Below, piece by piece: positions 1-64,000 of a stretch of DNA of 64,000 nt. The notes below the pieces were generated by a model. It worked only from the letters and a program-made list of their open reading frames with translations. It was not told the DNA's origin and did not search any database. Within the stretch, counting starts at the first letter, position 1. Each line of letters begins with the position of its first letter. A program made the position numbers and the translations under genes. Source of the stretch: Saccharophagus degradans 2-40 (lineage in GTDB: Bacteria; Pseudomonadota; Gammaproteobacteria; Pseudomonadales; Cellvibrionaceae); the NCBI RefSeq assembly GCF_000013665.1, contig NC_007912.1, forward strand, positions 3,217,501-3,281,500. The letters are read 5' to 3'.

Positions 1-1094
<1,094 letters not shown>

Positions 1095-1125
1095 TAACCA
1101 AACTAACAGCTATTACCCCACATAC

Positions 1126-1217
1126 AAAAAGCCCCTGCCTATAGGTGCCGCTCTAGGATCGAGCTTGCAATATAAGCAAGGGCTTGCACTGTGAGCTTAG
1201 CCTTGTGGGCTAAGCTC
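1126..1217. terminator. Structured convergent gap after ilvY and the GH5-like gene
   Basis: A 10-bp perfect hairpin (GAGCTTAGCC at 1193-1202 paired with GGCTAAGCTC at 1208-1217) lies between the two converging genes. On the minus strand a second, longer-range pairing ends in GGGGCTTTTTG (complement of 1126-1134), a plausible terminator for the carbohydrate operon. Neither arm has an ideal T-run directly after a short stem, so the exact terminator is uncertain. Confidence 0.4.
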
Positions 1218-1245
1218 CATTAAAGAATAGAAAGCGGTTAGCGGG

Positions 1246-3798
1246 CTAGTTACCTGCAATCCCACCTTTACCATTTACGATATCTTCACCACGTTCAGTC
1301 AAGGCTGTTGCGTCGCCAACTATGGTGGTCATATCCCAGTCAGAATTTTCGATATCATTTCCGTACCAAGACCAAGCTATCCAAGAGAATGGCTCGCTGC
1401 GCTGATGAATATAAGCAAGCTCCAGAATGTCGTCCTCTAATATTTCACCCTCAATATAGTCGATAGCAAAATCTGTAAAGTGGTTAGTGTAGAAGAAATC
1501 TACCTGATCAATGATCACAACTTCTTTTTCTACTGGAACCATGCCTTCAAAAACTATTTCATCAATTAGTATTGGGTCTTGTGGTAAAGCAACTTCGGAG
1601 GACAGGTCAAAACCGAGGTATTGAGGAATTCCAGCCCGATCGAATTCAGCAGGAAACTCAACCTCAACCACCAAGTCCATCCACTCACCAGGGATAAGCT
1701 CATCTTGGTTCCAAATTTTCGCTGCAAAATGATTTTGCCAGTTAGCATCTTGTAGAAACAGCTGATACTCGAACGCCTGTCCTGTGTAGCTATCTGGAAT
1801 CAATACTCGCGTTTTAATGGTGAACGGGTCCTGCAAATCCAAGTCGTCTATAGCACTTAAGTCGGTTTTATAAAGTACTATTCTCACCGCATCATTGGCA
1901 TTTGGATAGAAATTCAAAGCGCCATCAATGGCCTCTACAGTAGCAGACGCCCCCCAACTCAAGTAAGCCCAGCCATCTTCAGATTCATCGAACGACGCCA
2001 TATACTGCGTACCAAGTTCGAACGAGTCATTAGCTGCTACGCCACTTATAGCAAAGTCGTCCAGCAAAAAAGGCTCTGTGGAATCTGTAATGGTTGCCCC
2101 ATCAGCAATACCTATGTTGCCAATCTGAATGCCTACACTGGTAGCAGCTGCAGGAAATTCGGTTTCGACGGAAATTTCTGTCCACTCTCCAGGAGTAAGC
2201 CCAGTAATTCCAACCTCTGTCCATGCCTCGCCGTTATTGAAAAATTTAGCGTACATCCATGAACCAGCATAATCCGCAGGCACAAAAAACCTGCCACTAA
2301 TAACAACCGGCTGGGCAAAATCAACTACACCACCAAGCCCGTCCAGCTGGGCAATAATTTCTCCATTGTCATGGGTTAGCGATAAAGCACCGTCAGCGTG
2401 CGCAGCAACTGTGCCAGTCCAAGGCACGCCCCAACCTGCAATATCATCATCAAAGCTTTGACTGTATAACTCGACTGCACCACTACCTTCAGCCACTCGA
2501 AGGTTGTCGATAACAACGCTGCCAGCAACCTCGGCGAGCTTGCCATTTGCAACCAACTCAACACCAACTTTAGCGACGGCAGTAATATCAAACGCCTCAC
2601 TTGCCCAGCCGAAAGATGCATTATTCTGAATCGCATAAGATTTAGTAGCCCATTCACCAGCCGGAAATTCAGAGGCAGAGTGCCAAGCTAAGTTTGCATA
2701 TTCTCCATTTACATCTCGGAGGTACATTACAACCCCCATTTGACCATCCGTGACATATGCTTCATCCAGCTTAACGTCAAAGCTCACATCAGTGTTTGTC
2801 AGATTGATAGGTGCTGAGAATGGCACATTCATAGCCACTTTATCTGTAGCGCTCGCCCATGGCAGAATAATTTCTGCGGCGTAATCTCCTGCACCTTTAT
2901 CAAGGATCGCCATATGTTTAACAGGCTTTTCACCGACACCAGAGCCACCAAACTCGCTCATTAGCACAGGGATATTTTGCGCAGCAAGCTGGCTAATTGC
3001 ATCCGTAACTTTAGTAGCCGTGTTCCACTGCGAACCATAACCGTGCACGGACAACACAAGATTGTCTTTATCATCCGCAGCCATAAGCTCTTTACCGCGA
3101 TTACTTAAAAAAGCGTTAAAGTCAGCACCACATCCAGGGGCATCAATTACCAAAGGCACATTAAACCCAGCCTTTCGGAACTGACGAATAGCTGCTTTAT
3201 AGTTATCGGTATACGTTTTGTAACCTACACTATACCCATCAAAAATGGCTTCAGGCCCCCAGCCACTTGCGATGTTAATCATAATATTTGCTTGATAACG
3301 ATCTTGAGCAATAATTGGAAGAAAATCGGTAAGCCATACTTGCTTAACTGCATCCGTAAATGCCTCATCATCTTCTTTACAATGTAAAGCTTCGTCGTAG
3401 AGACTAAGTACAGCTATTAAATTATGCTCAACAACTTTATTTAGCACCGCCTCTAAATTTGCTGTAGATGTATCTGCTAACAATTGAATTCGCACAACGT
3501 TTGAACCTGTTTCGCGAATAGCCTGTATGCCATCTATTTGCTCAATAGGATTGTCGCCAAATTGAAGGTTAATACCTCGCAGCAGCACTGGTGTACCATC
3601 TGGTAGCTGTATAGTAGTACCACTCGTTTTTAACACGGGGGCATTTTCAGACGGCCTAGCTTTAGTTGGATCTTCCGTTACTTCTTCTGGAATCAATTTA
3701 TAGTCTTCGCTGTCAGAGGTGCCCAGCATGTCACCACCACATGCCTGCAACAGCATTGCACTCGCAAGAAATGAAAGTAATTTTATTTTTGTGTTCAT
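1246..3798 (-). CDS. GH5_8-like lipoprotein, probable catalytically degenerate, barrel split by carbohydrate-binding modules
   Basis: An 850-residue predicted outer-membrane lipoprotein (signal peptide with lipobox LQAC). Residues about 55-290 resemble the GH5 subfamily 8 mannanase barrel: strand motifs NVVRIQL, LIAVLSLYDE, IMINIASGW, LVLSVHGY and PVLMSEFGG. The last barrel strand (SWIAWSWYGND and the tail ending NGKGGIAGN) appears only at the C-terminus, about 500 residues later. Between them sit roughly three jelly-roll-like modules, each with Trp/Tyr-rich faces and a closing 'IDEIVFEG'-type strand. In the family motif INIANEW the Asn-Glu acid/base pair is Ser178-Gly179 here, and the strand-3 His is Tyr134; the nucleophile Glu282, His252, Tyr254 and Arg103 remain. 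It is therefore likely a binding protein or altered enzyme. ATG at 3798 has GGAG six bases upstream. It lies 76 nt behind the TonB receptor gene and is probably co-transcribed with it. Confidence 0.75.
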   Translation of the reverse strand: MNTKIKLLSFLASAMLLQACGGDMLGTSDSEDYKLIPEEVTEDPTKARPSENAPVLKTSGTTIQLPDGTPVLLRGINLQFGDNPIEQIDGIQAIRETGSNVVRIQLLADTSTANLEAVLNKVVEHNLIAVLSLYDEALHCKEDDEAFTDAVKQVWLTDFLPIIAQDRYQANIMINIASGWGPEAIFDGYSVGYKTYTDNYKAAIRQFRKAGFNVPLVIDAPGCGADFNAFLSNRGKELMAADDKDNLVLSVHGYGSQWNTATKVTDAISQLAAQNIPVLMSEFGGSGVGEKPVKHMAILDKGAGDYAAEIILPWASATDKVAMNVPFSAPINLTNTDVSFDVKLDEAYVTDGQMGVVMYLRDVNGEYANLAWHSASEFPAGEWATKSYAIQNNASFGWASEAFDITAVAKVGVELVANGKLAEVAGSVVIDNLRVAEGSGAVELYSQSFDDDIAGWGVPWTGTVAAHADGALSLTHDNGEIIAQLDGLGGVVDFAQPVVISGRFFVPADYAGSWMYAKFFNNGEAWTEVGITGLTPGEWTEISVETEFPAAATSVGIQIGNIGIADGATITDSTEPFLLDDFAISGVAANDSFELGTQYMASFDESEDGWAYLSWGASATVEAIDGALNFYPNANDAVRIVLYKTDLSAIDDLDLQDPFTIKTRVLIPDSYTGQAFEYQLFLQDANWQNHFAAKIWNQDELIPGEWMDLVVEVEFPAEFDRAGIPQYLGFDLSSEVALPQDPILIDEIVFEGMVPVEKEVVIIDQVDFFYTNHFTDFAIDYIEGEILEDDILELAYIHQRSEPFSWIAWSWYGNDIENSDWDMTTIVGDATALTERGEDIVNGKGGIAGN

Positions 3799-3824
3799 AT
3801 CAAACTCCAAATATTCAGTGTATT

Positions 3825-3855
3825 CGGCCTCGCTGCATTATTATTTACAAGGCCG
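3825..3855 (-). repeat. Intercistronic hairpin between receptor and GH5-like gene
   Basis: CGGCCT (3825-3830) and AGGCCG (3850-3855) form a 6-bp stem with a 19-nt loop in the 76-nt gap between the two genes. Such hairpins can trim or stabilise the mRNA and set unequal expression of receptor and lipoprotein; this is inference. It is not followed by a T-run, so it is unlikely to be a full terminator. Confidence 0.35.
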
Positions 3856-3874
3856 TTAGGTTCAGGGTTAGCCA

Positions 3875-6800
3875 TTAAAGCGATAGATTTACACCTATGC
3901 TGTAACGTGTTTCCTGTACCCATAGAGAGTGAAATTGCCCTTCGTATTGGGCATAACTTTTTCTACTTTGCTCTGTTAAGTTGTTGCCGCTCGCGAAAAA
4001 GTTAAGGTGCTCGTTCACCCAATAATTCACAGAAAGATCTAAGTAACCAGCAGGCTCTAACCACTGACCAAGCTCCATAACCGCAGCGTTAGAATTCACG
4101 CCTACACGGCCAAGGTACTCTTCACTGCGCCAGTTATACGCCAAACGAACATTCAACCCTGCTCTGTCGTACCACAAAATGAAGTTAGATTGGTGTTGCG
4201 AGTTTGATGGCAACGGGAAAGCATTGCCTTCCACATCCTCACCGCCCGACTCACTATCAGAATAGGTGTAGTTAAATTCTACCCCAGTAGAACTTAAGAA
4301 CTCACCAGGTAAGAAAGTAAACGGCTGCTTGTAACCTAGCTCAGCACCAAATAAGTCGGAAGCACCAACGTTTCTAGTCGTCCAAACATTAGCTACACGG
4401 TCGCGGTCGATACCATCTAAATCTACAAATGGACGCTGCTCTTGAAAGCTTTCTACAGAACTATCAACCTTAATTAAAAACACACCTAAACCTAGGATGG
4501 CATTTTCATCGAAATACCATTCTGCAGACGTATTAAATACGGTAGCGGTCCAAGGCTTGATGTCTGGCTGGCCATTATCACTACCACCACCAATACACCC
4601 TACAGTATCTTGCACCTGTGTACCGTTGGATGGGTTTAGCACCATTACAGGCTCGCCATTCTCATCGGTTTTAGGACACTGTTGATACCACAGCGCCAAA
4701 CTAGAACCCACATTTTCAAGATCGTTACGGGTCATAGTTTTAGATGCACCAACACGCAATATCACATCGTCGCGAGGGAATAAATTTAAATTTATTGACG
4801 GCAAAAGCTCAGTTTGAGAGTTTTCATGTGTAGCCACTTCAGAAACAAAAGCAATTTTTTGCCAATCGTCATAACCAATGGAGTTAAATGAATCCAAAGC
4901 CTCTGGCACAACTATTTGTTCTACTGTTCGGTCGACAGTAACAACTTGCAAACCGACATTACCTTGATATGGAATGCCAAATAGCCCTTCGCTCTCGTTA
5001 CCAAAATCAAGCTGCGCGTAGGTATTGATTGACGCCTCTTTAACAGAGTATGTGTAACCAGGGTCGCTTGCGGTTTGAGTACCAGGGTACAGGCGGTTCA
5101 TAAACTCATAGGGATTATCCCAATCGGCCGGGTCCAAAGATGCAACGCCAGCTTCAAAACCTTTGATTGGGCCAAAATCTCTAAACGCGGTTGTGTCTGC
5201 TGCGGAGAAACCATTGTCTTCTAGTCCGCCTATATCAATTAGACTAGGGTTTGTCTCTGCATAATCAAACTTCAACCAGTTAGGGTATTTTTGCCAAATT
5301 AAATTACCTGGCAATAACCGGTAGCGCTTATCCACCGGCACTCGAGGGTCTTCCCAATCTGTGTAACGCCCTGTACGCGTTACATAATAGAATTTATTAT
5401 GATTTGCTTCGCGCTCGCTATATCGCACACCGCCAGATACCGATTGAATAAAATCGCCATCTAACGCTAATTTAATATCGCCACGAAGAGCGCCAAGTGT
5501 TGCATCTGTGTTCGCGCCATCAGCAAACCCTTGGTACTGTTTTAATAAACTGGCATTAGATAAATCATCTGTGAAACTGAACGCAGGCATATCACCGCGG
5601 TAATCTACAGTTACATGGTAACCATCGATAGGATCTTTCCCTGGAACACCGTTTTCATCGACCCAAAGCCACGCAGGTGTACCCTGCTGAAACGTCGCTT
5701 TACGATATTGCTTTTCGGCTTTGGCATATATAGCGCGAACCGATGCATCGATATTGTCGTTATTGGTGTAGTTAAATTCTAAATTGGTATTTAACGCTGC
5801 AGTTTTATCTATTTCATTAGTAGATGATGTTTGGAAATCTGCGGCCCATACCTCAGCCACTTGCAGAGTATGCAAATCTCTATATTGCGTGACGCCATCG
5901 GAGTCTACAAACGAAATAGTCGAACCTTCACCAACAATAGAATTTGGCTGCAAAGTGTTGTACACATCTGTTTGATACAGCGCAGCATCAGCATCCGCCT
6001 GGAATGACTCGGGAGTAGATTTACCGTTAAAGCCCGCTTTTACTCCACGGTTGTACTGTTCCATTGCGGTGTAAAAAATATCGCCGCGAACCGACCAGTT
6101 ATCATTGATGACAAATTCGGAAGAAATAGAACCACCAGTACGATCACGCTCCACAAAACTACTGCTAGCACCGTACTCCCCAGGCACTATATACCAATCA
6201 TTAACTAAATCACCGTCGCCATCTAAATCGTAAGGGTCACTAGGCGTACCGCCTTGACCATCTAAAAAGGCCAAACGCTGGTCTTCGTACATTGAATAAT
6301 TTGCAGCGTATGAATTGGCTGTATATAGGTTTGTGACTACGGAAAAGCGATCATCGTCATTAAAGCCAAGCACCAAGCTCACGCTATGGTCGGGGGCACG
6401 AGTACTTTTCGAGCCATCTTCTTCGTATTTATCTTTAGATCTAGATCCGGTCGCGCCTTCAATGCGCAGCTTGCCAGTAAAACCCGCGTCTAAACTTGTT
6501 GGGTCCAACGTTTTTAAATCCACAACCCCTGAAATACCGCCTGCAAGTACGTTTGCAGATTGCGATTTATATACGTCGGCGCCACTAATCATGCCTGCTG
6601 GCACATCAGAATAGTTCGCTTGCACACCAGTAATTGCCCAAGGGCTTAGGAATTGTTCGCCGTTCAAGGTTGTGAGAACCTGTGGCATACCACGAATATT
6701 TAGCGATGTACCTTCACCCGCTGAGCGAGTAATTTGCACACCGGTTACACGTTGAAGCGAATCAGTAATGGTTGTATCTGGCAACTTACCAATATCTTCC

Positions 6801-7021
6801 GCAACAATAGAGTCCACTACGTTGGCAGAGTTGCGTTTAATATCAATAGCTTTGGCTTGGGAGGCGCGAACGCCGGTGACGATAACCTCTTCTAGGTTTG
6901 CGTCGTCTTCCACTGTGCTAGTGTCTTCCTCTTGCGCCAAGGCAGAGGTGTTGTAGAGCGCGCAGCTTATTAGCATCGCCAGTAGTTTTTTCTTATGCTG
7001 GATACCGCTGGTGAACGTCAT
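3875..7021 (-). CDS. TonB-dependent outer-membrane receptor, carbohydrate type
   Basis: A 1048-residue receptor: signal peptide ending ...TSALA, TonB-box-like LEEVIVTG at about residue 43, plug domain (DIGKLPDTTITDSLQRVTGVQITR, LNIRGMPQ, then SAGISG-like ISGVVDLKT), and a long beta-barrel ending in an aromatic-rich strand with terminal Leu. The form of the plug and the length match the large TonB receptors that import oligosaccharides in Xanthomonas, Caulobacter and Cellvibrionaceae rather than siderophore receptors. A strong ribosome site (GAGGA) precedes the ATG at 7021. It is followed by the GH5-like lipoprotein, suggesting that the pair captures and imports a mannan- or glucan-type oligosaccharide. 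The substrate is not shown by the sequence. Confidence 0.9.
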   Translation of the reverse strand: MTFTSGIQHKKKLLAMLISCALYNTSALAQEEDTSTVEDDANLEEVIVTGVRASQAKAIDIKRNSANVVDSIVAEDIGKLPDTTITDSLQRVTGVQITRSAGEGTSLNIRGMPQVLTTLNGEQFLSPWAITGVQANYSDVPAGMISGADVYKSQSANVLAGGISGVVDLKTLDPTSLDAGFTGKLRIEGATGSRSKDKYEEDGSKSTRAPDHSVSLVLGFNDDDRFSVVTNLYTANSYAANYSMYEDQRLAFLDGQGGTPSDPYDLDGDGDLVNDWYIVPGEYGASSSFVERDRTGGSISSEFVINDNWSVRGDIFYTAMEQYNRGVKAGFNGKSTPESFQADADAALYQTDVYNTLQPNSIVGEGSTISFVDSDGVTQYRDLHTLQVAEVWAADFQTSSTNEIDKTAALNTNLEFNYTNNDNIDASVRAIYAKAEKQYRKATFQQGTPAWLWVDENGVPGKDPIDGYHVTVDYRGDMPAFSFTDDLSNASLLKQYQGFADGANTDATLGALRGDIKLALDGDFIQSVSGGVRYSEREANHNKFYYVTRTGRYTDWEDPRVPVDKRYRLLPGNLIWQKYPNWLKFDYAETNPSLIDIGGLEDNGFSAADTTAFRDFGPIKGFEAGVASLDPADWDNPYEFMNRLYPGTQTASDPGYTYSVKEASINTYAQLDFGNESEGLFGIPYQGNVGLQVVTVDRTVEQIVVPEALDSFNSIGYDDWQKIAFVSEVATHENSQTELLPSINLNLFPRDDVILRVGASKTMTRNDLENVGSSLALWYQQCPKTDENGEPVMVLNPSNGTQVQDTVGCIGGGSDNGQPDIKPWTATVFNTSAEWYFDENAILGLGVFLIKVDSSVESFQEQRPFVDLDGIDRDRVANVWTTRNVGASDLFGAELGYKQPFTFLPGEFLSSTGVEFNYTYSDSESGGEDVEGNAFPLPSNSQHQSNFILWYDRAGLNVRLAYNWRSEEYLGRVGVNSNAAVMELGQWLEPAGYLDLSVNYWVNEHLNFFASGNNLTEQSRKSYAQYEGQFHSLWVQETRYSIGVNLSL

Positions 7022-7295
7022 GAAGTTTTCCTCGATATTTTATTATGTTTAAAACGTAAATTCGGTACTCTCGCCTGAAATCTATGCCTCAGGCCGCCGA
7101 CGCGCCAAAGCGTGCCCGGCGTTTGGGTTACGCGACCACCTCTCACCAACCGCGTAACCGATATGCATTTTTATGTACATGTAGCCTTAAAAAGCTTGTT
7201 CAGTTATAGCTTAGAAAAAAAGCGGCTACCTAGTAACCGCCTAAATTTAAGACCTTAGAAAATGCAAACCTACAAAAGCGCCTCTCAGCAACCAA

Positions 7296-7309
7296 TGTAA
7301 CCGTTTACA
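7296..7309. promoter_or_regulatory. LacI-family operator upstream of the TonB receptor
   Basis: TGTAACCGTTTACA is a near-perfect palindrome around a central CG, the pattern bound by LacI/GalR-family sugar repressors (general form TGNAANCGNTTNCA). It lies 275 nt upstream of the receptor start codon. No LacI-family gene is in the window, so the regulator would act from elsewhere. Confidence 0.65.
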
Positions 7310-7528
7310 TGACAACAATAACCAAACCTCTCGCGTAAATCAACATCTGATTAATGAATAAAAAGCGAACAGAGGCAGATTAACAAGCAAAACAAGGGTT
7401 TACAGGCAAACTTAAAATCAAATTTATATTGTTTTTCAGAAACTTAGAAGCGTAAACCGCCCCAGAAGAAGGATGCAGACGCCAAAGAAAGGATTAAGAA
7501 TGCGTTTAAATAAAAGAGGAGGAAATTA

Positions 7529-7557
7529 GCGCCAATGACCTCTATAGCCATTGGCGC
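7529..7557 (-). terminator. Terminator-like hairpin after ilvH
   Basis: GCGCCAATG (7529-7537) pairs perfectly with CATTGGCGC (7549-7557) just past the ilvH stop. On the minus strand it is followed by a pyrimidine-rich stretch rather than a clean T-run. It would separate ilvIH from the carbohydrate unit. Confidence 0.55.
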
Positions 7558-7570
7558 CAACTCAAAGTGA

Positions 7571-8062
7571 TTAGAGACTTAGTACTTTTTCGCCGCGCGC
7601 GATGCCAGATACGCCTGAACGCACAACTTCAACAATAGAGGCTTCGCCAACAGCCTGGAAAAACGAGTCAAGCTTTTCACTCGCACCCGTTATTTGAATG
7701 GTGTAAACCGATGCGGTTACATCCACTATTTGACCGCGGAAAATATCCACACAACGCTTAACTTCTGCTCGCTGAGCGCCTGTCGCGCGCACTTTAACCA
7801 ACATGAGCTCTCGCTCTATGTGAGCACCTTCTGTAAGGTCCACCAGCTTAACCACGTCTATCAAGCGATTGAGATGCTTGGTTATCTGCTCTATTTTGTG
7901 GTCGTCTCCCATAGTGGTTAGCGTTAGGCGAGACAAGGTGTTGTCTTCGGTTGGGGCCACAGTAAGAGACTCAATGTTATAACCGCGCTGAGAAAACAAG
8001 CCAACTACACGAGACAATGCGCCTGGTTCGTTTTCCATTAATAAAGATATGATTCTTCTCAT
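7571..8062 (-). CDS. ilvH: Acetolactate synthase, small regulatory subunit
   Basis: A 163-residue regulatory subunit of acetohydroxyacid synthase. It begins [19 protein letters not shown], an ACT domain that binds valine for feedback inhibition, followed by the C-terminal IlvN/IlvH domain (RGQIVDVTASVYTIQITG). The length is typical. Its ATG overlaps the last base of the ilvI stop (TAATG), so the two are translationally coupled. With IlvI it makes acetolactate and acetohydroxybutyrate. Confidence 0.97.
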   Translation of the reverse strand: MRRIISLLMENEPGALSRVVGLFSQRGYNIESLTVAPTEDNTLSRLTLTTMGDDHKIEQITKHLNRLIDVVKLVDLTEGAHIERELMLVKVRATGAQRAEVKRCVDIFRGQIVDVTASVYTIQITGASEKLDSFFQAVGEASIVEVVRSGVSGIARGEKVLSL

Positions 8063-9795
8063 TATGTACGCTCCGACTTACTCAACCACATATCGCGCAT
8101 AGAACCGTTAGGTGCTACCTGCATGGGGTAAACATGCTCGTTCGGGTCGACATAGATATCCATAAACACAGTTTTGTCTTTCATGGCAAAACACTCTTCT
8201 AGCTTGCTTTTAAGCTCTTCACGCTTGGTTACCTTCATACCAACATGGCCGTAGGCTTCCATCAACTTAACAAAATCTGGCAGAGAATCTTCGTACAAGC
8301 TTTCTGAGTAGCGGCTTTCGTATTGCATATCTTGCCACTGTCTAACCATACCTAGCGCTTGGTTATTGATACAAATAATCTTAACCGGCAAGTGATACTG
8401 CGTGCAGGTAGAAAGCTCTTGAATACACATTTGTATACTGCCTTCACCTGTTACACACACCACATTGGCGTCACGATGTGCAATTTGCACGCCCATCGCA
8501 GCAGGTAAACCAAAGCCCATAGTGCCCAAGCCACCAGAGTTGATCCAGCGGCGCGGCTTATCAAACTGGTAGTACTGCGCACTAAACATTTGGTGCTGAC
8601 CCACATCGGAACACACATAAGCGTCGCCACCTGTCACTTCGTGAACCATGCGCACTACTTCTTGCGGCTTAATCATGCCGCCCGTGTCGTAACGCGGGGT
8701 ATCTATGATGCTATAGCGGTCGCGCCATTCGTCTATTTGCTTCCACCAAGAGGCAATCGCTGAGGTATCTGGGCGCTCTTTAGTAGCTTTAACCAGCTCG
8801 AGCATTTCATCTAACACACCTTCCACGGGGCCAACAATTGGCACGTCTGCGGTTACTGTTTTAGATATTGATGCTGGGTCTATATCAATATGAATAATTT
8901 TGGCAGACGGGCAGAACTTTGACGGCGTGTTAGTTACGCGGTCATCAAAGCGAGCACCTACGGCAAATATCACATCGGCGTGATGCATTGCTGTATTCGC
9001 CTCTACCGTGCCGTGCATGCCCAACATGCCCAAAAATTGCTTATCGGTACCAGGAAATGCACCTAGCCCCATCAACGTATTGGTAACGGGGAAGTTAAGT
9101 AGCTTGGCTATTTCAGTAAGTTGATTACTAGCATTACCCTGCACAACACCGCCGCCGGCATAAATAATAGGGCGTCGAGCGCCTAGTAAAAGCTGAACGG
9201 CCTTTTTGATTTGACCAGTATGACCTTTCGCTGCAGGCGTGTAAGAGCGAATTTTTACTTTGTCTGGGTAGCTGTATTCAAACTTATCTACTGGGTTAGT
9301 AATATCTTTGGGGATATCAATAACCACAGGCCCAGGGCGGCCAGTAGAAGCAATATAGAAAGCTTTTTTGACAATCTCGGGTATGTCTTTGGCATGCTTA
9401 ACAAGAAAGCTGTGCTTAACGATTGGGCGCGACACCCCCACCATATCGGTTTCTTGGAACGCGTCTTCACCAATCTTATCGGAAGCCACCTGCCCCGAAA
9501 TTACAACCATTGGAATTGAATCCATATAGGCTGTAGCAATACCCGTAATGGCATTGGTAGCACCTGGACCAGAAGTCACCAGCACCGTGCCCACCTTACC
9601 GGTTGAACGTGCGTAGCCATCTGCAGCGTGTGTTGCAGCTTGCTCGTGGCGCACCAAAATGTGCTGGACTCGCTTCTGACGAAATACTGCATCATATATA
9701 TGCAGTGCGGCACCGCCTGGGTAACCAAATAAATATTCAACGCCTTCGTCTGCAAGCGCGCGAATTAACATGTCTCCGCCGGAGAGTTTTTCCAC
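8062..9795 (-). CDS. ilvI: Acetolactate synthase, large catalytic subunit
   Basis: A thiamine-diphosphate enzyme catalysing the first common step of branched-chain amino-acid synthesis. It shows the N-terminal [30 protein letters not shown] with the catalytic Glu region ([20 protein letters not shown]), a central FAD-binding domain, and the C-terminal ThDP motif [14 protein letters not shown]...GEGSIQM...NN. I prefer the GTG at 9795 ([10 protein letters not shown]), preceded by AGAGGA at good spacing and matching the family start. An ATG at 9828 would add 11 residues but has no evident ribosome site. It is coupled to ilvH downstream. Confidence 0.95.
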
Positions 9796-10237
9796 CTGCT
9801 TTATCCTCTGATGTCCATCATATTTCATCTATGATGGAGTATTTAACGGCTTAATAGGCCCGTACCCCTCTAACCTAGCGATGGAGGGTAATTAGGGCAA
9901 ATAACTGGAATAGAAGTTCCGGTAAGGGCGATGTGGGCGCACTTCAAAGCAAACATTATTAGGCCAATACACCTATAAATAGTATTTACTTATTACCGGA
10001 AGGGCGCATGGTTTAGCACCCTTGCACTTCAGGATGGTTTGGTAAGCGGTTGACTTACCAGAGCAGAGCAAGAGGCCGAGGTTATTCGGCAAATCTACTA
10101 GCCACCTGGTGATTGGGGGACATTCTCTCAGGTATGCCATTAATGTCAAGAGAACCGCCAAATCCCGCATCGTCTGATAGACTTAATAATTAGCAAATTT
10201 GACAAATAAACGCGCATTTAACCAGAAGTCTCCCATT
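9796..10237. other. Divergent control region between ilvI and the epimerase-like gene
   Basis: About 440 nt with no convincing gene. On the minus (ilvI) strand there are two hairpins: GGTAAG/CTTACC (about 10039-10057) and GGGTGC/GCGCCC (about 10005-10024). An open frame at 10170-9973 encodes 65 residues rich in Leu, Val and Ile near its start, which could be an attenuation leader peptide, but no terminator with a T-run is seen before ilvI. Treat it as an untranslated leader of unknown control. Confidence 0.4.
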
Positions 10238-11221
10238 ATGAAAGTACTTTTTATTGGCGGAACAGGAAACATTAGCACCGCGAGCAGCTGCCTTGCGGTT
10301 GAAAAGGGCATAGAGCTTTGGCACATTAACCGCGGTAAATCTGTATGCGGCGTGCACGGCGTACGCACAATTACCTGTGATGTAACCAATAGCGCGGCAC
10401 TAGAAACCGCACTTGCCCCACACAAATGGGATTGCGTGGTTAACTGGATTGCCTTTAACGCCAAAGACGTAGAGCGCGATATTGCGCTGTTTTCGGGCAA
10501 GACAAAACATTACATCTATATTAGCTCTGGCTCCTGCTACGACTTACCTCAGCACTCCCCCGTCATTACCGAGAACACGCCACTAGGCAACCCTTACTGG
10601 CAGTATTCAAGAGATAAGATTGCCGGCGAACAAGCGCTTATGCGTGCTCACATAGAAAAGGGCTTCCCAGGCACTATCGTCCGCCCCTCCCACACCTATT
10701 CGACTATAATACCAATCACCCTAGGCGGCGGGAATAAATACAATGCAGTAAACCGTATGAAGCTAGGTAAACCCACGGTGGTACACGGTGACGGCACCTC
10801 GCTATGGGTAGTCACTCACGCAGAAGATTTTGCCCTTGGCCTTGTGGGCTTATTAAACTTAGAAGCGGCAATAGGGGAAGCAGTTCATATAACCTCTGAC
10901 GAAGTGCTTACCTGGAACCAGATTTATCGCCACGTTGGAGCAGCACTTGGCTTAGAACCCAATCTCATACATGTTGCCAGCGATACCATTTGCACACTGG
11001 AACCCAGCTACACGGGCACCCTGCTTGGCGATAAATCCCACAGCGTGATGTTCGATAACAGCAAAATACGCAGCCTAGTACCCAGTTTTGTACCGATTAT
11101 TCCATTTAGTGAAGGCATACGTACCACCATTGAATGGTTTGAAGCCTCTAGTGACCGGCAATATATTGACCCAGACACGGAGATTTTACTGGATAAATTG
11201 ACGGGTATCGCAACCACTTAA
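10238..11221 (+). CDS. NAD(P)-dependent epimerase/dehydratase-like Rossmann protein
   Basis: A 327-residue short-chain dehydrogenase of the extended (epimerase) type. It starts MKVLFIGGTGNIST, a glycine-rich nucleotide-binding motif at the very N-terminus, and has YISSGSCYDL followed by YWQYSRDKIAGEQ, the YxxxK catalytic pair region. Substrate-side motifs such as IVRPSHTYS and HVTSDE-like VHITSDEVLTWNQIY are found in sugar-nucleotide or isoflavone-reductase-like members. The ATG at 10238 is chosen because it opens directly on the Rossmann motif; a start at 10199 would add 13 atypical residues. The substrate cannot be told from sequence. It is a single gene, divergent from ilvI. Confidence 0.8.
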   Translation: MKVLFIGGTGNISTASSCLAVEKGIELWHINRGKSVCGVHGVRTITCDVTNSAALETALAPHKWDCVVNWIAFNAKDVERDIALFSGKTKHYIYISSGSCYDLPQHSPVITENTPLGNPYWQYSRDKIAGEQALMRAHIEKGFPGTIVRPSHTYSTIIPITLGGGNKYNAVNRMKLGKPTVVHGDGTSLWVVTHAEDFALGLVGLLNLEAAIGEAVHITSDEVLTWNQIYRHVGAALGLEPNLIHVASDTICTLEPSYTGTLLGDKSHSVMFDNSKIRSLVPSFVPIIPFSEGIRTTIEWFEASSDRQYIDPDTEILLDKLTGIATT

Positions 11222-11370
11222 CAAAACAGCAGTAATAATGGACCTCAATTTTGTGGCGTGCAGCAACAACAGCTACAATTATTTGGTTATACTGGCACCA
11301 AAGTAGGCATAACTGTGCGGCGCCCCCTCCAATGTAATGAGGTAAAAGCTGCAAAACGTAGGAAGGATTT

Positions 11371-11814
11371 ATGAATAAATTTAAAACTCTTACCATCGGC
11401 TGCGTTATTGCGGCCTGCGCACTTAGCAGCGCTTCCACAGTGATGGCTGCAGAATACTGGCGCTGGAAAGGTGCAGATGGCGTTATACATTACGGCTCCA
11501 CCCCACCCAAAGGTGTAGAAGCCGAAAAAGTAGTGACCTATGGCGGTGTATCTAAATCTGCCAATACGAACACCAACTCACAAACGAATGGCGACACAGC
11601 TGAAGACACAGAACCTAAAGTGGAACTAACCCCAGAAATGCAAGCACTAAAAAAAGAGCGCTGTGAAGAAGAAAGAAAACGCCTAGCAGTATTTGAAAAA
11701 CCCGGACGCATCCGCATGAAACAAGCGGACGGGAGCACTAAATATTTAAGCGTTGAAGAAATCCAAAAAGAAATTGCCACCACCAAACAGGTTATAGCCG
11801 ATACCTGCAACTAA
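11371..11814 (+). CDS. Secreted DUF4124-domain protein
   Basis: A 147-residue exported protein: signal peptide ending ...STVMA, then AEYWRWKGADGVIHYGSTPP, the DUF4124 signature (a short W-x-D-x-x-G-x-x-x-Y/F motif common in gammaproteobacterial envelope proteins of unknown role). The rest is charged and helical, with a Cys pair (ERCEEERK near 95 and the C-terminal DTCN). A good ribosome site (AGGAAGG) precedes the ATG. It has its own terminator and appears monocistronic. Function is unknown. Confidence 0.8.
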   Translation: MNKFKTLTIGCVIAACALSSASTVMAAEYWRWKGADGVIHYGSTPPKGVEAEKVVTYGGVSKSANTNTNSQTNGDTAEDTEPKVELTPEMQALKKERCEEERKRLAVFEKPGRIRMKQADGSTKYLSVEEIQKEIATTKQVIADTCN

Positions 11815-11844
11815 CCTAAATGCAGTTAATTGCTCACCACAAAG

Positions 11845-11869
11845 AAGCCCGCAGACGCGGGCTTTTTAT
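11845..11869 (+). terminator. Rho-independent terminator after the DUF4124 gene
   Basis: AAGCCCGC (11845-11852), loop AGAC, GCGGGCTT (11857-11864), then a T-run. It is a strong terminator on the plus strand, 31 nt after the stop codon. It also lies beyond the converging alginate lyase gene, where it may act weakly in the other direction. Confidence 0.9.
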
Positions 11870-11892
11870 TTGACTGAACTTCAACCTCATTG

Positions 11893-11931
11893 CCAAGTAA
11901 CGCTAACATACAAAACCTCTGCGTTACTCGG
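11893..11931. repeat. Inverted repeat downstream of the alginate lyase gene
   Basis: CCAAGTAACGC (11893-11903) and GCGTTACTCGG (11921-11931) form an 11-bp stem with one G-T pair on the minus strand and a 17-nt loop. Its position 19 nt past the lyase stop codon suggests a 3'-end stabilising or terminating structure, but no T-run follows. Confidence 0.45.
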
Positions 11932-11949
11932 TAGTTGCCATTCTATGAG

Positions 11950-13785
11950 CTAGTCGTGAGTATGCGTAAGCGAGTAGAACGTCGCTTGCACATAGTCTGA
12001 ACCATTTCCAGTATTGTTCTGATTGTATACGCCCGCTTTGAAATACATCCAATCGTCGGAGTCGTCGTAACCACTATTAACCATGTTGTACTGGCTTGTT
12101 ACTGTTGATTTACCATCACGGTAAATTTTCACAGTTAACATATTGTTAGTTACATCAATCTCGTAGCTAAACACCTCGTTCAATGCAATGCCATCTGAAG
12201 GATTAGAAGCACTACTGCTGCGCGAACCAATCATATCTACCCAAACCTCACCGCCATCGGCATCTTCGTGAGCGTAATAAATACCGCCTTTAGAGTTACC
12301 GGGTAGCTTGCGATAGTACAGGCGAATAGGCTCGTTTTTTTCGGCGTGAATCTGACCGATAATGACGCGCCCCACCTGTGAGCTATCGCCCGTGGTTGTT
12401 ACATAATTCACTGCTAGGGTTGCTTTCATGTTGCCGTCAACACCGCCAGCCGCTGCCTGCGCACTGCTAGGTGCCGAACCAAACACCCAGTTATTTTTAT
12501 TTACACCACTGGTAGCAATTGATGTATTACCCGCACGCAACATTTCACGCAATTCGGTGCGCGTATAGCTGGTACCAGTAGATGTTTTATAGCCAGAAAT
12601 TGGACACTTAAATACCATGCCACCATCAGAACCCGTGTAAAAGTAACTGTTATTCTCGTAGCCCGAGTTCAACTCACCTTCTTTAATGCTGTCTGCCGTA
12701 CCGCTACCATCTGTATCGGTAGGCACGCTGAGGTACCACTGAGAAAGGTTAAAATTACTTGAAGGAGGCGCGTTAGGGTTCAGGTTAAACCCGCCCGAGC
12801 TAGAACTTGTGCTGGAAGTAGAACTAGTACTAGACGTAGAGCTAGATGAACTAGAACTGCTAGATGACCCGCCATCAGCCCCATAAATTTCAACCTCGGT
12901 AATATTCGTCCAAGTGGTACCAGCAGTATTCTCAAAAGTTTTTACTCGAATTTGCTGAGCATCAATATCAGTAATATCAAACACTTCAATACCCGCCGTC
13001 GAACCGCTACTCACATCATCAAACACTTTTGTCCAAGAGCCGCTAGTGCCTGGTCGCGCATAGATTTCGAACGTATACGCGCGAGAGCCGCCCTGCCCCC
13101 ATGCAATGCCCACTTCAGTTACGCGGCTAGTTTGTTCAAGCTGAATAGTTAGATTTACTGGCGAGCCAGAAGCAGCCCAGCGCGAAGCCCAAGCGGTGTT
13201 GCCGTCAATGGCTTTTGATGCTGGGTAGCTGCTGTGACTTGAACCGTCGTCAAATGCAGTTGCAATAGCAAGCTTGCCATCACCTGTATCTTCATCTGTG
13301 CGAATAAATTCCCACTGCTGGTTAACGTTATTACTGTTTGAATTCCATAAATAAATCGCCTGCCTTGCAGCCGCTCCACCGTTACCATCTATAGAGAAAC
13401 CCGGTGCATTGCGCTTTTCCATGCGATAAATTTCGGTGCCCGTGTATACTTTCACTTTGTTCCAGTGCTGGTCGTAATTGCTCGAATCACACACCTCTAG
13501 TGTGACAGGCTGAAGGCGGGCACCACCACTGCCACCGTCTAAGCATAAATTCGTATTTTGTTTTTTATAGGAGTAGTAACCGCCACCATGGCTAATTTGA
13601 ACCCAGTTCTGGTTGACGTTATTGGTATTTGTTTCCCAAAGGTAAACCTGACGCGCCTCCACAGCGCCGTTGCCACCGTCGACGGAAAACCCTGTATTTA
13701 CCTTTTCTAAAACAAAAGTTGCAGCATTCGCGAGCGACGCAGAAGCTATTAACGCACCTGCGCCCATGATTTTGATGAATGTCAT
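11950..13785 (-). CDS. Secreted modular alginate lyase, CBM13-CBM32-PL7
   Basis: A 611-residue secreted enzyme. After a signal peptide (cleavage near residue 21) comes a ricin-type CBM13 (about 22-162) with three QxW repeats (NQNW, DQHW, NQQW), then a CBM32/discoidin-like domain (about 170-304), a Ser/Thr linker (about 307-331), and the PL7 catalytic domain (about 345-611). PL7 signatures are all present: RTELREML, the QIH triad region (IIGQIHAEK) and YFKAGVYNQ near the C-terminus. PL7 enzymes cleave alginate by beta-elimination; QIH variants commonly accept polyguluronate or mixed blocks. The poly-Ser linker is typical of Saccharophagus/Cellvibrio secreted enzymes. The ATG at 13785 opens a clean signal peptide; a TTG two codons upstream is less likely. 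A CRP-type site lies 378 nt upstream. Confidence 0.95.
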   Translation of the reverse strand: MTFIKIMGAGALIASASLANAATFVLEKVNTGFSVDGGNGAVEARQVYLWETNTNNVNQNWVQISHGGGYYSYKKQNTNLCLDGGSGGARLQPVTLEVCDSSNYDQHWNKVKVYTGTEIYRMEKRNAPGFSIDGNGGAAARQAIYLWNSNSNNVNQQWEFIRTDEDTGDGKLAIATAFDDGSSHSSYPASKAIDGNTAWASRWAASGSPVNLTIQLEQTSRVTEVGIAWGQGGSRAYTFEIYARPGTSGSWTKVFDDVSSGSTAGIEVFDITDIDAQQIRVKTFENTAGTTWTNITEVEIYGADGGSSSSSSSSSSTSSTSSTSSTSSSSGGFNLNPNAPPSSNFNLSQWYLSVPTDTDGSGTADSIKEGELNSGYENNSYFYTGSDGGMVFKCPISGYKTSTGTSYTRTELREMLRAGNTSIATSGVNKNNWVFGSAPSSAQAAAGGVDGNMKATLAVNYVTTTGDSSQVGRVIIGQIHAEKNEPIRLYYRKLPGNSKGGIYYAHEDADGGEVWVDMIGSRSSSASNPSDGIALNEVFSYEIDVTNNMLTVKIYRDGKSTVTSQYNMVNSGYDDSDDWMYFKAGVYNQNNTGNGSDYVQATFYSLTHTHD

Positions 13786-14014
13786 ATACAATCCCGTAGT
13801 ATCTACTTAATTATTTTTTATGAAGCCAAACTGAGTTAACTACACATTCTTCTTACAGCGCATATTTGTAAAAACGGCTTAGAATTTTTTAAATAAAAGA
13901 AGACTACAACTCAAGGCACCCAGCCTGAACAGCCGAGCCGCTAGATATTACGGCAAGTGGGCACCACCACAGATATTGTCAATAAAACACTAAGGTTAAA
14001 TTGATGCACCTTTC

Positions 14015-14029
14015 GTTACACAAGGTAAC
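14015..14029. promoter_or_regulatory. Operator-like inverted repeat upstream of the alginate lyase
   Basis: GTTACACAAGGTAAC is an inverted repeat with 5-bp arms and a 5-bp spacer, and the right arm is repeated directly (GGTAAC at 14024-14029 and 14033-14038). It could bind an alginate-responsive regulator, but the protein cannot be named from sequence. Confidence 0.3.
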
Positions 14030-14162
14030 GCAGGTAACAAGTTAATCGATTTAATTTAATTGGTTATATTTCTAGCGCGAATATAGAAACAGGAAAGACA
14101 AATAGGTTTACATATATAAAACCAATTATTACGACCAATAACCTCTTTTAAGCACTCATTAT

Positions 14163-14178
14163 TGTGACGCATATCACA
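14163..14178. promoter_or_regulatory. CRP/Vfr-type binding site
   Basis: TGTGACGCATATCACA matches the CRP consensus TGTGA-N6-TCACA at all ten defined positions. It is placed upstream of the alginate lyase gene and past the end of clpB, so the lyase is the likely target, although the distance to the start codon (378 nt) is long. Confidence 0.65.
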
Positions 14179-14379
14179 AATAAAGCAGGTTTAGACAGCG
14201 GTAACACTTTTTAAACAAAAAATAAGTACAATCCAGAGCGAGAACGAGCAGAAAAACACCAAAAGGATGGTCGATCAATTTGTTTACCAAAAAGCAACGC
14301 GCGAAGGGCAAACACTGTGCAGATAGGAAGAGAGGAAAGCGGGGCTCGTGCTATGCGAACCCCGGCAAGCGAGCAGCCA

Positions 14380-17010
14380 TTACTTTCTAAAGGTAATTTC
14401 ACCTTCTTCAAGCGTGGCGCTGATGGTGTCACCAGCGATAAACTCCCCTTTCAATATATGTTGCGCCAAGGGGTTTTCTACCAACTGTTGTATAGCTCTT
14501 TTTAGCGGCCTTGCGCCGTATACAGGGTCGAAGCCCGCCTCCGCCAGCTTCGCCATTACTTCTGGTGTTACGTTCAAGCGTAAATCTCTTTCTGCCAAGC
14601 GCTTGCGTAATGTTTCCAGTTGTATATCGGCAATGCCCGCTATTTGCTGCTGTGCCAATGGGTGGAACACTACAGCCTCATCGATACGATTGATAAATTC
14701 TGGGCGGAAGTGACCTGTTACCACCTCCATTACCGCATCTTTCATAGCTTGGTAACGGTATTGGTTCTGCTCCTCGGCACCAGATTCGTTATCGAAACTG
14801 ATCGTATCGAAAGATTTATTTTGCGCAATATCTTGAATGGCACTGGAGCCTAGGTTCGACGTCATTACAACCACCGTGTTGCGGAAGTCGACAGTTCTAC
14901 CTTGGCCATCCGTTAAGCGGCCATCTTCTAATACTTGCAACAAAATATTGAATACGTCTGGATGCGCTTTTTCAATTTCATCTAGCAATACGAGCGAATA
15001 GGGCTTGCGGCGCACCGCCTCGGTTAAGTAGCCGCCCTCTTCGTAACCTACGTACCCAGGGGGCGCACCAATTAAACGGGCAACGGAGTGTTTCTCCATA
15101 AATTCCGACATATCAATGCGTACCATGGCATCTTGGCTGTCGAATAAAAACTCTGCCAACGCTTTGCACAACTCGGTTTTACCTACACCTGTAGGGCCTA
15201 AAAACAAAAATGATCCATTGGGGCGGTTCGGGTCAGAAAGGCCTGCGCGCGAACGGCGAACAGCGTTAGAGACAGCCACAACAGACTCGTGCTGACCAAT
15301 TACACGCTTGTGCAAATCGTCTTCCATACGCAATAGTTTATCGCGCTCACCCTCTAGCATTTTAGAAACCGGAATACCCGTCCATTTGGACACTACTTCC
15401 GCAATTTCTTCTTCGGTAACCTTGTTGCGCAATAATTTCATTTCATGCATATCGGCTTGCGCGGCCATATCTAGTTGTTTTTCTAAATCTGGAATAATGC
15501 CGTACTGCAATTCAGACATGCGCCCTAAATCGCCAGCGCGACGCGCGGCTTCTAGGTCTAATCGCGCCTTTTCTAAATGCGATTTAATTTCTTGCGACCC
15601 CTGCAGCGCGGCTTTTTCTGCCCGCCAAATTTCATCTAAATCTGCAAACGATTTTTCTATTTCATTAATTTGACTGTCTATTTTTTTGAGTCGTTCTTTA
15701 GAGGCGATGTCTTCATCTTTTTTAACCGCTTCGCGCTCAATTTTTAATTGAATTAAGCGGCGCTCTAGCTTGTCCATTTCCTCCGGTTTGGAGTCAATTT
15801 CCATGCGAATACGGCTAGCGGATTCATCAATTAAATCAATTGCTTTATCGGGCAGTTGTCTATCGGTGATATAGCGTTGCGACAATTTCGCCGCAGCAAT
15901 AATGGCGGAATCTGTAATATTTACACCGTGATGAACCTCATAGCGCTCTTTTAACCCGCGCAAAATAGCGATGGTGTCTTCTTCGTTTGGCTCATCCACT
16001 TGTACTTTTTGGAAGCGGCGCTCAAGGGCAGCATCTTTTTCAATATATTGGCGATATTCATCTAGCGTTGTTGCGCCCACGCAATGTAACTCACCACGCG
16101 CCAGCGCTGGTTTTAGCATATTACCTGCATCCATAGCGCCGTCGGCTTTACCCGCCCCCACCATGGTGTGCAACTCATCTACGAATAAAATAATGCGCCC
16201 TTCTTGCTTGGAAAGCTCATTAAGCACAGCTTTTAAACGCTCTTCAAATTCACCGCGAAATTTTGCGCCCGCCAACAGCGAGCCTAAATCTAACGATAAT
16301 AAACGTTTATTTTTTAGGCCTTCTGGCACCTCGCCATTAATAATGCGTTGCGCCAAGCCTTCTACAATGGCGGTTTTACCTACACCGGGCTCACCTATTA
16401 GCACAGGGTTATTTTTGGTGCGGCGCTGCAACACTTGAATTGTGCGACGGATTTCATCGTCTCTACCAATAACGGGGTCGAGCTTACCGGCCTCTGCACG
16501 CGCAGTAAGGTCCACTGTGAATTTCTCTAAAGCTTGACGGTTACCTTCGGCCTCGGGGTCGTCCACGGTTTCACCGCCGCGTACGGCGGCTATAGCTTGC
16601 TTTAACCTGTCTGGCTGGCCGTATGTATTAAGTAATTTACCTAAGTTGCTGGCTTTATCTGAAATGCCGGCAAACAACACCGCTTCGCTAGAGATAAATT
16701 TATCGCCCACTTTCTGCGCGTATTTGTCTGCAAGGTTTAGTAAGCGCCCCAACTCCTGCGACATGTTCACATCGCCGGTTGGATTAGTTACGGTTGCCAG
16801 CGCTTCTAGCTGCTTGGTTAATTCGTTGCGCAAACCGGGCACATCAAAACCCGCGCGAGCTAATAGCGGCCGCACTGCACCACCTTGCTGGTCTAGCATG
16901 GCCTGCATAAGGTGTATGGATTCAATTTGCGAATGATCGCGGCCAACGGCCAGAGATTGAGCATCCGACAAGGCAACTTGAAGTTGGTTAGTTAATCGAT
17001 CAATTCTCAT
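14380..17010 (-). CDS. clpB: ATP-dependent disaggregase ClpB
   Basis: An 876-residue Hsp100 chaperone that pulls proteins out of aggregates together with DnaK. Domains in order: Clp N-domain repeats (1-145), AAA+ module 1 with Walker A GEPGVGKT at about 206-213, the long coiled-coil middle domain (about 410-530) that contacts DnaK, and AAA+ module 2 with GPTGVGKT at about 604-611 and the VGYEEGG pore-loop region. It lacks the ClpP-binding loop of ClpA/X. The length is slightly above the E. coli protein (857). It sits beside pgeF-rluD-bamD as in other gammaproteobacteria, but with an extra secreted-protein gene between. A sigma-32-like promoter is seen upstream. Confidence 0.98.
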
Positions 17011-17047
17011 AAAACAGGGTTCCTACAAAAACCTAACGTTACAACTA

Positions 17048-17077
17048 TAATTGGGGGCATACGCAAGGAATACAACA
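17048..17077 (-). promoter_or_regulatory. Possible heat-shock (sigma-32) promoter for clpB
   Basis: On the minus strand TTGTA (complement of 17071-17075), then 13-14 nt, then CCCCCAATTA (complement of 17048-17057). The second element matches the sigma-32 -10 form (CCCCATnTA) well; the -35 match is weaker. It lies 38 nt upstream of clpB, a known heat-shock gene. Confidence 0.4.
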
Positions 17078-17292
17078 GATTAAAATAGCGCCATTTTTCA
17101 CTTTAGAATGCTAAGATTCGTTCACCCTCAATAAAATATTACAATTGGGTACATTTCAATCACCCACCTTCTGTTAAAACTGTTGTCATAGTAGTGGGCC
17201 TGCCGCAAGCCTACGACGCCGATTTGAAGCGAGCCGCAGCACAGCCGCATAGGCCATACTTACACGTAGCGGAGAGAAATGAGAGGTAGAAA

Positions 17293-17958
17293 ATGAAACG
17301 CTTTAACATTGCCAAAACATGCCAAATACTTACCACGTGCATAGCATTAGGGCTGTTTACCAGCTTTGCGCACGCAGAACCAAAACCCCAGGTACAAACT
17401 GTTAAGCCCGAACTTACCGAAGTGAAGCACGACTTTTTTGATAAGTTCTCGGTAGCAGAAAACGTTGCGCTACCTAACGCGAAAAAAGTTTTTATAGAGC
17501 CGATTACGGTAAGTTTTGACAAGCGCTGGCTGCGCGACAATCGCACCGAGGTTTCAGAACGTTACAAAGAGGCCACAAAAGAGCGTTATAGCAAACTATT
17601 ACGCGATCAATTGGTTAAAGCGCTAGAAAAGAACGAGCGCTTCGAAGTGGTTGAAACAGCGGAGGCTGCGGACATTACGCTCGCGCCGGAGATATTAAGT
17701 TTAAATATTTTTGGGCCTGACGATGGCTTTAAGAAAACCTACGTTTACACCGCCGGTTACGCAGCACTAGATTTAGATATTTACAACACCAAAACCAATA
17801 AACTTATCGCCGAAGTGTACGACCGTCGCGAAACAGACTACACCGACTTTACCCGCACAGAACTGGCCACGCGCGCGACCAATTACCGTTACTTCAAAAG
17901 GCTAATGGGTAAATGGAGCAGTAATATTGCGGAGCAATTAGACGCTTTTGCTAAGTAG
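17293..17958 (+). CDS. Secreted DUF3313-like protein
   Basis: A 221-residue exported protein: signal peptide ending ...FAHA, then a domain with VFIEPITVSFDKRW, ADITLAPEILSLNIFGPDD and a YVYTAGYAALDLDIYNTKTNKLIAEVYDRRET strand pattern, as in DUF3313-type envelope proteins of unknown function. No lipobox Cys is present, so it is periplasmic rather than lipid-anchored. AGAGGT precedes the ATG. It is inserted between clpB and pgeF, which are adjacent in many relatives, and appears monocistronic. No catalytic residues can be argued. Confidence 0.65.
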   Translation: MKRFNIAKTCQILTTCIALGLFTSFAHAEPKPQVQTVKPELTEVKHDFFDKFSVAENVALPNAKKVFIEPITVSFDKRWLRDNRTEVSERYKEATKERYSKLLRDQLVKALEKNERFEVVETAEAADITLAPEILSLNIFGPDDGFKKTYVYTAGYAALDLDIYNTKTNKLIAEVYDRRETDYTDFTRTELATRATNYRYFKRLMGKWSSNIAEQLDAFAK

Positions 17959-17990
17959 CCTCTATATTTTACGTGGCTCTCATTAAGCAA

Positions 17991-18752
17991 CTATGCGGCC
18001 AGCCATATTAGGCTGGCCATTCTGCCGCACTGCCCATCCCGTCTATACGAATAAAAACGTTGTTCATCTGCATAGGTGCAGTAATCGCCACCATATATAG
18101 CATCAACCCCAACGCTATTTAGTGCAGCAGTAGCCAATAGGTAAAGGTCCAAATACGCTTTACTGGTATTTTTTGTATGCGGCTTAATCGCATTTTGCCA
18201 TTTCGTCGGCCAATTGTTTTTGACAGCCACTTGGCGAAAACTGTTTACAACCTCTGGCCCCACCTCAAAATGCTGTGCCGAAATAGCTGGGCCCAAATAC
18301 ACTAGTAATTCGTTAGGGTTAGTATCGAACGCAAGCGCAGTTTTTTCAATTATCCCCGTAGCTAGCCCACGCCAGCCTGCGTGAATTGCGGCCACCTGCG
18401 AGCCTTTTTTGTCGCACATTAATAGAGGTAAACAATCGGCGGTTTGCACTGCGCAAACGGTATTGTATTGTTTGGTTGCAACGGCATCAGCTTGAGGGCT
18501 GGCAGCGAGATCGCTTTTTAGTTGTAACTCATAAATGTCTACACCGTGCACTTGCGTTGGCCAGCACACATCTAACCCCAGCTCACGAGTTAGAATTTGC
18601 CTATTTTGCATTACGGCTTGTGGCGCATCATCTACATGGGTAGCCAAGTTAAAGCTATTATAGGGAGCTTTACTTACCCCTCCTTGCCGAGTAGTAATTA
18701 ACGACCTTACATTTGCTGGCGCTGGCCAATGGGGAATAATAGGCTCAATCAC
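17991..18752 (-). CDS. pgeF: Laccase-domain purine nucleoside phosphorylase (YfiH/PgeF)
   Basis: A 253-residue protein of the YfiH family, implicated in peptidoglycan editing and in purine nucleoside cleavage. Zinc ligand motifs are intact: TQVHGVDI, TADCLPLL and IHAGWRGLATGI. I choose the GTG at 18752 (read as Met, then IEPIIPHWPAP), which matches the family start and has GGAGG 6-10 nt upstream; an ATG at 18776 would put eight more residues inside rluD. The GTG overlaps the end of rluD, so the two are coupled. The order bamD/rluD-pgeF is conserved. Confidence 0.93.
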   Translation of the reverse strand: MIEPIIPHWPAPANVRSLITTRQGGVSKAPYNSFNLATHVDDAPQAVMQNRQILTRELGLDVCWPTQVHGVDIYELQLKSDLAASPQADAVATKQYNTVCAVQTADCLPLLMCDKKGSQVAAIHAGWRGLATGIIEKTALAFDTNPNELLVYLGPAISAQHFEVGPEVVNSFRQVAVKNNWPTKWQNAIKPHTKNTSKAYLDLYLLATAALNSVGVDAIYGGDYCTYADEQRFYSYRRDGQCGRMASLIWLAA

Positions 18753-19710
18753 CCTCGCCCTCCGCAAGCTGATCAATGAGTTGCACCATATCTTCTGGTA
18801 AATCCGCCTCCCAAAAAACCGTTTCTTCGGTTACAGGGTGAACCAAACTTAATCGCCAAGCGTGTAGAGCTTGGCGAGGGAAGGCTTCGGCATGCACAGC
18901 ACCAGGGTTGTGATTGCGCACCTTTGTAGGGACTTTTTTACCGTATACCTGATCCCCAACCAACGGGTAACCAATGTGGGCCATATGTACCCTTATTTGA
19001 TGGGTGCGGCCGGTTTCTAGCTGTAAATGCACATGGGCAAACCCTTGTAGATCTTTTACTACGCGATAATGGGTAACCGCAGGCTTGCCGCTGTTTTCTA
19101 ATGCCGCCATTTTTACCCGCTGAGTTGGGTGCCTGCCTATGGCAATGTCTACCGTTCCCAGCTTATCTTTTGCTGCAAAAGTGCCATGCACTACAGCTTG
19201 GTAATGCCTCGATACCGTTCGGGCCTGCAATTGCGCCACAAGGTGGGTTTGGGTGGGCAATGACTTGGCTACTACCATTAAGCCCGTGGTGTCTTTATCT
19301 AAGCGGTGCACTATGCCCGCGCGCGGCACATTCACAAGGCTTGGCACGTGGTGTAACAAGCCATTTAGTAGGGTTCCAGACCAATTACCTGCAGCAGGGT
19401 GCACAACTAAGCCGGCTTGCTTGTTTATTACAAGAATATGCTCATCTTCGTACACAATATTTAAGTTTATTGGCTCGGGCAGCCACTCGCCCTCTTCTTG
19501 CAATTCGGGCTCGAGAACCAAGTTTTCGCCACCAAACACCTTTTGTTTGGCCTTACCGGTTTTATCGTCAACCAGTAATTTTCCACTTTTTATCCATTGC
19601 TGGATGCGTGAACGGGAGTAATCAGGGAACAAATCGGCACAAACCTGATCCAAGCGATTACCCGCCATTTCTTGAGGTACTCGGGCTGTTAGGGCTGCAC
19701 TTATCGACAT
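18745..19710 (-). CDS. rluD: 23S rRNA pseudouridine synthase RluD
   Basis: A 321-residue RluA-family enzyme with an N-terminal S4 RNA-binding domain (NRLDQVCADLFPDYSRSRIQQWIKSGKLLVDD) and a catalytic domain containing HRLDKDTTGLMV, whose Asp is the nucleophile, and LETGRTHQIRVH. RluD modifies helix 69 of 23S rRNA (positions 1911, 1915 and 1917). It overlaps pgeF by a few bases and is divergent from bamD, the usual arrangement. Confidence 0.97.
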   Translation of the reverse strand: MSISAALTARVPQEMAGNRLDQVCADLFPDYSRSRIQQWIKSGKLLVDDKTGKAKQKVFGGENLVLEPELQEEGEWLPEPINLNIVYEDEHILVINKQAGLVVHPAAGNWSGTLLNGLLHHVPSLVNVPRAGIVHRLDKDTTGLMVVAKSLPTQTHLVAQLQARTVSRHYQAVVHGTFAAKDKLGTVDIAIGRHPTQRVKMAALENSGKPAVTHYRVVKDLQGFAHVHLQLETGRTHQIRVHMAHIGYPLVGDQVYGKKVPTKVRNHNPGAVHAEAFPRQALHAWRLSLVHPVTEETVFWEADLPEDMVQLIDQLAEGEGD

Positions 19711-19890
19711 AGTGTTTGTACCCTGTCGGTCACTCGATTACACTTGTGCGCCTCTAAGCAGGCCGTAAACGCCAGAAAGGGTTGAATAGTTGGTAGTACG
19801 TGCGCCCAATGGGCACATAAATTAATCACTGGGCAACACCTCGGCGCAGTTGGTAAATACGAAAGTAATAACAAAGAGCTAATAAGTAAC

Positions 19891-20796
19891 ATGCGTAAAT
19901 TTGGATTATTGGGTGGTCTAATCACCATTATATTGGTGCTAAGCGCCTGTGCTAGCGAGAAAGACAAAATTGCAGCAGGTAGCGAAAAGGACATATACCA
20001 ACGGGCTCAATACGCCCTAAACCATTCCAGTTGGGACGCAGCCGTAGAGTACTTACAGCTTTTAGAGGAGCATTATCCCTTTGGCGTGTACGCGGAGCAA
20101 TCACAACTTGAATTGATTTTTGCCTACTACCAATCAGATGAGCACGAAGCCGCTATTGCTTCTGCAGACCGTTTTATACGATTGCACCCTCAACACCGCA
20201 GTGTGGATTACGCCTACTATATGCGCGGTGTAGCAAGCTTTAGTAACGATACAGCAATTACTTCCTTCCTGCCCACCGATGTTACACAGCGCGATATTGG
20301 TACAGCGCGCGAAGCGTTTAACTACTTTAACCAGTTTTTAAACCGCTACCCCGATAGCCCCTACGCACTGGATGCGCAAAAACGTATGATTTACCTGCGC
20401 AACACCATGGCTCGCAGCGAAATTCACGTAGCCAACTATTACTTTAAGCGCGAAGCATACCTAGCCGCAGCAAATCGCGGCCGCTATGTAGTGGAAAACA
20501 TGCAAGGCACACCAGCAGTACCCGATGGTTTAGCCGTAATGGCGATGGGCTACCACATGCTGAACATGCCCGAGCTAGCTAACGACGCAGTAAAAGTGCT
20601 AATCGCCAACTACCCTAACCACCCAGCCATTAAAAACGGTAAGTTTAACTTTGAATACTCCACCGCTAAAAAGCGCAGCTGGGTAAGCTATGTAACATTT
20701 GGGCTATTCGATAAACGCCCTGTTATTAAATTTGATTCGCGCAAGCAGTATGACCCTTTCTATGCTGAAGCGCCGCCAGCACCTCCTGCTGCTTAA
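19891..20796 (+). CDS. bamD: Outer-membrane assembly lipoprotein BamD
   Basis: A 301-residue lipoprotein of the BAM complex (lipobox LSAC, Cys at about residue 19). It consists of tetratricopeptide-like repeats: QRAQYALNHSSWDAAVEYLQLLEEHYPFG, then YYQSDEHEAAIASADRFIRLHP and the conserved DYAYYMRGVA. BamD works with BamA to insert beta-barrel proteins. The length is a little above E. coli BamD (245), with an extra C-terminal tail ending in PPAPPAA. It is followed by an unusually long palindromic terminator. Confidence 0.97.
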   Translation: MRKFGLLGGLITIILVLSACASEKDKIAAGSEKDIYQRAQYALNHSSWDAAVEYLQLLEEHYPFGVYAEQSQLELIFAYYQSDEHEAAIASADRFIRLHPQHRSVDYAYYMRGVASFSNDTAITSFLPTDVTQRDIGTAREAFNYFNQFLNRYPDSPYALDAQKRMIYLRNTMARSEIHVANYYFKREAYLAAANRGRYVVENMQGTPAVPDGLAVMAMGYHMLNMPELANDAVKVLIANYPNHPAIKNGKFNFEYSTAKKRSWVSYVTFGLFDKRPVIKFDSRKQYDPFYAEAPPAPPAA

Positions 20797-20808
20797 AATC
20801 ACACAAGT

Positions 20809-20869
20809 AATAAACTTCACCCATAAAAAAGGCCAGAATTTCTGGCCTTTTTTATGGGTGAAGTTTATT
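20809..20869. terminator. 61-nt perfect palindrome acting as a terminator
   Basis: Two 30-nt arms (20809-20838 and 20840-20869) are exact reverse complements around a single T. The inner part (AAAAAAGGCCAGAA with its complement, followed by TTTTTT) is a classical bidirectional rho-independent terminator; the outer 16 bp on each side extend the stem far beyond what termination needs. It begins 12 nt after the bamD stop. Confidence 0.85.
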
Positions 20870-20915
20870 TAAACCCGTCTATTATTTCTGCGAAGGGCTT
20901 AATCATTCTAAATCC

Positions 20916-21021
20916 GTAAACTCTTAGGGTGAAAGCTCAAAAAACGTATGAATATGTCCCTATAACTTGCTCAATTCGTCCATGAATTGAGCATTTTTGA
21001 TCTTCCACCCTAAGAATTTAC
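20916..21021. repeat. 106-nt nested inverted-repeat element
   Basis: Outer arms of 28 nt (20916-20943 and 20994-21021) match at 25 positions. An inner perfect 10-bp hairpin (TGCTCAATTC at 20968-20977, GAATTGAGCA at 20984-20993) abuts the right arm. On the minus strand two of the three mismatches become G-U pairs. The form resembles a small mobile or REP-like repeat, or a structured RNA in the nadE 3' region; neither is proven. Confidence 0.6.
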
Positions 21022-21129
21022 TCGCTGCATTACTTAGGTCAGGTTTGTCATCACTCTGAAGGGCAGAAAATCTGGGCTTTTTTGTGTCCTCTGATTACCT
21101 TTGGGCTAAAGCAACTATTTAATTCCCGA

Positions 21130-22752
21130 CTAATCCCCCACTTTCCAACCATTTGTAATGGGGTAACGTCTATCTCGGCCAAAGGCGCGCTTGCTAATAC
21201 GAATGCCTACCGGCGCCTGCCTGCGTTTGTATTCGTTTAAATCCACTAGGCGTAAAACGCGGTAAACCTGCTCTTTATCAAAGCCCTTTGCCACTATACT
21301 TTCTGCACTTTCATCTTGCTCGATATACAGTTCGAGTATTTGGTCGAGTATTTCATAGGGCGGCAAAGAGTCTTCGTCTTTTTGGTCTGGCGCCAATTCG
21401 GCTGACGGCGGGCGATCTATTACCGCGGGCGGTATCACCTCGCCCAATGTATTGCGATAGCGCGAAAGTGCGAACACTTGGGTTTTAGGCACATCTTTAA
21501 GTACATCTAAGCCGCCCGCCATATCACCATACAGTGTGGCGTAACCCACAGCCATTTCGCTTTTGTTGCCTGTTGTAAGTACCAAATACCCTAGCTTATT
21601 CGACAGAGCCATTAGCAACACACCACGCGAGCGAGCTTGAATGTTTTCTTCGGTTGTATCTTTTTGTTGGCCTTCAAACGCCTCGTTTAATGCCTGCGTA
21701 AACGCATCGTACATGGGTTCTATATGGATAACGCGGTACTTAACCCCCAATCTACGTGCTTCGTCTTCGGCGCCATCTAAACTTAACTGAGAGGTGTATT
21801 TAAAGGGCATCATTACCGCTTCTACCCGCTCTTTACCTAAAGCATCTACAGCAATAGCCAAGGTTAGCGCGGAATCGATACCGCCGGATAAACCCAGTAC
21901 AACCCCTTTAAAACGATTTTTATTAACGTAATCGCGCACACCAACCACAAGGGCTTCATAGGTATCGGCCAATGGGTCTGCAGGGTGACCACTCTTACTT
22001 GCCTGTGGCGATACCTGCTTAGTAGCGGTATCTAGCTCAACACTCAAGCAGGCGTTTTTGAATAACTCCGTACGCCCCACTATTTCGCCCTGTGCGGTGG
22101 CAACCATGGAGCCACCATCAAATACCAATTCATCTTGGCCACCAACCTGGTTTACATACAAAATTGGCGCACCTAGTTTTTTGGCTCGAGCTGCAATTAG
22201 TGCTTCGCGCTCTGCTTGCTTTTCTTGATGAAAAGGTGAAGCGTTTAAATTGAGCACTGCATGCACATCTGCGCTTTGCAATTGATCCAAGGGAGAGCCA
22301 TCCCATATATCTTCGCAAATGGATAAGCCCAAATTCACACCGTTTAGTTGGAATACCCCAGGCTTGCTACCCGCTTCGAAGTAGCGCTTTTCGTCAAATA
22401 CCTGATAATTAGGCAAGCACTGTTTTGCGTATTCAAATAGGACTTGCCCCTGCGCCAATACACCAGCCATATTAAATAGCTTCCCGCCTTCGCGTTTGGG
22501 GTAGCCCACAACCACCGCAGCAGAAATATTTGAGTCTAATATTTGTTGAATTGCTCGATCTACGCGCAATGCAATGCTAGGGCGTAGCAGCAAATCCTCT
22601 GGCGGATAACCAGTTAAAGTCAACTCAGGAAACACAATCACATCGTGCTTGTTCGCAAGTGCCAGCGCCTCATCGATAATAAGCTGAGTATTGCCGTCTA
22701 TATCCCCTACTAGCGGGTTTATCTGCGCAAGCGCAATGTTTAGTGTTGACAT
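21130..22752 (-). CDS. nadE: Glutamine-dependent NAD+ synthetase
   Basis: A 540-residue two-domain enzyme that makes NAD+ from deamido-NAD+ with ammonia from glutamine. The N-terminal nitrilase-type amidase has the triad regions VFPELTLTGYPPEDLL (Glu), AKQCLPNYQVFDEKRYF (Lys) and LGLSICEDIWDG (Cys). The C-terminal synthetase has the PP-loop LGLSGGIDSALT. I start at the ATG at 22752 (MSTLNIALAQINPLVGD), which matches the family; an upstream frame to 22914 would add 54 unrelated residues overlapping the divergent pilS start. Confidence 0.96.
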   Translation of the reverse strand: MSTLNIALAQINPLVGDIDGNTQLIIDEALALANKHDVIVFPELTLTGYPPEDLLLRPSIALRVDRAIQQILDSNISAAVVVGYPKREGGKLFNMAGVLAQGQVLFEYAKQCLPNYQVFDEKRYFEAGSKPGVFQLNGVNLGLSICEDIWDGSPLDQLQSADVHAVLNLNASPFHQEKQAEREALIAARAKKLGAPILYVNQVGGQDELVFDGGSMVATAQGEIVGRTELFKNACLSVELDTATKQVSPQASKSGHPADPLADTYEALVVGVRDYVNKNRFKGVVLGLSGGIDSALTLAIAVDALGKERVEAVMMPFKYTSQLSLDGAEDEARRLGVKYRVIHIEPMYDAFTQALNEAFEGQQKDTTEENIQARSRGVLLMALSNKLGYLVLTTGNKSEMAVGYATLYGDMAGGLDVLKDVPKTQVFALSRYRNTLGEVIPPAVIDRPPSAELAPDQKDEDSLPPYEILDQILELYIEQDESAESIVAKGFDKEQVYRVLRLVDLNEYKRRQAPVGIRISKRAFGRDRRYPITNGWKVGD

Positions 22753-22884
22753 TTTTTCTCTATACTCCAGTATCTGCTTAGTGCTTAAACCCTGTTTTTT
22801 GCCGATTACGACGAAGATTAAAACAAGGCCAGCTATACAGCGCCGCATTATACAGTAAGTTAACCCAACAGCTGCACACGCCCT

Positions 22885-24471
22885 ATGGAAAACCAGTACC
22901 AACACAACCCGCAACTACTGCGCGTATATTTATTTTACCGCGTTGCCCTTTCGACTATTTTGCTCGCCATGTATGAAACTGGCCTAGGTCAGAATGCACT
23001 GGGCACCCACGAACCAGAGTTGTTTCGCTGGACCATCGCACTGTATACGGCCATATCCATTGGCTCGCTGTACGTTTTTCGCCCAAGTTTATTAACGCGC
23101 TCGCTTCACCGGTTAACTTTTTTACTTGTATTAGATCTTATTGCCATGCTACTGGTTATCCATTCTAGCGGTGGCCCAGATAGCGGCTTGGGCTATTTAC
23201 TACTTGTATGCACAGCCATGGCCAGTGTGTTTATCCGCGGTCAACTTGCTTTAGCCTACGCAGCACTTATTACTTTGTTTCTTATTGCAGAAACCATCTA
23301 CATTACCCAAGACCCCAAAGACCTTACCAAAGGCCTATTTTCTACCGGTATTCTTGGCATTCTGGTGTTTGCCACCACAATTACTTTTTTGTATTTAACC
23401 GAGAAAATTCGCTCGAGTGATATTGCGGCCGTAACACAAGCAAAATACGCAGAACACTTAGAAAAATTGGCACAACATATCGTCACACGTATGCGCACCG
23501 GCGTTGTAGTTATAGATGGCGAAAACAAAATAGAGCTGATTAATGAATCTGCACTGCAACTGCTAGATTTACCGCAAGACACCGCCTACATAGGCGCCCC
23601 ACTCTCTGATTTCTCTAATTTGGAAGATATGCTCCAGCAATGGCAGTACAACCCCATTGTAGGTTTACCCAAGGTACATACATTGCGTGACGGGCATGAG
23701 GTGCGTATAAACTTTGCACAACTTGAAACGAATGAACTTGCGCGCACTATTTTGTATATAGAAGATCACCGCGCCATAGTGCAGCAAGCTCAACAGTTAA
23801 AGCTTGCATCTCTAGGTAGGCTCACAGCGAGTATCGCGCACGAAGTACGCAACCCTCTCGGAGCAATCGCCCATGCTGCTCAGCTACTGAAAGAGTCCGA
23901 GACCATCGATGCTGGCGACAATCGCTTAACCGAAATTATTTTGCAGCATTCTGAGCGTGTAAACCAAATTATTAATAACACCCTGATCCTGTCACGCCGA
24001 AAAGAACCTAAACCAGAAATGCTCGACTTGGCCACTTGGCTGCCACACTTTATTAACTCGTTTAAGCTCGCGATTGAAGGCAAAATAGACTTACATATAG
24101 TGCACGCTCAAATTCAAGCTAAAGCAGACCCCTCGCAACTTACTCAGGTACTTACCAACTTGTGCGAAAATGGTTTGCGACACAGCAAATTGCTAACAGG
24201 GGAAGCACGCATTAAAATTTGCGCAAATATAAGTGTTAACGATCACACCCCCTATATAGATGTGATCGACTTTGGCGCGGGCGTCCCTGAGCACCAACTG
24301 CAACAAATATTCGACCCATTCTTTACAACGGACGATAAAGGTACAGGGCTAGGGCTGTATATTTCCAAAGAGCTATGTGAAATTAACCAAGCCTCGTTGC
24401 ACTACAACCGCACACAAGACAATCAAAGCTGCTTTAGAATAAGCTTTTCGCACCACCAGAGAAAAATATAA
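22885..24471 (+). CDS. pilS: Type IV pilus sensor histidine kinase PilS
   Basis: A 528-residue membrane kinase. The N-terminal third is hydrophobic with about six transmembrane segments, as in PilS; then a PAS-like region (VVVIDGENKIELINESALQLLD), a HisKA domain with phospho-accepting His319 in SIAHEVRNPLGAI, and a HATPase domain with N-box (LCENGLRHS), DFGAGVP and GTGLGLYI. PilS controls PilR and, in Pseudomonas, senses pilin in the membrane. The stop overlaps the pilR start by one base (TAATG). Confidence 0.95.
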   Translation: MENQYQHNPQLLRVYLFYRVALSTILLAMYETGLGQNALGTHEPELFRWTIALYTAISIGSLYVFRPSLLTRSLHRLTFLLVLDLIAMLLVIHSSGGPDSGLGYLLLVCTAMASVFIRGQLALAYAALITLFLIAETIYITQDPKDLTKGLFSTGILGILVFATTITFLYLTEKIRSSDIAAVTQAKYAEHLEKLAQHIVTRMRTGVVVIDGENKIELINESALQLLDLPQDTAYIGAPLSDFSNLEDMLQQWQYNPIVGLPKVHTLRDGHEVRINFAQLETNELARTILYIEDHRAIVQQAQQLKLASLGRLTASIAHEVRNPLGAIAHAAQLLKESETIDAGDNRLTEIILQHSERVNQIINNTLILSRRKEPKPEMLDLATWLPHFINSFKLAIEGKIDLHIVHAQIQAKADPSQLTQVLTNLCENGLRHSKLLTGEARIKICANISVNDHTPYIDVIDFGAGVPEHQLQQIFDPFFTTDDKGTGLGLYISKELCEINQASLHYNRTQDNQSCFRISFSHHQRKI

Positions 24472-25850
24472 TGACGACACAACCAAAAGTATTGGTTATT
24501 GATGACGAGCCAGATATTCGCGAACTGCTTACTATTACCTTAAGCAGAATGGACATAGCTGCCGATACTGCTGCCGATGTAGCTGAAGCTAAAGCCCAGC
24601 TAAGTAAAAACAAATACAATTTATGCCTAACCGACATGAAACTGCCCGACGGCAACGGCATAGATATTGTGCATTATATTCAACAGCATTCGCCCAGCTT
24701 GCCGGTGGCGCTAATAACCGCACACGGCAATATGGATATAGCAATTCAAGCCATGAAAGCTGGTGCATTTGACTTTCTAAATAAGCCCGTCGACCTAGCC
24801 AGCCTGCGTAAACTCGTTGCCACGGCTATTGCATCTAGCGAACTACCCGAAGAGGAATGCGACGAAAATACTCGCATTATTGGCAAGTCTCCAGCCATAC
24901 AAAAATTGACGGGCAGTATTAAAAAGCTAGCCCGCTCACAGGCGCCTGTTTACATAAGTGGCGAATCCGGTAGCGGTAAAGAATTAGTCGCACGCTCAAT
25001 CCACGAGCTTGGCCCCCGCAGCAACAAACCGTTTATGCCCGTTAATTGCGGCGCCATCCAAAAAGAACTAATGGAAAGTGAATTGTTTGGTCACAAAAAA
25101 GGGGCTTTTACGGGGGCAGTGCAAGACAAACAAGGTATTTTTCAAGCTGCTGAAGGCGGTACGCTATTTCTAGATGAAGTTGCCGATTTGCCGTTAGACA
25201 TGCAAGTAAAATTACTACGTGCTATACAAGAAAAAGCGGTACGCCCCGTGGGTGCAGAAGCCGAAATAAGCACCGATGTACGCATACTTTGCGCCACGCA
25301 CAAAAACTTAGAAGAACTCGTTCAAAAAGGCGACTTCCGCCAAGATTTATTTTACAGACTTAACGTTATACAACTGGCCGTACCACCGCTTCGCGATCGC
25401 ACAGATGACGTTGAAGTACTCGCCAAACATGTACTTAAAAAAATTATAGGCCCCGACGAAACACCGCCCAAATTAGATAAGAGCGCCATTAACGCGCTTA
25501 AACAATATAGCTTCCCGGGCAACGTACGTGAGCTAGAAAATATTTTAGAGCGCGCTTACACGTTGTGTGAGGAAGATGTAATAAAAGACACAGACCTTCA
25601 GCTATCAAGTTCACCCAAAATAGAAAGCGCTTCTTCCTACACAGGAACGGTCAATCACTATAAACAATCCCAGCAATACGAATCGTTGGACGACTACCTA
25701 GCAGAAATAGAAAAAGAAATATTAAGTGAAGTACTAGAACAAGTCCGCTGGAATAAAACATTAGCAGCCAAAAAACTGGGCATCAGCTTTCGATCTTTTC
25801 GTTATCGACTAAGTAAACTCGGTTTGGCTAAAGACTGGCAAGATGAATAG
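24471..25850 (+). CDS. pilR: Type IV pilus response regulator PilR (sigma-54 activator)
   Basis: A 459-residue NtrC-type activator. The receiver domain has the acidic pair VIDDEPD and phospho-acceptor Asp55 (LTDMKLPDG). The AAA+ domain has Walker A GESGSGKE, the sigma-54 contact motif GAFTGA and Walker B TLFLDEVADLP. The C-terminal Fis-like helix-turn-helix ends KKLGISFRSFRYRLSKLGL. In Pseudomonas PilR drives sigma-54 transcription of the major pilin gene pilA, which is not in this window. It is coupled to pilS. Confidence 0.96.
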   Translation: MTTQPKVLVIDDEPDIRELLTITLSRMDIAADTAADVAEAKAQLSKNKYNLCLTDMKLPDGNGIDIVHYIQQHSPSLPVALITAHGNMDIAIQAMKAGAFDFLNKPVDLASLRKLVATAIASSELPEEECDENTRIIGKSPAIQKLTGSIKKLARSQAPVYISGESGSGKELVARSIHELGPRSNKPFMPVNCGAIQKELMESELFGHKKGAFTGAVQDKQGIFQAAEGGTLFLDEVADLPLDMQVKLLRAIQEKAVRPVGAEAEISTDVRILCATHKNLEELVQKGDFRQDLFYRLNVIQLAVPPLRDRTDDVEVLAKHVLKKIIGPDETPPKLDKSAINALKQYSFPGNVRELENILERAYTLCEEDVIKDTDLQLSSSPKIESASSYTGTVNHYKQSQQYESLDDYLAEIEKEILSEVLEQVRWNKTLAAKKLGISFRSFRYRLSKLGLAKDWQDE

Positions 25851-25988
25851 TCAATATCTCACAACCAGAAGCGAATTAACCTCTTAAAAAACTATTCGCT
25901 AACTTATACCATTTATACAAGCTTACGGATTGAGCTTCTTGAAACCCAACAATGAACAAAAATTTATTATTTGCACGGAGGCAAAAGA

Positions 25989-26543
25989 ATGGGATACACC
26001 AGACGTTTAGGCTTTACCCTATTAGACCTATTAATAGCACTCGCCATACTAAGCTTACTTACCAACCTCGCAATACCGAACTTAATATCCTCTTTAGAAA
26101 AATCGAAATCAAAGTCGTTGACGGCAAGTGTTCGCTCAGCAATCGCCTTAGCAAGAACAAAAGCTATTACTACAGAGCAAACAGTAAGCGTATGCGGCTT
26201 ACACAATAATAATGAATGTACAAACACCCAATTTACTCAAATTGCTGTATTTGTAGATAACAATAAGAATGGACAAATAGATGACGGTGAAAATGTACTG
26301 CTACTAAATGATCTTCAATACTCTGGGCAATTAAGACTAGGGGCTTCGTTTGGTAGAGACTATATACGCTTTAAAAAAGACGGTAGCGCACAACAGGCTG
26401 GGAGCTTTACTTATTGCAACCCACAGCATCCAACACATTCAACCCGAGTAACCATTAGCATGCCAGGTAGGCTGTACGTAGCTCGAGATTTAGATGGCGA
26501 CGGGATAGTTGAAAATTCAGACGGCAGCCCAGTAAGGTGCTAG
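25989..26543 (+). CDS. fimT: Minor pseudopilin FimT/GspH type
   Basis: A 184-residue prepilin-like protein: short basic leader MGYTRRLG, then FTLLDLLIALAILSLLTNLAIP, the hydrophobic helix after the prepilin peptidase site, and a GspH/FimT C-terminal domain. The +5 residue is Asp instead of the nearly invariant Glu. The C-terminal part has PGRLYVARD and an acidic DLDGDGIVENSDG loop. The ATG at 25989 has GGAGG seven bases upstream. Position next to pilR matches fimT of Pseudomonas aeruginosa. FimT homologues have been shown to bind DNA during natural transformation in Legionella; that role here is inference. The terminator overlaps the last codons. Confidence 0.8.
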   Translation: MGYTRRLGFTLLDLLIALAILSLLTNLAIPNLISSLEKSKSKSLTASVRSAIALARTKAITTEQTVSVCGLHNNNECTNTQFTQIAVFVDNNKNGQIDDGENVLLLNDLQYSGQLRLGASFGRDYIRFKKDGSAQQAGSFTYCNPQHPTHSTRVTISMPGRLYVARDLDGDGIVENSDGSPVRC

Positions 26544-26568
26544 TAATTTAACTAGCACCTTACTTTTA
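26531..26568. terminator. Terminator overlapping the fimT stop codon
   Basis: A perfect 14-bp stem: 26531-26544 pairs with 26551-26564, loop AATTTA, then TTTT. The left arm includes the last codons and stop of fimT. It lies between fimT and the converging pilE gene (stop at 26583) and, being symmetrical, can serve both. Confidence 0.85.
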
Positions 26569-26582
26569 GCTAATTACAACAT

Positions 26583-27020
26583 TTACCAACAGTTTTGTGT
26601 TTCTGTGGTTGTGCCAAGCCGATAGGAACGCTTACGGCCAATATTATCAACCGTTAAAATGCCACATTCGGTATCACTCACTTGGGCACCAGTAGCTGTA
26701 GCGGTGATGGTAAAGCACGTTCTAGTCGCACAGGCTACACCGTTTAAAGTGTTGGCCGCTGTTAATGTGTAATACCCCTCGCTCGAAGTAGCCCCACCCA
26801 GCACCGACATATCCGCCGAATATTGGTTATTCTGTGCGTACCACTTTTCTTGCGCTGCTGCTGCACGTAGTACCGCCGCTTTGCCATCCGCTCGTCGAGT
26901 TTTTTCTACTGAACCAGAATAAGTAGAAATAGCGAACGCTGATATAATTCCAACAATCGCCACAACAACAATTGCTTCAATCAAGGTAAAGCCAGCTGAA
27001 ACATTCCTATAATTTCGCAT
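26583..27020 (-). CDS. pilE: Minor type IV pilin PilE
   Basis: A 145-residue prepilin: leader MRNYRNVSAG, then FTLIEAIVVVAIVGIISAFA with Glu at +5, followed by a small globular domain with a C-terminal Cys pair (ECGILTV and TQNCW) typical of the pilin D-loop. The ATG at 27020 is preferred over a TTG two codons upstream. It is the last gene of the minor pilin operon, only 18 nt after pilY1, with no pilY2 between as there is in Pseudomonas aeruginosa. Confidence 0.9.
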   Translation of the reverse strand: MRNYRNVSAGFTLIEAIVVVAIVGIISAFAISTYSGSVEKTRRADGKAAVLRAAAAQEKWYAQNNQYSADMSVLGGATSSEGYYTLTAANTLNGVACATRTCFTITATATGAQVSDTECGILTVDNIGRKRSYRLGTTTETQNCW

Positions 27021-27038
27021 ATACAAACCTACTTTTAA

Positions 27039-30000
27039 TTACATTTCCCATGTTACAGGGATTTCACGCCAGCTTTGACGACCAGAAGTGTAAGATTCAC
27101 AGCCAAGCATTTCATTAACAATTTCACCAGTCGACTTTTGTACTAGCGCCATATACTCATCACACCCCGAATCACCACTATCAGAATCCGCACTTGGTCT
27201 GGTCACAATTGGGCTAGAAGGAACACCAATACCCAATGGCACACCCCAGAGTACGCGCTCTTCATTCGGGTCGCCACTTACTGCAGCGCTAATGGTATCG
27301 CTACTATCAGTCCCAACTGGGGCAAAGGGGCCAGGAGCACCGCCATTGCTATAAGGCGCAAATAAATAACCATTCCCTTCGGAATCACAATACTCGCCGG
27401 TCGCATCATAGGCGGTGAAAATAACAGAGTTACCAGCCATAGCAGCCTTTGTTGTAACCCTCATACGCGGCGCAATAATATCCCAAACAGGATAGTACAA
27501 GTCAAACCGCCACCCTCCGTGGGCTCCGATAAACTCCTGAACATCTTCAAAGGTTTCCGGCACCAGCGTGGCACCATTAGCCGTTAGGGTAACAGCGGCA
27601 CCTTCGTCAAAGACTCTCCCATCGGTATATACATCTACAGTCGACGTATCTACCAAACTGGCATTTGCCACAGTTGTATTCAAAGCAGCTATACCAGAAG
27701 CCTTCGGTTCTTTAATACCAAAAAACGACTGCTGCTGAGTAGATAAGTTATCTGCTGCGACATAATACCTACCAGTCCCAGCAAAAACCCAGTAGTCATT
27801 GTTTACATCCCTAAATGCCAGAGGCGACGCGCTGAACGCCAAGCTAGTGCCATTAAACAAATCACGAGAGAAATCGATATTCAAATCACCACTTTCAGAA
27901 AAGCTTAATTTACCACGCTTGAGTTTGCCCCCTGGCGTTGCAGCGTCACCCGAAACCAGCCCGAAATAAATAGCGTCGTCAACAAAATCTGAAGTCCAAT
28001 CTACCGACTCTACACCGCCCACAAAACTGGCCAATTCAGGGTCGCCATTGTTATCGGTCAACTCACTCATAGAAAGAGATTTATTGTTAAGATCAAAAAC
28101 AAATAATTTAGCGCTCTTACTACTCACCGCTTCATCAAGGGCTGCTTGCCTTTCTGCATCGGTGTCACCGGCTGGCCCAGAACCAAATACAATGTACCAA
28201 CGATTTCGAGAGGTACCCTCGTAAGAACCTGTATCAGGATTTGGCATTCTGTACTTTATAAGCGCAGGCTCTGAAACACTGTAGCCTAAATCTGGGTGCG
28301 TGATTTCAGCTATAAGTTTTGGTGCAACTTCCGGGTTTGTAACATCTAAAATCACGTAACCAGAACGCATAGCTATTCTATCTGTTGGGTTGGTTTCACC
28401 TTCATCGGCATCGTGATCTACATAAAATTCACCGCCACCAAAACGCATACCGGCAACAACTATTGTGCCCCAACCATCAGGGTGATCAGTATCGTCTTCA
28501 AAAATATTTACATCAAAAGTTTTTACAATACCATCCATATAATACACATGGGGGTATAGCTCAGATTTCAACCACTGTAAATGAGGCAATAAATTAAAAG
28601 GCACATAGCCCCAAAGCTCACTGCCCAATGGGTGAGGAGTGGCACGACCTGAAGCGTCAGTTAAACTAAACGATGTATTTGTAGAATTAAAAAAGCCAGC
28701 ATTAAATGCATGTAGCATTCCATCGTTCGCCCCTACATAAATAACATTGCGCCTAGCGCGATAGTGCTCGGCAAATTCCCTATAGGTTCTATCCCTATAA
28801 GTCAAATGGTAGCCTGCCGCAGGTTTCGCTACAATTGCAGGAGTAGAGTGCACAATGTCGCCAATTAAATATTTAGTTGCATTGCCATCACCATCATAAA
28901 TGGAGCGAGACCTGGAATTGGGCAACCCTTCTTGGCCGCGAATAAAGTTTATTAAATTTTCAACTGACGCTTCAGTTACGCCACTAGCTAAACCTAAATA
29001 ACCGTGATCGGTAGCGGTACTGCCAGATAAAGCAAAGTTAGAGGCAACGAATGCGTGGGCTTTGTCTGTTACACCTGGTCCAGAGTTTGTTGTTTCATAC
29101 TCCGGGCTTATTACATTGCCATCGCCATCTCGGTCGAAGCTTGTAAATATATAGCGCCCGTCACTAGCGTTAGATGTATAAGTTCGGTTACTAATATAAT
29201 CGGTTACCGCACCCAACTGCTCCCTCGCCGACCAAATGGGGCTAAATGAACTATCGGTGAAGGTTATTGGGTCTCCTACTGCTACACCACCCACGGTATA
29301 ACGTTGAATTTTTGTTTCATCCTCCACATCGTCAAAGTAAAAAGATAATACATTATCAGCATCGGTGAGCTGTGCTTTGGGGGCTGCGGAGTCCTCTCTG
29401 ATTCTACCCTGATCGTCAATAAACAAAGAATGTATAGAACCAACCCAACTAACCTCACCATTACTTCCCTCAACTGTAGGAGCATAAAGGGCTTGGTAAA
29501 CAGCCCCCTCACCGCTACCTGTTTGAGCATTCACTGCCGCTGCGCTACCGGCAGAAACGCGCTCGCTTAAATTATCGAAAATACGCTTAATTGCTGTAGG
29601 TAAATTTGCTGGATTTGACACTGGAAAATATCCATCGGGAATCCCATCAGAACCCACGGTTCCATCGACATTAAGAACATCCCACTCACCGGTTAAGTCA
29701 GGCGTACTTGAATTATTAAAGTCTGTAAAGTTCCCATATTTTGCAGCATACCAAAGGGGGTTCTCCAGTGTAGAAGGTGTTCCTGGGGTAGCTCTTACCT
29801 TTTTAGCATCTCGACTCCAAATGGTTCGATTCGAGTCTGGCCCATCAAAAATAGCAGTGGATACAATATTGTCATTACCTTCTTTGAGAAGTTCATTGAC
29901 GTGCGCCCCATCATCATCACTCCCCAAAAGAACATAACCAAACTTCAACGAGTTCCCCCCCGCGGAAGCCACCAATGCAAATCGGATTTGAATTTCACCC

Positions 30001-32207
30001 GTCGCAGCTTCATCCCACTCCGGCACAACATGTGAAATATGGGTGTTTGTGAAGTCACCGCTGGAATGATTAATTACGGCACTTGGGCTTGTATTGTTCC
30101 CAAACTCATCTTGTGCATCTTCATTTAATCCTTTTGGACATGCAGTTCGAACCTGGCTTGCGGTACCAGTTTTGGTACAATATTCAAAATAGATATAACC
30201 ATCCATATCATAGTCATTACCCCACATCGAATCTTCCCAAGATATTAGAAGTGCCCCCCCAAAATCATGCTTATCCACTACAGTTAGATCAACCAAGCTA
30301 CATGCAGTCCACCCACTATCCGTTACCCTCCTTCTACCATTACTATGCGCTTGACAAGTTGGTACAAACTTAACACTTTCTCCAGAGCTTGTTGTTATAT
30401 CGAAGCTTGGCATCGTCTCAGATAGTGAAACAGCATAGGTATTAACAGTTTGTTCACCGATCAACGAGGTTCGTAAATCAGTTTTCTTTGCGTAATAGGA
30501 AGCACCTGCTATTTTATAGGTACCCTGCAAACGGGGCACCTCTGGACACGGACCACTCGCAGCACTTAGACTAGGTATTGATTTAGCGTCACATTCATCT
30601 GCGGTGCCACCAGTTGCATTACCAACCACGTATTGCCCTATATTCAAACCTTCCGCTATACCAACTAAATCCGTTTCATTTTCAATTGATGTCAAATTAG
30701 GGAGCGCGTTCGTATACAAGTCACCATCAAAGTTATTCAAGCCCGTCGAAAGCACAATAATGGAACATTTGGAGCAAGGAGCGTCAGCACTAAATGGATC
30801 TGTCCAAGCCGCCGTTGGAATAAAACCATCATCAGTAACATAGGCAGAATTAGCGGAACCACCAGCAAAATACCTAAGGGCTTCTACATAGAGCTCCGAA
30901 ATCGGATTTCCCCAGTCTTTACACTTTCTATTATTCGAAGCAGTAGTAGAGAGGAAATTGTTAATTGAAAGGCCGTATGTATCACAATCATCATAATGTG
31001 TGTCACCATAGTCCCATCCCTGTATACGAAGGCGATTGATTGTATTAATAATTCCTGGGTCACCAGAGCCTTTCGTCAGGAACACTCCTGTTTCCAAATC
31101 TATTTCTAAATCTGCGGCTGCAGCATCAACTCCGCCCATGAGCGCAATATTTTTCCTAAGTACTCCACCGCGGTCTTTTTTCTCATAACTACCGGTCATC
31201 AAACCGAATCTAAACTCTCCGGTTTCTCCATAGCTTTGTAAAATGCCATATGGTTTACGAACGATATTACCCGAATCGTCTTCATATTCTTTACAGCTCT
31301 TAGCATCTGGCGAGTCCAATGCAGTGGAACAAGTTTCAACGCGAACAATTAACTCACCATCTGACGCTATACTTGTAATAGCTGAATCAGTAGGCCTCCC
31401 AGGTGAGAATTGAGACCGCCCTCCTTCACCACCAGATCCAGAATATTGGCATTGATTACGCTCACTTCCAGACCATGCTTTTTGATCTCCTTCAGCCATT
31501 TTTAGCTTTGGAGGGTTATCAATTGCTGACATATCGCCAGATATATCGCTTGCCCCCACATCGTAATCAGTAACATTACAAAAACTAACAACTGACAACC
31601 CTGTAATAGGCGTATAATCCGCTATAACCCCGTCAATTTTTGAAGCATCAACCACTTTAACAAATGCATGGTTGTCAGCAGGAATAAACGCACGCTGTAA
31701 AACAGTAGACGTGGCTGTATCCGTAGAGCGATAACCACCGTAGAGCACTTTACGCACAACATCTATACGCGTTGTGGTCAGCCAGTTCATAAAGTTACCA
31801 GACCACTGACCGCTACACTTGTGCGAGTTTTCAGCGACTTCGGCAGCAGGCGAGAACATGCCGTTGGCGTATGTATAGCAAAGATCTGAACGAAAATAGC
31901 CGTAGTACTCGAATCGATCGTTATAGGTAGTATCTATAGTGCCGTCGCCATCAAGATCGGTATAATCCGTATAGGCTTTGTGCCAGAGCTGGTTATCTCG
32001 CGACATTACAAGCATTACAAGCGGCGTAGTTGAGTCTACAACGGTAGGAGGGATCGCATCGAAATCTGCGACTGTTTGCAATTGCGCATTAGCATTTATA
32101 GCAATAGACGCCGTTATCGCCAACATCGCTTTACTTATTAAATTTACAAACTTAATGATTCGATTTCTTTTCACGATTTGCATTTCAATCACCATCAGCC
32201 TTTGCAT
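27039..32207 (-). CDS. pilY1: Type IV pilus tip adhesin/assembly protein PilY1 (PilC family), very long
   Basis: A 1722-residue exported protein, well above the 1161 of Pseudomonas aeruginosa PilY1. After a signal-like segment (about 20-42) the N-terminal part begins PLVMLVMSRDNQLWHKAYTD and LDLDGDG-like YTDLDGDGTIDTTYND, the pattern of the PilY1 subgroup without a DxSxS metal site. The C-terminal half holds the PilC/PilY1 beta-propeller, with YVGANDGMLHAFNAGFF at about 1156 and acidic metal-loop candidates (FDRDGDGNVISPEYE, VDHDADEGE). It caps the pilus with the minor pilins and regulates extension, adhesion and surface sensing. Its ATG directly follows the pilX stop (TAAATG). No membrane anchor is seen. 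Confidence 0.92.
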   Translation of the reverse strand: MQRLMVIEMQIVKRNRIIKFVNLISKAMLAITASIAINANAQLQTVADFDAIPPTVVDSTTPLVMLVMSRDNQLWHKAYTDYTDLDGDGTIDTTYNDRFEYYGYFRSDLCYTYANGMFSPAAEVAENSHKCSGQWSGNFMNWLTTTRIDVVRKVLYGGYRSTDTATSTVLQRAFIPADNHAFVKVVDASKIDGVIADYTPITGLSVVSFCNVTDYDVGASDISGDMSAIDNPPKLKMAEGDQKAWSGSERNQCQYSGSGGEGGRSQFSPGRPTDSAITSIASDGELIVRVETCSTALDSPDAKSCKEYEDDSGNIVRKPYGILQSYGETGEFRFGLMTGSYEKKDRGGVLRKNIALMGGVDAAAADLEIDLETGVFLTKGSGDPGIINTINRLRIQGWDYGDTHYDDCDTYGLSINNFLSTTASNNRKCKDWGNPISELYVEALRYFAGGSANSAYVTDDGFIPTAAWTDPFSADAPCSKCSIIVLSTGLNNFDGDLYTNALPNLTSIENETDLVGIAEGLNIGQYVVGNATGGTADECDAKSIPSLSAASGPCPEVPRLQGTYKIAGASYYAKKTDLRTSLIGEQTVNTYAVSLSETMPSFDITTSSGESVKFVPTCQAHSNGRRRVTDSGWTACSLVDLTVVDKHDFGGALLISWEDSMWGNDYDMDGYIYFEYCTKTGTASQVRTACPKGLNEDAQDEFGNNTSPSAVINHSSGDFTNTHISHVVPEWDEAATGEIQIRFALVASAGGNSLKFGYVLLGSDDDGAHVNELLKEGNDNIVSTAIFDGPDSNRTIWSRDAKKVRATPGTPSTLENPLWYAAKYGNFTDFNNSSTPDLTGEWDVLNVDGTVGSDGIPDGYFPVSNPANLPTAIKRIFDNLSERVSAGSAAAVNAQTGSGEGAVYQALYAPTVEGSNGEVSWVGSIHSLFIDDQGRIREDSAAPKAQLTDADNVLSFYFDDVEDETKIQRYTVGGVAVGDPITFTDSSFSPIWSAREQLGAVTDYISNRTYTSNASDGRYIFTSFDRDGDGNVISPEYETTNSGPGVTDKAHAFVASNFALSGSTATDHGYLGLASGVTEASVENLINFIRGQEGLPNSRSRSIYDGDGNATKYLIGDIVHSTPAIVAKPAAGYHLTYRDRTYREFAEHYRARRNVIYVGANDGMLHAFNAGFFNSTNTSFSLTDASGRATPHPLGSELWGYVPFNLLPHLQWLKSELYPHVYYMDGIVKTFDVNIFEDDTDHPDGWGTIVVAGMRFGGGEFYVDHDADEGETNPTDRIAMRSGYVILDVTNPEVAPKLIAEITHPDLGYSVSEPALIKYRMPNPDTGSYEGTSRNRWYIVFGSGPAGDTDAERQAALDEAVSSKSAKLFVFDLNNKSLSMSELTDNNGDPELASFVGGVESVDWTSDFVDDAIYFGLVSGDAATPGGKLKRGKLSFSESGDLNIDFSRDLFNGTSLAFSASPLAFRDVNNDYWVFAGTGRYYVAADNLSTQQQSFFGIKEPKASGIAALNTTVANASLVDTSTVDVYTDGRVFDEGAAVTLTANGATLVPETFEDVQEFIGAHGGWRFDLYYPVWDIIAPRMRVTTKAAMAGNSVIFTAYDATGEYCDSEGNGYLFAPYSNGGAPGPFAPVGTDSSDTISAAVSGDPNEERVLWGVPLGIGVPSSPIVTRPSADSDSGDSGCDEYMALVQKSTGEIVNEMLGCESYTSGRQSWREIPVTWEM

Positions 32208-32849
32208 TTACAGCTCAACAACTACTGTTGATTGCAACATTATAGGAGCGCGGTCGCCCTCACTTTCTGAGTACGCCGTAATTCGAAACAGTGGCTCACC
32301 GCTGTTGTAATTTGCTGGATCATCACCATTGAAAGGCGCAGTTCCCGCTGGAACGAAACATAGAAATTCGTAAAAATATTTAACAATTTTTTCTTGAACC
32401 TCTATCTCTAAATACTTACCTGCCGTAGACCATAAAGTGGCTTGTTCCCAAAACTTAACTCGTTCGGTTGTGCCTGCGGTAGGTGCAACTTCGCACTCTA
32501 TTTCGGTCATACCACTATCAAACACACCGTCAAAACATAACCCATTAGCACAGGTTGAAGTAAAACACTTTCCTGTGGTGCATGTATCACTTTGCAAATC
32601 AACAAGCTTTAAGTTCATTTGCGTAGATAAACTAAGCTCTGCTTCTCGCAAGCCAGCATCAACAATAGCGAACGATCTTTCTCGCTCAAAGGTAGATGCA
32701 GCCATTCGCATTTCTAGCGTAGAGGATTGCATGTTAGCCACACCGATAAGCGAAATAGCGGCCAACAAAACCAGAGCCACAATTAAGGCTGCCCCGCTTT
32801 GCGGTTTCGAAAGATTAGCTACATGGTTAGCATTAATAGTAGAAGCCAT
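32208..32849 (-). CDS. pilX: Type IV pilus assembly protein PilX
   Basis: A 213-residue minor pilin-like protein. It begins MASTINANHV and has QSGAALIVALVLLAAISLIGVANMQSSTLEMRMA, the PilX N-terminal hydrophobic helix, followed by a Cys-rich globular part (TCTTGKCFTSTCANGLCFDG). The ATG at 32849 is preferred because the longer frame to 32933 overlaps pilW with unrelated sequence. It sits between pilW and pilY1, the conserved order, and is coupled to both by short gaps. Confidence 0.92.
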   Translation of the reverse strand: MASTINANHVANLSKPQSGAALIVALVLLAAISLIGVANMQSSTLEMRMAASTFERERSFAIVDAGLREAELSLSTQMNLKLVDLQSDTCTTGKCFTSTCANGLCFDGVFDSGMTEIECEVAPTAGTTERVKFWEQATLWSTAGKYLEIEVQEKIVKYFYEFLCFVPAGTAPFNGDDPANYNSGEPLFRITAYSESEGDRAPIMLQSTVVVEL

Positions 32850-32856
32850 TTTCAAA

Positions 32857-33978
32857 CTACAACCCTCTGTTCCGAACTTGCACAGTACTGCTAGACAGCT
32901 TACGCATATATTTATCTGTGTAAGTAACGCCATTTATCGTAACGCTCTGGTCTTGATCAAACATTTCAATTTGCGAGCGGAAAATCAAATTAAATCGCAC
33001 GGCTAAAACTGCGGTCCAATCGCTAACGTTATCGGCGCTTACAAACCTATCAATGTCGCCATCCAACGGTGTATCAACATCGACACCGTAGAGTAATTCC
33101 ATACTCTCAACACCCTGAGCAATTTCTTCTGCGCGCGTAGACATTTCAGATAAAACCTGCCGCTTTAACGCTGTCACACCAGGCAAAACTGTTGAAGGGC
33201 CAATATAGTATGCGTTTGCAACAAATTGCATCACCTCTGAACCATCCCCATAAGCGGCGGCAGAATAGCCGCCGCAAGACGTCGGGCCGCAACTTGGCGA
33301 GGTGCAGTCAATACTCGTTGGCGCAAACAACACCTTCGTACAATTTCCTGCATCGCCCCGGTTACTGCCGGCGTTGTGTTTAATTTGGTTGTTATTACCC
33401 GCTGTTAGCTGGAAAACCCCTACATGGCGACAAGTTGAATCCACCACCATTAAAATATCGTCTTCATTGAACCTATGCGGCTGGTGCAGCTGCATTACAG
33501 CAGCATTAGGGCTATGACCGCTTATAGAAACAGATGTATCTGGGTCTGCATAACGCAATATAATTGCATCGGAGCCAACCGTTGCATTAGCCTGAAAGCC
33601 AGATGGAAAGGTGGATTTATCCGTACTCCCCTCGTACCCCATCAATGCGCCTCCATCAAGTAAACCGCCATCGGCAACAACGAGAGGGTCAACTGAATTA
33701 ACAACTGATGCTCGCTCAGTAGACCCGCAACCAAAGCTACCAGCCAAACGAATATCACGTGTAAGCAGTGCTGTGGCAAAACGCTGGTTTTCTTGAAGTA
33801 TTCCTGTTTCTTGTTCAGATATATGGGCATTCCTACCGGACAGCATCACCGATAGCACGCCGCCAAAAATAAATGCGGCAATTAACATCGAAATCAAAAG
33901 CTCTATAAGCGATAACCCTAGTTGAGCGCTCGATTTACCATCTGAACAACCCAACACACGACCCGCAATATTTGACAT
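32857..33978 (-). CDS. pilW: Type IV pilus assembly protein PilW
   Basis: A 373-residue minor pilin: after a long leader (MSNIAGRVLGCSDGKSSAQLG) comes LSLIELLISMLIAAFIFGGVLS with Glu at +5. The rest is a large beta-rich domain with several Cys residues, including an SIDCTSPSCGPTSCGG cluster. PilW links PilV/FimU to PilX in the minor pilin priming complex. It starts one base after the pilV gene ends and precedes pilX. Confidence 0.92.
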   Translation of the reverse strand: MSNIAGRVLGCSDGKSSAQLGLSLIELLISMLIAAFIFGGVLSVMLSGRNAHISEQETGILQENQRFATALLTRDIRLAGSFGCGSTERASVVNSVDPLVVADGGLLDGGALMGYEGSTDKSTFPSGFQANATVGSDAIILRYADPDTSVSISGHSPNAAVMQLHQPHRFNEDDILMVVDSTCRHVGVFQLTAGNNNQIKHNAGSNRGDAGNCTKVLFAPTSIDCTSPSCGPTSCGGYSAAAYGDGSEVMQFVANAYYIGPSTVLPGVTALKRQVLSEMSTRAEEIAQGVESMELLYGVDVDTPLDGDIDRFVSADNVSDWTAVLAVRFNLIFRSQIEMFDQDQSVTINGVTYTDKYMRKLSSSTVQVRNRGL

Positions 33979-33979
33979 T

Positions 33980-34450
33980 CTAAATTCTCACATCCAAATC
34001 GACTTGCTCATACACAGGCTCGTCGGTATCTTTATCGTACCCAGTTACAAAACGAATACTAATTACATACTCTTTATCGCCAGATGCCTCTATTTGGCCT
34101 TCGCCACCTGGTAACAGGTTCTGTACATTCGTCAACCAGTGATGCTTATTCCACGCTGCGATTTGAGACGGCGAGCATTCAGATGTGCTTGCCGTACAAG
34201 CCGGCGCAGCAGGGATTGCGTCATCAAAGTTGATGGTGTAACTACCAGGTGAAGAGGGAGAGGTTAGCATTGCCTCGTATATATCGGCTGCCAAGGTTGT
34301 GGCTTGCGAATATTGTGCAGAGTTCTGATTCATCTGAATGGCACGCGTTTGCATGGCTAGCACTCCAAGCATACCAATTGCCAGCACAAATAGAGCAACC
34401 ATAACTTCGATCAATGATGAACCGTTCTGTGATTTGACGCACTTAACCAT
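33980..34450 (-). CDS. pilV: Type IV pilus minor pilin PilV
   Basis: A 156-residue prepilin: leader MVKCVKSQNG, then SSLIEVMVALFVLAIGMLGVLAMQTRAIQMN, the PilV helix. The globular domain is short and ends ...YEQVDLDVRI. The family is a component of the pilus-initiating minor pilin complex. It lies two bases downstream of fimU and just before pilW. Confidence 0.92.
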   Translation of the reverse strand: MVKCVKSQNGSSLIEVMVALFVLAIGMLGVLAMQTRAIQMNQNSAQYSQATTLAADIYEAMLTSPSSPGSYTINFDDAIPAAPACTASTSECSPSQIAAWNKHHWLTNVQNLLPGGEGQIEASGDKEYVISIRFVTGYDKDTDEPVYEQVDLDVRI

Positions 34451-34452
34451 AA

Positions 34453-35067
34453 TTAACAGTCCAAATTAGTTGATACGGCCACGCCAGCATCATTTTGAAA
34501 AATTCTGTCATGAACTCCATCGCCATTATCATCACGAGAGTAAACGACTCTTCCGGACCGCTCTAACATTAGCCCCCTTGCGAAAGAATCCTCCGAATCA
34601 CTGGGGCAAATCTGAACGTATACCCGATTGGAGTTATAGGTAAACCCGCGCAAACTAAAAGTAACAAAGCTTACTGCTGCATCTGCATCTGGATCGACAA
34701 CACTAGGAACAGCGCTTCCCTCATACACATTGGCACGAAGTAAAGTCTCACCGTTATCCAACACGCCGTTACCAAAACCCGCTGTACTGCTATCAATAAA
34801 AATTATCCATCCATCAGACCATACACCGGCATTACACGATGCACCATTAGAACTAGAACAAACACTAATCACCCTATTGCGAGTAACAGCTTCACTGCGT
34901 GCGTATACTAATGCACTGTGAAAATCACGCTGCAATGATCTAATGGACTGAGTTTTGATTGTTGAATCCATCATGGGTGCTGCAAGCGCCACAAGAACCG
35001 CAGCCATGAGGAGCGTTAACATCAACTCTAAAAGGGTAAAACCAGAATGGGGAATAATCTTTTTCAT
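34453..35067 (-). CDS. fimU: Minor pilin FimU (GspH/FimT family)
   Basis: A 204-residue prepilin: leader MKKIIPHSG, then FTLLELMLTLLMAAVLVALAAPMM with Glu at +5, a GspH-type domain with SEAVTRNRVISVCSSSNGASC...WSDGWIIFID, and a C-terminal SGRVVYSRDDNGDGVHDR loop and terminal Cys. It heads the pilV-pilW-pilX-pilY1-pilE operon. The ATG at 35067 opens directly on the leader; a GTG three codons upstream is possible. The sequence resembles the fimT gene near pilR, suggesting paralogy. Confidence 0.88.
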   Translation of the reverse strand: MKKIIPHSGFTLLELMLTLLMAAVLVALAAPMMDSTIKTQSIRSLQRDFHSALVYARSEAVTRNRVISVCSSSNGASCNAGVWSDGWIIFIDSSTAGFGNGVLDNGETLLRANVYEGSAVPSVVDPDADAAVSFVTFSLRGFTYNSNRVYVQICPSDSEDSFARGLMLERSGRVVYSRDDNGDGVHDRIFQNDAGVAVSTNLDC

Positions 35068-35160
35068 AGCATGCACTCTAGCAAACAGTTTTGGCTAGTG
35101 TAACGCGGATACAGATAACCGGTATAGACGTACGACAAGTGGTTATGATGGGCTTAAAAG

Positions 35161-35176
35161 TGAGAAAAGTGTCACA
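35161..35176. promoter_or_regulatory. CRP/Vfr-like site upstream of the minor pilin operon
   Basis: TGAGAAAAGTGTCACA matches TGTGA-N6-TCACA at nine of ten defined positions. It lies 94 nt upstream of the fimU start codon, a sensible distance for an activator. Vfr, the Pseudomonas CRP homologue, influences type IV pilus genes, which fits, but a single imperfect site is weak evidence. Confidence 0.4.
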
Positions 35177-35234
35177 CCGGAACAGTGATGAGCGCCCAAA
35201 GCGGCCTCTTTCAGCACGCTTTGGGAAGGTAGCG

Positions 35235-36170
35235 CTATACGCGCAGCTCTTTGGGCAAACTAAAGCTGATGTTTTCTTCTTGCCCTTGCAACTCAACAGG
35301 GGCAGATGCACCAATGGCTTTTAGGCCTTCTATTACATCTCTCACCAATACCTCTGGTGCTGAAGCGCCTGCGGTAATGCCGATGTTTTTACAGTTTGCG
35401 AACCAGCTTTTATCTAGGTCTTCTGGGCCATCAATAAGGTAGGCGGCGGTACCGCAGCGCTCGGCAAGCTCGCGCAGGCGGTTGGAGTTAGAGCTATTGG
35501 GAGAGCCCACTACAAGCACTAGGTCGCACTCTAAGGCCAACTGTTTTACAGCATCTTGCCGGTTTTGGGTGGCATAGCAAATATCATCTTTCCGCGGGCC
35601 TGTAATGTGGGGGAATTTGGCGCGCAGCGAATCGATAACCCTCGCGGTATCGTCCATCGAAAGCGTTGTTTGGGTAACGTAAGATAAGCGCGTTGGGTCG
35701 CGTACCTCTAGCTGCTCTACGTCGCTCTCGTCTTCCACCAAGTAGATAGCTCCACCATTGGCGGTATCATACTGGCCCATGGTGCCCTCTACTTCTGGGT
35801 GGCCCTCGTGGCCAATCAGCACACACTCGCAACCATCGTTACTGTATTTGGCCACTTCCATATGCACTTTGGTTACCAGTGGGCAGGTGGCATCAAACAC
35901 TTTCAAACCACGGCGATCCGCTTCTTGGCGCACGGCTTGCGATACACCGTGGGCGCTAAAGATGACGATCACGTCGTCTGGCACGGCTTCAAGCTCGTCC
36001 ACAAATATCGCACCGCGCTCTTTTAAGCGCTCGACTACAAATTTATTGTGTACAACTTCGTGACGCACATATATAGGGGCACCGAACACATCCAGGGCGC
36101 GATTCACAATATCAATTGCGCGGTCTACACCGGCACAAAAACCGCGCGGGTTGGCTAATTTTATTTCCAT
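35235..36170 (-). CDS. ispH: 4-hydroxy-3-methylbut-2-enyl diphosphate reductase
   Basis: A 311-residue iron-sulfur enzyme, the last step of the MEP isoprenoid pathway, giving IPP and DMAPP. The three cluster cysteines are in [21 protein letters not shown] and [10 protein letters not shown]; the conserved TQTTLSMDD and [11 protein letters not shown] motifs are present. Length and start are standard. It follows fkpB, the usual lspA-fkpB-ispH order. Confidence 0.97.
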
Positions 36171-36211
36171 AAATAAGAACGCTCTCTACCTAGGCAGAAG
36201 GTTAATTATGT

Positions 36212-36667
36212 TTAGTGAGTCGTCGCCGGCTTTACGGAGACTATCTCAACTTCAAAGGTAATTTCTCGCCCTGCTAATGGGTGGTTAAAATCAACTTTAA
36301 CAATTTCTTCGCCAATTTCAGCAATCACTCCGGGCATTTCACCACCGTTAGCATCTGCAAACGACACCACCAAGCCTTGCGCTAGCTCCATATCGGCGGC
36401 AAACACTTTACGCTTTACTTCTTGAATATTATTTGGGTTGGGCTGACCGAAACCCTGTTCGGGCGGAATGTGCATGGCTTTTTTATCGCCGGCGATTAAC
36501 CCGAAAATAGCTTGCTCAAAACCTGGGAGCAGCTTGCCATCGCCAACTACAAAGGTGGCGGGCTTAGATTCGAAATTACTGTCTACTACGGCACCATCTT
36601 CTAGGGTCAACGCGAAGTGCAAAGTCACTTCCATACCGGCGCCAACTGCTAATACATCGTTTGTCAC
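36212..36667 (-). CDS. fkpB: FKBP-type peptidyl-prolyl isomerase (SlpA/FkpB type)
   Basis: A 151-residue FKBP with insert-in-flap domain: VTLHFALTLEDGAVVDSNFESKPATFVVGDGKLLPGFEQAIFGL, then the flap insertion VFAADMELAQGLVVSFADANGGEMPGVI and the returning strand DFNHPLAGREITFEVEIV. These cytoplasmic enzymes isomerise proline bonds and act as chaperones. It lies between lspA and ispH as in Pseudomonas. Confidence 0.94.
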   Translation of the reverse strand: MTNDVLAVGAGMEVTLHFALTLEDGAVVDSNFESKPATFVVGDGKLLPGFEQAIFGLIAGDKKAMHIPPEQGFGQPNPNNIQEVKRKVFAADMELAQGLVVSFADANGGEMPGVIAEIGEEIVKVDFNHPLAGREITFEVEIVSVKPATTH

Positions 36668-36689
36668 AATTAGTCCTGCTACCGCGCGC

Positions 36690-37226
36690 TTAAGCGTCGG
36701 CTGTCTTTTTTAATTTAGGTTGAATAAATAGCGCATCGTAAATAAGTATGCCTGCGCCTACAGTAATTGCAGAATCGGCAATATTAAATGCGGGAAAGTA
36801 GTATCCCCAGCCGTGCACTTCAATAAAGTCAATTACGTGACCAAGCAGCATGCGGTCGTAAAGGTTGCCTATTGCACCGCCCAGCACCAGCGCCAAAGCC
36901 AAAGCTTCTGTCCACCGGCTTTTATCTAGCTTGGCAATCCAAATAGTAATAGCAACACTCACCCCTGCCGCCAACGCACCCAAGCCCCAGCGCTGCGCAC
37001 CGCCCCAATCGGCAAACATACTAAATGCCGCACCGGGGTTGTAGCGCAAGGTAAAGTTAAAGAAGCCAGTAATTTCTACCGGTTGGTTATACAACAGTTG
37101 TGCTTCAGCTATTTGCTTAGTGATTTGATCTAACACAATCACAACAAACGCTATGGCATACCAAACCCACGGGCTTTTCGCTAAAAAAGCATTGAGCGAC
37201 TCATTTGATTGACTAGGCGAATTCAC
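36690..37226 (-). CDS. lspA: Lipoprotein signal peptidase
   Basis: About 178 residues with four transmembrane segments. The catalytic Asp pair lies in [21 protein letters not shown] and [34 protein letters not shown] and NPGAAFS are also typical. It cleaves prolipoproteins after diacylglyceryl transfer. I choose the GTG at 37226, with AAGGGG upstream and a short overlap with the ileS stop; an ATG at 37244 is an alternative. It is translationally coupled to ileS. Confidence 0.95.
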
Positions 37227-40011
37227 GCGATTCCCCTTCTCCATCAATATTTTCTACGCAACGCCCACAAATTTCTGGGTGCGCAGTGTTTTGGCCCACG
37301 TCTTCGCGGTGATGCCAGCAGCGCGCACATTTTTCGTGGCTAGACTTAGCAACCGCAACACGCAATCCTTCCACCTCGGTAGCCTCGCCTTCGGTTTCGC
37401 TGGCCGCAACCACCGTTACCGAAGAACAAATCAACACAAAGCGCAATTCGTCTTTTAGCAAAGTAAGCTTTTGTGCAACACTCTCTGAACAATACAGCGT
37501 CACCTCTGCAGCCAACGAGCCACCCACTTCGCCGGCACTGCGCTTGGCTTCTATGGTTTTGTTTACTGCCGTTTTTACTTTGGCAATAAATTGCCAGTAA
37601 CTATTACCCAACTCAGCGCCTTCAGCCAAACGTGGCAAGTTGTACCATTCAGCAGTAAATACTGTGCCAGTTTTTTCACCTGGCATTGCTTGCCAAATTT
37701 CGTCAGCGGTGAACGAGCAAATTGGTGCTATCCAGCGCACAAACGCTTCCACAATATGATACAAAGCGCTTTGCGCAGAGCGGCGCGCATGGCTGGTTTC
37801 TTTGGTGGTGTACTGGCGATCTTTAATAATATCTAGGTAAAAGCCACCCATTTCTACAACACAGAAGTTGTGTAGTTTTTGATAGATTTGGTGCAGCTGA
37901 TATGTGTCGTAGCTTTTTAATATATCGGCTTGCAACGCGGCGGCGCGATCGACTGCCCAGCGGTCTAACGACAACATTTCTTCGGCTGGCAGTAAATCGG
38001 TTTGTGGGTTAAAACCGGTAAGGTTAGACAGGAAGAAACGCGCAGTATTGCGAATACGGCGATAGGAATCTGCTGTACGCTTTAAAATTTCGTCAGATAC
38101 ACTCATGTCACCGCTAAAATCGGTAGCCGCGACCCACAAGCGTAAAACATCTGCGCCTAAGTCGTTCATCACCTTTTGTGGCGACACGGTATTACCAATC
38201 GACTTCGACATTTTTTTGCCATCGGCATCCACAGTAAAACCGTGGGTAAGCACTTGTTTGTAGGGTGCAGAGCCGTTTATAGCCATTGATGTTTTTAAAG
38301 AAGATTGGAACCAGCCGCGATGCTGATCCGAGCCTTCTAGGTACAAATCTGCGGGGTAACGTAAGTTTTCACGCGCGTTAACCACCGAATAGTGAGTTAC
38401 ACCAGAGTCGAACCACACGTCTAAGGTATCTGTCACCTTTTGGTACTGATCGGCTTCGTCACCTAGTAGCTCTACTGCATCTAATTCAAACCAAGCATCC
38501 ATCCCCTTTTCTTCTATGCGCTTGGCAACGTCTTCTACCAATGCAGCTGTGTTGGGGTGCAGCTCTTGCGTTTCTTTGTGCACAAATAAAGTAATTGGCA
38601 CGCCCCACGTACGCTGACGAGAGATACACCAATCTGGGCTGCTATCTAACATGCTATCTATACGTGCACGGCCCCAATCGGGCACCCAATTAACTCCCTC
38701 TACTGCCTGTTTTACATCTTTTAACAGGTTGTTTTTGGTCATACTTACAAACCATTGCGGTGTCGCGCGGAATATAAGCGGGGTTTTAGTTCGCCAGCAA
38801 TGTGGGAAGCTATGCACCAATTTAGCTTGATGCAGTAAACGGCCATTTTCTTCTAACAGACCTATAACCTTTTCATCCACTTTATAAACGTGGTCGCCCG
38901 CGAATATTTCAACGTTATCGCGATAGATACCATTTTCGTCTACATAATTAAGCGTTTCTATGCCGTATTTGTTGGATACTACAAAGTCATCTGCGCCGTG
39001 ATCGGGTGCAGTGTGAACACAGCCAGTACCGGCATCGGTGGTAACGTGATCGCCCAACAAAACAGGCACTTGCTTAGCGTAGAAAGGATGATTTAATTTC
39101 AACCCTTCTATGGCCGCACCCTTGAAGGTAGCGACAGTAGCTAGCTCTTCTACGCCTAAACGTTTAGCAACAGATTCCACCAGCGCTTCTGCCAGCACCA
39201 ATCGCTGCTCGCCATGCTGAACCACTACATAATCTAGCTCGCCATTTACACTAACGGCTTGGTTAGCCGGTAAGGTCCACGGTGTGGTTGTCCAAATAAC
39301 AACAGAGATATTACCGGTGCCAGCAACGCTGCCAACGCGTGCGGCAAAGTCTTCTACATCTGCAACACCAAAGCATACGTCTATCGCGAAGGATGTTTTA
39401 TCTTGGTATTCCACTTCGGCTTCAGCCAATGCAGAGGCACCCACTACACTCCAGTACACAGGTTTAAAACCTTTGTGTAAGTGACCGTTTTCTACAATTT
39501 TACCCAAAGCGCGCACGGTATCGGCTTCGGTTTTAAAATCCATAGTGAGGTATGGTGTATCCCACTCGCCAAGCACACCCAAGCGAATAAAATCTTTTTT
39601 CTGACCTTCAACCTGCTTGCGAGCGTAATCGCGGCATTTTTGACGAAATGCAACGTGATCAATTTTAACGCCTGCTTTGCCCACTTTCTTTTCTACGTTG
39701 TGCTCAATAGGCAAGCCGTGACAATCCCAGCCGGGCACATAGGGGGCGTCAAAGCCGCTCAAGGTTTTGGCTTTGATGATGATGTCTTTTAAAATTTTGT
39801 TTACGGCGTGACCGATATGAATATCGCCGTTTGCATAGGGAGGCCCATCGTGCAAAATAAATTGCTCGCGACCTTTACGCGCTTCGCGGATTTGCTCATA
39901 CAATTTGCTTTGCTGCCATTGTTTTAGCATGCCTGGCTCGCGCTGAGCGAGGTTTGCTTTCATGGCAAAAGACGTTTGCGGAAGATTGAGTGTCGCTTTG
40001 TAGTCGGTCAT
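37213..40011 (-). CDS. ileS: Isoleucyl-tRNA synthetase
   Basis: A 932-residue class I synthetase. The HIGH motif is in [16 protein letters not shown] (about 54-69), the editing domain contains [13 protein letters not shown] and DHGADDF, KMSKS is at about residue 603 ([11 protein letters not shown]), and a C-terminal zinc finger follows ([13 protein letters not shown]...[10 protein letters not shown]). The length is typical of the bacterial type. It is downstream of ribF and overlaps lspA. Confidence 0.98.
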
Positions 40012-40057
40012 ATAAATTTTCTTTTGTTAAAAAGCTAATTTCTGTTTAAATTTTTAG

Positions 40058-41035
40058 TTAATCGTTAGATTGAAAATAACGTTTCGCTGTGCTCACATCG
40101 TCAGCTATTTGATTTTTTAAAGCATCTAACGAAGTAAATTTCATTTCTTGGCGAATTTTGAATTTAAATTCAACCCGCACAAACTCGCCATACAAATTGC
40201 CGGTAGGCGTAAGTGCATGTACTTCTAAAATTGGTTTATTGCGCCCACCCAGGGTAGGCCTTACCCCAACATTCGCTACCGCGTTGTAGCGCTGGTCATT
40301 GGCGATTAGCACTACGCCATACACACCATTTACCGGCGAACGATAACGCCCCAAACCAATGTTTGCCGTAGGAAACCCCAGGGTTCGGCCCAACTGTTTG
40401 CCGTATACAACCCGCCCAGCAACGCTAAAAGGCGCGCCCAATAATGCAGCGGCTTGATCAAACTTATCGGTTTCTAGCAACGCACGTATGCGCGTACTAC
40501 TAATTCTATCGGTACCATCGTGTTCGGTAGTCGCTAGCTGGGTTTGCGTGTCTACCACGCTAAAACCGTGTTTCTCGCCCTGCTGCTGTAAGGCTGCAAA
40601 GTCGCCACTGCGATCACAGCCAAACTTAAAATCGTCCCCTACTACAAGGTATTTAACCCCTAGCCCCTTTACCAGCACCTGTTCCACAAAATCATTCGCC
40701 GTTAGATTGCGAAGCTGCTGGTTAAACCTTAAACACAACACCTTATCTACCCCCGCAGCAAACAGGGCCTGCACCTTCTCGCGCAGGCGCATTAAGCGTG
40801 CGGGGGCGTTTTCTTTCGAAAAGAACTCGTGAGGTTGCGGTTCAAAAACAATCACTACCGAAGGTAGCTGCAAGTGCGCCGCCTGAGCAACCACTTGCTG
40901 CAATAGCTGCTGATGCCCCAAATGCACCCCATCGAACGAGCCAATGGTTACCACACAAGCCTTGTGAGTAGCATCAAACGGTGGCAAAAATTGCGCTTGT
41001 TTAAAGCGGCCACAGGCAAATTGGTGGGAGGTCAT
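40058..41035 (-). CDS. ribF: Bifunctional riboflavin kinase/FAD synthetase
   Basis: A 325-residue enzyme that phosphorylates riboflavin to FMN and adenylates it to FAD. The N-terminal nucleotidyltransferase has TIGSFDGVHLGHQQLL and the ISSTRIR motif (DRISSTRIRALLE); the C-terminal kinase has GRTLGFPTANIGL and NGVYGVV. It precedes ileS by 46 nt, the conserved order ribF-ileS-lspA. Confidence 0.97.
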   Translation of the reverse strand: MTSHQFACGRFKQAQFLPPFDATHKACVVTIGSFDGVHLGHQQLLQQVVAQAAHLQLPSVVIVFEPQPHEFFSKENAPARLMRLREKVQALFAAGVDKVLCLRFNQQLRNLTANDFVEQVLVKGLGVKYLVVGDDFKFGCDRSGDFAALQQQGEKHGFSVVDTQTQLATTEHDGTDRISSTRIRALLETDKFDQAAALLGAPFSVAGRVVYGKQLGRTLGFPTANIGLGRYRSPVNGVYGVVLIANDQRYNAVANVGVRPTLGGRNKPILEVHALTPTGNLYGEFVRVEFKFKIRQEMKFTSLDALKNQIADDVSTAKRYFQSND

Positions 41036-41157
41036 GATTGTTTAGGTAACCCGCAATTGTCGTTCTTGAAAGCGGTAGAACCCCGCATAACAGGAGCGGG
41101 AGTATACCCTACGCAGCGCTCACTATTAAGCCAGAAGCGAGCCATTGCGTGAAAAAA

Positions 41158-42759
41158 CTACTCAGAACTGTGATGACGCAGGTGCCCAGGCCGCAAGCCA
41201 GTAATCGCCAAGCCAAGAACATAGGCAAATAGACCAATTGCCACATACAACGCCATGTAAATGCACCTATCTAGCCATGCTAAAAATTCAAAGCTGGGCA
41301 CATAATACGCCGCCGCCATAAGGGCTGCGAACATGCATATTGAGCCACCAACCAGCTGCACAAAAAACCTCAGCCATCCGCTGCCAGGCTGATACACGCC
41401 CGCCCTGCGTAAACCGCGGTAAAGCAACCCGGCATTCAAAAACGCTGAGCATGCCGTCGCCATTGCCAAACCCATGTGGCCAATTTGATAAATGAAGTGC
41501 AGAGGCACCACAAACAGTAGGTTTAGCACCATATTTGCACCCATAGCTATGATGCCGATCCGCACCGGCGTACGGGTATCTTGGCGGGAGAAATAAGCGC
41601 TAGCCAATACTTTAATAAGCATAAAAGCGGTAAGCCCTAACGAATAAGCGCACAAACTCAAAGCCGCCATATTCACATCGTTTACCGATGTTTTGCCGTA
41701 TTGAAACAGGGTGAACAACACGGGCTTTGCCAACACAATTAATGCTATGGCCGCAGGCACAGCAATAAGCATAACCATGCGCAACGCCCAGTCCAGCGTT
41801 GTACCATAGCCTTCATGAGTATTCTTACTAAACTGGCGCGATAGCGTAGGCAGCACAACCGTGGCAATAGCAATACCAAACACTCCTAAAGGCAGCTCGG
41901 TTAAGCGGTCTGAATAATATAACCACGCAATACTTTCCGACTGCAGGAAAGTGGCCAACATGGTATCTAGCATAAGGTTAATTTGGCTAACCGAGACCCC
42001 AAACATAGCCGGCGCCATTAGAGTGAGCACTTTTTTAACGGCCGGGTCTTTCCAATCAACTTTAGGCCTAGGTAGTAAGCCCAGATGCGCTAAAAACGGC
42101 AACTGAAACACAAATTGAACCACCCCTGCCGCCAATACACCCCACGCCAACCCCACTACAGGCTCATCCATAAGTGGCGATACGAACACCGCGGCCACAA
42201 TTAGGCACACATTTAAGAACACTGGGGTTATGGCTGGAATAGCAAAGCGATCGTAACTATTGAGAATTGCGCCAGCAAACCCAGTTAACGAGATAAGCAA
42301 CAAATAGGGAAAGGTAATACGCAACAGGTCGCTAGCAAGCCAAAACATAGCCGTTTCGCCTTTCACCAGCAAGCCAACACCCCAAACGGCTGTAAATGCT
42401 GGTGCCGCCACAACAGCAACTACCGTAATAGCAATAAGGGATAACCCAAGACAGCCAGCAATTCTATCTATCAAGCCCCGCACTGCATCTACACTGCCGC
42501 TCGTACGGTATTCGGATAGCACAGGCACAAACGCCTGCGCAAAAGCGCCTTCTGCGAACAACCTGCGTAAAAAGTTAGGGATTTTAAAAGCCAAGAAGAA
42601 AGCACTGGCATCGGGGCCAGCACCAATATAACGGGCGAAGAGCACATCGCGGGCCAAACCAAGCACACGCGACATCATTGTCATTATTCCAACGAGCGCA
42701 GTAGACCTAAGTAGACCGGGCGCTTTTTTAACTGGGGGAGTAGAACTTTCTTCGCTCAC
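41158..42759 (-). CDS. murJ: Lipid II flippase MurJ
   Basis: A 533-residue multi-spanning membrane protein (about 14 helices) of the MOP superfamily. It begins LLRSTALVGIMTMMSRVLGLARDVLFARYIG and has FRRLFAEGAFAQAFVPVLSEY, the MurJ signature with functionally important Arg residues. It flips lipid II across the inner membrane for peptidoglycan synthesis. In Pseudomonas it lies between ribF and rpsT; rpsT is not found here. Confidence 0.97.
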   Translation of the reverse strand: MSEESSTPPVKKAPGLLRSTALVGIMTMMSRVLGLARDVLFARYIGAGPDASAFFLAFKIPNFLRRLFAEGAFAQAFVPVLSEYRTSGSVDAVRGLIDRIAGCLGLSLIAITVVAVVAAPAFTAVWGVGLLVKGETAMFWLASDLLRITFPYLLLISLTGFAGAILNSYDRFAIPAITPVFLNVCLIVAAVFVSPLMDEPVVGLAWGVLAAGVVQFVFQLPFLAHLGLLPRPKVDWKDPAVKKVLTLMAPAMFGVSVSQINLMLDTMLATFLQSESIAWLYYSDRLTELPLGVFGIAIATVVLPTLSRQFSKNTHEGYGTTLDWALRMVMLIAVPAAIALIVLAKPVLFTLFQYGKTSVNDVNMAALSLCAYSLGLTAFMLIKVLASAYFSRQDTRTPVRIGIIAMGANMVLNLLFVVPLHFIYQIGHMGLAMATACSAFLNAGLLYRGLRRAGVYQPGSGWLRFFVQLVGGSICMFAALMAAAYYVPSFEFLAWLDRCIYMALYVAIGLFAYVLGLAITGLRPGHLRHHSSE

Positions 42760-42856
42760 TAGGGCTCACATTTATCGACTGTGGAATCTGCGACGCATTG
42801 AGCCACGAGTTAACGGGCAAATCAAGGCGCGGTGTTAACCGCACCAAGAAGATTAA

Positions 42857-43372
42857 CTACTCGACCAGCTTGCGCAAACAATCCATGGCGGTGAGCACAC
42901 CAATTAAGCGGCCATTTTCAGTAACAAATAGCCGGTGGATATTTTTTTCCAACATGGTGGCGCACGCCTTCCCTGCAAACTCGGTTGCCTCCACCGAAAT
43001 AACCTGTGGCGTCATTATTGAGTTAACGGTGCAGGTCTCGCTGGCCTTTTCTTTAAGGTGGGTAACCTCTTGCGGAGTGAGCTCCGCGCTGTAGGGGCCG
43101 CAATACTGACGAATTAAGCGCTGAATCTCATCGTCCGTTGGGCTTCTACTCTCAAAACGCACCACATCGGACTGAGATACAACCCCAACCAACTCTTCAT
43201 CTGACGCCACAACCGGAGCGGCAGAAATATCGTGGCGCACGAAAAATGCGGCCAACCGCTTAACAGACCAACCTTCATATGCGGTAAGCAAAGTACCGCT
43301 CATTAAATCTGCCACGCGGTAGTGGTCTAGCTGCTCCACTCCAACAGGTAATGTTTGTGCTTCTACTCCCAT
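42857..43372 (-). CDS. Protein with a pair of CBS domains
   Basis: A 171-residue cytoplasmic protein made almost only of two CBS modules: the first is VADLMSGTLLTAYEGWSVKRLAAFFVRHDISAAPVV...LVGVVSQSDVV and the second is VNSIMTPQVISVEATEFAGKACATMLEKNIHRLFVTENGRLIGVLTAMDCLRKL. CBS pairs bind adenosine nucleotides and often regulate partners. A roughly 40-residue linker between them contains a Cys and several charged residues. No attached effector domain is present, so the partner is unknown. Confidence 0.85.
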   Translation of the reverse strand: MGVEAQTLPVGVEQLDHYRVADLMSGTLLTAYEGWSVKRLAAFFVRHDISAAPVVASDEELVGVVSQSDVVRFESRSPTDDEIQRLIRQYCGPYSAELTPQEVTHLKEKASETCTVNSIMTPQVISVEATEFAGKACATMLEKNIHRLFVTENGRLIGVLTAMDCLRKLVE

Positions 43373-43591
43373 AACACGCTCCTAGTTGCTTAAGAATTTT
43401 GCGGGCTCACTCAACAACCAACCCTACAACAAGTATAGAAGATGTACAAAATATCGCCCAACGCCATTTTTTGCCACTTTCTATCGCCAACTCGCCACAA
43501 CCCCGCCATATGGTTGCCCTTATCCCTGTGTTTAATAACACCATAGACAAAACAAACACACCAACGCACTTTTACATCTAGGAGCAACACA

Positions 43592-44284
43592 ATGAAAACT
43601 AAACAACTTATCTCTGCTGCAACCTTCTCTGCCCTACTTATTGTAAGCAACAGCGCATTTGCCGGCGAAACCAAAACTCAAAAGCAGCGCGACAACGACA
43701 AAGCTGCAGCCACATTAAGCACCATGGTAATTGGTGGCCTAGTTGGCGGCCCAGTTGGAGCATTTATAGGTGCGGTAACAGGCTCGCTTGCAGCTGAGCA
43801 CGCAGATACTAAACACCAACAACAGGAACTCACCATAGCCATGAACGAGGTAGAAGAAATGAAAGCACAACTAGAAAAAGATCAACAACGCGCTAGCGCC
43901 ATGGAACAGAAAGCTGCCGAAAAATTAGAGTTTCAAGTGCTATTCACCACCGGCAGCGACGAGCTTTCGCAAACCGATTTAAAGCGGGTAAATAGTGTTG
44001 CACGCTACTTAAACACCAACCCAGAGCTTAAAGTGAATTTAGAGGGGCACGCCGATCCACGCGGCACAGACGAATACAACTATGTGCTTTCGGAAGAACG
44101 CGTTAAATCTGTGATTAAAGCGTTGGAAGAAAAAGGGATTGACCGCTCTCGAGTTACCTACTCTGCTTACGGCTCAGACCTTTCAACGGCTTATCAAGGT
44201 GACTTAGAAGCTTACGCCTTAGATAGACGAGTAAAAATAGATGTGGTTATGAAAACAGACAATAGCGTGGCAAGCAGTCACTAA
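43592..44284 (+). CDS. OmpA-family peptidoglycan-binding protein, PdsO-like
   Basis: A 230-residue exported protein: signal peptide ending ...NSAFA, a Gly-rich hydrophobic segment (VIGGLVGGPVGAFIGAVTGSLAAEHA, about 48-73), a coiled-coil stretch (about 77-113), then an OmpA C-like domain with VLFTTGSDELSQ and NLEGHADPRGTDEYNYVLSEERVKSV. The layout resembles the OmpA-like PdsO proteins of the proteobacterial dedicated sortase systems, but no sortase or marine sortase substrate is next to it, so this is only a resemblance. A strong terminator follows. Confidence 0.75.
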   Translation: MKTKQLISAATFSALLIVSNSAFAGETKTQKQRDNDKAAATLSTMVIGGLVGGPVGAFIGAVTGSLAAEHADTKHQQQELTIAMNEVEEMKAQLEKDQQRASAMEQKAAEKLEFQVLFTTGSDELSQTDLKRVNSVARYLNTNPELKVNLEGHADPRGTDEYNYVLSEERVKSVIKALEEKGIDRSRVTYSAYGSDLSTAYQGDLEAYALDRRVKIDVVMKTDNSVASSH

Positions 44285-44326
44285 GGGGTTAAATACTAAA
44301 TATCTTCATGTCTGCCTGACCGCTTT

Positions 44327-44352
44327 GCCCGGCACAACGCCGGGCTTTTTTT
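44327..44352 (+). terminator. Terminator after the OmpA-like gene
   Basis: GCCCGGC (44327-44333), loop ACAAC, GCCGGGC (44339-44345), then seven T residues. An outer CCGCT/AGCGG pairing extends it and could also serve the converging nhaD gene. Confidence 0.92.
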
Positions 44353-44366
44353 AGCGGTAACTAAAC

Positions 44367-45614
44367 CTAAAAGAACGCCTTACTCATAAAGAGAGTCATT
44401 AAGTAGCCGGCCGTGTACGCCACTAACAGGTACGGAAAGAACTTTAAGTAAGCAACAAAAGTAAGTGCCTTCTCTTTACTCATAGCAATAATACCGGCAG
44501 CCGAACCAATAACCAGCACCGAACCACCCACGCCCACAGCGTAAGTAAGCGTTAACCATTGCGCTACGGTTAAACTAGGCTCGGCTTTCAATAACGCGGC
44601 AGTTAAAGGGACGTTATCGAGCAATGCAGACCCCAGCCCCACGATGTAGTTAGCCCAATCGGGGTTAGATTGCGAATAAATTGCCGCCACACTGGTTAAC
44701 ACACCAATTTCTTTTAACACACCTACAATTAATAAAATTCCCAAGAAAAACAACAGAGTATCAAACTCGATTTGACGGATGTACTGTAAAAGTTTTACCT
44801 GCTCGTTGTGGGTATGCACCACGCCGCCAATCAAAAACATTATCGACAAACCAAACAGGAAGGTAAGTACTGGCGGAATCGAAAAGAAGAAGTTGAATAA
44901 CATAGTGGAAATAATCGTGCTAAAAAATAACGCAGCAATAACTAAATCCAACGTTTCAAATGGCTTTATCTCAACGTCGTTAGCCACACGCCCCTTAGCA
45001 CGCACACTAAACAACGCCGCTAACAGCACTACACTCAAAAAAGACGGCACCATAAGCGAAATAAGCTCTAGCATAGTTACGTGACCGCGCATAAACACCA
45101 TAAGCGTGGTTACATCACCCGTAATAAGCGATACACCACCGGAGTTAACTGCGAACACCACAAGTACAATTAACTTAAGACGGTCTTGCACGCTTAACTT
45201 AAAGGCCTGCACCAACCCAATACTTACCAACGTTGCGGTTACGTTGTCACAAATCATGGAAAGCAATAAAGCGAAACTGCCAACCAATAGCACTAACTTG
45301 CGTAAACTCAGCTCACTGGGAAACACCCTTTGAACAACATTCTGCACAAACCCTCTAGCATTCAAATAGGCAACAAAAGTCATAGTGGCCATTAAAAATA
45401 ACCAGAGAGTCGCAATCTCTAGCAGGTTTTCGTTCAAACTTTCTTGCAGCTCTGCCGTTTCCGCACCTGCGTGCGCATGCATAAATAAAACCACCCACGC
45501 CGTACAACCAAAAAACAAAGTGGTTTTTGCTTTGTTAATGTGTATCCATTCTTCAAGAACAATACTTAACATAGCAAGAACAACAAGAGCGATAACAAGA
45601 TAATGAACAAACAT
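44367..45614 (-). CDS. nhaD: Na+/H+ antiporter, NhaD type
   Basis: A 415-residue membrane protein with about 12 helices. It resembles NhaD antiporters of marine and halophilic bacteria: EEWIHINKAKTTLFFG, LSMICDNVTATLVSIGL, VFAVNSGGVSLITGDVTTLMVF and GSALLDNVPLTAALLK, which hold the buried charged residues for cation transport. NhaD exports Na+ in exchange for H+, fitting a marine habitat. It appears monocistronic and converges with the OmpA-like gene. Confidence 0.9.
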   Translation of the reverse strand: MFVHYLVIALVVLAMLSIVLEEWIHINKAKTTLFFGCTAWVVLFMHAHAGAETAELQESLNENLLEIATLWLFLMATMTFVAYLNARGFVQNVVQRVFPSELSLRKLVLLVGSFALLLSMICDNVTATLVSIGLVQAFKLSVQDRLKLIVLVVFAVNSGGVSLITGDVTTLMVFMRGHVTMLELISLMVPSFLSVVLLAALFSVRAKGRVANDVEIKPFETLDLVIAALFFSTIISTMLFNFFFSIPPVLTFLFGLSIMFLIGGVVHTHNEQVKLLQYIRQIEFDTLLFFLGILLIVGVLKEIGVLTSVAAIYSQSNPDWANYIVGLGSALLDNVPLTAALLKAEPSLTVAQWLTLTYAVGVGGSVLVIGSAAGIIAMSKEKALTFVAYLKFFPYLLVAYTAGYLMTLFMSKAFF

Positions 45615-45687
45615 AGAAAAACCACGAAATGTTAAATATTGCCAATGCGCATTAGCAATAAGTTGCGATTAATAATGAAAGGGAACG

Positions 45688-45711
45688 AAAAAGCGGGCCG
45701 TAGCCCGCTTT
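45688..45711 (-). terminator. Terminator of the aceEF operon
   Basis: On the minus strand AAAGCGGGC, loop TACG, GCCCGCTTT (complement of 45703-45711 and 45690-45698), then TT. It lies 21 nt after the aceF stop. Confidence 0.88.
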
Positions 45712-45731
45712 ATTTAATCTGGATGTGGCGC

Positions 45732-47645
45732 TTAAAGGAGTAAGCGACGCACATCAGACAATACTGCAGATAAGAACGTAAAGAAGCGACCTGCATCACC
45801 ACCGTTAATTGCACGGTGATCGTAAGATAAGCACAAAGGCAACATCTGACGAGGCTCAAACTCTTTACCGTTCCAACGCGGTTTAATATCCGCTTTAGAA
45901 ACACCCAAAATAGCAACTTCAGGCGCGTTCACAATTGGGGTAAAACCAGTACCGCCAATTGGGCCAAGGCTAGAAATAGTAAAACATCCGCCCTGCATAT
46001 CTTTAGGCATCAACTTACCATCGCGCGCTTTCTTAGCTAAAGCTACTGTTTCAGCCGCAAGTTCGAACAAACCTTTTTTGTCTACGTCGCGAATAACAGG
46101 TACAACCAAACCGTTTGGCGTATCTACAGCCATACCAATGTGGATGTATTTCTTCTGCACAATATGCTCGCCGTCTGGGTGCATAGAAACATTAAAGCTA
46201 GGCTCCGCTTTAAGCGCTGCCGCACAAGCTTTTAGCAGGAACGGTAATGGTGTTAACTTCACACCTGCCGCTTCGGCTTCTGCTTTCATGTTCTTACGGA
46301 ATGCTTCAAGCTCGGTAATATCAGCATCGTCGAACTGAGTAACGTGTGGCACGTTCAACCAGTTGCGAACCATTGCAGCAGCGGTAACCTTTTTGATTTT
46401 GCTCATTTTCTGCATTTCGATCTCGCCGAACTGAGAAAAATCTACTGCTGGTACTGCAGGAATACCCGAACCACCTGTAACTGCTGCGCCGCCAGTGCTG
46501 CGTTGCTTCATTACAGTTTTAACAAACTCGCGTACATCGTCTTTAGTATGACGCTTACGAGGGCCGGTTGGCTTCACTTCTGAAAGGTTTACACCTAACT
46601 GACGCGCTAACTTGCGTACTGCAGGGCCGGCATACACTTCACCAGTAGTGGCAGACACTTCCGCAGGGTGTAACTCTTGCGTGGTCTTCACTGGCTGCTC
46701 AACAGGCTTAGCAGGCGCTTGTGGCGCTGCGGGTGCCGCAGCAGGCGCAGGAGCTGCAGCAGGGGCAGCACCAACAATTTCTAATTTAAGCAGTGCCGCA
46801 CCTTCAGATACTTTATCGCCTTCTTTAACGGTAATGCTTACAACTTTACCGCTAGCAGGTGATGGGATCTCCATGGATGCTTTATCGCTTTCCAACACAA
46901 CAATGGAGTCGCCTTCGCTAATTTCATCGCCTTCTGCAACGCAAACTTCGATAACTTCAACGTTTTCTGAGCCGCCAATGTCAGGAACATTTACATCGGT
47001 CACACCGCCACTTGCAGCAGGTGCAGGTGCAGGGGCCGCGGCTACAGGAGCAGACTCAGCAGGAGCGGCAGCTGGTGCAGCTGCGCCACCACTTACTTCT
47101 AACACAAGAATATCGTCGCCTTCAGAAAGCTTATCGCCTTCTTTGATAGCAAAGCTAACCACTTTACCGCTTGCTGGCGCAGGCACTTCCATTGAAGCCT
47201 TGTCGCTTTCTAGCACGATAATGGAATCGCCTTCGGCAACCTCATCGCCCACAGCAACACATAACTCGATCACTTCAACGTTTTCGGAACCACCAATATC
47301 TGGAACCTTCACCAACTGCTCAGAAGATGCTGCAGGTGCAGCCGCCTCTGGGGCTGGCGCCGCCGCAGGAGCGGCTGCCGGTTCAGCAGCAGGCGCATCA
47401 GCTGCGCCCTCTGCTTCAATTTCAAATATGGCATCGCCTTCAGAAACTTTACCGCCCTCTTTAACAAGAATGCCAACCACTTTACCAGAAACAGGCGAAG
47501 GCACTTCCATAGAGGCCTTATCTGATTCTAAAACAAGCAAAGAGTCTTCAGCAGAAACGGTATCGCCTACAGCAACACATATCTCAATAATATCTACGTT
47601 GTCCGCCCCACCAATATCTGGGACGTTGATAATTTGCTTAGCCAC
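45732..47645 (-). CDS. aceF: Dihydrolipoamide acetyltransferase, E2 of pyruvate dehydrogenase, three lipoyl domains
   Basis: A 637-residue E2 core enzyme. Three lipoyl domains (about 2-75, 110-182 and 222-295) each carry the lipoylated Lys in ESDKASMEVP or ESDKASMEIP and are joined by Ala/Pro-rich flexible linkers. Then comes the E1/E3-binding domain (AGPAVRKLARQLGVNLSEVKPTGPRKRHTKDDV) and the acetyltransferase domain with DHRAINGGDAGRF near the C-terminus. The GTG at 47645 has GGAGAG six bases upstream and gives MAKQIINVPDIGG; an upstream TTG is unlikely. It is 16 nt after aceE. No lpd (E3) gene is present here. Confidence 0.97.
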   Translation of the reverse strand: MAKQIINVPDIGGADNVDIIEICVAVGDTVSAEDSLLVLESDKASMEVPSPVSGKVVGILVKEGGKVSEGDAIFEIEAEGAADAPAAEPAAAPAAAPAPEAAAPAASSEQLVKVPDIGGSENVEVIELCVAVGDEVAEGDSIIVLESDKASMEVPAPASGKVVSFAIKEGDKLSEGDDILVLEVSGGAAAPAAAPAESAPVAAAPAPAPAASGGVTDVNVPDIGGSENVEVIEVCVAEGDEISEGDSIVVLESDKASMEIPSPASGKVVSITVKEGDKVSEGAALLKLEIVGAAPAAAPAPAAAPAAPQAPAKPVEQPVKTTQELHPAEVSATTGEVYAGPAVRKLARQLGVNLSEVKPTGPRKRHTKDDVREFVKTVMKQRSTGGAAVTGGSGIPAVPAVDFSQFGEIEMQKMSKIKKVTAAAMVRNWLNVPHVTQFDDADITELEAFRKNMKAEAEAAGVKLTPLPFLLKACAAALKAEPSFNVSMHPDGEHIVQKKYIHIGMAVDTPNGLVVPVIRDVDKKGLFELAAETVALAKKARDGKLMPKDMQGGCFTISSLGPIGGTGFTPIVNAPEVAILGVSKADIKPRWNGKEFEPRQMLPLCLSYDHRAINGGDAGRFFTFLSAVLSDVRRLLL

Positions 47646-47661
47646 TAACAACTCTCCTTAA

Positions 47662-50316
47662 TTAGACGGTCATTGGATCTGGTTTGTCAGAATCGATACC
47701 GTATTTCTTCAATGCGGCAGTTACATCTTTAGCTGGTACTTTACCTTCGTCAGCAAGCGACTTAAGTGCAGCAACAGTTACGTAGTAACGATCCACTTCG
47801 AAGAAACCGCGCAATTTCGCGCGAGTATCAGAGCGACCAAAACCGTCTGTACCCAATACGGTGTAAGTACCAGGAATATAAGCACGCAATTGCTCAGAAT
47901 AGCTCTTCATGTAATCAGTAGAGATAATGAACGGGCCTTCTGCTGCTTCTAGTACTTCGGTAATGTAAGGCTTACGTAGAGCAGCTTCTGGGTTCAACAA
48001 ATTATGGCGCTGCGCTTTTTGACCATCGCGCGCCAATTCGTTAACGCTTGTTACGCTCCAAATGTCAGACTCAACACCCCAGTCGTCGCGCAACAATTCT
48101 GCTGCCGCTTCAACTTCACGTAAAATAGAGCCTGCACCCATAAGCTGAACACGCTTCTTCTTAGCGGCTTTTTTGCCATCTTTCAGCTTGTAGATACCGC
48201 GAATAATGCCTTCTTCTGCACCTAAAGGCATATCTGGGTGCTGGTAGTTTTCGTTCATGGTGGTGATGTAATAGAAGACATTTTCTTTGTCTCCATACAT
48301 GCGCTGTAAACCATCGCGAATAATTACAGCTAGCTCATAGCTGTAAGTTGGGTCGTAGGTGCGACAGTTAGGAATGGTGTTAGCCATTAAGTGGCTGTGA
48401 CCATCCTGATGCTGCAAGCCTTCGCCGTTCAGCGTGGTACGACCAGAAGTTGCACCTACCAAGAAACCGCGCGCTTGAATATCACCCGCCAACCATGCCA
48501 AGTCACCAATACGTTGGAAACCGAACATAGAGTAGTAAATGTAGAACGGTACCATTGGCTTGCGGTAAGTACTGTAAGCAGTTGCAGCCGCAATCCAAGC
48601 AGACATAGCGCCCGCCTCATTAATACCTTCTTCAAGGATTTGACCTTTTTTGTCTTCCTTGTAGTACATGATCTGATCGTGATCATGCGGGGTATATTTT
48701 TGACCTTCAGAAGAGTAAATACCCAACTGACGGAACATACCTTCCATACCAAAAGTACGCGCTTCGTCTGGCACGATAGGTACAACGTTCGCACCCATGT
48801 TTTTATCTTTAACCAAGGTAGAGATAAAACGCACAAACGCCATAGTGGAAGAAATTTCGCGCTCACCGCTAGATTTCAACAACGCTTTAAACTTATCCAA
48901 CTCAGGAATAGTTAGCGCTTCGAAGTCGTTTACACGCGCAGGCAAGTAACCGTTTAACGCGTTACGACGCTCTTGCATGTAAACCATTTCAGGTGAATCG
49001 GGTGATGGACGGTAGTAAGGAACGCTCTTAAGATCTTCGTCAGAAACAGGAATACCGAAACGATCGCGGAATTTCTTCAAGCTTTCGATATCTAGCTTTT
49101 TAACAGAATGAGTGATGTTGGCAGATTCGCCAGCTGCACCCAAGCCGTAACCTTTAACCGTTTGAGCCAAAATAACAGTTGGCTGGGACTTGTGGTTAAC
49201 GGCTTCGCTATATGCTGCGTAAACTTTTTGTGGGTCGTGACCACCACGAGCCAAAGCGAAGATTTCGTCATCAGACATATCTTCAACAAGCTTTAACAAC
49301 TCTGGGTACTTACCGAAGAAGTGCTTACGGGTATAGGCACCGCCGTTGGCTTTGTAGTTTTGCAACTCGCCATCAACCACTTCGTCCATACGTTTTTGCA
49401 GTAAGCCTGTGGTGTCTTTTTCTAGGAGTTTATCCCAGCCTGCACCCCAAACAACTTTAATTACGTTCCAGCCTGCGCCGCGGAAGATACCTTCCAATTC
49501 CTGCATCACTTTACCGTTACCGCGAACAGGGCCATCTAAGCGCTGTAGGTTACAGTTGATAACAAAAATAAGGTTTTCTAATTGCTCGCGGCCTGCAAGC
49601 GAAATAGCACCTAAGGTTTCTGGCTCATCACACTCACCGTCACCTAAGAATGCCCACACTTTACGATCGCCACGCTCGCACATTTGACGGGCAGACATGT
49701 AGCGCATGAAGTGTGCTTGATAAATAGCAGAGATTGGGCCCAAGCCCATAGATACAGTTGGGAACTGCCAGTAGTCCGGCATCAACCAAGGGTGCGGGTA
49801 AGAAGACAAACCATTGCCATCTACTTCGCGACGGAAGTTATCTAGTTGCTCTTCCGACAAACGCCCTTCTAAGTAAGAACGCGCATAAATACCAGGGGAA
49901 ATGTGGCCCTGGAAGTAAATCAAATCGCCGCGCTGATCACCGTCGTCACCGCGGAAGAAGTGGTTAAAACCTACTTCATACAAAGTCGCAGATGATGAGA
50001 AGGAGGAAATGTGTCCACCCAAGCCTTCGTCGTTGTCGTTAGCACGCATAACCATCGCCATAGCGTTCCAACGTACCAAAGAACGAATTTTACGCTCTAG
50101 GTGAGCATCACCTGGAGAACGCGCTTCGTCTTTAGCTGCAATAGTGTTGGCGTAGGGAGTGGTGATAGCCGAGGGTAGTCTTACACCGGTTTTAGTCGCA
50201 GTGTTGGCTAGCTGAGACAAAAGAAATGACGCGCGCTCCGAACCACTGTACTTAATAACTGACGCTAGAGCATCTAGCCATTCCTGTGTTTCGAGAGCAT
50301 CGATATCCTCAAGCAT
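47662..50316 (-). CDS. aceE: Pyruvate dehydrogenase E1 component
   Basis: An 884-residue homodimeric-type E1 that decarboxylates pyruvate with thiamine diphosphate and acetylates the E2 lipoyl groups. The ThDP motif is GDGECDEPETLGAISLAGREQLENLIFVINCN. GHISPGIYARSYLEGRL and the C-terminal VLGTDGFGRSDTRAKLR are also typical of AceE. An ideal ribosome site (AGGAGG) precedes the ATG at 50316. It heads the aceE-aceF operon. Confidence 0.98.
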   Translation of the reverse strand: MLEDIDALETQEWLDALASVIKYSGSERASFLLSQLANTATKTGVRLPSAITTPYANTIAAKDEARSPGDAHLERKIRSLVRWNAMAMVMRANDNDEGLGGHISSFSSSATLYEVGFNHFFRGDDGDQRGDLIYFQGHISPGIYARSYLEGRLSEEQLDNFRREVDGNGLSSYPHPWLMPDYWQFPTVSMGLGPISAIYQAHFMRYMSARQMCERGDRKVWAFLGDGECDEPETLGAISLAGREQLENLIFVINCNLQRLDGPVRGNGKVMQELEGIFRGAGWNVIKVVWGAGWDKLLEKDTTGLLQKRMDEVVDGELQNYKANGGAYTRKHFFGKYPELLKLVEDMSDDEIFALARGGHDPQKVYAAYSEAVNHKSQPTVILAQTVKGYGLGAAGESANITHSVKKLDIESLKKFRDRFGIPVSDEDLKSVPYYRPSPDSPEMVYMQERRNALNGYLPARVNDFEALTIPELDKFKALLKSSGEREISSTMAFVRFISTLVKDKNMGANVVPIVPDEARTFGMEGMFRQLGIYSSEGQKYTPHDHDQIMYYKEDKKGQILEEGINEAGAMSAWIAAATAYSTYRKPMVPFYIYYSMFGFQRIGDLAWLAGDIQARGFLVGATSGRTTLNGEGLQHQDGHSHLMANTIPNCRTYDPTYSYELAVIIRDGLQRMYGDKENVFYYITTMNENYQHPDMPLGAEEGIIRGIYKLKDGKKAAKKKRVQLMGAGSILREVEAAAELLRDDWGVESDIWSVTSVNELARDGQKAQRHNLLNPEAALRKPYITEVLEAAEGPFIISTDYMKSYSEQLRAYIPGTYTVLGTDGFGRSDTRAKLRGFFEVDRYYVTVAALKSLADEGKVPAKDVTAALKKYGIDSDKPDPMTV

Positions 50317-50963
50317 TAAAGCCTCCTAAATCATGCTGCGGTTAATTCCGCAGGTTGAAATAAATTTATCTCGTGACCCAAAGCTCAGTGCTACTGGCTT
50401 TGAGTCTGAATATTTGGACTTACTATTGGGTATAACTGGATTACACAGGTAATTAACGCAATGCACACTTAATTTAATGCTTTACCTTTCCTCTAACATT
50501 GCTAATCAAAAACTGCGTAAACGAAATGTACGGTTATGGCATTCCTCTAGCATAAAAGCCGATTACCCAATAATTTGGGCAAAGCCTTTAGTACTAGCAG
50601 AATGAGATAAAGGTGAGCACATCAAGCAATTACGCTTCCCCAACTTTAACTGCCTAAATGACAGACCGCTATTTATGGCATGTTTTAAACATGCTTCTTT
50701 TAGAAAATGGGTTCGAGCGCCCGTTCTCTTCACCTGCAAACCCTTTGGTTGCGGGTGTTGTAGCCTTGGCGATGTCTCTTTGTACACTCTACCAAAACAA
50801 CTTATTTGCACCGACCTTAGTTTAAGGTGTCACGATTCTACACACATGAGTAAGACATTTCCAGTCGCCAATTTAGCTGCAGTGCAGCATTGGCGCGGCC
50901 TGCGGCTAAATGGTGCGAATTAACGTGAACGCACCACCAACTGCCAATGCCACTAACGTTACC
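50317..50963. other. 647-nt structured gap between aceE and the AI-2E-type gene
   Basis: No convincing gene; open frames on both strands resemble no family I recognise. It contains several strong hairpins: 50336-50353 (CTGCGG/CCGCAG, just upstream of the aceE ribosome site), 50566-50579 (CCCAA/TTGGG), a perfect 17-nt palindrome at 50678-50694, and a long stem at 50731-50757. It may hold the aceE leader and a small RNA. Confidence 0.5.
50678..50757. repeat. Pair of strong hairpins upstream of aceE
   Basis: GCATGTTT (50678-50685) and AAACATGC (50687-50694) form a perfect 17-nt palindrome. 37 nt later CACCTGCAAACC (50731-50742) pairs with the segment ending at 50757 through about 11 bp with one mismatch and a CTTT-like loop. 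The two could belong to one structured RNA. Confidence 0.45.
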
Positions 50964-52034
50964 CTATACGTTACCCGCAATAGGCGAGCCTTTAGTCGGC
51001 CACGCATTTAAAATGGCCTTGCACAGAGTTGCAAGCGGAATTGCAAAAAACACACCCCAAAAGCCCCAGAAACCGCCAAAAACCAACACGGAAAGGATAA
51101 TCATAACCGGATGCATCTTCACCGCTTCAGAAAACAATAGCGGCACAAGCACGTTGCCATCTAATGCTTGGATAATGGTGTAAGCAATCATGATGTACAA
51201 AAATTCTGTACCCCAGCCAAATTGGAAAAAACCAATAGCCGCCACAGGCAGCGTTACAATAGCCGCGCCTATATAAGGTACAAGCACCGAAAACCCTACC
51301 GCGATACCTAAAAGTAGCGCATATCGCAGACCTAGCAAGCTAAACGTTAAGCTGCTCACCCCACCTACAATAACAATTTCAATTACCTTGCCGCGTACGT
51401 AGTTGGCTATTTGTTGGTTCATTTCTCGCCAAATCTTTTGCATTACTGGGCGCTCACGCGGTAACACACTCGCAACCCAACCCAGCATTTGCTGGCCATC
51501 TTTTAAAAAGAAGAACACTAATATAGGCACCAATACCAAATAGATAAGTGCAGCAACAATAATAGGCAGCTGGGCCAGCGAAAAAGAAACCGCCGTTTGG
51601 CCTGCTTGCGCGAGATCTGTTCGCAGAGCGCCCATTAACTGTTTTACTTGATCCTCGGTTATAAGCGCAGGGTATTCTTGAGGCAGCAATAAGAGTAATG
51701 ACTGGCCGTCTTTTAACATGCGCGGAGCCTCTGCAAACAAGTTAAGCACCTGCTGCCACAGCGCTGGCAAGAGGTAAATAAGCATCACTACCAGCGAACC
51801 GGCCAAAATCAGAAAGGCAATACTTACCGCAACAATGTGGCTAACCCCCCAAGTTTTTAACCGAGCCACAATACCCTGCATTAAAAAGGCGATAATTACC
51901 GCGGCAATCATAGGAGCAAGCACCACGCCCATGGTTACGATAATGATAACGCTCGCGACCAATAGCACTGCCACCAGAACAGCTTCTTCGTCAGCGAAAT
52001 AGCGTTCGAGCCAACGTTTAAATACGGTAATCAT
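50964..52034 (-). CDS. PerM/AI-2E-family membrane protein
   Basis: A 356-residue inner-membrane protein with about eight helices in the AI-2E transporter (YdgG/PerM) family: VLAPMIAAVIIAFLMQGIVARLKTWG, LVPILVFFFLKDGQQML, the RGKVIEIVIVGGVSSLTFSLLGLRYALLLGIAVGFSVLVPYIGA core, and ALDGNVLVPLLFSEAVKMHPVMIILSVLVFGGFWGFWGVFFAIPLA. Members have been linked to signal export or Na+/H+ exchange, so the substrate is open. Its ATG overlaps the tusA stop (ATGA), so the two genes are coupled. Confidence 0.88.
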   Translation of the reverse strand: MITVFKRWLERYFADEEAVLVAVLLVASVIIIVTMGVVLAPMIAAVIIAFLMQGIVARLKTWGVSHIVAVSIAFLILAGSLVVMLIYLLPALWQQVLNLFAEAPRMLKDGQSLLLLLPQEYPALITEDQVKQLMGALRTDLAQAGQTAVSFSLAQLPIIVAALIYLVLVPILVFFFLKDGQQMLGWVASVLPRERPVMQKIWREMNQQIANYVRGKVIEIVIVGGVSSLTFSLLGLRYALLLGIAVGFSVLVPYIGAAIVTLPVAAIGFFQFGWGTEFLYIMIAYTIIQALDGNVLVPLLFSEAVKMHPVMIILSVLVFGGFWGFWGVFFAIPLATLCKAILNAWPTKGSPIAGNV

Positions 52035-52288
52035 GGCGATTTACTCTCTCCTTTTTCTAACACATAGGTTAATTCGTTATCAGACTTTTGAAAATAAAGA
52101 AGACTGTGCTCTGAAAGCTTTACAAACGCGTGAAAGTCGCGCTCGCTTCCGGGGTCGGAGGCAATTAATTTTACCGTTTGGCCGGCACTCAATCTATTTA
52201 AGGCCTGCTTTGCTTTAAGTAACGGCATAGGGCAAGCGAGGCCTCTAGCATCTACTGTTAGGTCACATTGCGGAAGAGTATTAGACAC
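52031..52288 (-). CDS. tusA: TusA-family sulfur carrier
   Basis: An 85-residue SirA/TusA protein: VDARGLACPMPLLKAKQALNRLSAGQTVKLIASDPGSERDFHAFVK. The Cys in CPMP accepts persulfide sulfur for 2-thiouridine synthesis and other sulfur transfers. It is coupled to the AI-2E-type gene by a 4-nt overlap, a pairing seen in several gammaproteobacteria. Confidence 0.88.
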   Translation of the reverse strand: MSNTLPQCDLTVDARGLACPMPLLKAKQALNRLSAGQTVKLIASDPGSERDFHAFVKLSEHSLLYFQKSDNELTYVLEKGESKSP

Positions 52289-52546
52289 GTTTATTTACGA
52301 TTGATTTTGACGTTTATTCACAGCTAGTTCAGACTAGCCAACTCAATATAACAACAAGCTTACAATTGCTGTAAAAACCATGTGAGATAAGCCCTGTAAC
52401 TGTGGCCATCAATGCCACAACTGAACTAAGCTTACAGACACAAGTCGAAGTTACAGCCATAAAACAATGTTATTGTCTTATTTTTAGGCAACACCGCTAA
52501 CTTTGCGCGCGCCAACAATAGCATATTAAATAGGGTAATTCTGAAA

Positions 52547-54058
52547 TTGTTTAGCCGTTTAGTTCTAAATCACACTCATCAACGCAAGCAACTATTTAAG
52601 GGCTTAGGTATTAAATGCTTAGGTGCTTTTATTAAATGCTCGGGCACCTTCGCTGTAACGCTTGCGCTTGCCCTACCCAGCCAGGCTGCTGACCTGCCTC
52701 TTCCCGACTTAGGCTCAGCCGGCTCGGGCGTGATTACTCCTGCTCAAGAATATGAGCTTGGCCAAAAATGGCTGCGTATTTATCGCGCGCAGGTGCCCAC
52801 TACCAACGACCCGTTTGTGCTCTCGTACACAGAAAAGCTCATTTATGGGATCTCCCGCTACAGCGATCTCACCGACTCGAGATTAAGCATTTTAGTGGTA
52901 GAGAACCCCTCCTTAAACGCATTTGCTGTACCCGGTGGCGTGGTGGGTATTCATACCGGCCTTTTTAATTACGCCGAAAACGAACAGCAGTTCTCTTCGG
53001 TAATTGCCCACGAATTGGCGCACCTTAGCCAGCGTCACTATGCCCGTAAGGTAGAAGAGCAACAGCAAAACACTATGATTACTCTCGCTGCGCTATTGGC
53101 CAGTGTCATTGTGGCCGCCACCACTGATGGCGACGCAGGTATCGCTGCAATTTCGGCCACTCAAGCCGCTGCGATAGATGCCCAACTGCGTTTTAGCCGC
53201 GGCATGGAACAAGAAGCAGATCGCATTGGCATGGAAACCCTAGTACGCGCAGGTATGGACCCCTACGCAATGCCGGCCATGTTTGAGCAAATTTTAAAAT
53301 CTACCCGCTATTCACGCAGGCCCCCAGAATTTTTACTTACCCACCCTGTTACCGAATCGCGTATTTCGGATTCGCGCAACCGCGCGCAGCAGTACCCGAA
53401 AAAGTTTTACGAAAAAAGCACCGAGTACGAGCTTGTTAAAATTCGCGTTAGCCTAAACAACACCAATAATTATGGGGAAGATGTTCGCCGCTTTGAAAAT
53501 GAATTGCGAGGTAACCGTTTCAGCAAACTGGCCGCACAGTATGGCTTGGTGTTATCGCTTACCCGTGCGGGTAAAACCGAGCGCGCGCTTACTTTAGCAG
53601 AAGAGTTGGTGGCCGCAGAGCCAGAGAACATTTATTTCACCGTCGCGCGTGCAGATGTATATGCCGAAAAAGGCGATTTCGAAACAGCAGTAAAAGCGCT
53701 GCAAGAAAAACTAAAAACCCACCCTAATCACCATGCACTTAACGTGCGCCTAGCCGAAGTGCTAATGAAAGCCGGACGCTACAACGAGTGCGCAGAGCTG
53801 CTGAATCGCCATGTGCAACGCCGCCCCAATGACGACTATGTGTGGTATTTACTCGCAGAGGTACAAGGTTTAACAGGTAACATTTTACAAGTGCACTTAG
53901 CTCGCGCAGAGTACTTTGCTTTAAACGGCATTTTTTCTAAGTCGGAAATACAGCTGCGTCACGCGCTTAAACGCGTGAAGGATGATGAGCATCAAAAAGC
54001 TAAAATTGAAGAGCGCTTAAAAGAAGTAAGGCAGTTAGAAAGGGAGACTCTTCTTTAA
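52547..54058 (+). CDS. bepA: Periplasmic M48 metalloprotease with TPR repeats, BepA-like
   Basis: A 503-residue exported protein: long signal region ending ...LALPSQA, then ELGQKWLRIYRAQVPTTNDPFVLSYTEKLIYGI, NAFAVPGGVVGIHTGLF and the zinc motif VIAHELAHLSQRH at about 155, with the third ligand region FSRGMEQEADRIGME. The C-terminal half is tetratricopeptide repeats. BepA monitors LptD and BAM-dependent outer-membrane assembly. No ATG is available; the start appears to be TTG at 52547, giving MFSRLVLNH. It is monocistronic and divergent from tusA. Confidence 0.9.
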   Translation: MFSRLVLNHTHQRKQLFKGLGIKCLGAFIKCSGTFAVTLALALPSQAADLPLPDLGSAGSGVITPAQEYELGQKWLRIYRAQVPTTNDPFVLSYTEKLIYGISRYSDLTDSRLSILVVENPSLNAFAVPGGVVGIHTGLFNYAENEQQFSSVIAHELAHLSQRHYARKVEEQQQNTMITLAALLASVIVAATTDGDAGIAAISATQAAAIDAQLRFSRGMEQEADRIGMETLVRAGMDPYAMPAMFEQILKSTRYSRRPPEFLLTHPVTESRISDSRNRAQQYPKKFYEKSTEYELVKIRVSLNNTNNYGEDVRRFENELRGNRFSKLAAQYGLVLSLTRAGKTERALTLAEELVAAEPENIYFTVARADVYAEKGDFETAVKALQEKLKTHPNHHALNVRLAEVLMKAGRYNECAELLNRHVQRRPNDDYVWYLLAEVQGLTGNILQVHLARAEYFALNGIFSKSEIQLRHALKRVKDDEHQKAKIEERLKEVRQLERETLL

Positions 54059-54109
54059 AAATCAAACAATCTTCGGCGCTTGGTAAATGAGCCGCTTTCT
54101 ACATAATTA

Positions 54110-56278
54110 CTAAGACTGATAATCTGCAAGCCAAGCGCCAACACTTTCAATTGGCATTGGCTTCGCTATGTAATAGCCTTGCACGCTATCACACTCCAAA
54201 CTATTTAAACGATCGTATACCTCTAGGGTTTCCACTCCTTCCGCTACAACATCTAAACCTAAGTTGTGCGCTAAATGAATAGTGGACTTAACAATAATTT
54301 CATCTTGCTCACTTTCGAGCATATTCATAATAAACGAACCATCAATTTTTAAGGTTTTGACGGGTAATCGTTTTAAGTACGCTAGCGAAGAATAACCTGT
54401 ACCAAAATCATCTATCGACAAGCGCACACCTAGTTTATTTATACGCTCTAATATGCGGCTAGCACGATTGGGGTCGGACATTAACATACTTTCTGTAATT
54501 TCCATTTCCAACATTCCACCGCGCACATTGTACTTTTTAAGCAGCACTTCCAAGTCGTTAACAATGCGATCATCCGCTAAATTGCGCGGCGATAAGTTCA
54601 TCGCTAGAGTTAAATCCAACCCCGCATCTCGCCACATGGCGCACTGCTTAATTGTTTGTTCCAGCACCCATAATGTCATGGGGTATATCCAACTGGATAA
54701 CTCCACCATAGGCACAAAATCGCTTGGGGGGATAAAACCCAGCTCTGGGTGAATCCAACGAATTAGCGCTTCAAACCCATAAACTCTGTGTGTTTTTAAG
54801 TCCACTTTTGGTTGGTAAAAAAGCACCAACTGCTCTTCGCGGATTGCCCTGCCCAAAGCCCCTGTAACCGTTAACCGCTTAGCAGAATTCGGATCGTATT
54901 CGGCATCGTAAATAGATACGGCCTTCATATTGTTTTTTGCGTGATACATAGCCACATCGGCATAGCGCATCAACGTGCTTACATCTTCGGCTTGGTCTGG
55001 GCAAATAACCACACCGATACTCGATTGCAGCTCGGTGCTGAAGGTATCCAAATCAAAGCGCTCGGCAATCGCATCGGCAAACCTGTGCGCGGTAACTACC
55101 GCATGCTGCCGATTGCGAATATTGGATAGTAAAATAGCAAATTCATCGCCCCCCAATCGCGCAACCATACCCGGGGTGTCGCCAAGCTCAACCTCTAAAC
55201 GCGGGCCTAACTGCTTTAGCACTTTATCGCCAGCTTGATGGCCAAGGGTGTCGTTAATCTCTTTAAATCTATCTAAATCGACTAGCAACAGGGCAACTTT
55301 TTGATTTTGGCTGCGATTGGATAGTACGCGCTCTAATTCTTTGTATAACAAGTTACGATTCGGCAGGGAGGTGAGCGTATCATGGTTTGCGAGATATCGC
55401 ATTCGATCCAAATAGCGCCGTTGGTCTGTCACATCGCGTGTAGAGCCCCATGCGCGCATCAGCTTACCGTTCTCTATCACGCCCGTCGCACTTGATAACA
55501 TGTACCCCAGTTCGCCAAACTTATCTATACGCGTAAACTCGTGGTCTTCAACACGGTAGTTGTTGAGTACAAAACGCCGTATATCCTCTTTGTTGGACAT
55601 GGAACCATTAAGGTAAATGGGCCGACCAACCACACTGGTTATATCGGATACACCGTATATACGCGCCATTTTTTCATTGCACTCTGTTAGTAGTGCCCGG
55701 CGCATAATTAAATCTACCTGCTGATTAACGGGTAGCGAGATATCGACAGGTGGCACAAGCTCATAGGCCCAAATAGCATCTGCACTACTGGCGATGAAAG
55801 CCCTATGGCGCGATTCACTATCGCGCAGCGCGCGTAAACTGTCTTCTTGATGGGTAATGTCTGTAAGCGTAAGAAAAACACCTACTGGGGAGTGAGCATG
55901 TTTACTCGCGGGGGCAATATCAACGCAGTAACAGCGCATTTGCCCTTCAACAAAAATATTTTCAACTGAGCCACGCTTTGCTAAGCCGCTTCGAACTACG
56001 TATAGAATATCGCGCTGGCACGCACTGGCATCTTGCCAGCCACAATCAAGCTCCATCACATTTTTGCCAACGGGATTTTCACCGTTACACAATTTTAATG
56101 CGAGACTATTTGCCAGCTGAATCACACCCCAGCGATCTAATAAGAACACCATCCCGGACATGGCATCTAGAATCCCTGCCAGATCGAAATAACTATCCTT
56201 TGCCGAGCTATCATTCGCTTGCTTGTTAGTGGGGAGCTGACCAATCACCCCTGTTGTGCTTGAAAACACAGTCGCCAT
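54110..56278 (-). CDS. PAS-GGDEF-EAL protein (cyclic-di-GMP turnover)
   Basis: A 722-residue cytoplasmic protein with no clear membrane segments. Two PAS-like domains come first (about 30-155 and 160-290; LLDRWGVIQLANSLAL and a SRDVTDQRRYLDR-type tail), then GGDEF (VARLGGDEFAILLSNI) and EAL (YGFEALIRWIHPELG, MEITESMLM, IDDFGTGYSSLAYL, KIDGSFI). The GGDEF site and the EAL catalytic residues look intact. The RxxD inhibitory site normally just before GGDEF is replaced (DTPG), so feedback by product is probably lost. Both cyclase and phosphodiesterase activity are possible. Confidence 0.93.
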   Translation of the reverse strand: MATVFSSTTGVIGQLPTNKQANDSSAKDSYFDLAGILDAMSGMVFLLDRWGVIQLANSLALKLCNGENPVGKNVMELDCGWQDASACQRDILYVVRSGLAKRGSVENIFVEGQMRCYCVDIAPASKHAHSPVGVFLTLTDITHQEDSLRALRDSESRHRAFIASSADAIWAYELVPPVDISLPVNQQVDLIMRRALLTECNEKMARIYGVSDITSVVGRPIYLNGSMSNKEDIRRFVLNNYRVEDHEFTRIDKFGELGYMLSSATGVIENGKLMRAWGSTRDVTDQRRYLDRMRYLANHDTLTSLPNRNLLYKELERVLSNRSQNQKVALLLVDLDRFKEINDTLGHQAGDKVLKQLGPRLEVELGDTPGMVARLGGDEFAILLSNIRNRQHAVVTAHRFADAIAERFDLDTFSTELQSSIGVVICPDQAEDVSTLMRYADVAMYHAKNNMKAVSIYDAEYDPNSAKRLTVTGALGRAIREEQLVLFYQPKVDLKTHRVYGFEALIRWIHPELGFIPPSDFVPMVELSSWIYPMTLWVLEQTIKQCAMWRDAGLDLTLAMNLSPRNLADDRIVNDLEVLLKKYNVRGGMLEMEITESMLMSDPNRASRILERINKLGVRLSIDDFGTGYSSLAYLKRLPVKTLKIDGSFIMNMLESEQDEIIVKSTIHLAHNLGLDVVAEGVETLEVYDRLNSLECDSVQGYYIAKPMPIESVGAWLADYQS

Positions 56279-56603
56279 AAACGCTCACAATAGTTAATAC
56301 ATTGTTGCGACCGAACCAGACCGCGATAACAGATGCGCAAAACGAATAGCCAACATAGGCGACATATCTTCTGCCCTGCCAGCTAATCGATGTGTACATT
56401 ATTAATGTGCTTAATGGAGTATAGACAAGGATAACGACCGCGTTGGGTGACTTAAGTATGGATGCTGCCAAATCAAAGCTTATGGCGCCAATATTTGGCG
56501 TTATTTACCGCTTCTGCTTCACCAACTTTTAACCAAACTGTCACAAACCGGTCACACGCCTAGCTAACACTAGAGCAACTCAATATCTAAGTGGTTTGTA
56601 ACC
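56279..56603. other. 325-nt divergent control region, GGDEF-EAL gene and phosphoesterase gene
   Basis: No gene is seen. It contains a Pho-box-like direct repeat at 56538-56555 and a small inverted repeat CGCCAA-TAT-TTGGCG around 56490-56504. The minus-strand side shows nothing I can name. Confidence 0.6.
56538..56571 (+). promoter_or_regulatory. Pho-box-like promoter (PhoB site plus -10)
   Basis: CTGTCACAAACCGGTCAC is two copies of C(T/G)GTCAC spaced by 11 bp, the spacing and content of a PhoB box (CTGTCAT-N4-CTGTCAT). A -10-like TAACACT lies at 56565-56571, about 10 nt beyond, as expected when PhoB replaces the -35. It directly precedes the metallophosphoesterase start at 56604. Confidence 0.6.
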
Positions 56604-57473
56604 ATGTACCTAGACACCTACGCGACGCAGAAGACGGCCAAGGAACTTAGCTTGAAATACCGCACTTTATTTATCTCCGATGTACATTTAGGCACCAAAG
56701 ACTGCAAAGCTGACGCACTTAACGACTTTTTAAAGCACTACTCCTGTGATCAGCTGTACTTAGTGGGGGATATTTTTGACGGCTGGAAAATGCGCTCTGG
56801 CGTCTTTTGGCACAAACACTTCAATAAAGTGATTCGCCGTATTTTAAAACTCGCCAAAAATGGAACCCCTATCTACTACATTACGGGCAACCATGACGAA
56901 TTCTTGCGCAAGTACGCCAACATGCAATTCGACAACATACAACTGCATAATCGGTTTACCCACGTAACCGCGCAAAATAAGCGCTTTCTAATTATTCATG
57001 GCGACCAATTTGAAAGCGTAACCCGCTGCAGCAAAGCGTTAAAATATATAGGCGACAAGGGCTACGACATACTGATGCAAATTAACCGTCTATCCAACCG
57101 CATACGCGCGCGCTACGGTTATGGGTATTGGTCATTCGCGGCCTTTTTAAAAACGCATATAAAACGCGCCAAAGAATACATACACGACTACGAAGTCGCA
57201 GTAGCCCATGGCGCCAAACGACAGGGGTTTGATGGTGTAGTGTGTGGCCACATACACCAAGCTGCGAACAAAACAATTGAAGGTATTAGCTATTTAAATA
57301 CCGGAGACTGGGTGGAATCGTGTACCGCCATTGCTGAAGATTATGACGGTAATTTTCACCTAATAGACTGGTTAAACCACCCTAAAAACATCGAGAAGCA
57401 AGCGCGGCGTCAATCCAAACTATACGGCACTCGCCCGCGTCAAAAAGAGCTGTCCCTTACTGAGGCAGACTAA
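56604..57473 (+). CDS. Metallophosphoesterase of the LpxH-like/PlcP group
   Basis: A 289-residue calcineurin-like phosphoesterase. All metal motifs are present: ISDVHLGTKD, VGDIFDGWKM, TGNHDEFL, IHGDQFE and CGHIHQA. It resembles the long LpxH-like proteins that include PlcP, the phospholipase C of phosphate-starved Sinorhizobium and marine bacteria, which removes phosphate head groups so that glycolipids can replace phospholipids. A Pho-box-like promoter upstream supports that reading. A second UDP-2,3-diacylglucosamine hydrolase is the alternative. It is monocistronic; no glycosyltransferase (agt) is next to it. The ATG at 56604 is followed by a basic N-terminus without a signal peptide. Confidence 0.8.
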   Translation: MYLDTYATQKTAKELSLKYRTLFISDVHLGTKDCKADALNDFLKHYSCDQLYLVGDIFDGWKMRSGVFWHKHFNKVIRRILKLAKNGTPIYYITGNHDEFLRKYANMQFDNIQLHNRFTHVTAQNKRFLIIHGDQFESVTRCSKALKYIGDKGYDILMQINRLSNRIRARYGYGYWSFAAFLKTHIKRAKEYIHDYEVAVAHGAKRQGFDGVVCGHIHQAANKTIEGISYLNTGDWVESCTAIAEDYDGNFHLIDWLNHPKNIEKQARRQSKLYGTRPRQKELSLTEAD

Positions 57474-57487
57474 ACCACTGCCCCACT

Positions 57488-58384
57488 CTACAGCCGCCCG
57501 CGCGGTATGGGTTCGGGCTTATCGGCTATCGATTCCAAAACACTGCCACAGTGCTTGCAGTGTTTGGCATCGCGCTCATGGCCCAGCTTTTCACAACTAT
57601 TGCAGCGCGCAAACTGTCTTTCGCGGGTCATTTCTTGGAACAATTCCGCTGTAAGAATACCCGTGGGTACCGCAAGAATAGAATAGCCAGTAAGCATAGC
57701 CGCCGAGGCGATAACCTGCCCCAGTGTTGTTTGTGGCGTTATATCACCGTAGCCCACGGTGGTAATGGTAACAATCGTCCAGTAGATGCTTCTAGGAATA
57801 CTGGTAAACCCATGCTCCGGCCCCTCTACCACAAACATTAAGGCACCAAATACGGTTGATAGTACAAGCACGGTTATAAAGAATACGAAGATTTTACGCC
57901 TTGCCATTGCCATAGAGCGAATTAGCACGTTTGCCTCAGACAAATAACGCACCAGCTTTAGTATGCGAAATACACGCAACACACGCAGCAACCGAACAAT
58001 AAGTAAGAAGTTCGCACCGGGAATAAACAAACTTAAATAACTAGGCAGCACCGAGATTAAATCGATAATGCCGTAAAAACTGGTGAGATAACGGCGAATA
58101 TTAGGCGTGCAGTAAATACGAACAAGGTACTCAAGAGTGAAAATTACCGTAAACATCCACTCCAAACCGAATAACAACCATTTAAACTGACTTCTTATCG
58201 CCTCTACTGAATCGAGCATTAGCACCAGCACGCTTAGCAAAATCATATAGATAAGCACTAAATCAAACCCTTTACCTGCGGGTGTATCTGTGCCAAAAAT
58301 CACTTCGTAAAGGTATTCACGATTAATTAGCTTTTTAAAGCCTGTAAGTGTATTTGGGCTGTTCTCAGGTGATTTATCCGACAT
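57488..58384 (-). CDS. Voltage-gated potassium channel-like protein with zinc ribbon
   Basis: A 298-residue six-helix channel. Segment 4 has the spaced arginines of a voltage sensor (LLIVRLLRVLRVFRILKLVRYL), followed by the pore helix and selectivity filter TTVGYGD at about 218 and the inner helix. The C-terminus carries a zinc-ribbon-like CNSCEKLGHERDAKHCKHCGSVL (two CxxC pairs) instead of an RCK/NAD-binding domain. It should conduct K+ across the inner membrane; gating by the ribbon is inference. It converges with the phosphoesterase gene. Confidence 0.85.
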   Translation of the reverse strand: MSDKSPENSPNTLTGFKKLINREYLYEVIFGTDTPAGKGFDLVLIYMILLSVLVLMLDSVEAIRSQFKWLLFGLEWMFTVIFTLEYLVRIYCTPNIRRYLTSFYGIIDLISVLPSYLSLFIPGANFLLIVRLLRVLRVFRILKLVRYLSEANVLIRSMAMARRKIFVFFITVLVLSTVFGALMFVVEGPEHGFTSIPRSIYWTIVTITTVGYGDITPQTTLGQVIASAAMLTGYSILAVPTGILTAELFQEMTRERQFARCNSCEKLGHERDAKHCKHCGSVLESIADKPEPIPRGRL

Positions 58385-58485
58385 TCAGGGTCCTTACACT
58401 CGTTCGCACTATTGTTATGGTGGTATTGGCATTAAAATGACCGCCGCAGTATATCAATTCAAACACCAACACGCTTGGAGCAACT

Positions 58486-58809
58486 ATGGCATCTAACAGC
58501 AAACTCGTCTATTCCACCGACAGCGGCAGAATAAAAGAGGATAAGCCACAGCAAGCAGCGCCGACAGGGGACGGCATTGTAAGAATTAAACGCGAAACCA
58601 AAGGCCGCAAGGGCAAGGGCGTAACCCTTGTAGAAGGCTTAATGCTGCCAGAAGCCGAGCTGAAAGCCCTCTCTAAAAAACTTAAACAGCTATGTGGCAC
58701 AGGCGGCACACTAAAAAACTTTACTGTGGAAATCCAGGGTGACCACCGCGAAAAACTACAGACCTATTTAAAAGAGCAAGGCTTTACAGTGAAATTAGCA
58801 GGAGGCTAA
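58486..58809 (+). CDS. SUI1/YciH-type translation factor
   Basis: A 107-residue protein whose C-terminal two thirds is the SUI1 fold: IVRIKRETKGRKGKGVTLVEGL, ALSKKLKQLCGTGGTLKNFTVEIQGDHREKLQTYLKEQGFTVK. This is the bacterial homologue of eIF1 (YciH), which can influence initiation fidelity. The N-terminus is a short flexible extension. It has its own promoter region and precedes an unknown gene by 98 nt. Confidence 0.92.
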   Translation: MASNSKLVYSTDSGRIKEDKPQQAAPTGDGIVRIKRETKGRKGKGVTLVEGLMLPEAELKALSKKLKQLCGTGGTLKNFTVEIQGDHREKLQTYLKEQGFTVKLAGG

Positions 58810-58907
58810 TGAAGCCGTCAAAAAATGGCCCATTTGTTGCAATTTCTATTACATCAGAAAAAACCAACCCAATTTAGCCAATTTTTTGACCTTTAGAGGC
58901 TTCATCT

Positions 58908-59438
58908 ATGGACGCTAGTTACCTTTGGACACTGCTCGATACCGCCATAAAGCTAGCTTTAGGCGCATCTATCGCAATATCCTGCGTTTACGTCAATAAA
59001 AAACTGCGAGACAAGTCAACCAAGCGCAACCCCATTCAACACCGCGTCAATTTACTGGAGGATATCTCCTCGAGTGTGGGGCATGTAAACCATAGTTTCG
59101 CCAAATATTCGTCACTGGTTATCGAATCAACCCGTTTTGGCAAACGCTGGCCCCCCGCCCGCAAACAAGAGCTTGACCGTATTAACGCTGAGCTTGTTAA
59201 GGAGTTTGAAAAACTATCCGACGCCGAAGCCAAATTACTCATGCTTGGAGAAAAGAGTATGGAGCGCACCCTGCGCCTTTACGCTGCGCGTATCGCACTC
59301 TTTCGCAAGCAGGTATACATTGGCAGACAAGACATTAGCGAACAGGAAATTGCAGATTTAAAATCTGGCATTATGCAGCTGCGCGAGCAGTTTTATGAGC
59401 TGCTTAGCAAACGCTACGACAAGCTACTTGCCGCTTAA
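58908..59438 (+). CDS. Unknown membrane-anchored helical protein
   Basis: I do not recognise this 176-residue protein. It starts MDASYLWTLLDTAIKLALGASIAISCVYVNKKL, a single N-terminal transmembrane helix, then is almost wholly charged helix with heptad-like runs (INAELVKEFEKLSDAEAKLLMLGEK and EQEIADLKSGIMQLREQFYELLSKRYDKLL), so a cytoplasmic coiled coil is likely. It is downstream of the SUI1 gene on the same strand, with a perfect terminator after it. No function can be argued. Confidence 0.75.
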   Translation: MDASYLWTLLDTAIKLALGASIAISCVYVNKKLRDKSTKRNPIQHRVNLLEDISSSVGHVNHSFAKYSSLVIESTRFGKRWPPARKQELDRINAELVKEFEKLSDAEAKLLMLGEKSMERTLRLYAARIALFRKQVYIGRQDISEQEIADLKSGIMQLREQFYELLSKRYDKLLAA

Positions 59439-59464
59439 TTCGACGCGTCGCGTAGAGTGAACAC

Positions 59465-59494
59465 AAAAAAACCTACTCTTTAGTAGGTTTTTTT
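59465..59494. terminator. Bidirectional terminator
   Basis: A 13-bp perfect stem: AAAAAAACCTACT (59465-59477), loop CTTT, AGTAGGTTTTTTT (59482-59494). The flanking A and T runs make it functional on both strands, between the unknown gene and the converging PilZ gene. Confidence 0.93.
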
Positions 59495-59547
59495 GTAATT
59501 TTTGCAAATGGATAACATCACTAATACACAGAACACATTCTCATGCA

Positions 59548-60099
59548 TCAGCTTGGGAAATCCGCCGCGAACTTTTCAACCCACTCTTTTGCAGCTTCTT
59601 CGCTGGTTAAATCGCGGTTTTCTACCCGTAACACTTCTGCACGATAATGCTCGATATGGCAAATCTGCTCAACCATGCGCACTGAAAACTGCGTAGTAGA
59701 ATCGGTAAACTGTACACCTACTGAGTACTTCTGCCCTTCAGGTCGGCACCAAGCGATGATACCATCAGCGCCAAAGCCCTGATTTTCGACTGGAATTTCA
59801 ATGTGTATTGGCATGCCCGTTTTAAGTGGACAATCGGCGCTAAAACATAGCCCGCCTAAGCTTACATCTTTCAGCCTAGGGCGCGGGCTAGCCTCTGCAT
59901 CAAACGTTTCAACAGAGAATGCAATCGGAATATCGGACGGATGACGTATATATCGACGCATCAGCGAATCCTCATCACCCAATAAATTTGTTACCCATGA
60001 GTTATAAACTTTCAACCAAGGGTCAACAAACAACCCAAGGGTAGAAATTGCTGGGTTGGCCAGAGAATCAAAAGTGGTTACTCGTGATTTTGCGTCCAT
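59548..60099 (-). CDS. PilZ-domain protein (cyclic-di-GMP receptor)
   Basis: A 183-residue cytoplasmic protein. After a roughly 50-residue N-terminal helix region comes the PilZ domain, with RRYIRH as the RxxxR arginine motif and DVSLGGLCF as the [D/N]xSxxG motif, so c-di-GMP binding is expected. The ATG at 60099 is preferred because GAGGTG sits six bases upstream; a longer frame to 60156 lacks a ribosome site. Its partner is unknown, but the window also encodes a c-di-GMP turnover protein and a type IV pilus. Confidence 0.85.
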   Translation of the reverse strand: MDAKSRVTTFDSLANPAISTLGLFVDPWLKVYNSWVTNLLGDEDSLMRRYIRHPSDIPIAFSVETFDAEASPRPRLKDVSLGGLCFSADCPLKTGMPIHIEIPVENQGFGADGIIAWCRPEGQKYSVGVQFTDSTTQFSVRMVEQICHIEHYRAEVLRVENRDLTSEEAAKEWVEKFAADFPS

Positions 60100-60355
60100 A
60101 TCGCACCTCTTTAAAGAGTTATGTGCCAATACCATTGCCTCATCATGAGAACACACTTCACCTCATGCTCTAAGAGCGTATAAAAAATTGCCCTTAAATT
60201 AGGTATAGCACAACTTTCACATTGTGTTTTACGTGTCAAACATTCCTGCCGATGACTTTGCGAGTAAAAGTTAAGAAATATGACACATCACACACTACAT
60301 ATATAAGTAATGCAAAACGCATTCCGACAAAATATGAACAGGACGTACAGAAAAA

Positions 60356-60955
60356 TTAAAAAAGATTCATCTGCTCGATGGCCGCACGAACCGGTGCGAA
60401 AGATTTGCGATGAATGATTGTTGGCCCTAGGCGTTTAAGTGCATCCATATGTACTTTAGTGGGGTAGCCTTTATGCCCCGCCAGCCCGTAACCTGGGTAT
60501 TTTTCGTCAAGTGCCACCATTTCTCTATCTCGCGTTACTTTCGCTAAAATAGATGCAGCGCTAATTTCCTCTACGAGACTATCCCCTTTTACGACGGCTT
60601 CGGCGGAATATGTCCACTTTGGCAATTTATTGCCATCCACATAAATATACTGCGGTTGAATGTTTAATCCCTCAACAGCGCGCTTCATGGCAAGCAAACT
60701 CGCATGCAAAATATTCAGCTCGTCAATTTCCTCGACACTCGCGCGGGCAATACAAAAACTTACCGCCCGCTCTTGAATAACATCAAATAACGCATCGCGT
60801 TTTTTCTCGGTTATTTTTTTTGAATCGGCCAAGCCCTCTATGCCGTGGTCTTCCCCTAAAATAACCGCAGCGGCAACTACATCCCCAGCCAAGGGGCCGC
60901 GCCCTACTTCATCGACGCCAGCAACAAACTGACGCGCCATACAATATTCAAACAT
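60356..60955 (-). CDS. rnhB: Ribonuclease HII
   Basis: A 199-residue enzyme that removes ribonucleotides from DNA. It has [24 protein letters not shown] (the first catalytic Asp-Glu), YVDGNKLP and [13 protein letters not shown] with the later acidic residues, and [16 protein letters not shown]. The start may be the first ATG at 60955, which has AAGG five bases upstream, or the ATG at 60940. It ends the lpxD-fabZ-lpxA-lpxB-rnhB operon. Confidence 0.97.
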
Positions 60956-60985
60956 AAAGACCTTATTTAATGATAACGGGGAATA

Positions 60986-62152
60986 TTAACGCGCTATATC
61001 GCGCTTAGCCGCAAGCATGTCTACAATACCTTGCGCTGCGGTTTCGCTTGCATCTCGGCGCAATTGCAGGTGAATAGCATTAAACTGCTCGATGAGTTGC
61101 TGCGTTGTTTTTTCGCTGTCTAAATATACGTTTAGGGCCGCACTTAACTGGCTCGGCGTAGCATTATGCTGCAGTAACTCTGGTACCAACTCTTTATCAG
61201 CCAGTAAGTTTGGCAACCCTACAAACTTACTTTTCACTAATTTACTCAGCAGCCAATATGAGAAAGCTGCCATATGGTAAGCAATTACCATAGGGCGCTT
61301 AAGCAACATAGCCTCTAAAGTGGCAGTGCCAGATGCAATTAAAATAGCATCTGCCGCGAGCATAGCATCGTGACTTTGCCCGTGCAGTAAAGTAACCGGC
61401 AATTCTGAGTAGCGCTTTAGCACTTCTGAGATTTGAGAATGGCGTGCATCGTTAGCGGCAGGAATAATAATACGTAAATTAGGCCGACCAGCAAAAGATT
61501 GCTGAGCGGCCAACAGGAAACGCTCACACAAGTGCTCAACTTCACCACCGCGACTACCTGGCAATAGCGCCACCCAGCGTTCGTTATTTTCGGCACTTAA
61601 GCCCAATCGCTCTCTTGCGCCTGTTTTTTCATTTTCGAGTGGAATAGTATCGGCGAGCGGGTGACCAACAAACAGGTTGGGAATGTTTTGCTCATTAAAA
61701 AAGGACGACTCGAATGGAAAGAGCGTTAGCATCAAATCCACGGCTTTCGCGATCTTTTTTAACCTCCCCCTGCGCCATGCCCACACCGAAGGCGAAACAT
61801 AATGTACAACTGGCACACCAGCTTCGCGCAAATTCACTTCTAAATTTAAATTAAAATCTGGCGCATCAATGCCAATAAACACATCAGGCGGGTTGGTTAA
61901 ATAGCGCTGGCGTAAAGACTTACGAATACCAAGTAACTCGGGCAGCCGTTTTAATGGCTCAACAAAGCCCATTACAGCGAGACGATCCATTTGGTACAGG
62001 GAATTAAAACCGAGGGCGAGCATTTTGGGGCCGCCAATACCTTCGAATTCACAATCGGGGTAGCGTTTTTTTAGAGCAGCCATTAAGCCTGCCCCCAAAA
62101 TATCGCCGGAAGCCTCACCGACAACAATGGCAACTCGTTTTAGTGAGGACAT
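60986..62152 (-). CDS. lpxB: Lipid-A-disaccharide synthase
   Basis: A 388-residue glycosyltransferase that joins UDP-diacylglucosamine and lipid X. It begins RVAIVVGEASGDILGAGLM and contains GIGGPKM, FIGIDAPDFNLNLE, HYVSPSVWAWRRGR, FVGHPLADTIP and LLPGSRGGEVEHL, all LpxB signatures. It follows lpxA by 21 nt and precedes rnhB. Confidence 0.97.
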   Translation of the reverse strand: MSSLKRVAIVVGEASGDILGAGLMAALKKRYPDCEFEGIGGPKMLALGFNSLYQMDRLAVMGFVEPLKRLPELLGIRKSLRQRYLTNPPDVFIGIDAPDFNLNLEVNLREAGVPVVHYVSPSVWAWRRGRLKKIAKAVDLMLTLFPFESSFFNEQNIPNLFVGHPLADTIPLENEKTGARERLGLSAENNERWVALLPGSRGGEVEHLCERFLLAAQQSFAGRPNLRIIIPAANDARHSQISEVLKRYSELPVTLLHGQSHDAMLAADAILIASGTATLEAMLLKRPMVIAYHMAAFSYWLLSKLVKSKFVGLPNLLADKELVPELLQHNATPSQLSAALNVYLDSEKTTQQLIEQFNAIHLQLRRDASETAAQGIVDMLAAKRDIAR

Positions 62153-62173
62153 AACAATGCCTGTATAAAGATG

Positions 62174-62950
62174 TTAGCGCACTATCCCGCGCTTAGAGGC
62201 ACGCAAAGAAGCAATAAGCGTTACGATTGCCGCACAGTCTTGCGCTAATGGGGTAAGTTCTTCTATTGCAGCCTCAAGGGTAAGGCCACGGCGGTAAATC
62301 AATTTAAACGATTTATTAAGCTTGGCAATATCATCTTTGCTGAAGCCTCGACGCTTCAGCCCTTCCATATTAATACTGCGTGCAGCTGCAGGCGCGCCAG
62401 CTACCATCATAAATGCAGGAATATCTTTGCCTACGGCGCTACCCATACCGGTAAAGCTGTAAGCACCAATGCGGCTAAATTGATGTACTAGGGTAAAACC
62501 GCCCAAAATCGCGTAGTCGTCGACAATAACGTGGCCGGCAAGGGCTGCGTTGTTCACCAAAATACAGTGGTTGCCAACAACACTATCGTGCCCCACGTGC
62601 ACATAGGCCATAAGTAAGTTGTTATTACCTATGCGTGTCTCGCCGCGATCTTGCACCGTGCCTCGATGCAGCGTAACGCCCTCACGAATAATATTGTTAT
62701 CGCCAATAATTAGTTTGGTTGGTTCGCCCTTATACTTTAGATCTGGTGTCGCTTCACCAACAGATGAAAACTGATAGATGTGGTTATTACAGCCTATTTG
62801 AGTAGGCCCTTTCAAAACCACATGGGATTCAATTACCGAGCCTGCGCCAATTTCCACCCCTTCGCCAATGTAAGTCCAAGGGCCAACTTTTACATCGTCA
62901 GCTAATTTAGCTGCCGGATCAACAATAGCGGTAGGATGGATGAAGGTCAT
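62174..62950 (-). CDS. lpxA: UDP-N-acetylglucosamine acyltransferase
   Basis: A 258-residue left-handed beta-helix hexapeptide-repeat enzyme, the first step of lipid A synthesis. IHPTAIVDPAAKL opens the protein; the catalytic His region is LLMAYVHVGHDSVVGNHCILVNNAALAGHV. The C-terminal helical part (EGLKRRGFSKDDIAKLNKSFKLIYR) is typical. It is placed after fabZ in the conserved operon. Confidence 0.97.
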   Translation of the reverse strand: MTFIHPTAIVDPAAKLADDVKVGPWTYIGEGVEIGAGSVIESHVVLKGPTQIGCNNHIYQFSSVGEATPDLKYKGEPTKLIIGDNNIIREGVTLHRGTVQDRGETRIGNNNLLMAYVHVGHDSVVGNHCILVNNAALAGHVIVDDYAILGGFTLVHQFSRIGAYSFTGMGSAVGKDIPAFMMVAGAPAAARSINMEGLKRRGFSKDDIAKLNKSFKLIYRRGLTLEAAIEELTPLAQDCAAIVTLIASLRASKRGIVR

Positions 62951-62975
62951 AAAATTAATTACACACTAACGTAAA

Positions 62976-63413
62976 TTAAATACTGCGGTCGGCACACATG
63001 ATAGTAGCGCTAGTTACCAGTTGATCATCAACAGTAGCAACACACTCGAACTTCCAAATACCACGCTTATCGGATATTTTTTTGCAGTTAAAAAACACGC
63101 GATCGCCAGGAATGACTTGGCGCTTAAAGCGCACGTTATCAATACCAGCAAACAAATAGATAGAACCATCATCAGGGGTTTTATCCATGGTTTTGAAACC
63201 CAACACGCCACAGGCCTGTGCCATGGCTTCTATTAGCATCACCCCAGGAAACACGGGGTAATTGGGGAAGTGGCCCTGAAAAACCTCTTCGTTAATAGTA
63301 ATGTTTTTATAGGCCAAGATGTAATCACCTTCTACCAGCTCAACAACTCGATCTATTAACAAGAACGGGTAACGGTGTGGAAGGTATTTACGAATTTGTA
63401 CTGAATCCATCAT
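62976..63413 (-). CDS. fabZ: 3-hydroxyacyl-ACP dehydratase FabZ
   Basis: A 145-residue hot-dog enzyme of fatty acid elongation. It has LPHRYPFLLIDRV, the catalytic His in EVFQGHFPNYPVFPGVMLIEAMAQACGVL, and VRFKRQVIPGDR. The ATG pair at 63413/63410 is chosen over an upstream TTG, because MDSVQIRKYLPHRYPF matches the family. It lies between lpxD and lpxA. Confidence 0.96.
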   Translation of the reverse strand: MMDSVQIRKYLPHRYPFLLIDRVVELVEGDYILAYKNITINEEVFQGHFPNYPVFPGVMLIEAMAQACGVLGFKTMDKTPDDGSIYLFAGIDNVRFKRQVIPGDRVFFNCKKISDKRGIWKFECVATVDDQLVTSATIMCADRSI

Positions 63414-63443
63414 GTAATGACGCCCCAAAAATAATAAAAGTAA

Positions 63444-64000
63444 TCAGTCTTTTTGCGCTTTTTGTAGCGCTTTAATTTTTTCTACCCATTCATCTAGCTG
63501 TCCATAACGCACAGCATTGCGACGCCATTTACTCACCTCTTGCATAGGAGGTGCAGATGCATAAGCACCAGACTCTTTAACACCTTTAGTTACAATGGTG
63601 CCGCCGTGAAAGTGTGTGTTATCTGCGATGGTTATATGGCCATTAATGGCGACCATTCCCGCTACTGTACAGTTTTTGCCTATAACGGCACTGCCAGCAA
63701 TACCCACACAACCGGCGATTGCAGAGCCTGCGCCAATTTTTACATTGTGAGCAATATGAACGAGGTTATCGATAATAACCCCATCTTCAATAATCGTGTC
63801 GTCTAGCGCACCGCGATCAATTGAGGTGTTTGAGCCAATCTCCACGTTGTTACCAATAACAACGCCACCCAATTGGTGAATTTTAACCCAGCCCTCGGCG
63901 CTTGGCGCAAAACCAAACCCATCAGACCCGATAACAGTGCCACTATGAATTAATACTTTGTTACCTAGCTCTACGCCAGCATAGAGCGTTACGTTTGCAT
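63444..64000 (-). CDS. lpxD: UDP-3-O-acyl-glucosamine N-acyltransferase, C-terminal part (gene runs off the window)
   Basis: The reading frame is open from the end of the window: [20 protein letters not shown], then [51 protein letters not shown], with hexapeptide repeats and the LpxD-specific GSDGFGF and catalytic His motif ([12 protein letters not shown]), and a C-terminal helix ending ALQKAQKD. It adds 3-hydroxyacyl chains to lipid A precursors. The N-terminus is outside the window. Confidence 0.97.

Follow-up and report, generated by a model that had tools for sequence, protein, structure and literature searches.

To our knowledge, how long polysaccharides are captured by TonB-dependent receptors outside the Bacteroidota, without SusD, is poorly understood. 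The window analyzed here, a stretch of 64,000 nucleotides from Saccharophagus degradans 2-40, raises this question in a specific form. Directly downstream of a TonB receptor gene, it carries a gene for a lipoprotein that resembles the mannanases of GH5 subfamily 8 (GH5_8), yet departs from them at a catalytic residue. Is this protein still an enzyme, or does it bind mannan for the receptor?

Results

The gene had been predicted at positions 1246-3798, which proved correct, the reading being from the minus strand (Table 1). It ends with a TAG stop codon at 1248-1246, and its product begins with MNTKIKLLSFLASAMLLQAC followed by GG. The lipobox Cys20 is present in 32/32 homologues and, as it is followed by GG, there is no Asp for inner-membrane retention. 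A surface location is presumed here. The lipoprotein has no match in NCBIfam, and no full-length copy of the split lipoprotein was found on plasmids.

Table 1. Positions in the window of the lipoprotein gene, its parts and the neighboring elements.
Feature	Position	Strand	Basis
GH5_8-like lipoprotein gene, 850 aa	1246..3798	minus	ORF and about 33 homologues
Signal peptide and lipobox (LLQAC before GG), residues 1-20	3739..3798	minus	sequence
N-terminal TIM barrel part, residues 54-303 (strands 1-7, helix 7)	2890..3639	minus	sequence match and model
Cys140, invariant in the split family, not in GH5_8 enzymes	3379..3381	minus	alignment
Lost acid/base motif, Ser178-Gly179 for GH5_8 Asn-Glu	3262..3267	minus	alignment, tree
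Cys223, invariant in the split family; Trp there in the genome's GH5_8 enzymes	3130..3132	minus	alignment
Nucleophile Glu282, kept in the window protein	2953..2955	minus	alignment
Module 1, jelly roll, residues 304-438	2485..2889	minus	model; weak SGBP_B_XBD (PF18329) match, better in homologues
Module 2, jelly roll, residues 439-591	2026..2484	minus	structural match to CBM22, mannan-binding CBM27, CBM of 1wky
Module 3, jelly roll, residues about 592-762	1513..2025	minus	structural match to CBM15, CBM22, CBM27, CBM29, CBM11
C-terminal barrel part, residues 799-850 (strand 8 SWIAWSWYGN, last helix)	1249..1404	minus	sequence match and model
Inverted repeat GAGCTTAGCC-CACAA-GGCTAAGCTC, 3' of the lipoprotein stop codon, before the convergent LysR gene	1193..1217	minus	
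TonB-dependent receptor, 1048 aa (TIGR01782), directly upstream of the lipoprotein gene	3875..7021	minus	
Palindromic LacI-type operator TGTAACCGTTTACA, upstream of the receptor	7296..7309	.	pattern counts

The Pfam model PF00150 matches residues 67-290 (3.2e-12), which is not a chance match. For the whole protein, the best match in the PDB was the GH5_8 mannanase 1wky of Bacillus JAMB-602 (E 1.2e-18). In this alignment, residues 54-285 cover strands 1-7; residues 788-847, a second and weak segment, match the eighth strand and the final helix, with WSW at strand 8. An AlphaFold model was built from 18 homologues (mean pLDDT 79, pTM 0.58). On solved GH5_8 mannanases, 279-284 of its residues, ranging from about 54 to 850, aligned on one barrel (rmsd 1.6-2.2 Å, Z 37-39.5), the remaining GH5 enzymes reaching at most Z 25.8. 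For example, 2whj superposed with residues 54-303 and about 799-850 (Z 39.5, 1.6 Å, 284/308 residues). Since both ends of the protein superpose on one mannanase barrel, its middle is an insert. The original prediction was that both ends form a single TIM barrel, that the extra modules lie between strands 7 and 8, and that the C-terminal WSW segment supplies the last barrel strand. All of this holds in the model, and the insertion point can be placed between helix 7 and strand 8 (the unsplit relatives read DHFRIMEQAQSNDLGWVAWSWRGN, the window protein KHMAILDKGAG, then the insert, then PFSWIAWSWYGN). The alternative of a separate C-terminal domain was rejected, since in the model this segment is part of the barrel. 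As modeled, the window barrel is of the GH5_8-type (beta/alpha)8 kind.

The active-site residues read in the original prediction were confirmed (Arg103, Tyr134, Ser178-Gly179, His252, Tyr254, Glu282). INIANEW has become INIASGW, the acid/base Glu being absent when the protein is aligned to mannanases, and the nucleophile Glu282 is retained together with His252, Tyr254 and Arg103. A GH5_8 mannanase requires two catalytic Glu. The window protein has Glu282 and, at the other position, Gly179; as the acid/base Glu is missing, we do not file it as a mannanase. Tyr134 does stand in place of the strand-3 His, as had been stated, but it is not by itself a sign of inactivation: unsplit relatives with both Glu lack this His too, and its loss was rejected as a mark of inactivity.

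Homologues were collected from the taxonomic family and order of the window and from GTDB genomes, giving 33 distinct proteins, 32 of them full length. The acid/base position is G in 17, E in 10, Q in 3, A in 2 and K in 1, with a slight bias because the contig-scan pattern admitted G, E or A there, the whole-genome profile search being free of it. At the nucleophile position we found E (20), G (5), A (4), S (3) and D (1). About a third of the split family (10/33) retains both catalytic Glu, the strand-6 His is present in 24 of 33, and none of the 33 has the strand-3 His. Trp180, Gly181, Trp258 and Cys223 are invariant (33/33), and so is Cys140 (32/32), which could pair with Cys223. Three extra homologues outside this set have Gly at the acid/base position, and two of them, from Cellvibrio, lack the strand-6 His and Trp258. 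His252, Tyr254 and Glu282 are retained in most of the window protein's own clade.

The split family was found in the Cellvibrionaceae and Alteromonadaceae (Cellvibrio, Marinimicrobium, Gilvimarinus, Teredinibacter, Marinagarivorans, Paraglaciecola and Catenovulum), and in only 32/144 genomes of the window's taxonomic family. In a tree of the barrel, GH5_8 enzymes served as the root and the seven catalytic columns were excluded. The split proteins form one clade (support 100/99); several deeper branches of the tree are weakly supported. Three unsplit domains of large enzymes (Neiella, Colwellia and genome G417) are sisters of this clade, and they keep both Glu and have Trp at the strand-3 His position. 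The first-branching split members (Teredinibacter, Catenovulum, Paraglaciecola, AOL6) also have both Glu. At minimum, the tree requires one loss of the acid/base and two losses of the nucleophile, which the clade sister to the window's has lost as well. Descent from a GH5_8-type mannanase, as originally proposed, is thus supported by the rooted tree, with its basal members that have both Glu. The likely order of events is loss of the strand-3 His, insertion, loss of the acid/base and, in one clade, loss of the nucleophile. The unsplit sister barrel, with both Glu, is housed in very large multidomain proteins (L053:8993-12994, L054:7133-12871, L153:6345-11702), which are probably active enzymes. 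Judged by eye, the unsplit barrel of L053 and L054 is followed by another GH5-like domain of mannanase type.

The three jelly-roll-like modules expected between the nucleophile strand and the last strand are present in the model, at about residues 304-438, 439-591 and 592-756. The insert was also modeled separately, with an unsure placement of the modules relative to one another (pLDDT 81.6, pTM 0.43). Modules 2 and 3 match the fold of the mannan-binding CBM27 with Z 14.2 (1of3/1oh4) and 12.5 (1pmh). More generally, the likeness of the modules to CBM27, CBM22 and CBM15 is one of fold (Z 12-15), with only about 11-19% structural-alignment identity. The window's own modules score under the Pfam cut-offs, module 1 reaching E 0.02 with PF18329 and module 2 having no CBM family match in Pfam, and the modules of homologues do match Mann_GBD_bact and SGBP_B_XBD. 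For PF18329 the homologues reach 1.7e-7 (full length 3.8e-10), Mann_GBD_bact (PF21253) was found in four members of the module set (best 1.2e-7), and CBM_15 in one (0.0099). Module 1 and modules 2/3 are remote relatives (hhalign probability 96.5); the module-1 profile had no match in the PDB. The inserted modules probably bind glycan. Paraglaciecola (L044:10919-12808) and BrNp21 (L043:10916-12823) have an additional, apparently duplicated insert module, with an insert of about 630 residues, vs. 460-510 in the others.

The receptor and lipoprotein genes of the window are separated by 76 bases, with no terminator-like site. A close relative of this receptor is encoded directly upstream, on the same strand, in 32/32 loci with visible upstream sequence. 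Homologues with the acid/base substitution were expected beside TonB receptors; they are, and the pairing extends to every member checked. The pair forms part of a beta-mannan locus in Marinimicrobium alkaliphilum, Paraglaciecola and two MAGs. In relatives, such a locus contains GH130, two epimerases, a LacI regulator and a symporter (the last two assigned by eye), and GH27 and a carbohydrate acetylesterase adjoin other family members. The window pair stands apart, with ilv genes on one side and a LysR gene on the other. No mannan enzyme was found close to the lipoprotein gene within the window, and the mannan locus of the host genome is about 2.6 Mb away. In Gilvimarinus and Marinimicrobium agarilyticum (L045, L046, L049, L123), the pair is likewise beside LysR and ilv genes, as in window 171-9828, and these copies lack both catalytic Glu. 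The window also encodes an alginate lyase of PL7 type that carries ricin-B lectin and F5/8 type C domains (11950-13791).

The operator upstream of the receptor was followed by pattern-search counts in the genome, on which its statistics rest: TGTAANCGNTTACA has 9 exact sites in 5.06 Mb, vs. 1 for the reversed control. Apart from the window site, exact sites lie upstream of an AGE epimerase and of a GH26+CBM10 protein, in the gap between the LacI gene and GH130 and in that between an MFS_2 transporter and a GH-A-like lipoprotein, and at a 542-aa protein without Pfam match. Three exact copies with a GCGC centre belong to a different LacI/GH1-like cluster. A site with one mismatch is found upstream of each of the two GH5_8 mannanases and of one GH27. 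Of 23 loci, 16 have the operator in the 600 bases ahead of the receptor, with 0.03 expected from shuffles and a background of 11/746 in other 600-base stretches; it is missing in G210, G289, G505, G509, Teredinibacter, AOL6 and BrNp21. The LacI protein of the mannan locus presumably binds the window operator.

A second LacI-type palindrome, TGTAAGCGCTTACA, whose centre is unlike that of the mannan operator, occurs three times around a GH1-like/MFS/LacI/TonB-receptor cluster (L152, G000:C1:1802500-1815000). Between the window operator and the receptor start codon, the leader contains a strong stem-loop with a T run behind it (7220-7242, minus strand), which could be an attenuator; an Rfam scan of this leader gave no match. 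Two similar-looking secreted proteins, L143:4490-6118 (operator upstream, no Pfam match) and L054:13334-15163 (adjoining a large unsplit enzyme), possibly represent an undescribed mannan-linked GH-A family.

Discussion

We consider it probable that the window lipoprotein is a non-catalytic surface protein that captures beta-mannan for the TonB receptor. We infer binding, inactivity, contact with the receptor and the identity of the regulator from the modeled architecture, the acid/base loss in the alignment, the receptor pairing, the shared operator and the mannan genes beside relatives. The gene neighborhood and the shared operator point to beta-mannan as the target. According to this scheme, the lipoprotein would sit in the outer membrane, catch beta-mannan (galacto- or glucomannan) at the cell surface and hand the chains to the receptor of the same operon, in the manner of a surface glycan-binding protein (SGBP) of Bacteroidota. 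Cutting would be carried out by secreted GH5_8 and GH26 enzymes and GH27, encoded elsewhere in the genome under the shared operator. The barrel itself may today hold glycan in its cleft without cutting it, or act as a scaffold on which the modules are displayed.

The retained nucleophile, Arg103, His252 and Tyr254 speak against this reading, and would suit a slow or unusual enzyme that combines the nucleophile with another acid, relies on substrate assistance or acts as a transglycosidase. The basal relatives with both Glu may indeed be active. However, Glu183 (WGPEAIF), which had been offered as a possible stand-in for the acid/base, is replaced by Lys, Ala or Thr in the six closest relatives; as it is not conserved, it is an unlikely substitute and was disfavored. 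The alignment of relatives shows no new conserved acid near the lost one, and the sister clade has lost the nucleophile as well, so that we hold residual catalysis to be improbable. As about a third of the family has both Glu, the role shared by its members need not depend on inactivity. At the other extreme, the barrel could be a mere scaffold: the modules would bind mannan and the old cleft nothing, the barrel only holding the modules or docking on the receptor. The modules are CBM-like, catalytic-site residues vary freely across much of the family, and there is a precedent, which also counts against mannan capture, in an inactive GH18-like PUL protein whose barrel had no measurable glycan binding (PMC11180146). 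Nevertheless, none of the 33 proteins varies at Trp180, Gly181 or Trp258, which lie next to the former catalytic residues, and His252, Tyr254 and Glu282 are mostly kept in the window's clade, which suggests that the cleft is still selected and leaves the pure scaffold rather unlikely.

Two further roles can be envisaged. A lipoprotein with several CBM-like modules could be an adhesin fixing cells to mannan-rich plant or algal walls independently of the receptor, but a receptor gene lies directly upstream in every locus checked and it is the receptor gene that the operator precedes; we regard this as quite improbable. A mannan sensor would recall the anti-sigma factor Rsi24C, whose GH5 domain, without acid/base, belongs to the sole functionally studied GH5 protein of this type, a putative sensor (PMC3526467). 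Against this, the family scan revealed no transmembrane or cytoplasmic signaling domain, and the mannan locus already has its LacI-type regulator, which makes a sensor very unlikely indeed.

Mannan capture for the receptor thus remains our preferred reading. Its history would start from a GH5_8-type mannanase, into which three CBM-like modules entered between helix 7 and strand 8 before the acid/base Glu was lost. The family contains stages with both Glu kept, with the acid/base lost and with both lost. We tentatively suggest, as an idea about as open to doubt as to belief and leaning to doubt, that Gammaproteobacteria without SusD made their own counterpart, a mannan-capturing subunit of the TonB receptor, from a mannanase barrel split by three CBMs, in which catalysis then decayed.

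The split family offers a concrete and widespread candidate partner for TonB receptors, with a predicted substrate (beta-mannan) and regulon. Cellvibrio japonicus, which is genetically tractable, has a probable orthologue and so allows direct testing, and the family is a good series for the transition from enzyme to binding protein. Also, it calls for caution with the automatic annotation of such genes as GH5 cellulase or mannanase.

The core of this proposal is not new. Aspeborg et al. (2012) described an "emerging non-catalytic GH5 subfamily" of GH5_8-related lipoproteins, with three members not named in the main text (PMC3526467), and the window protein, a lipoprotein near GH5_8 with incomplete GH5 machinery, very probably belongs to the same family. 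Both are GH5_8-related lipoproteins with lost catalytic residues and a long extra region. This region was described as a "large C-terminal extension", whereas here it lies within the barrel, ahead of strand 8; the receptor pairing, the mannan regulon and the graded loss go beyond the 2012 description. No published account of the split barrel, of the receptor pairing, of the graded loss or of the operator regulon came to light, and these features appear undescribed; nor did the literature yield anything specific on inactive-GH surface binders with TonB in Gammaproteobacteria.

Compared with the GH5_8 mannanases 1wky, 2whj and 1bqc, the barrel is alike (rmsd 1.6-2.0 Å, 24-29% structural-alignment identity), but the window protein is a lipoprotein with three modules within the barrel, without the acid/base Glu and the strand-3 His, and with two new invariant Cys. 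A CBM within a mannanase domain is also known from BcWH2_GH26 with its intercalated CBM112, likewise a lipoprotein of a mannan PUL, which is however a GH26, carries one module, is an active enzyme and comes from Bacteroides (PMC13357471). The GH18-like proteins BT1284 and that of B. faecium share with the window protein an inactivated GH barrel and a beta-sandwich in a TonB-linked PUL, but their barrel is a GH18 and the domain is N-terminal instead of internal, and BT1284 is the one without measurable glycan binding (PMC11180146). Finally, like SGBP-A/B of Bacteroidota, the window protein is a lipoprotein encoded beside a TonB-dependent receptor for glycan (lipobox; 32/32 loci) and has beta-sandwich modules, one of them weakly PF18329-like; unlike them, it is gammaproteobacterial and built on a mannanase barrel.
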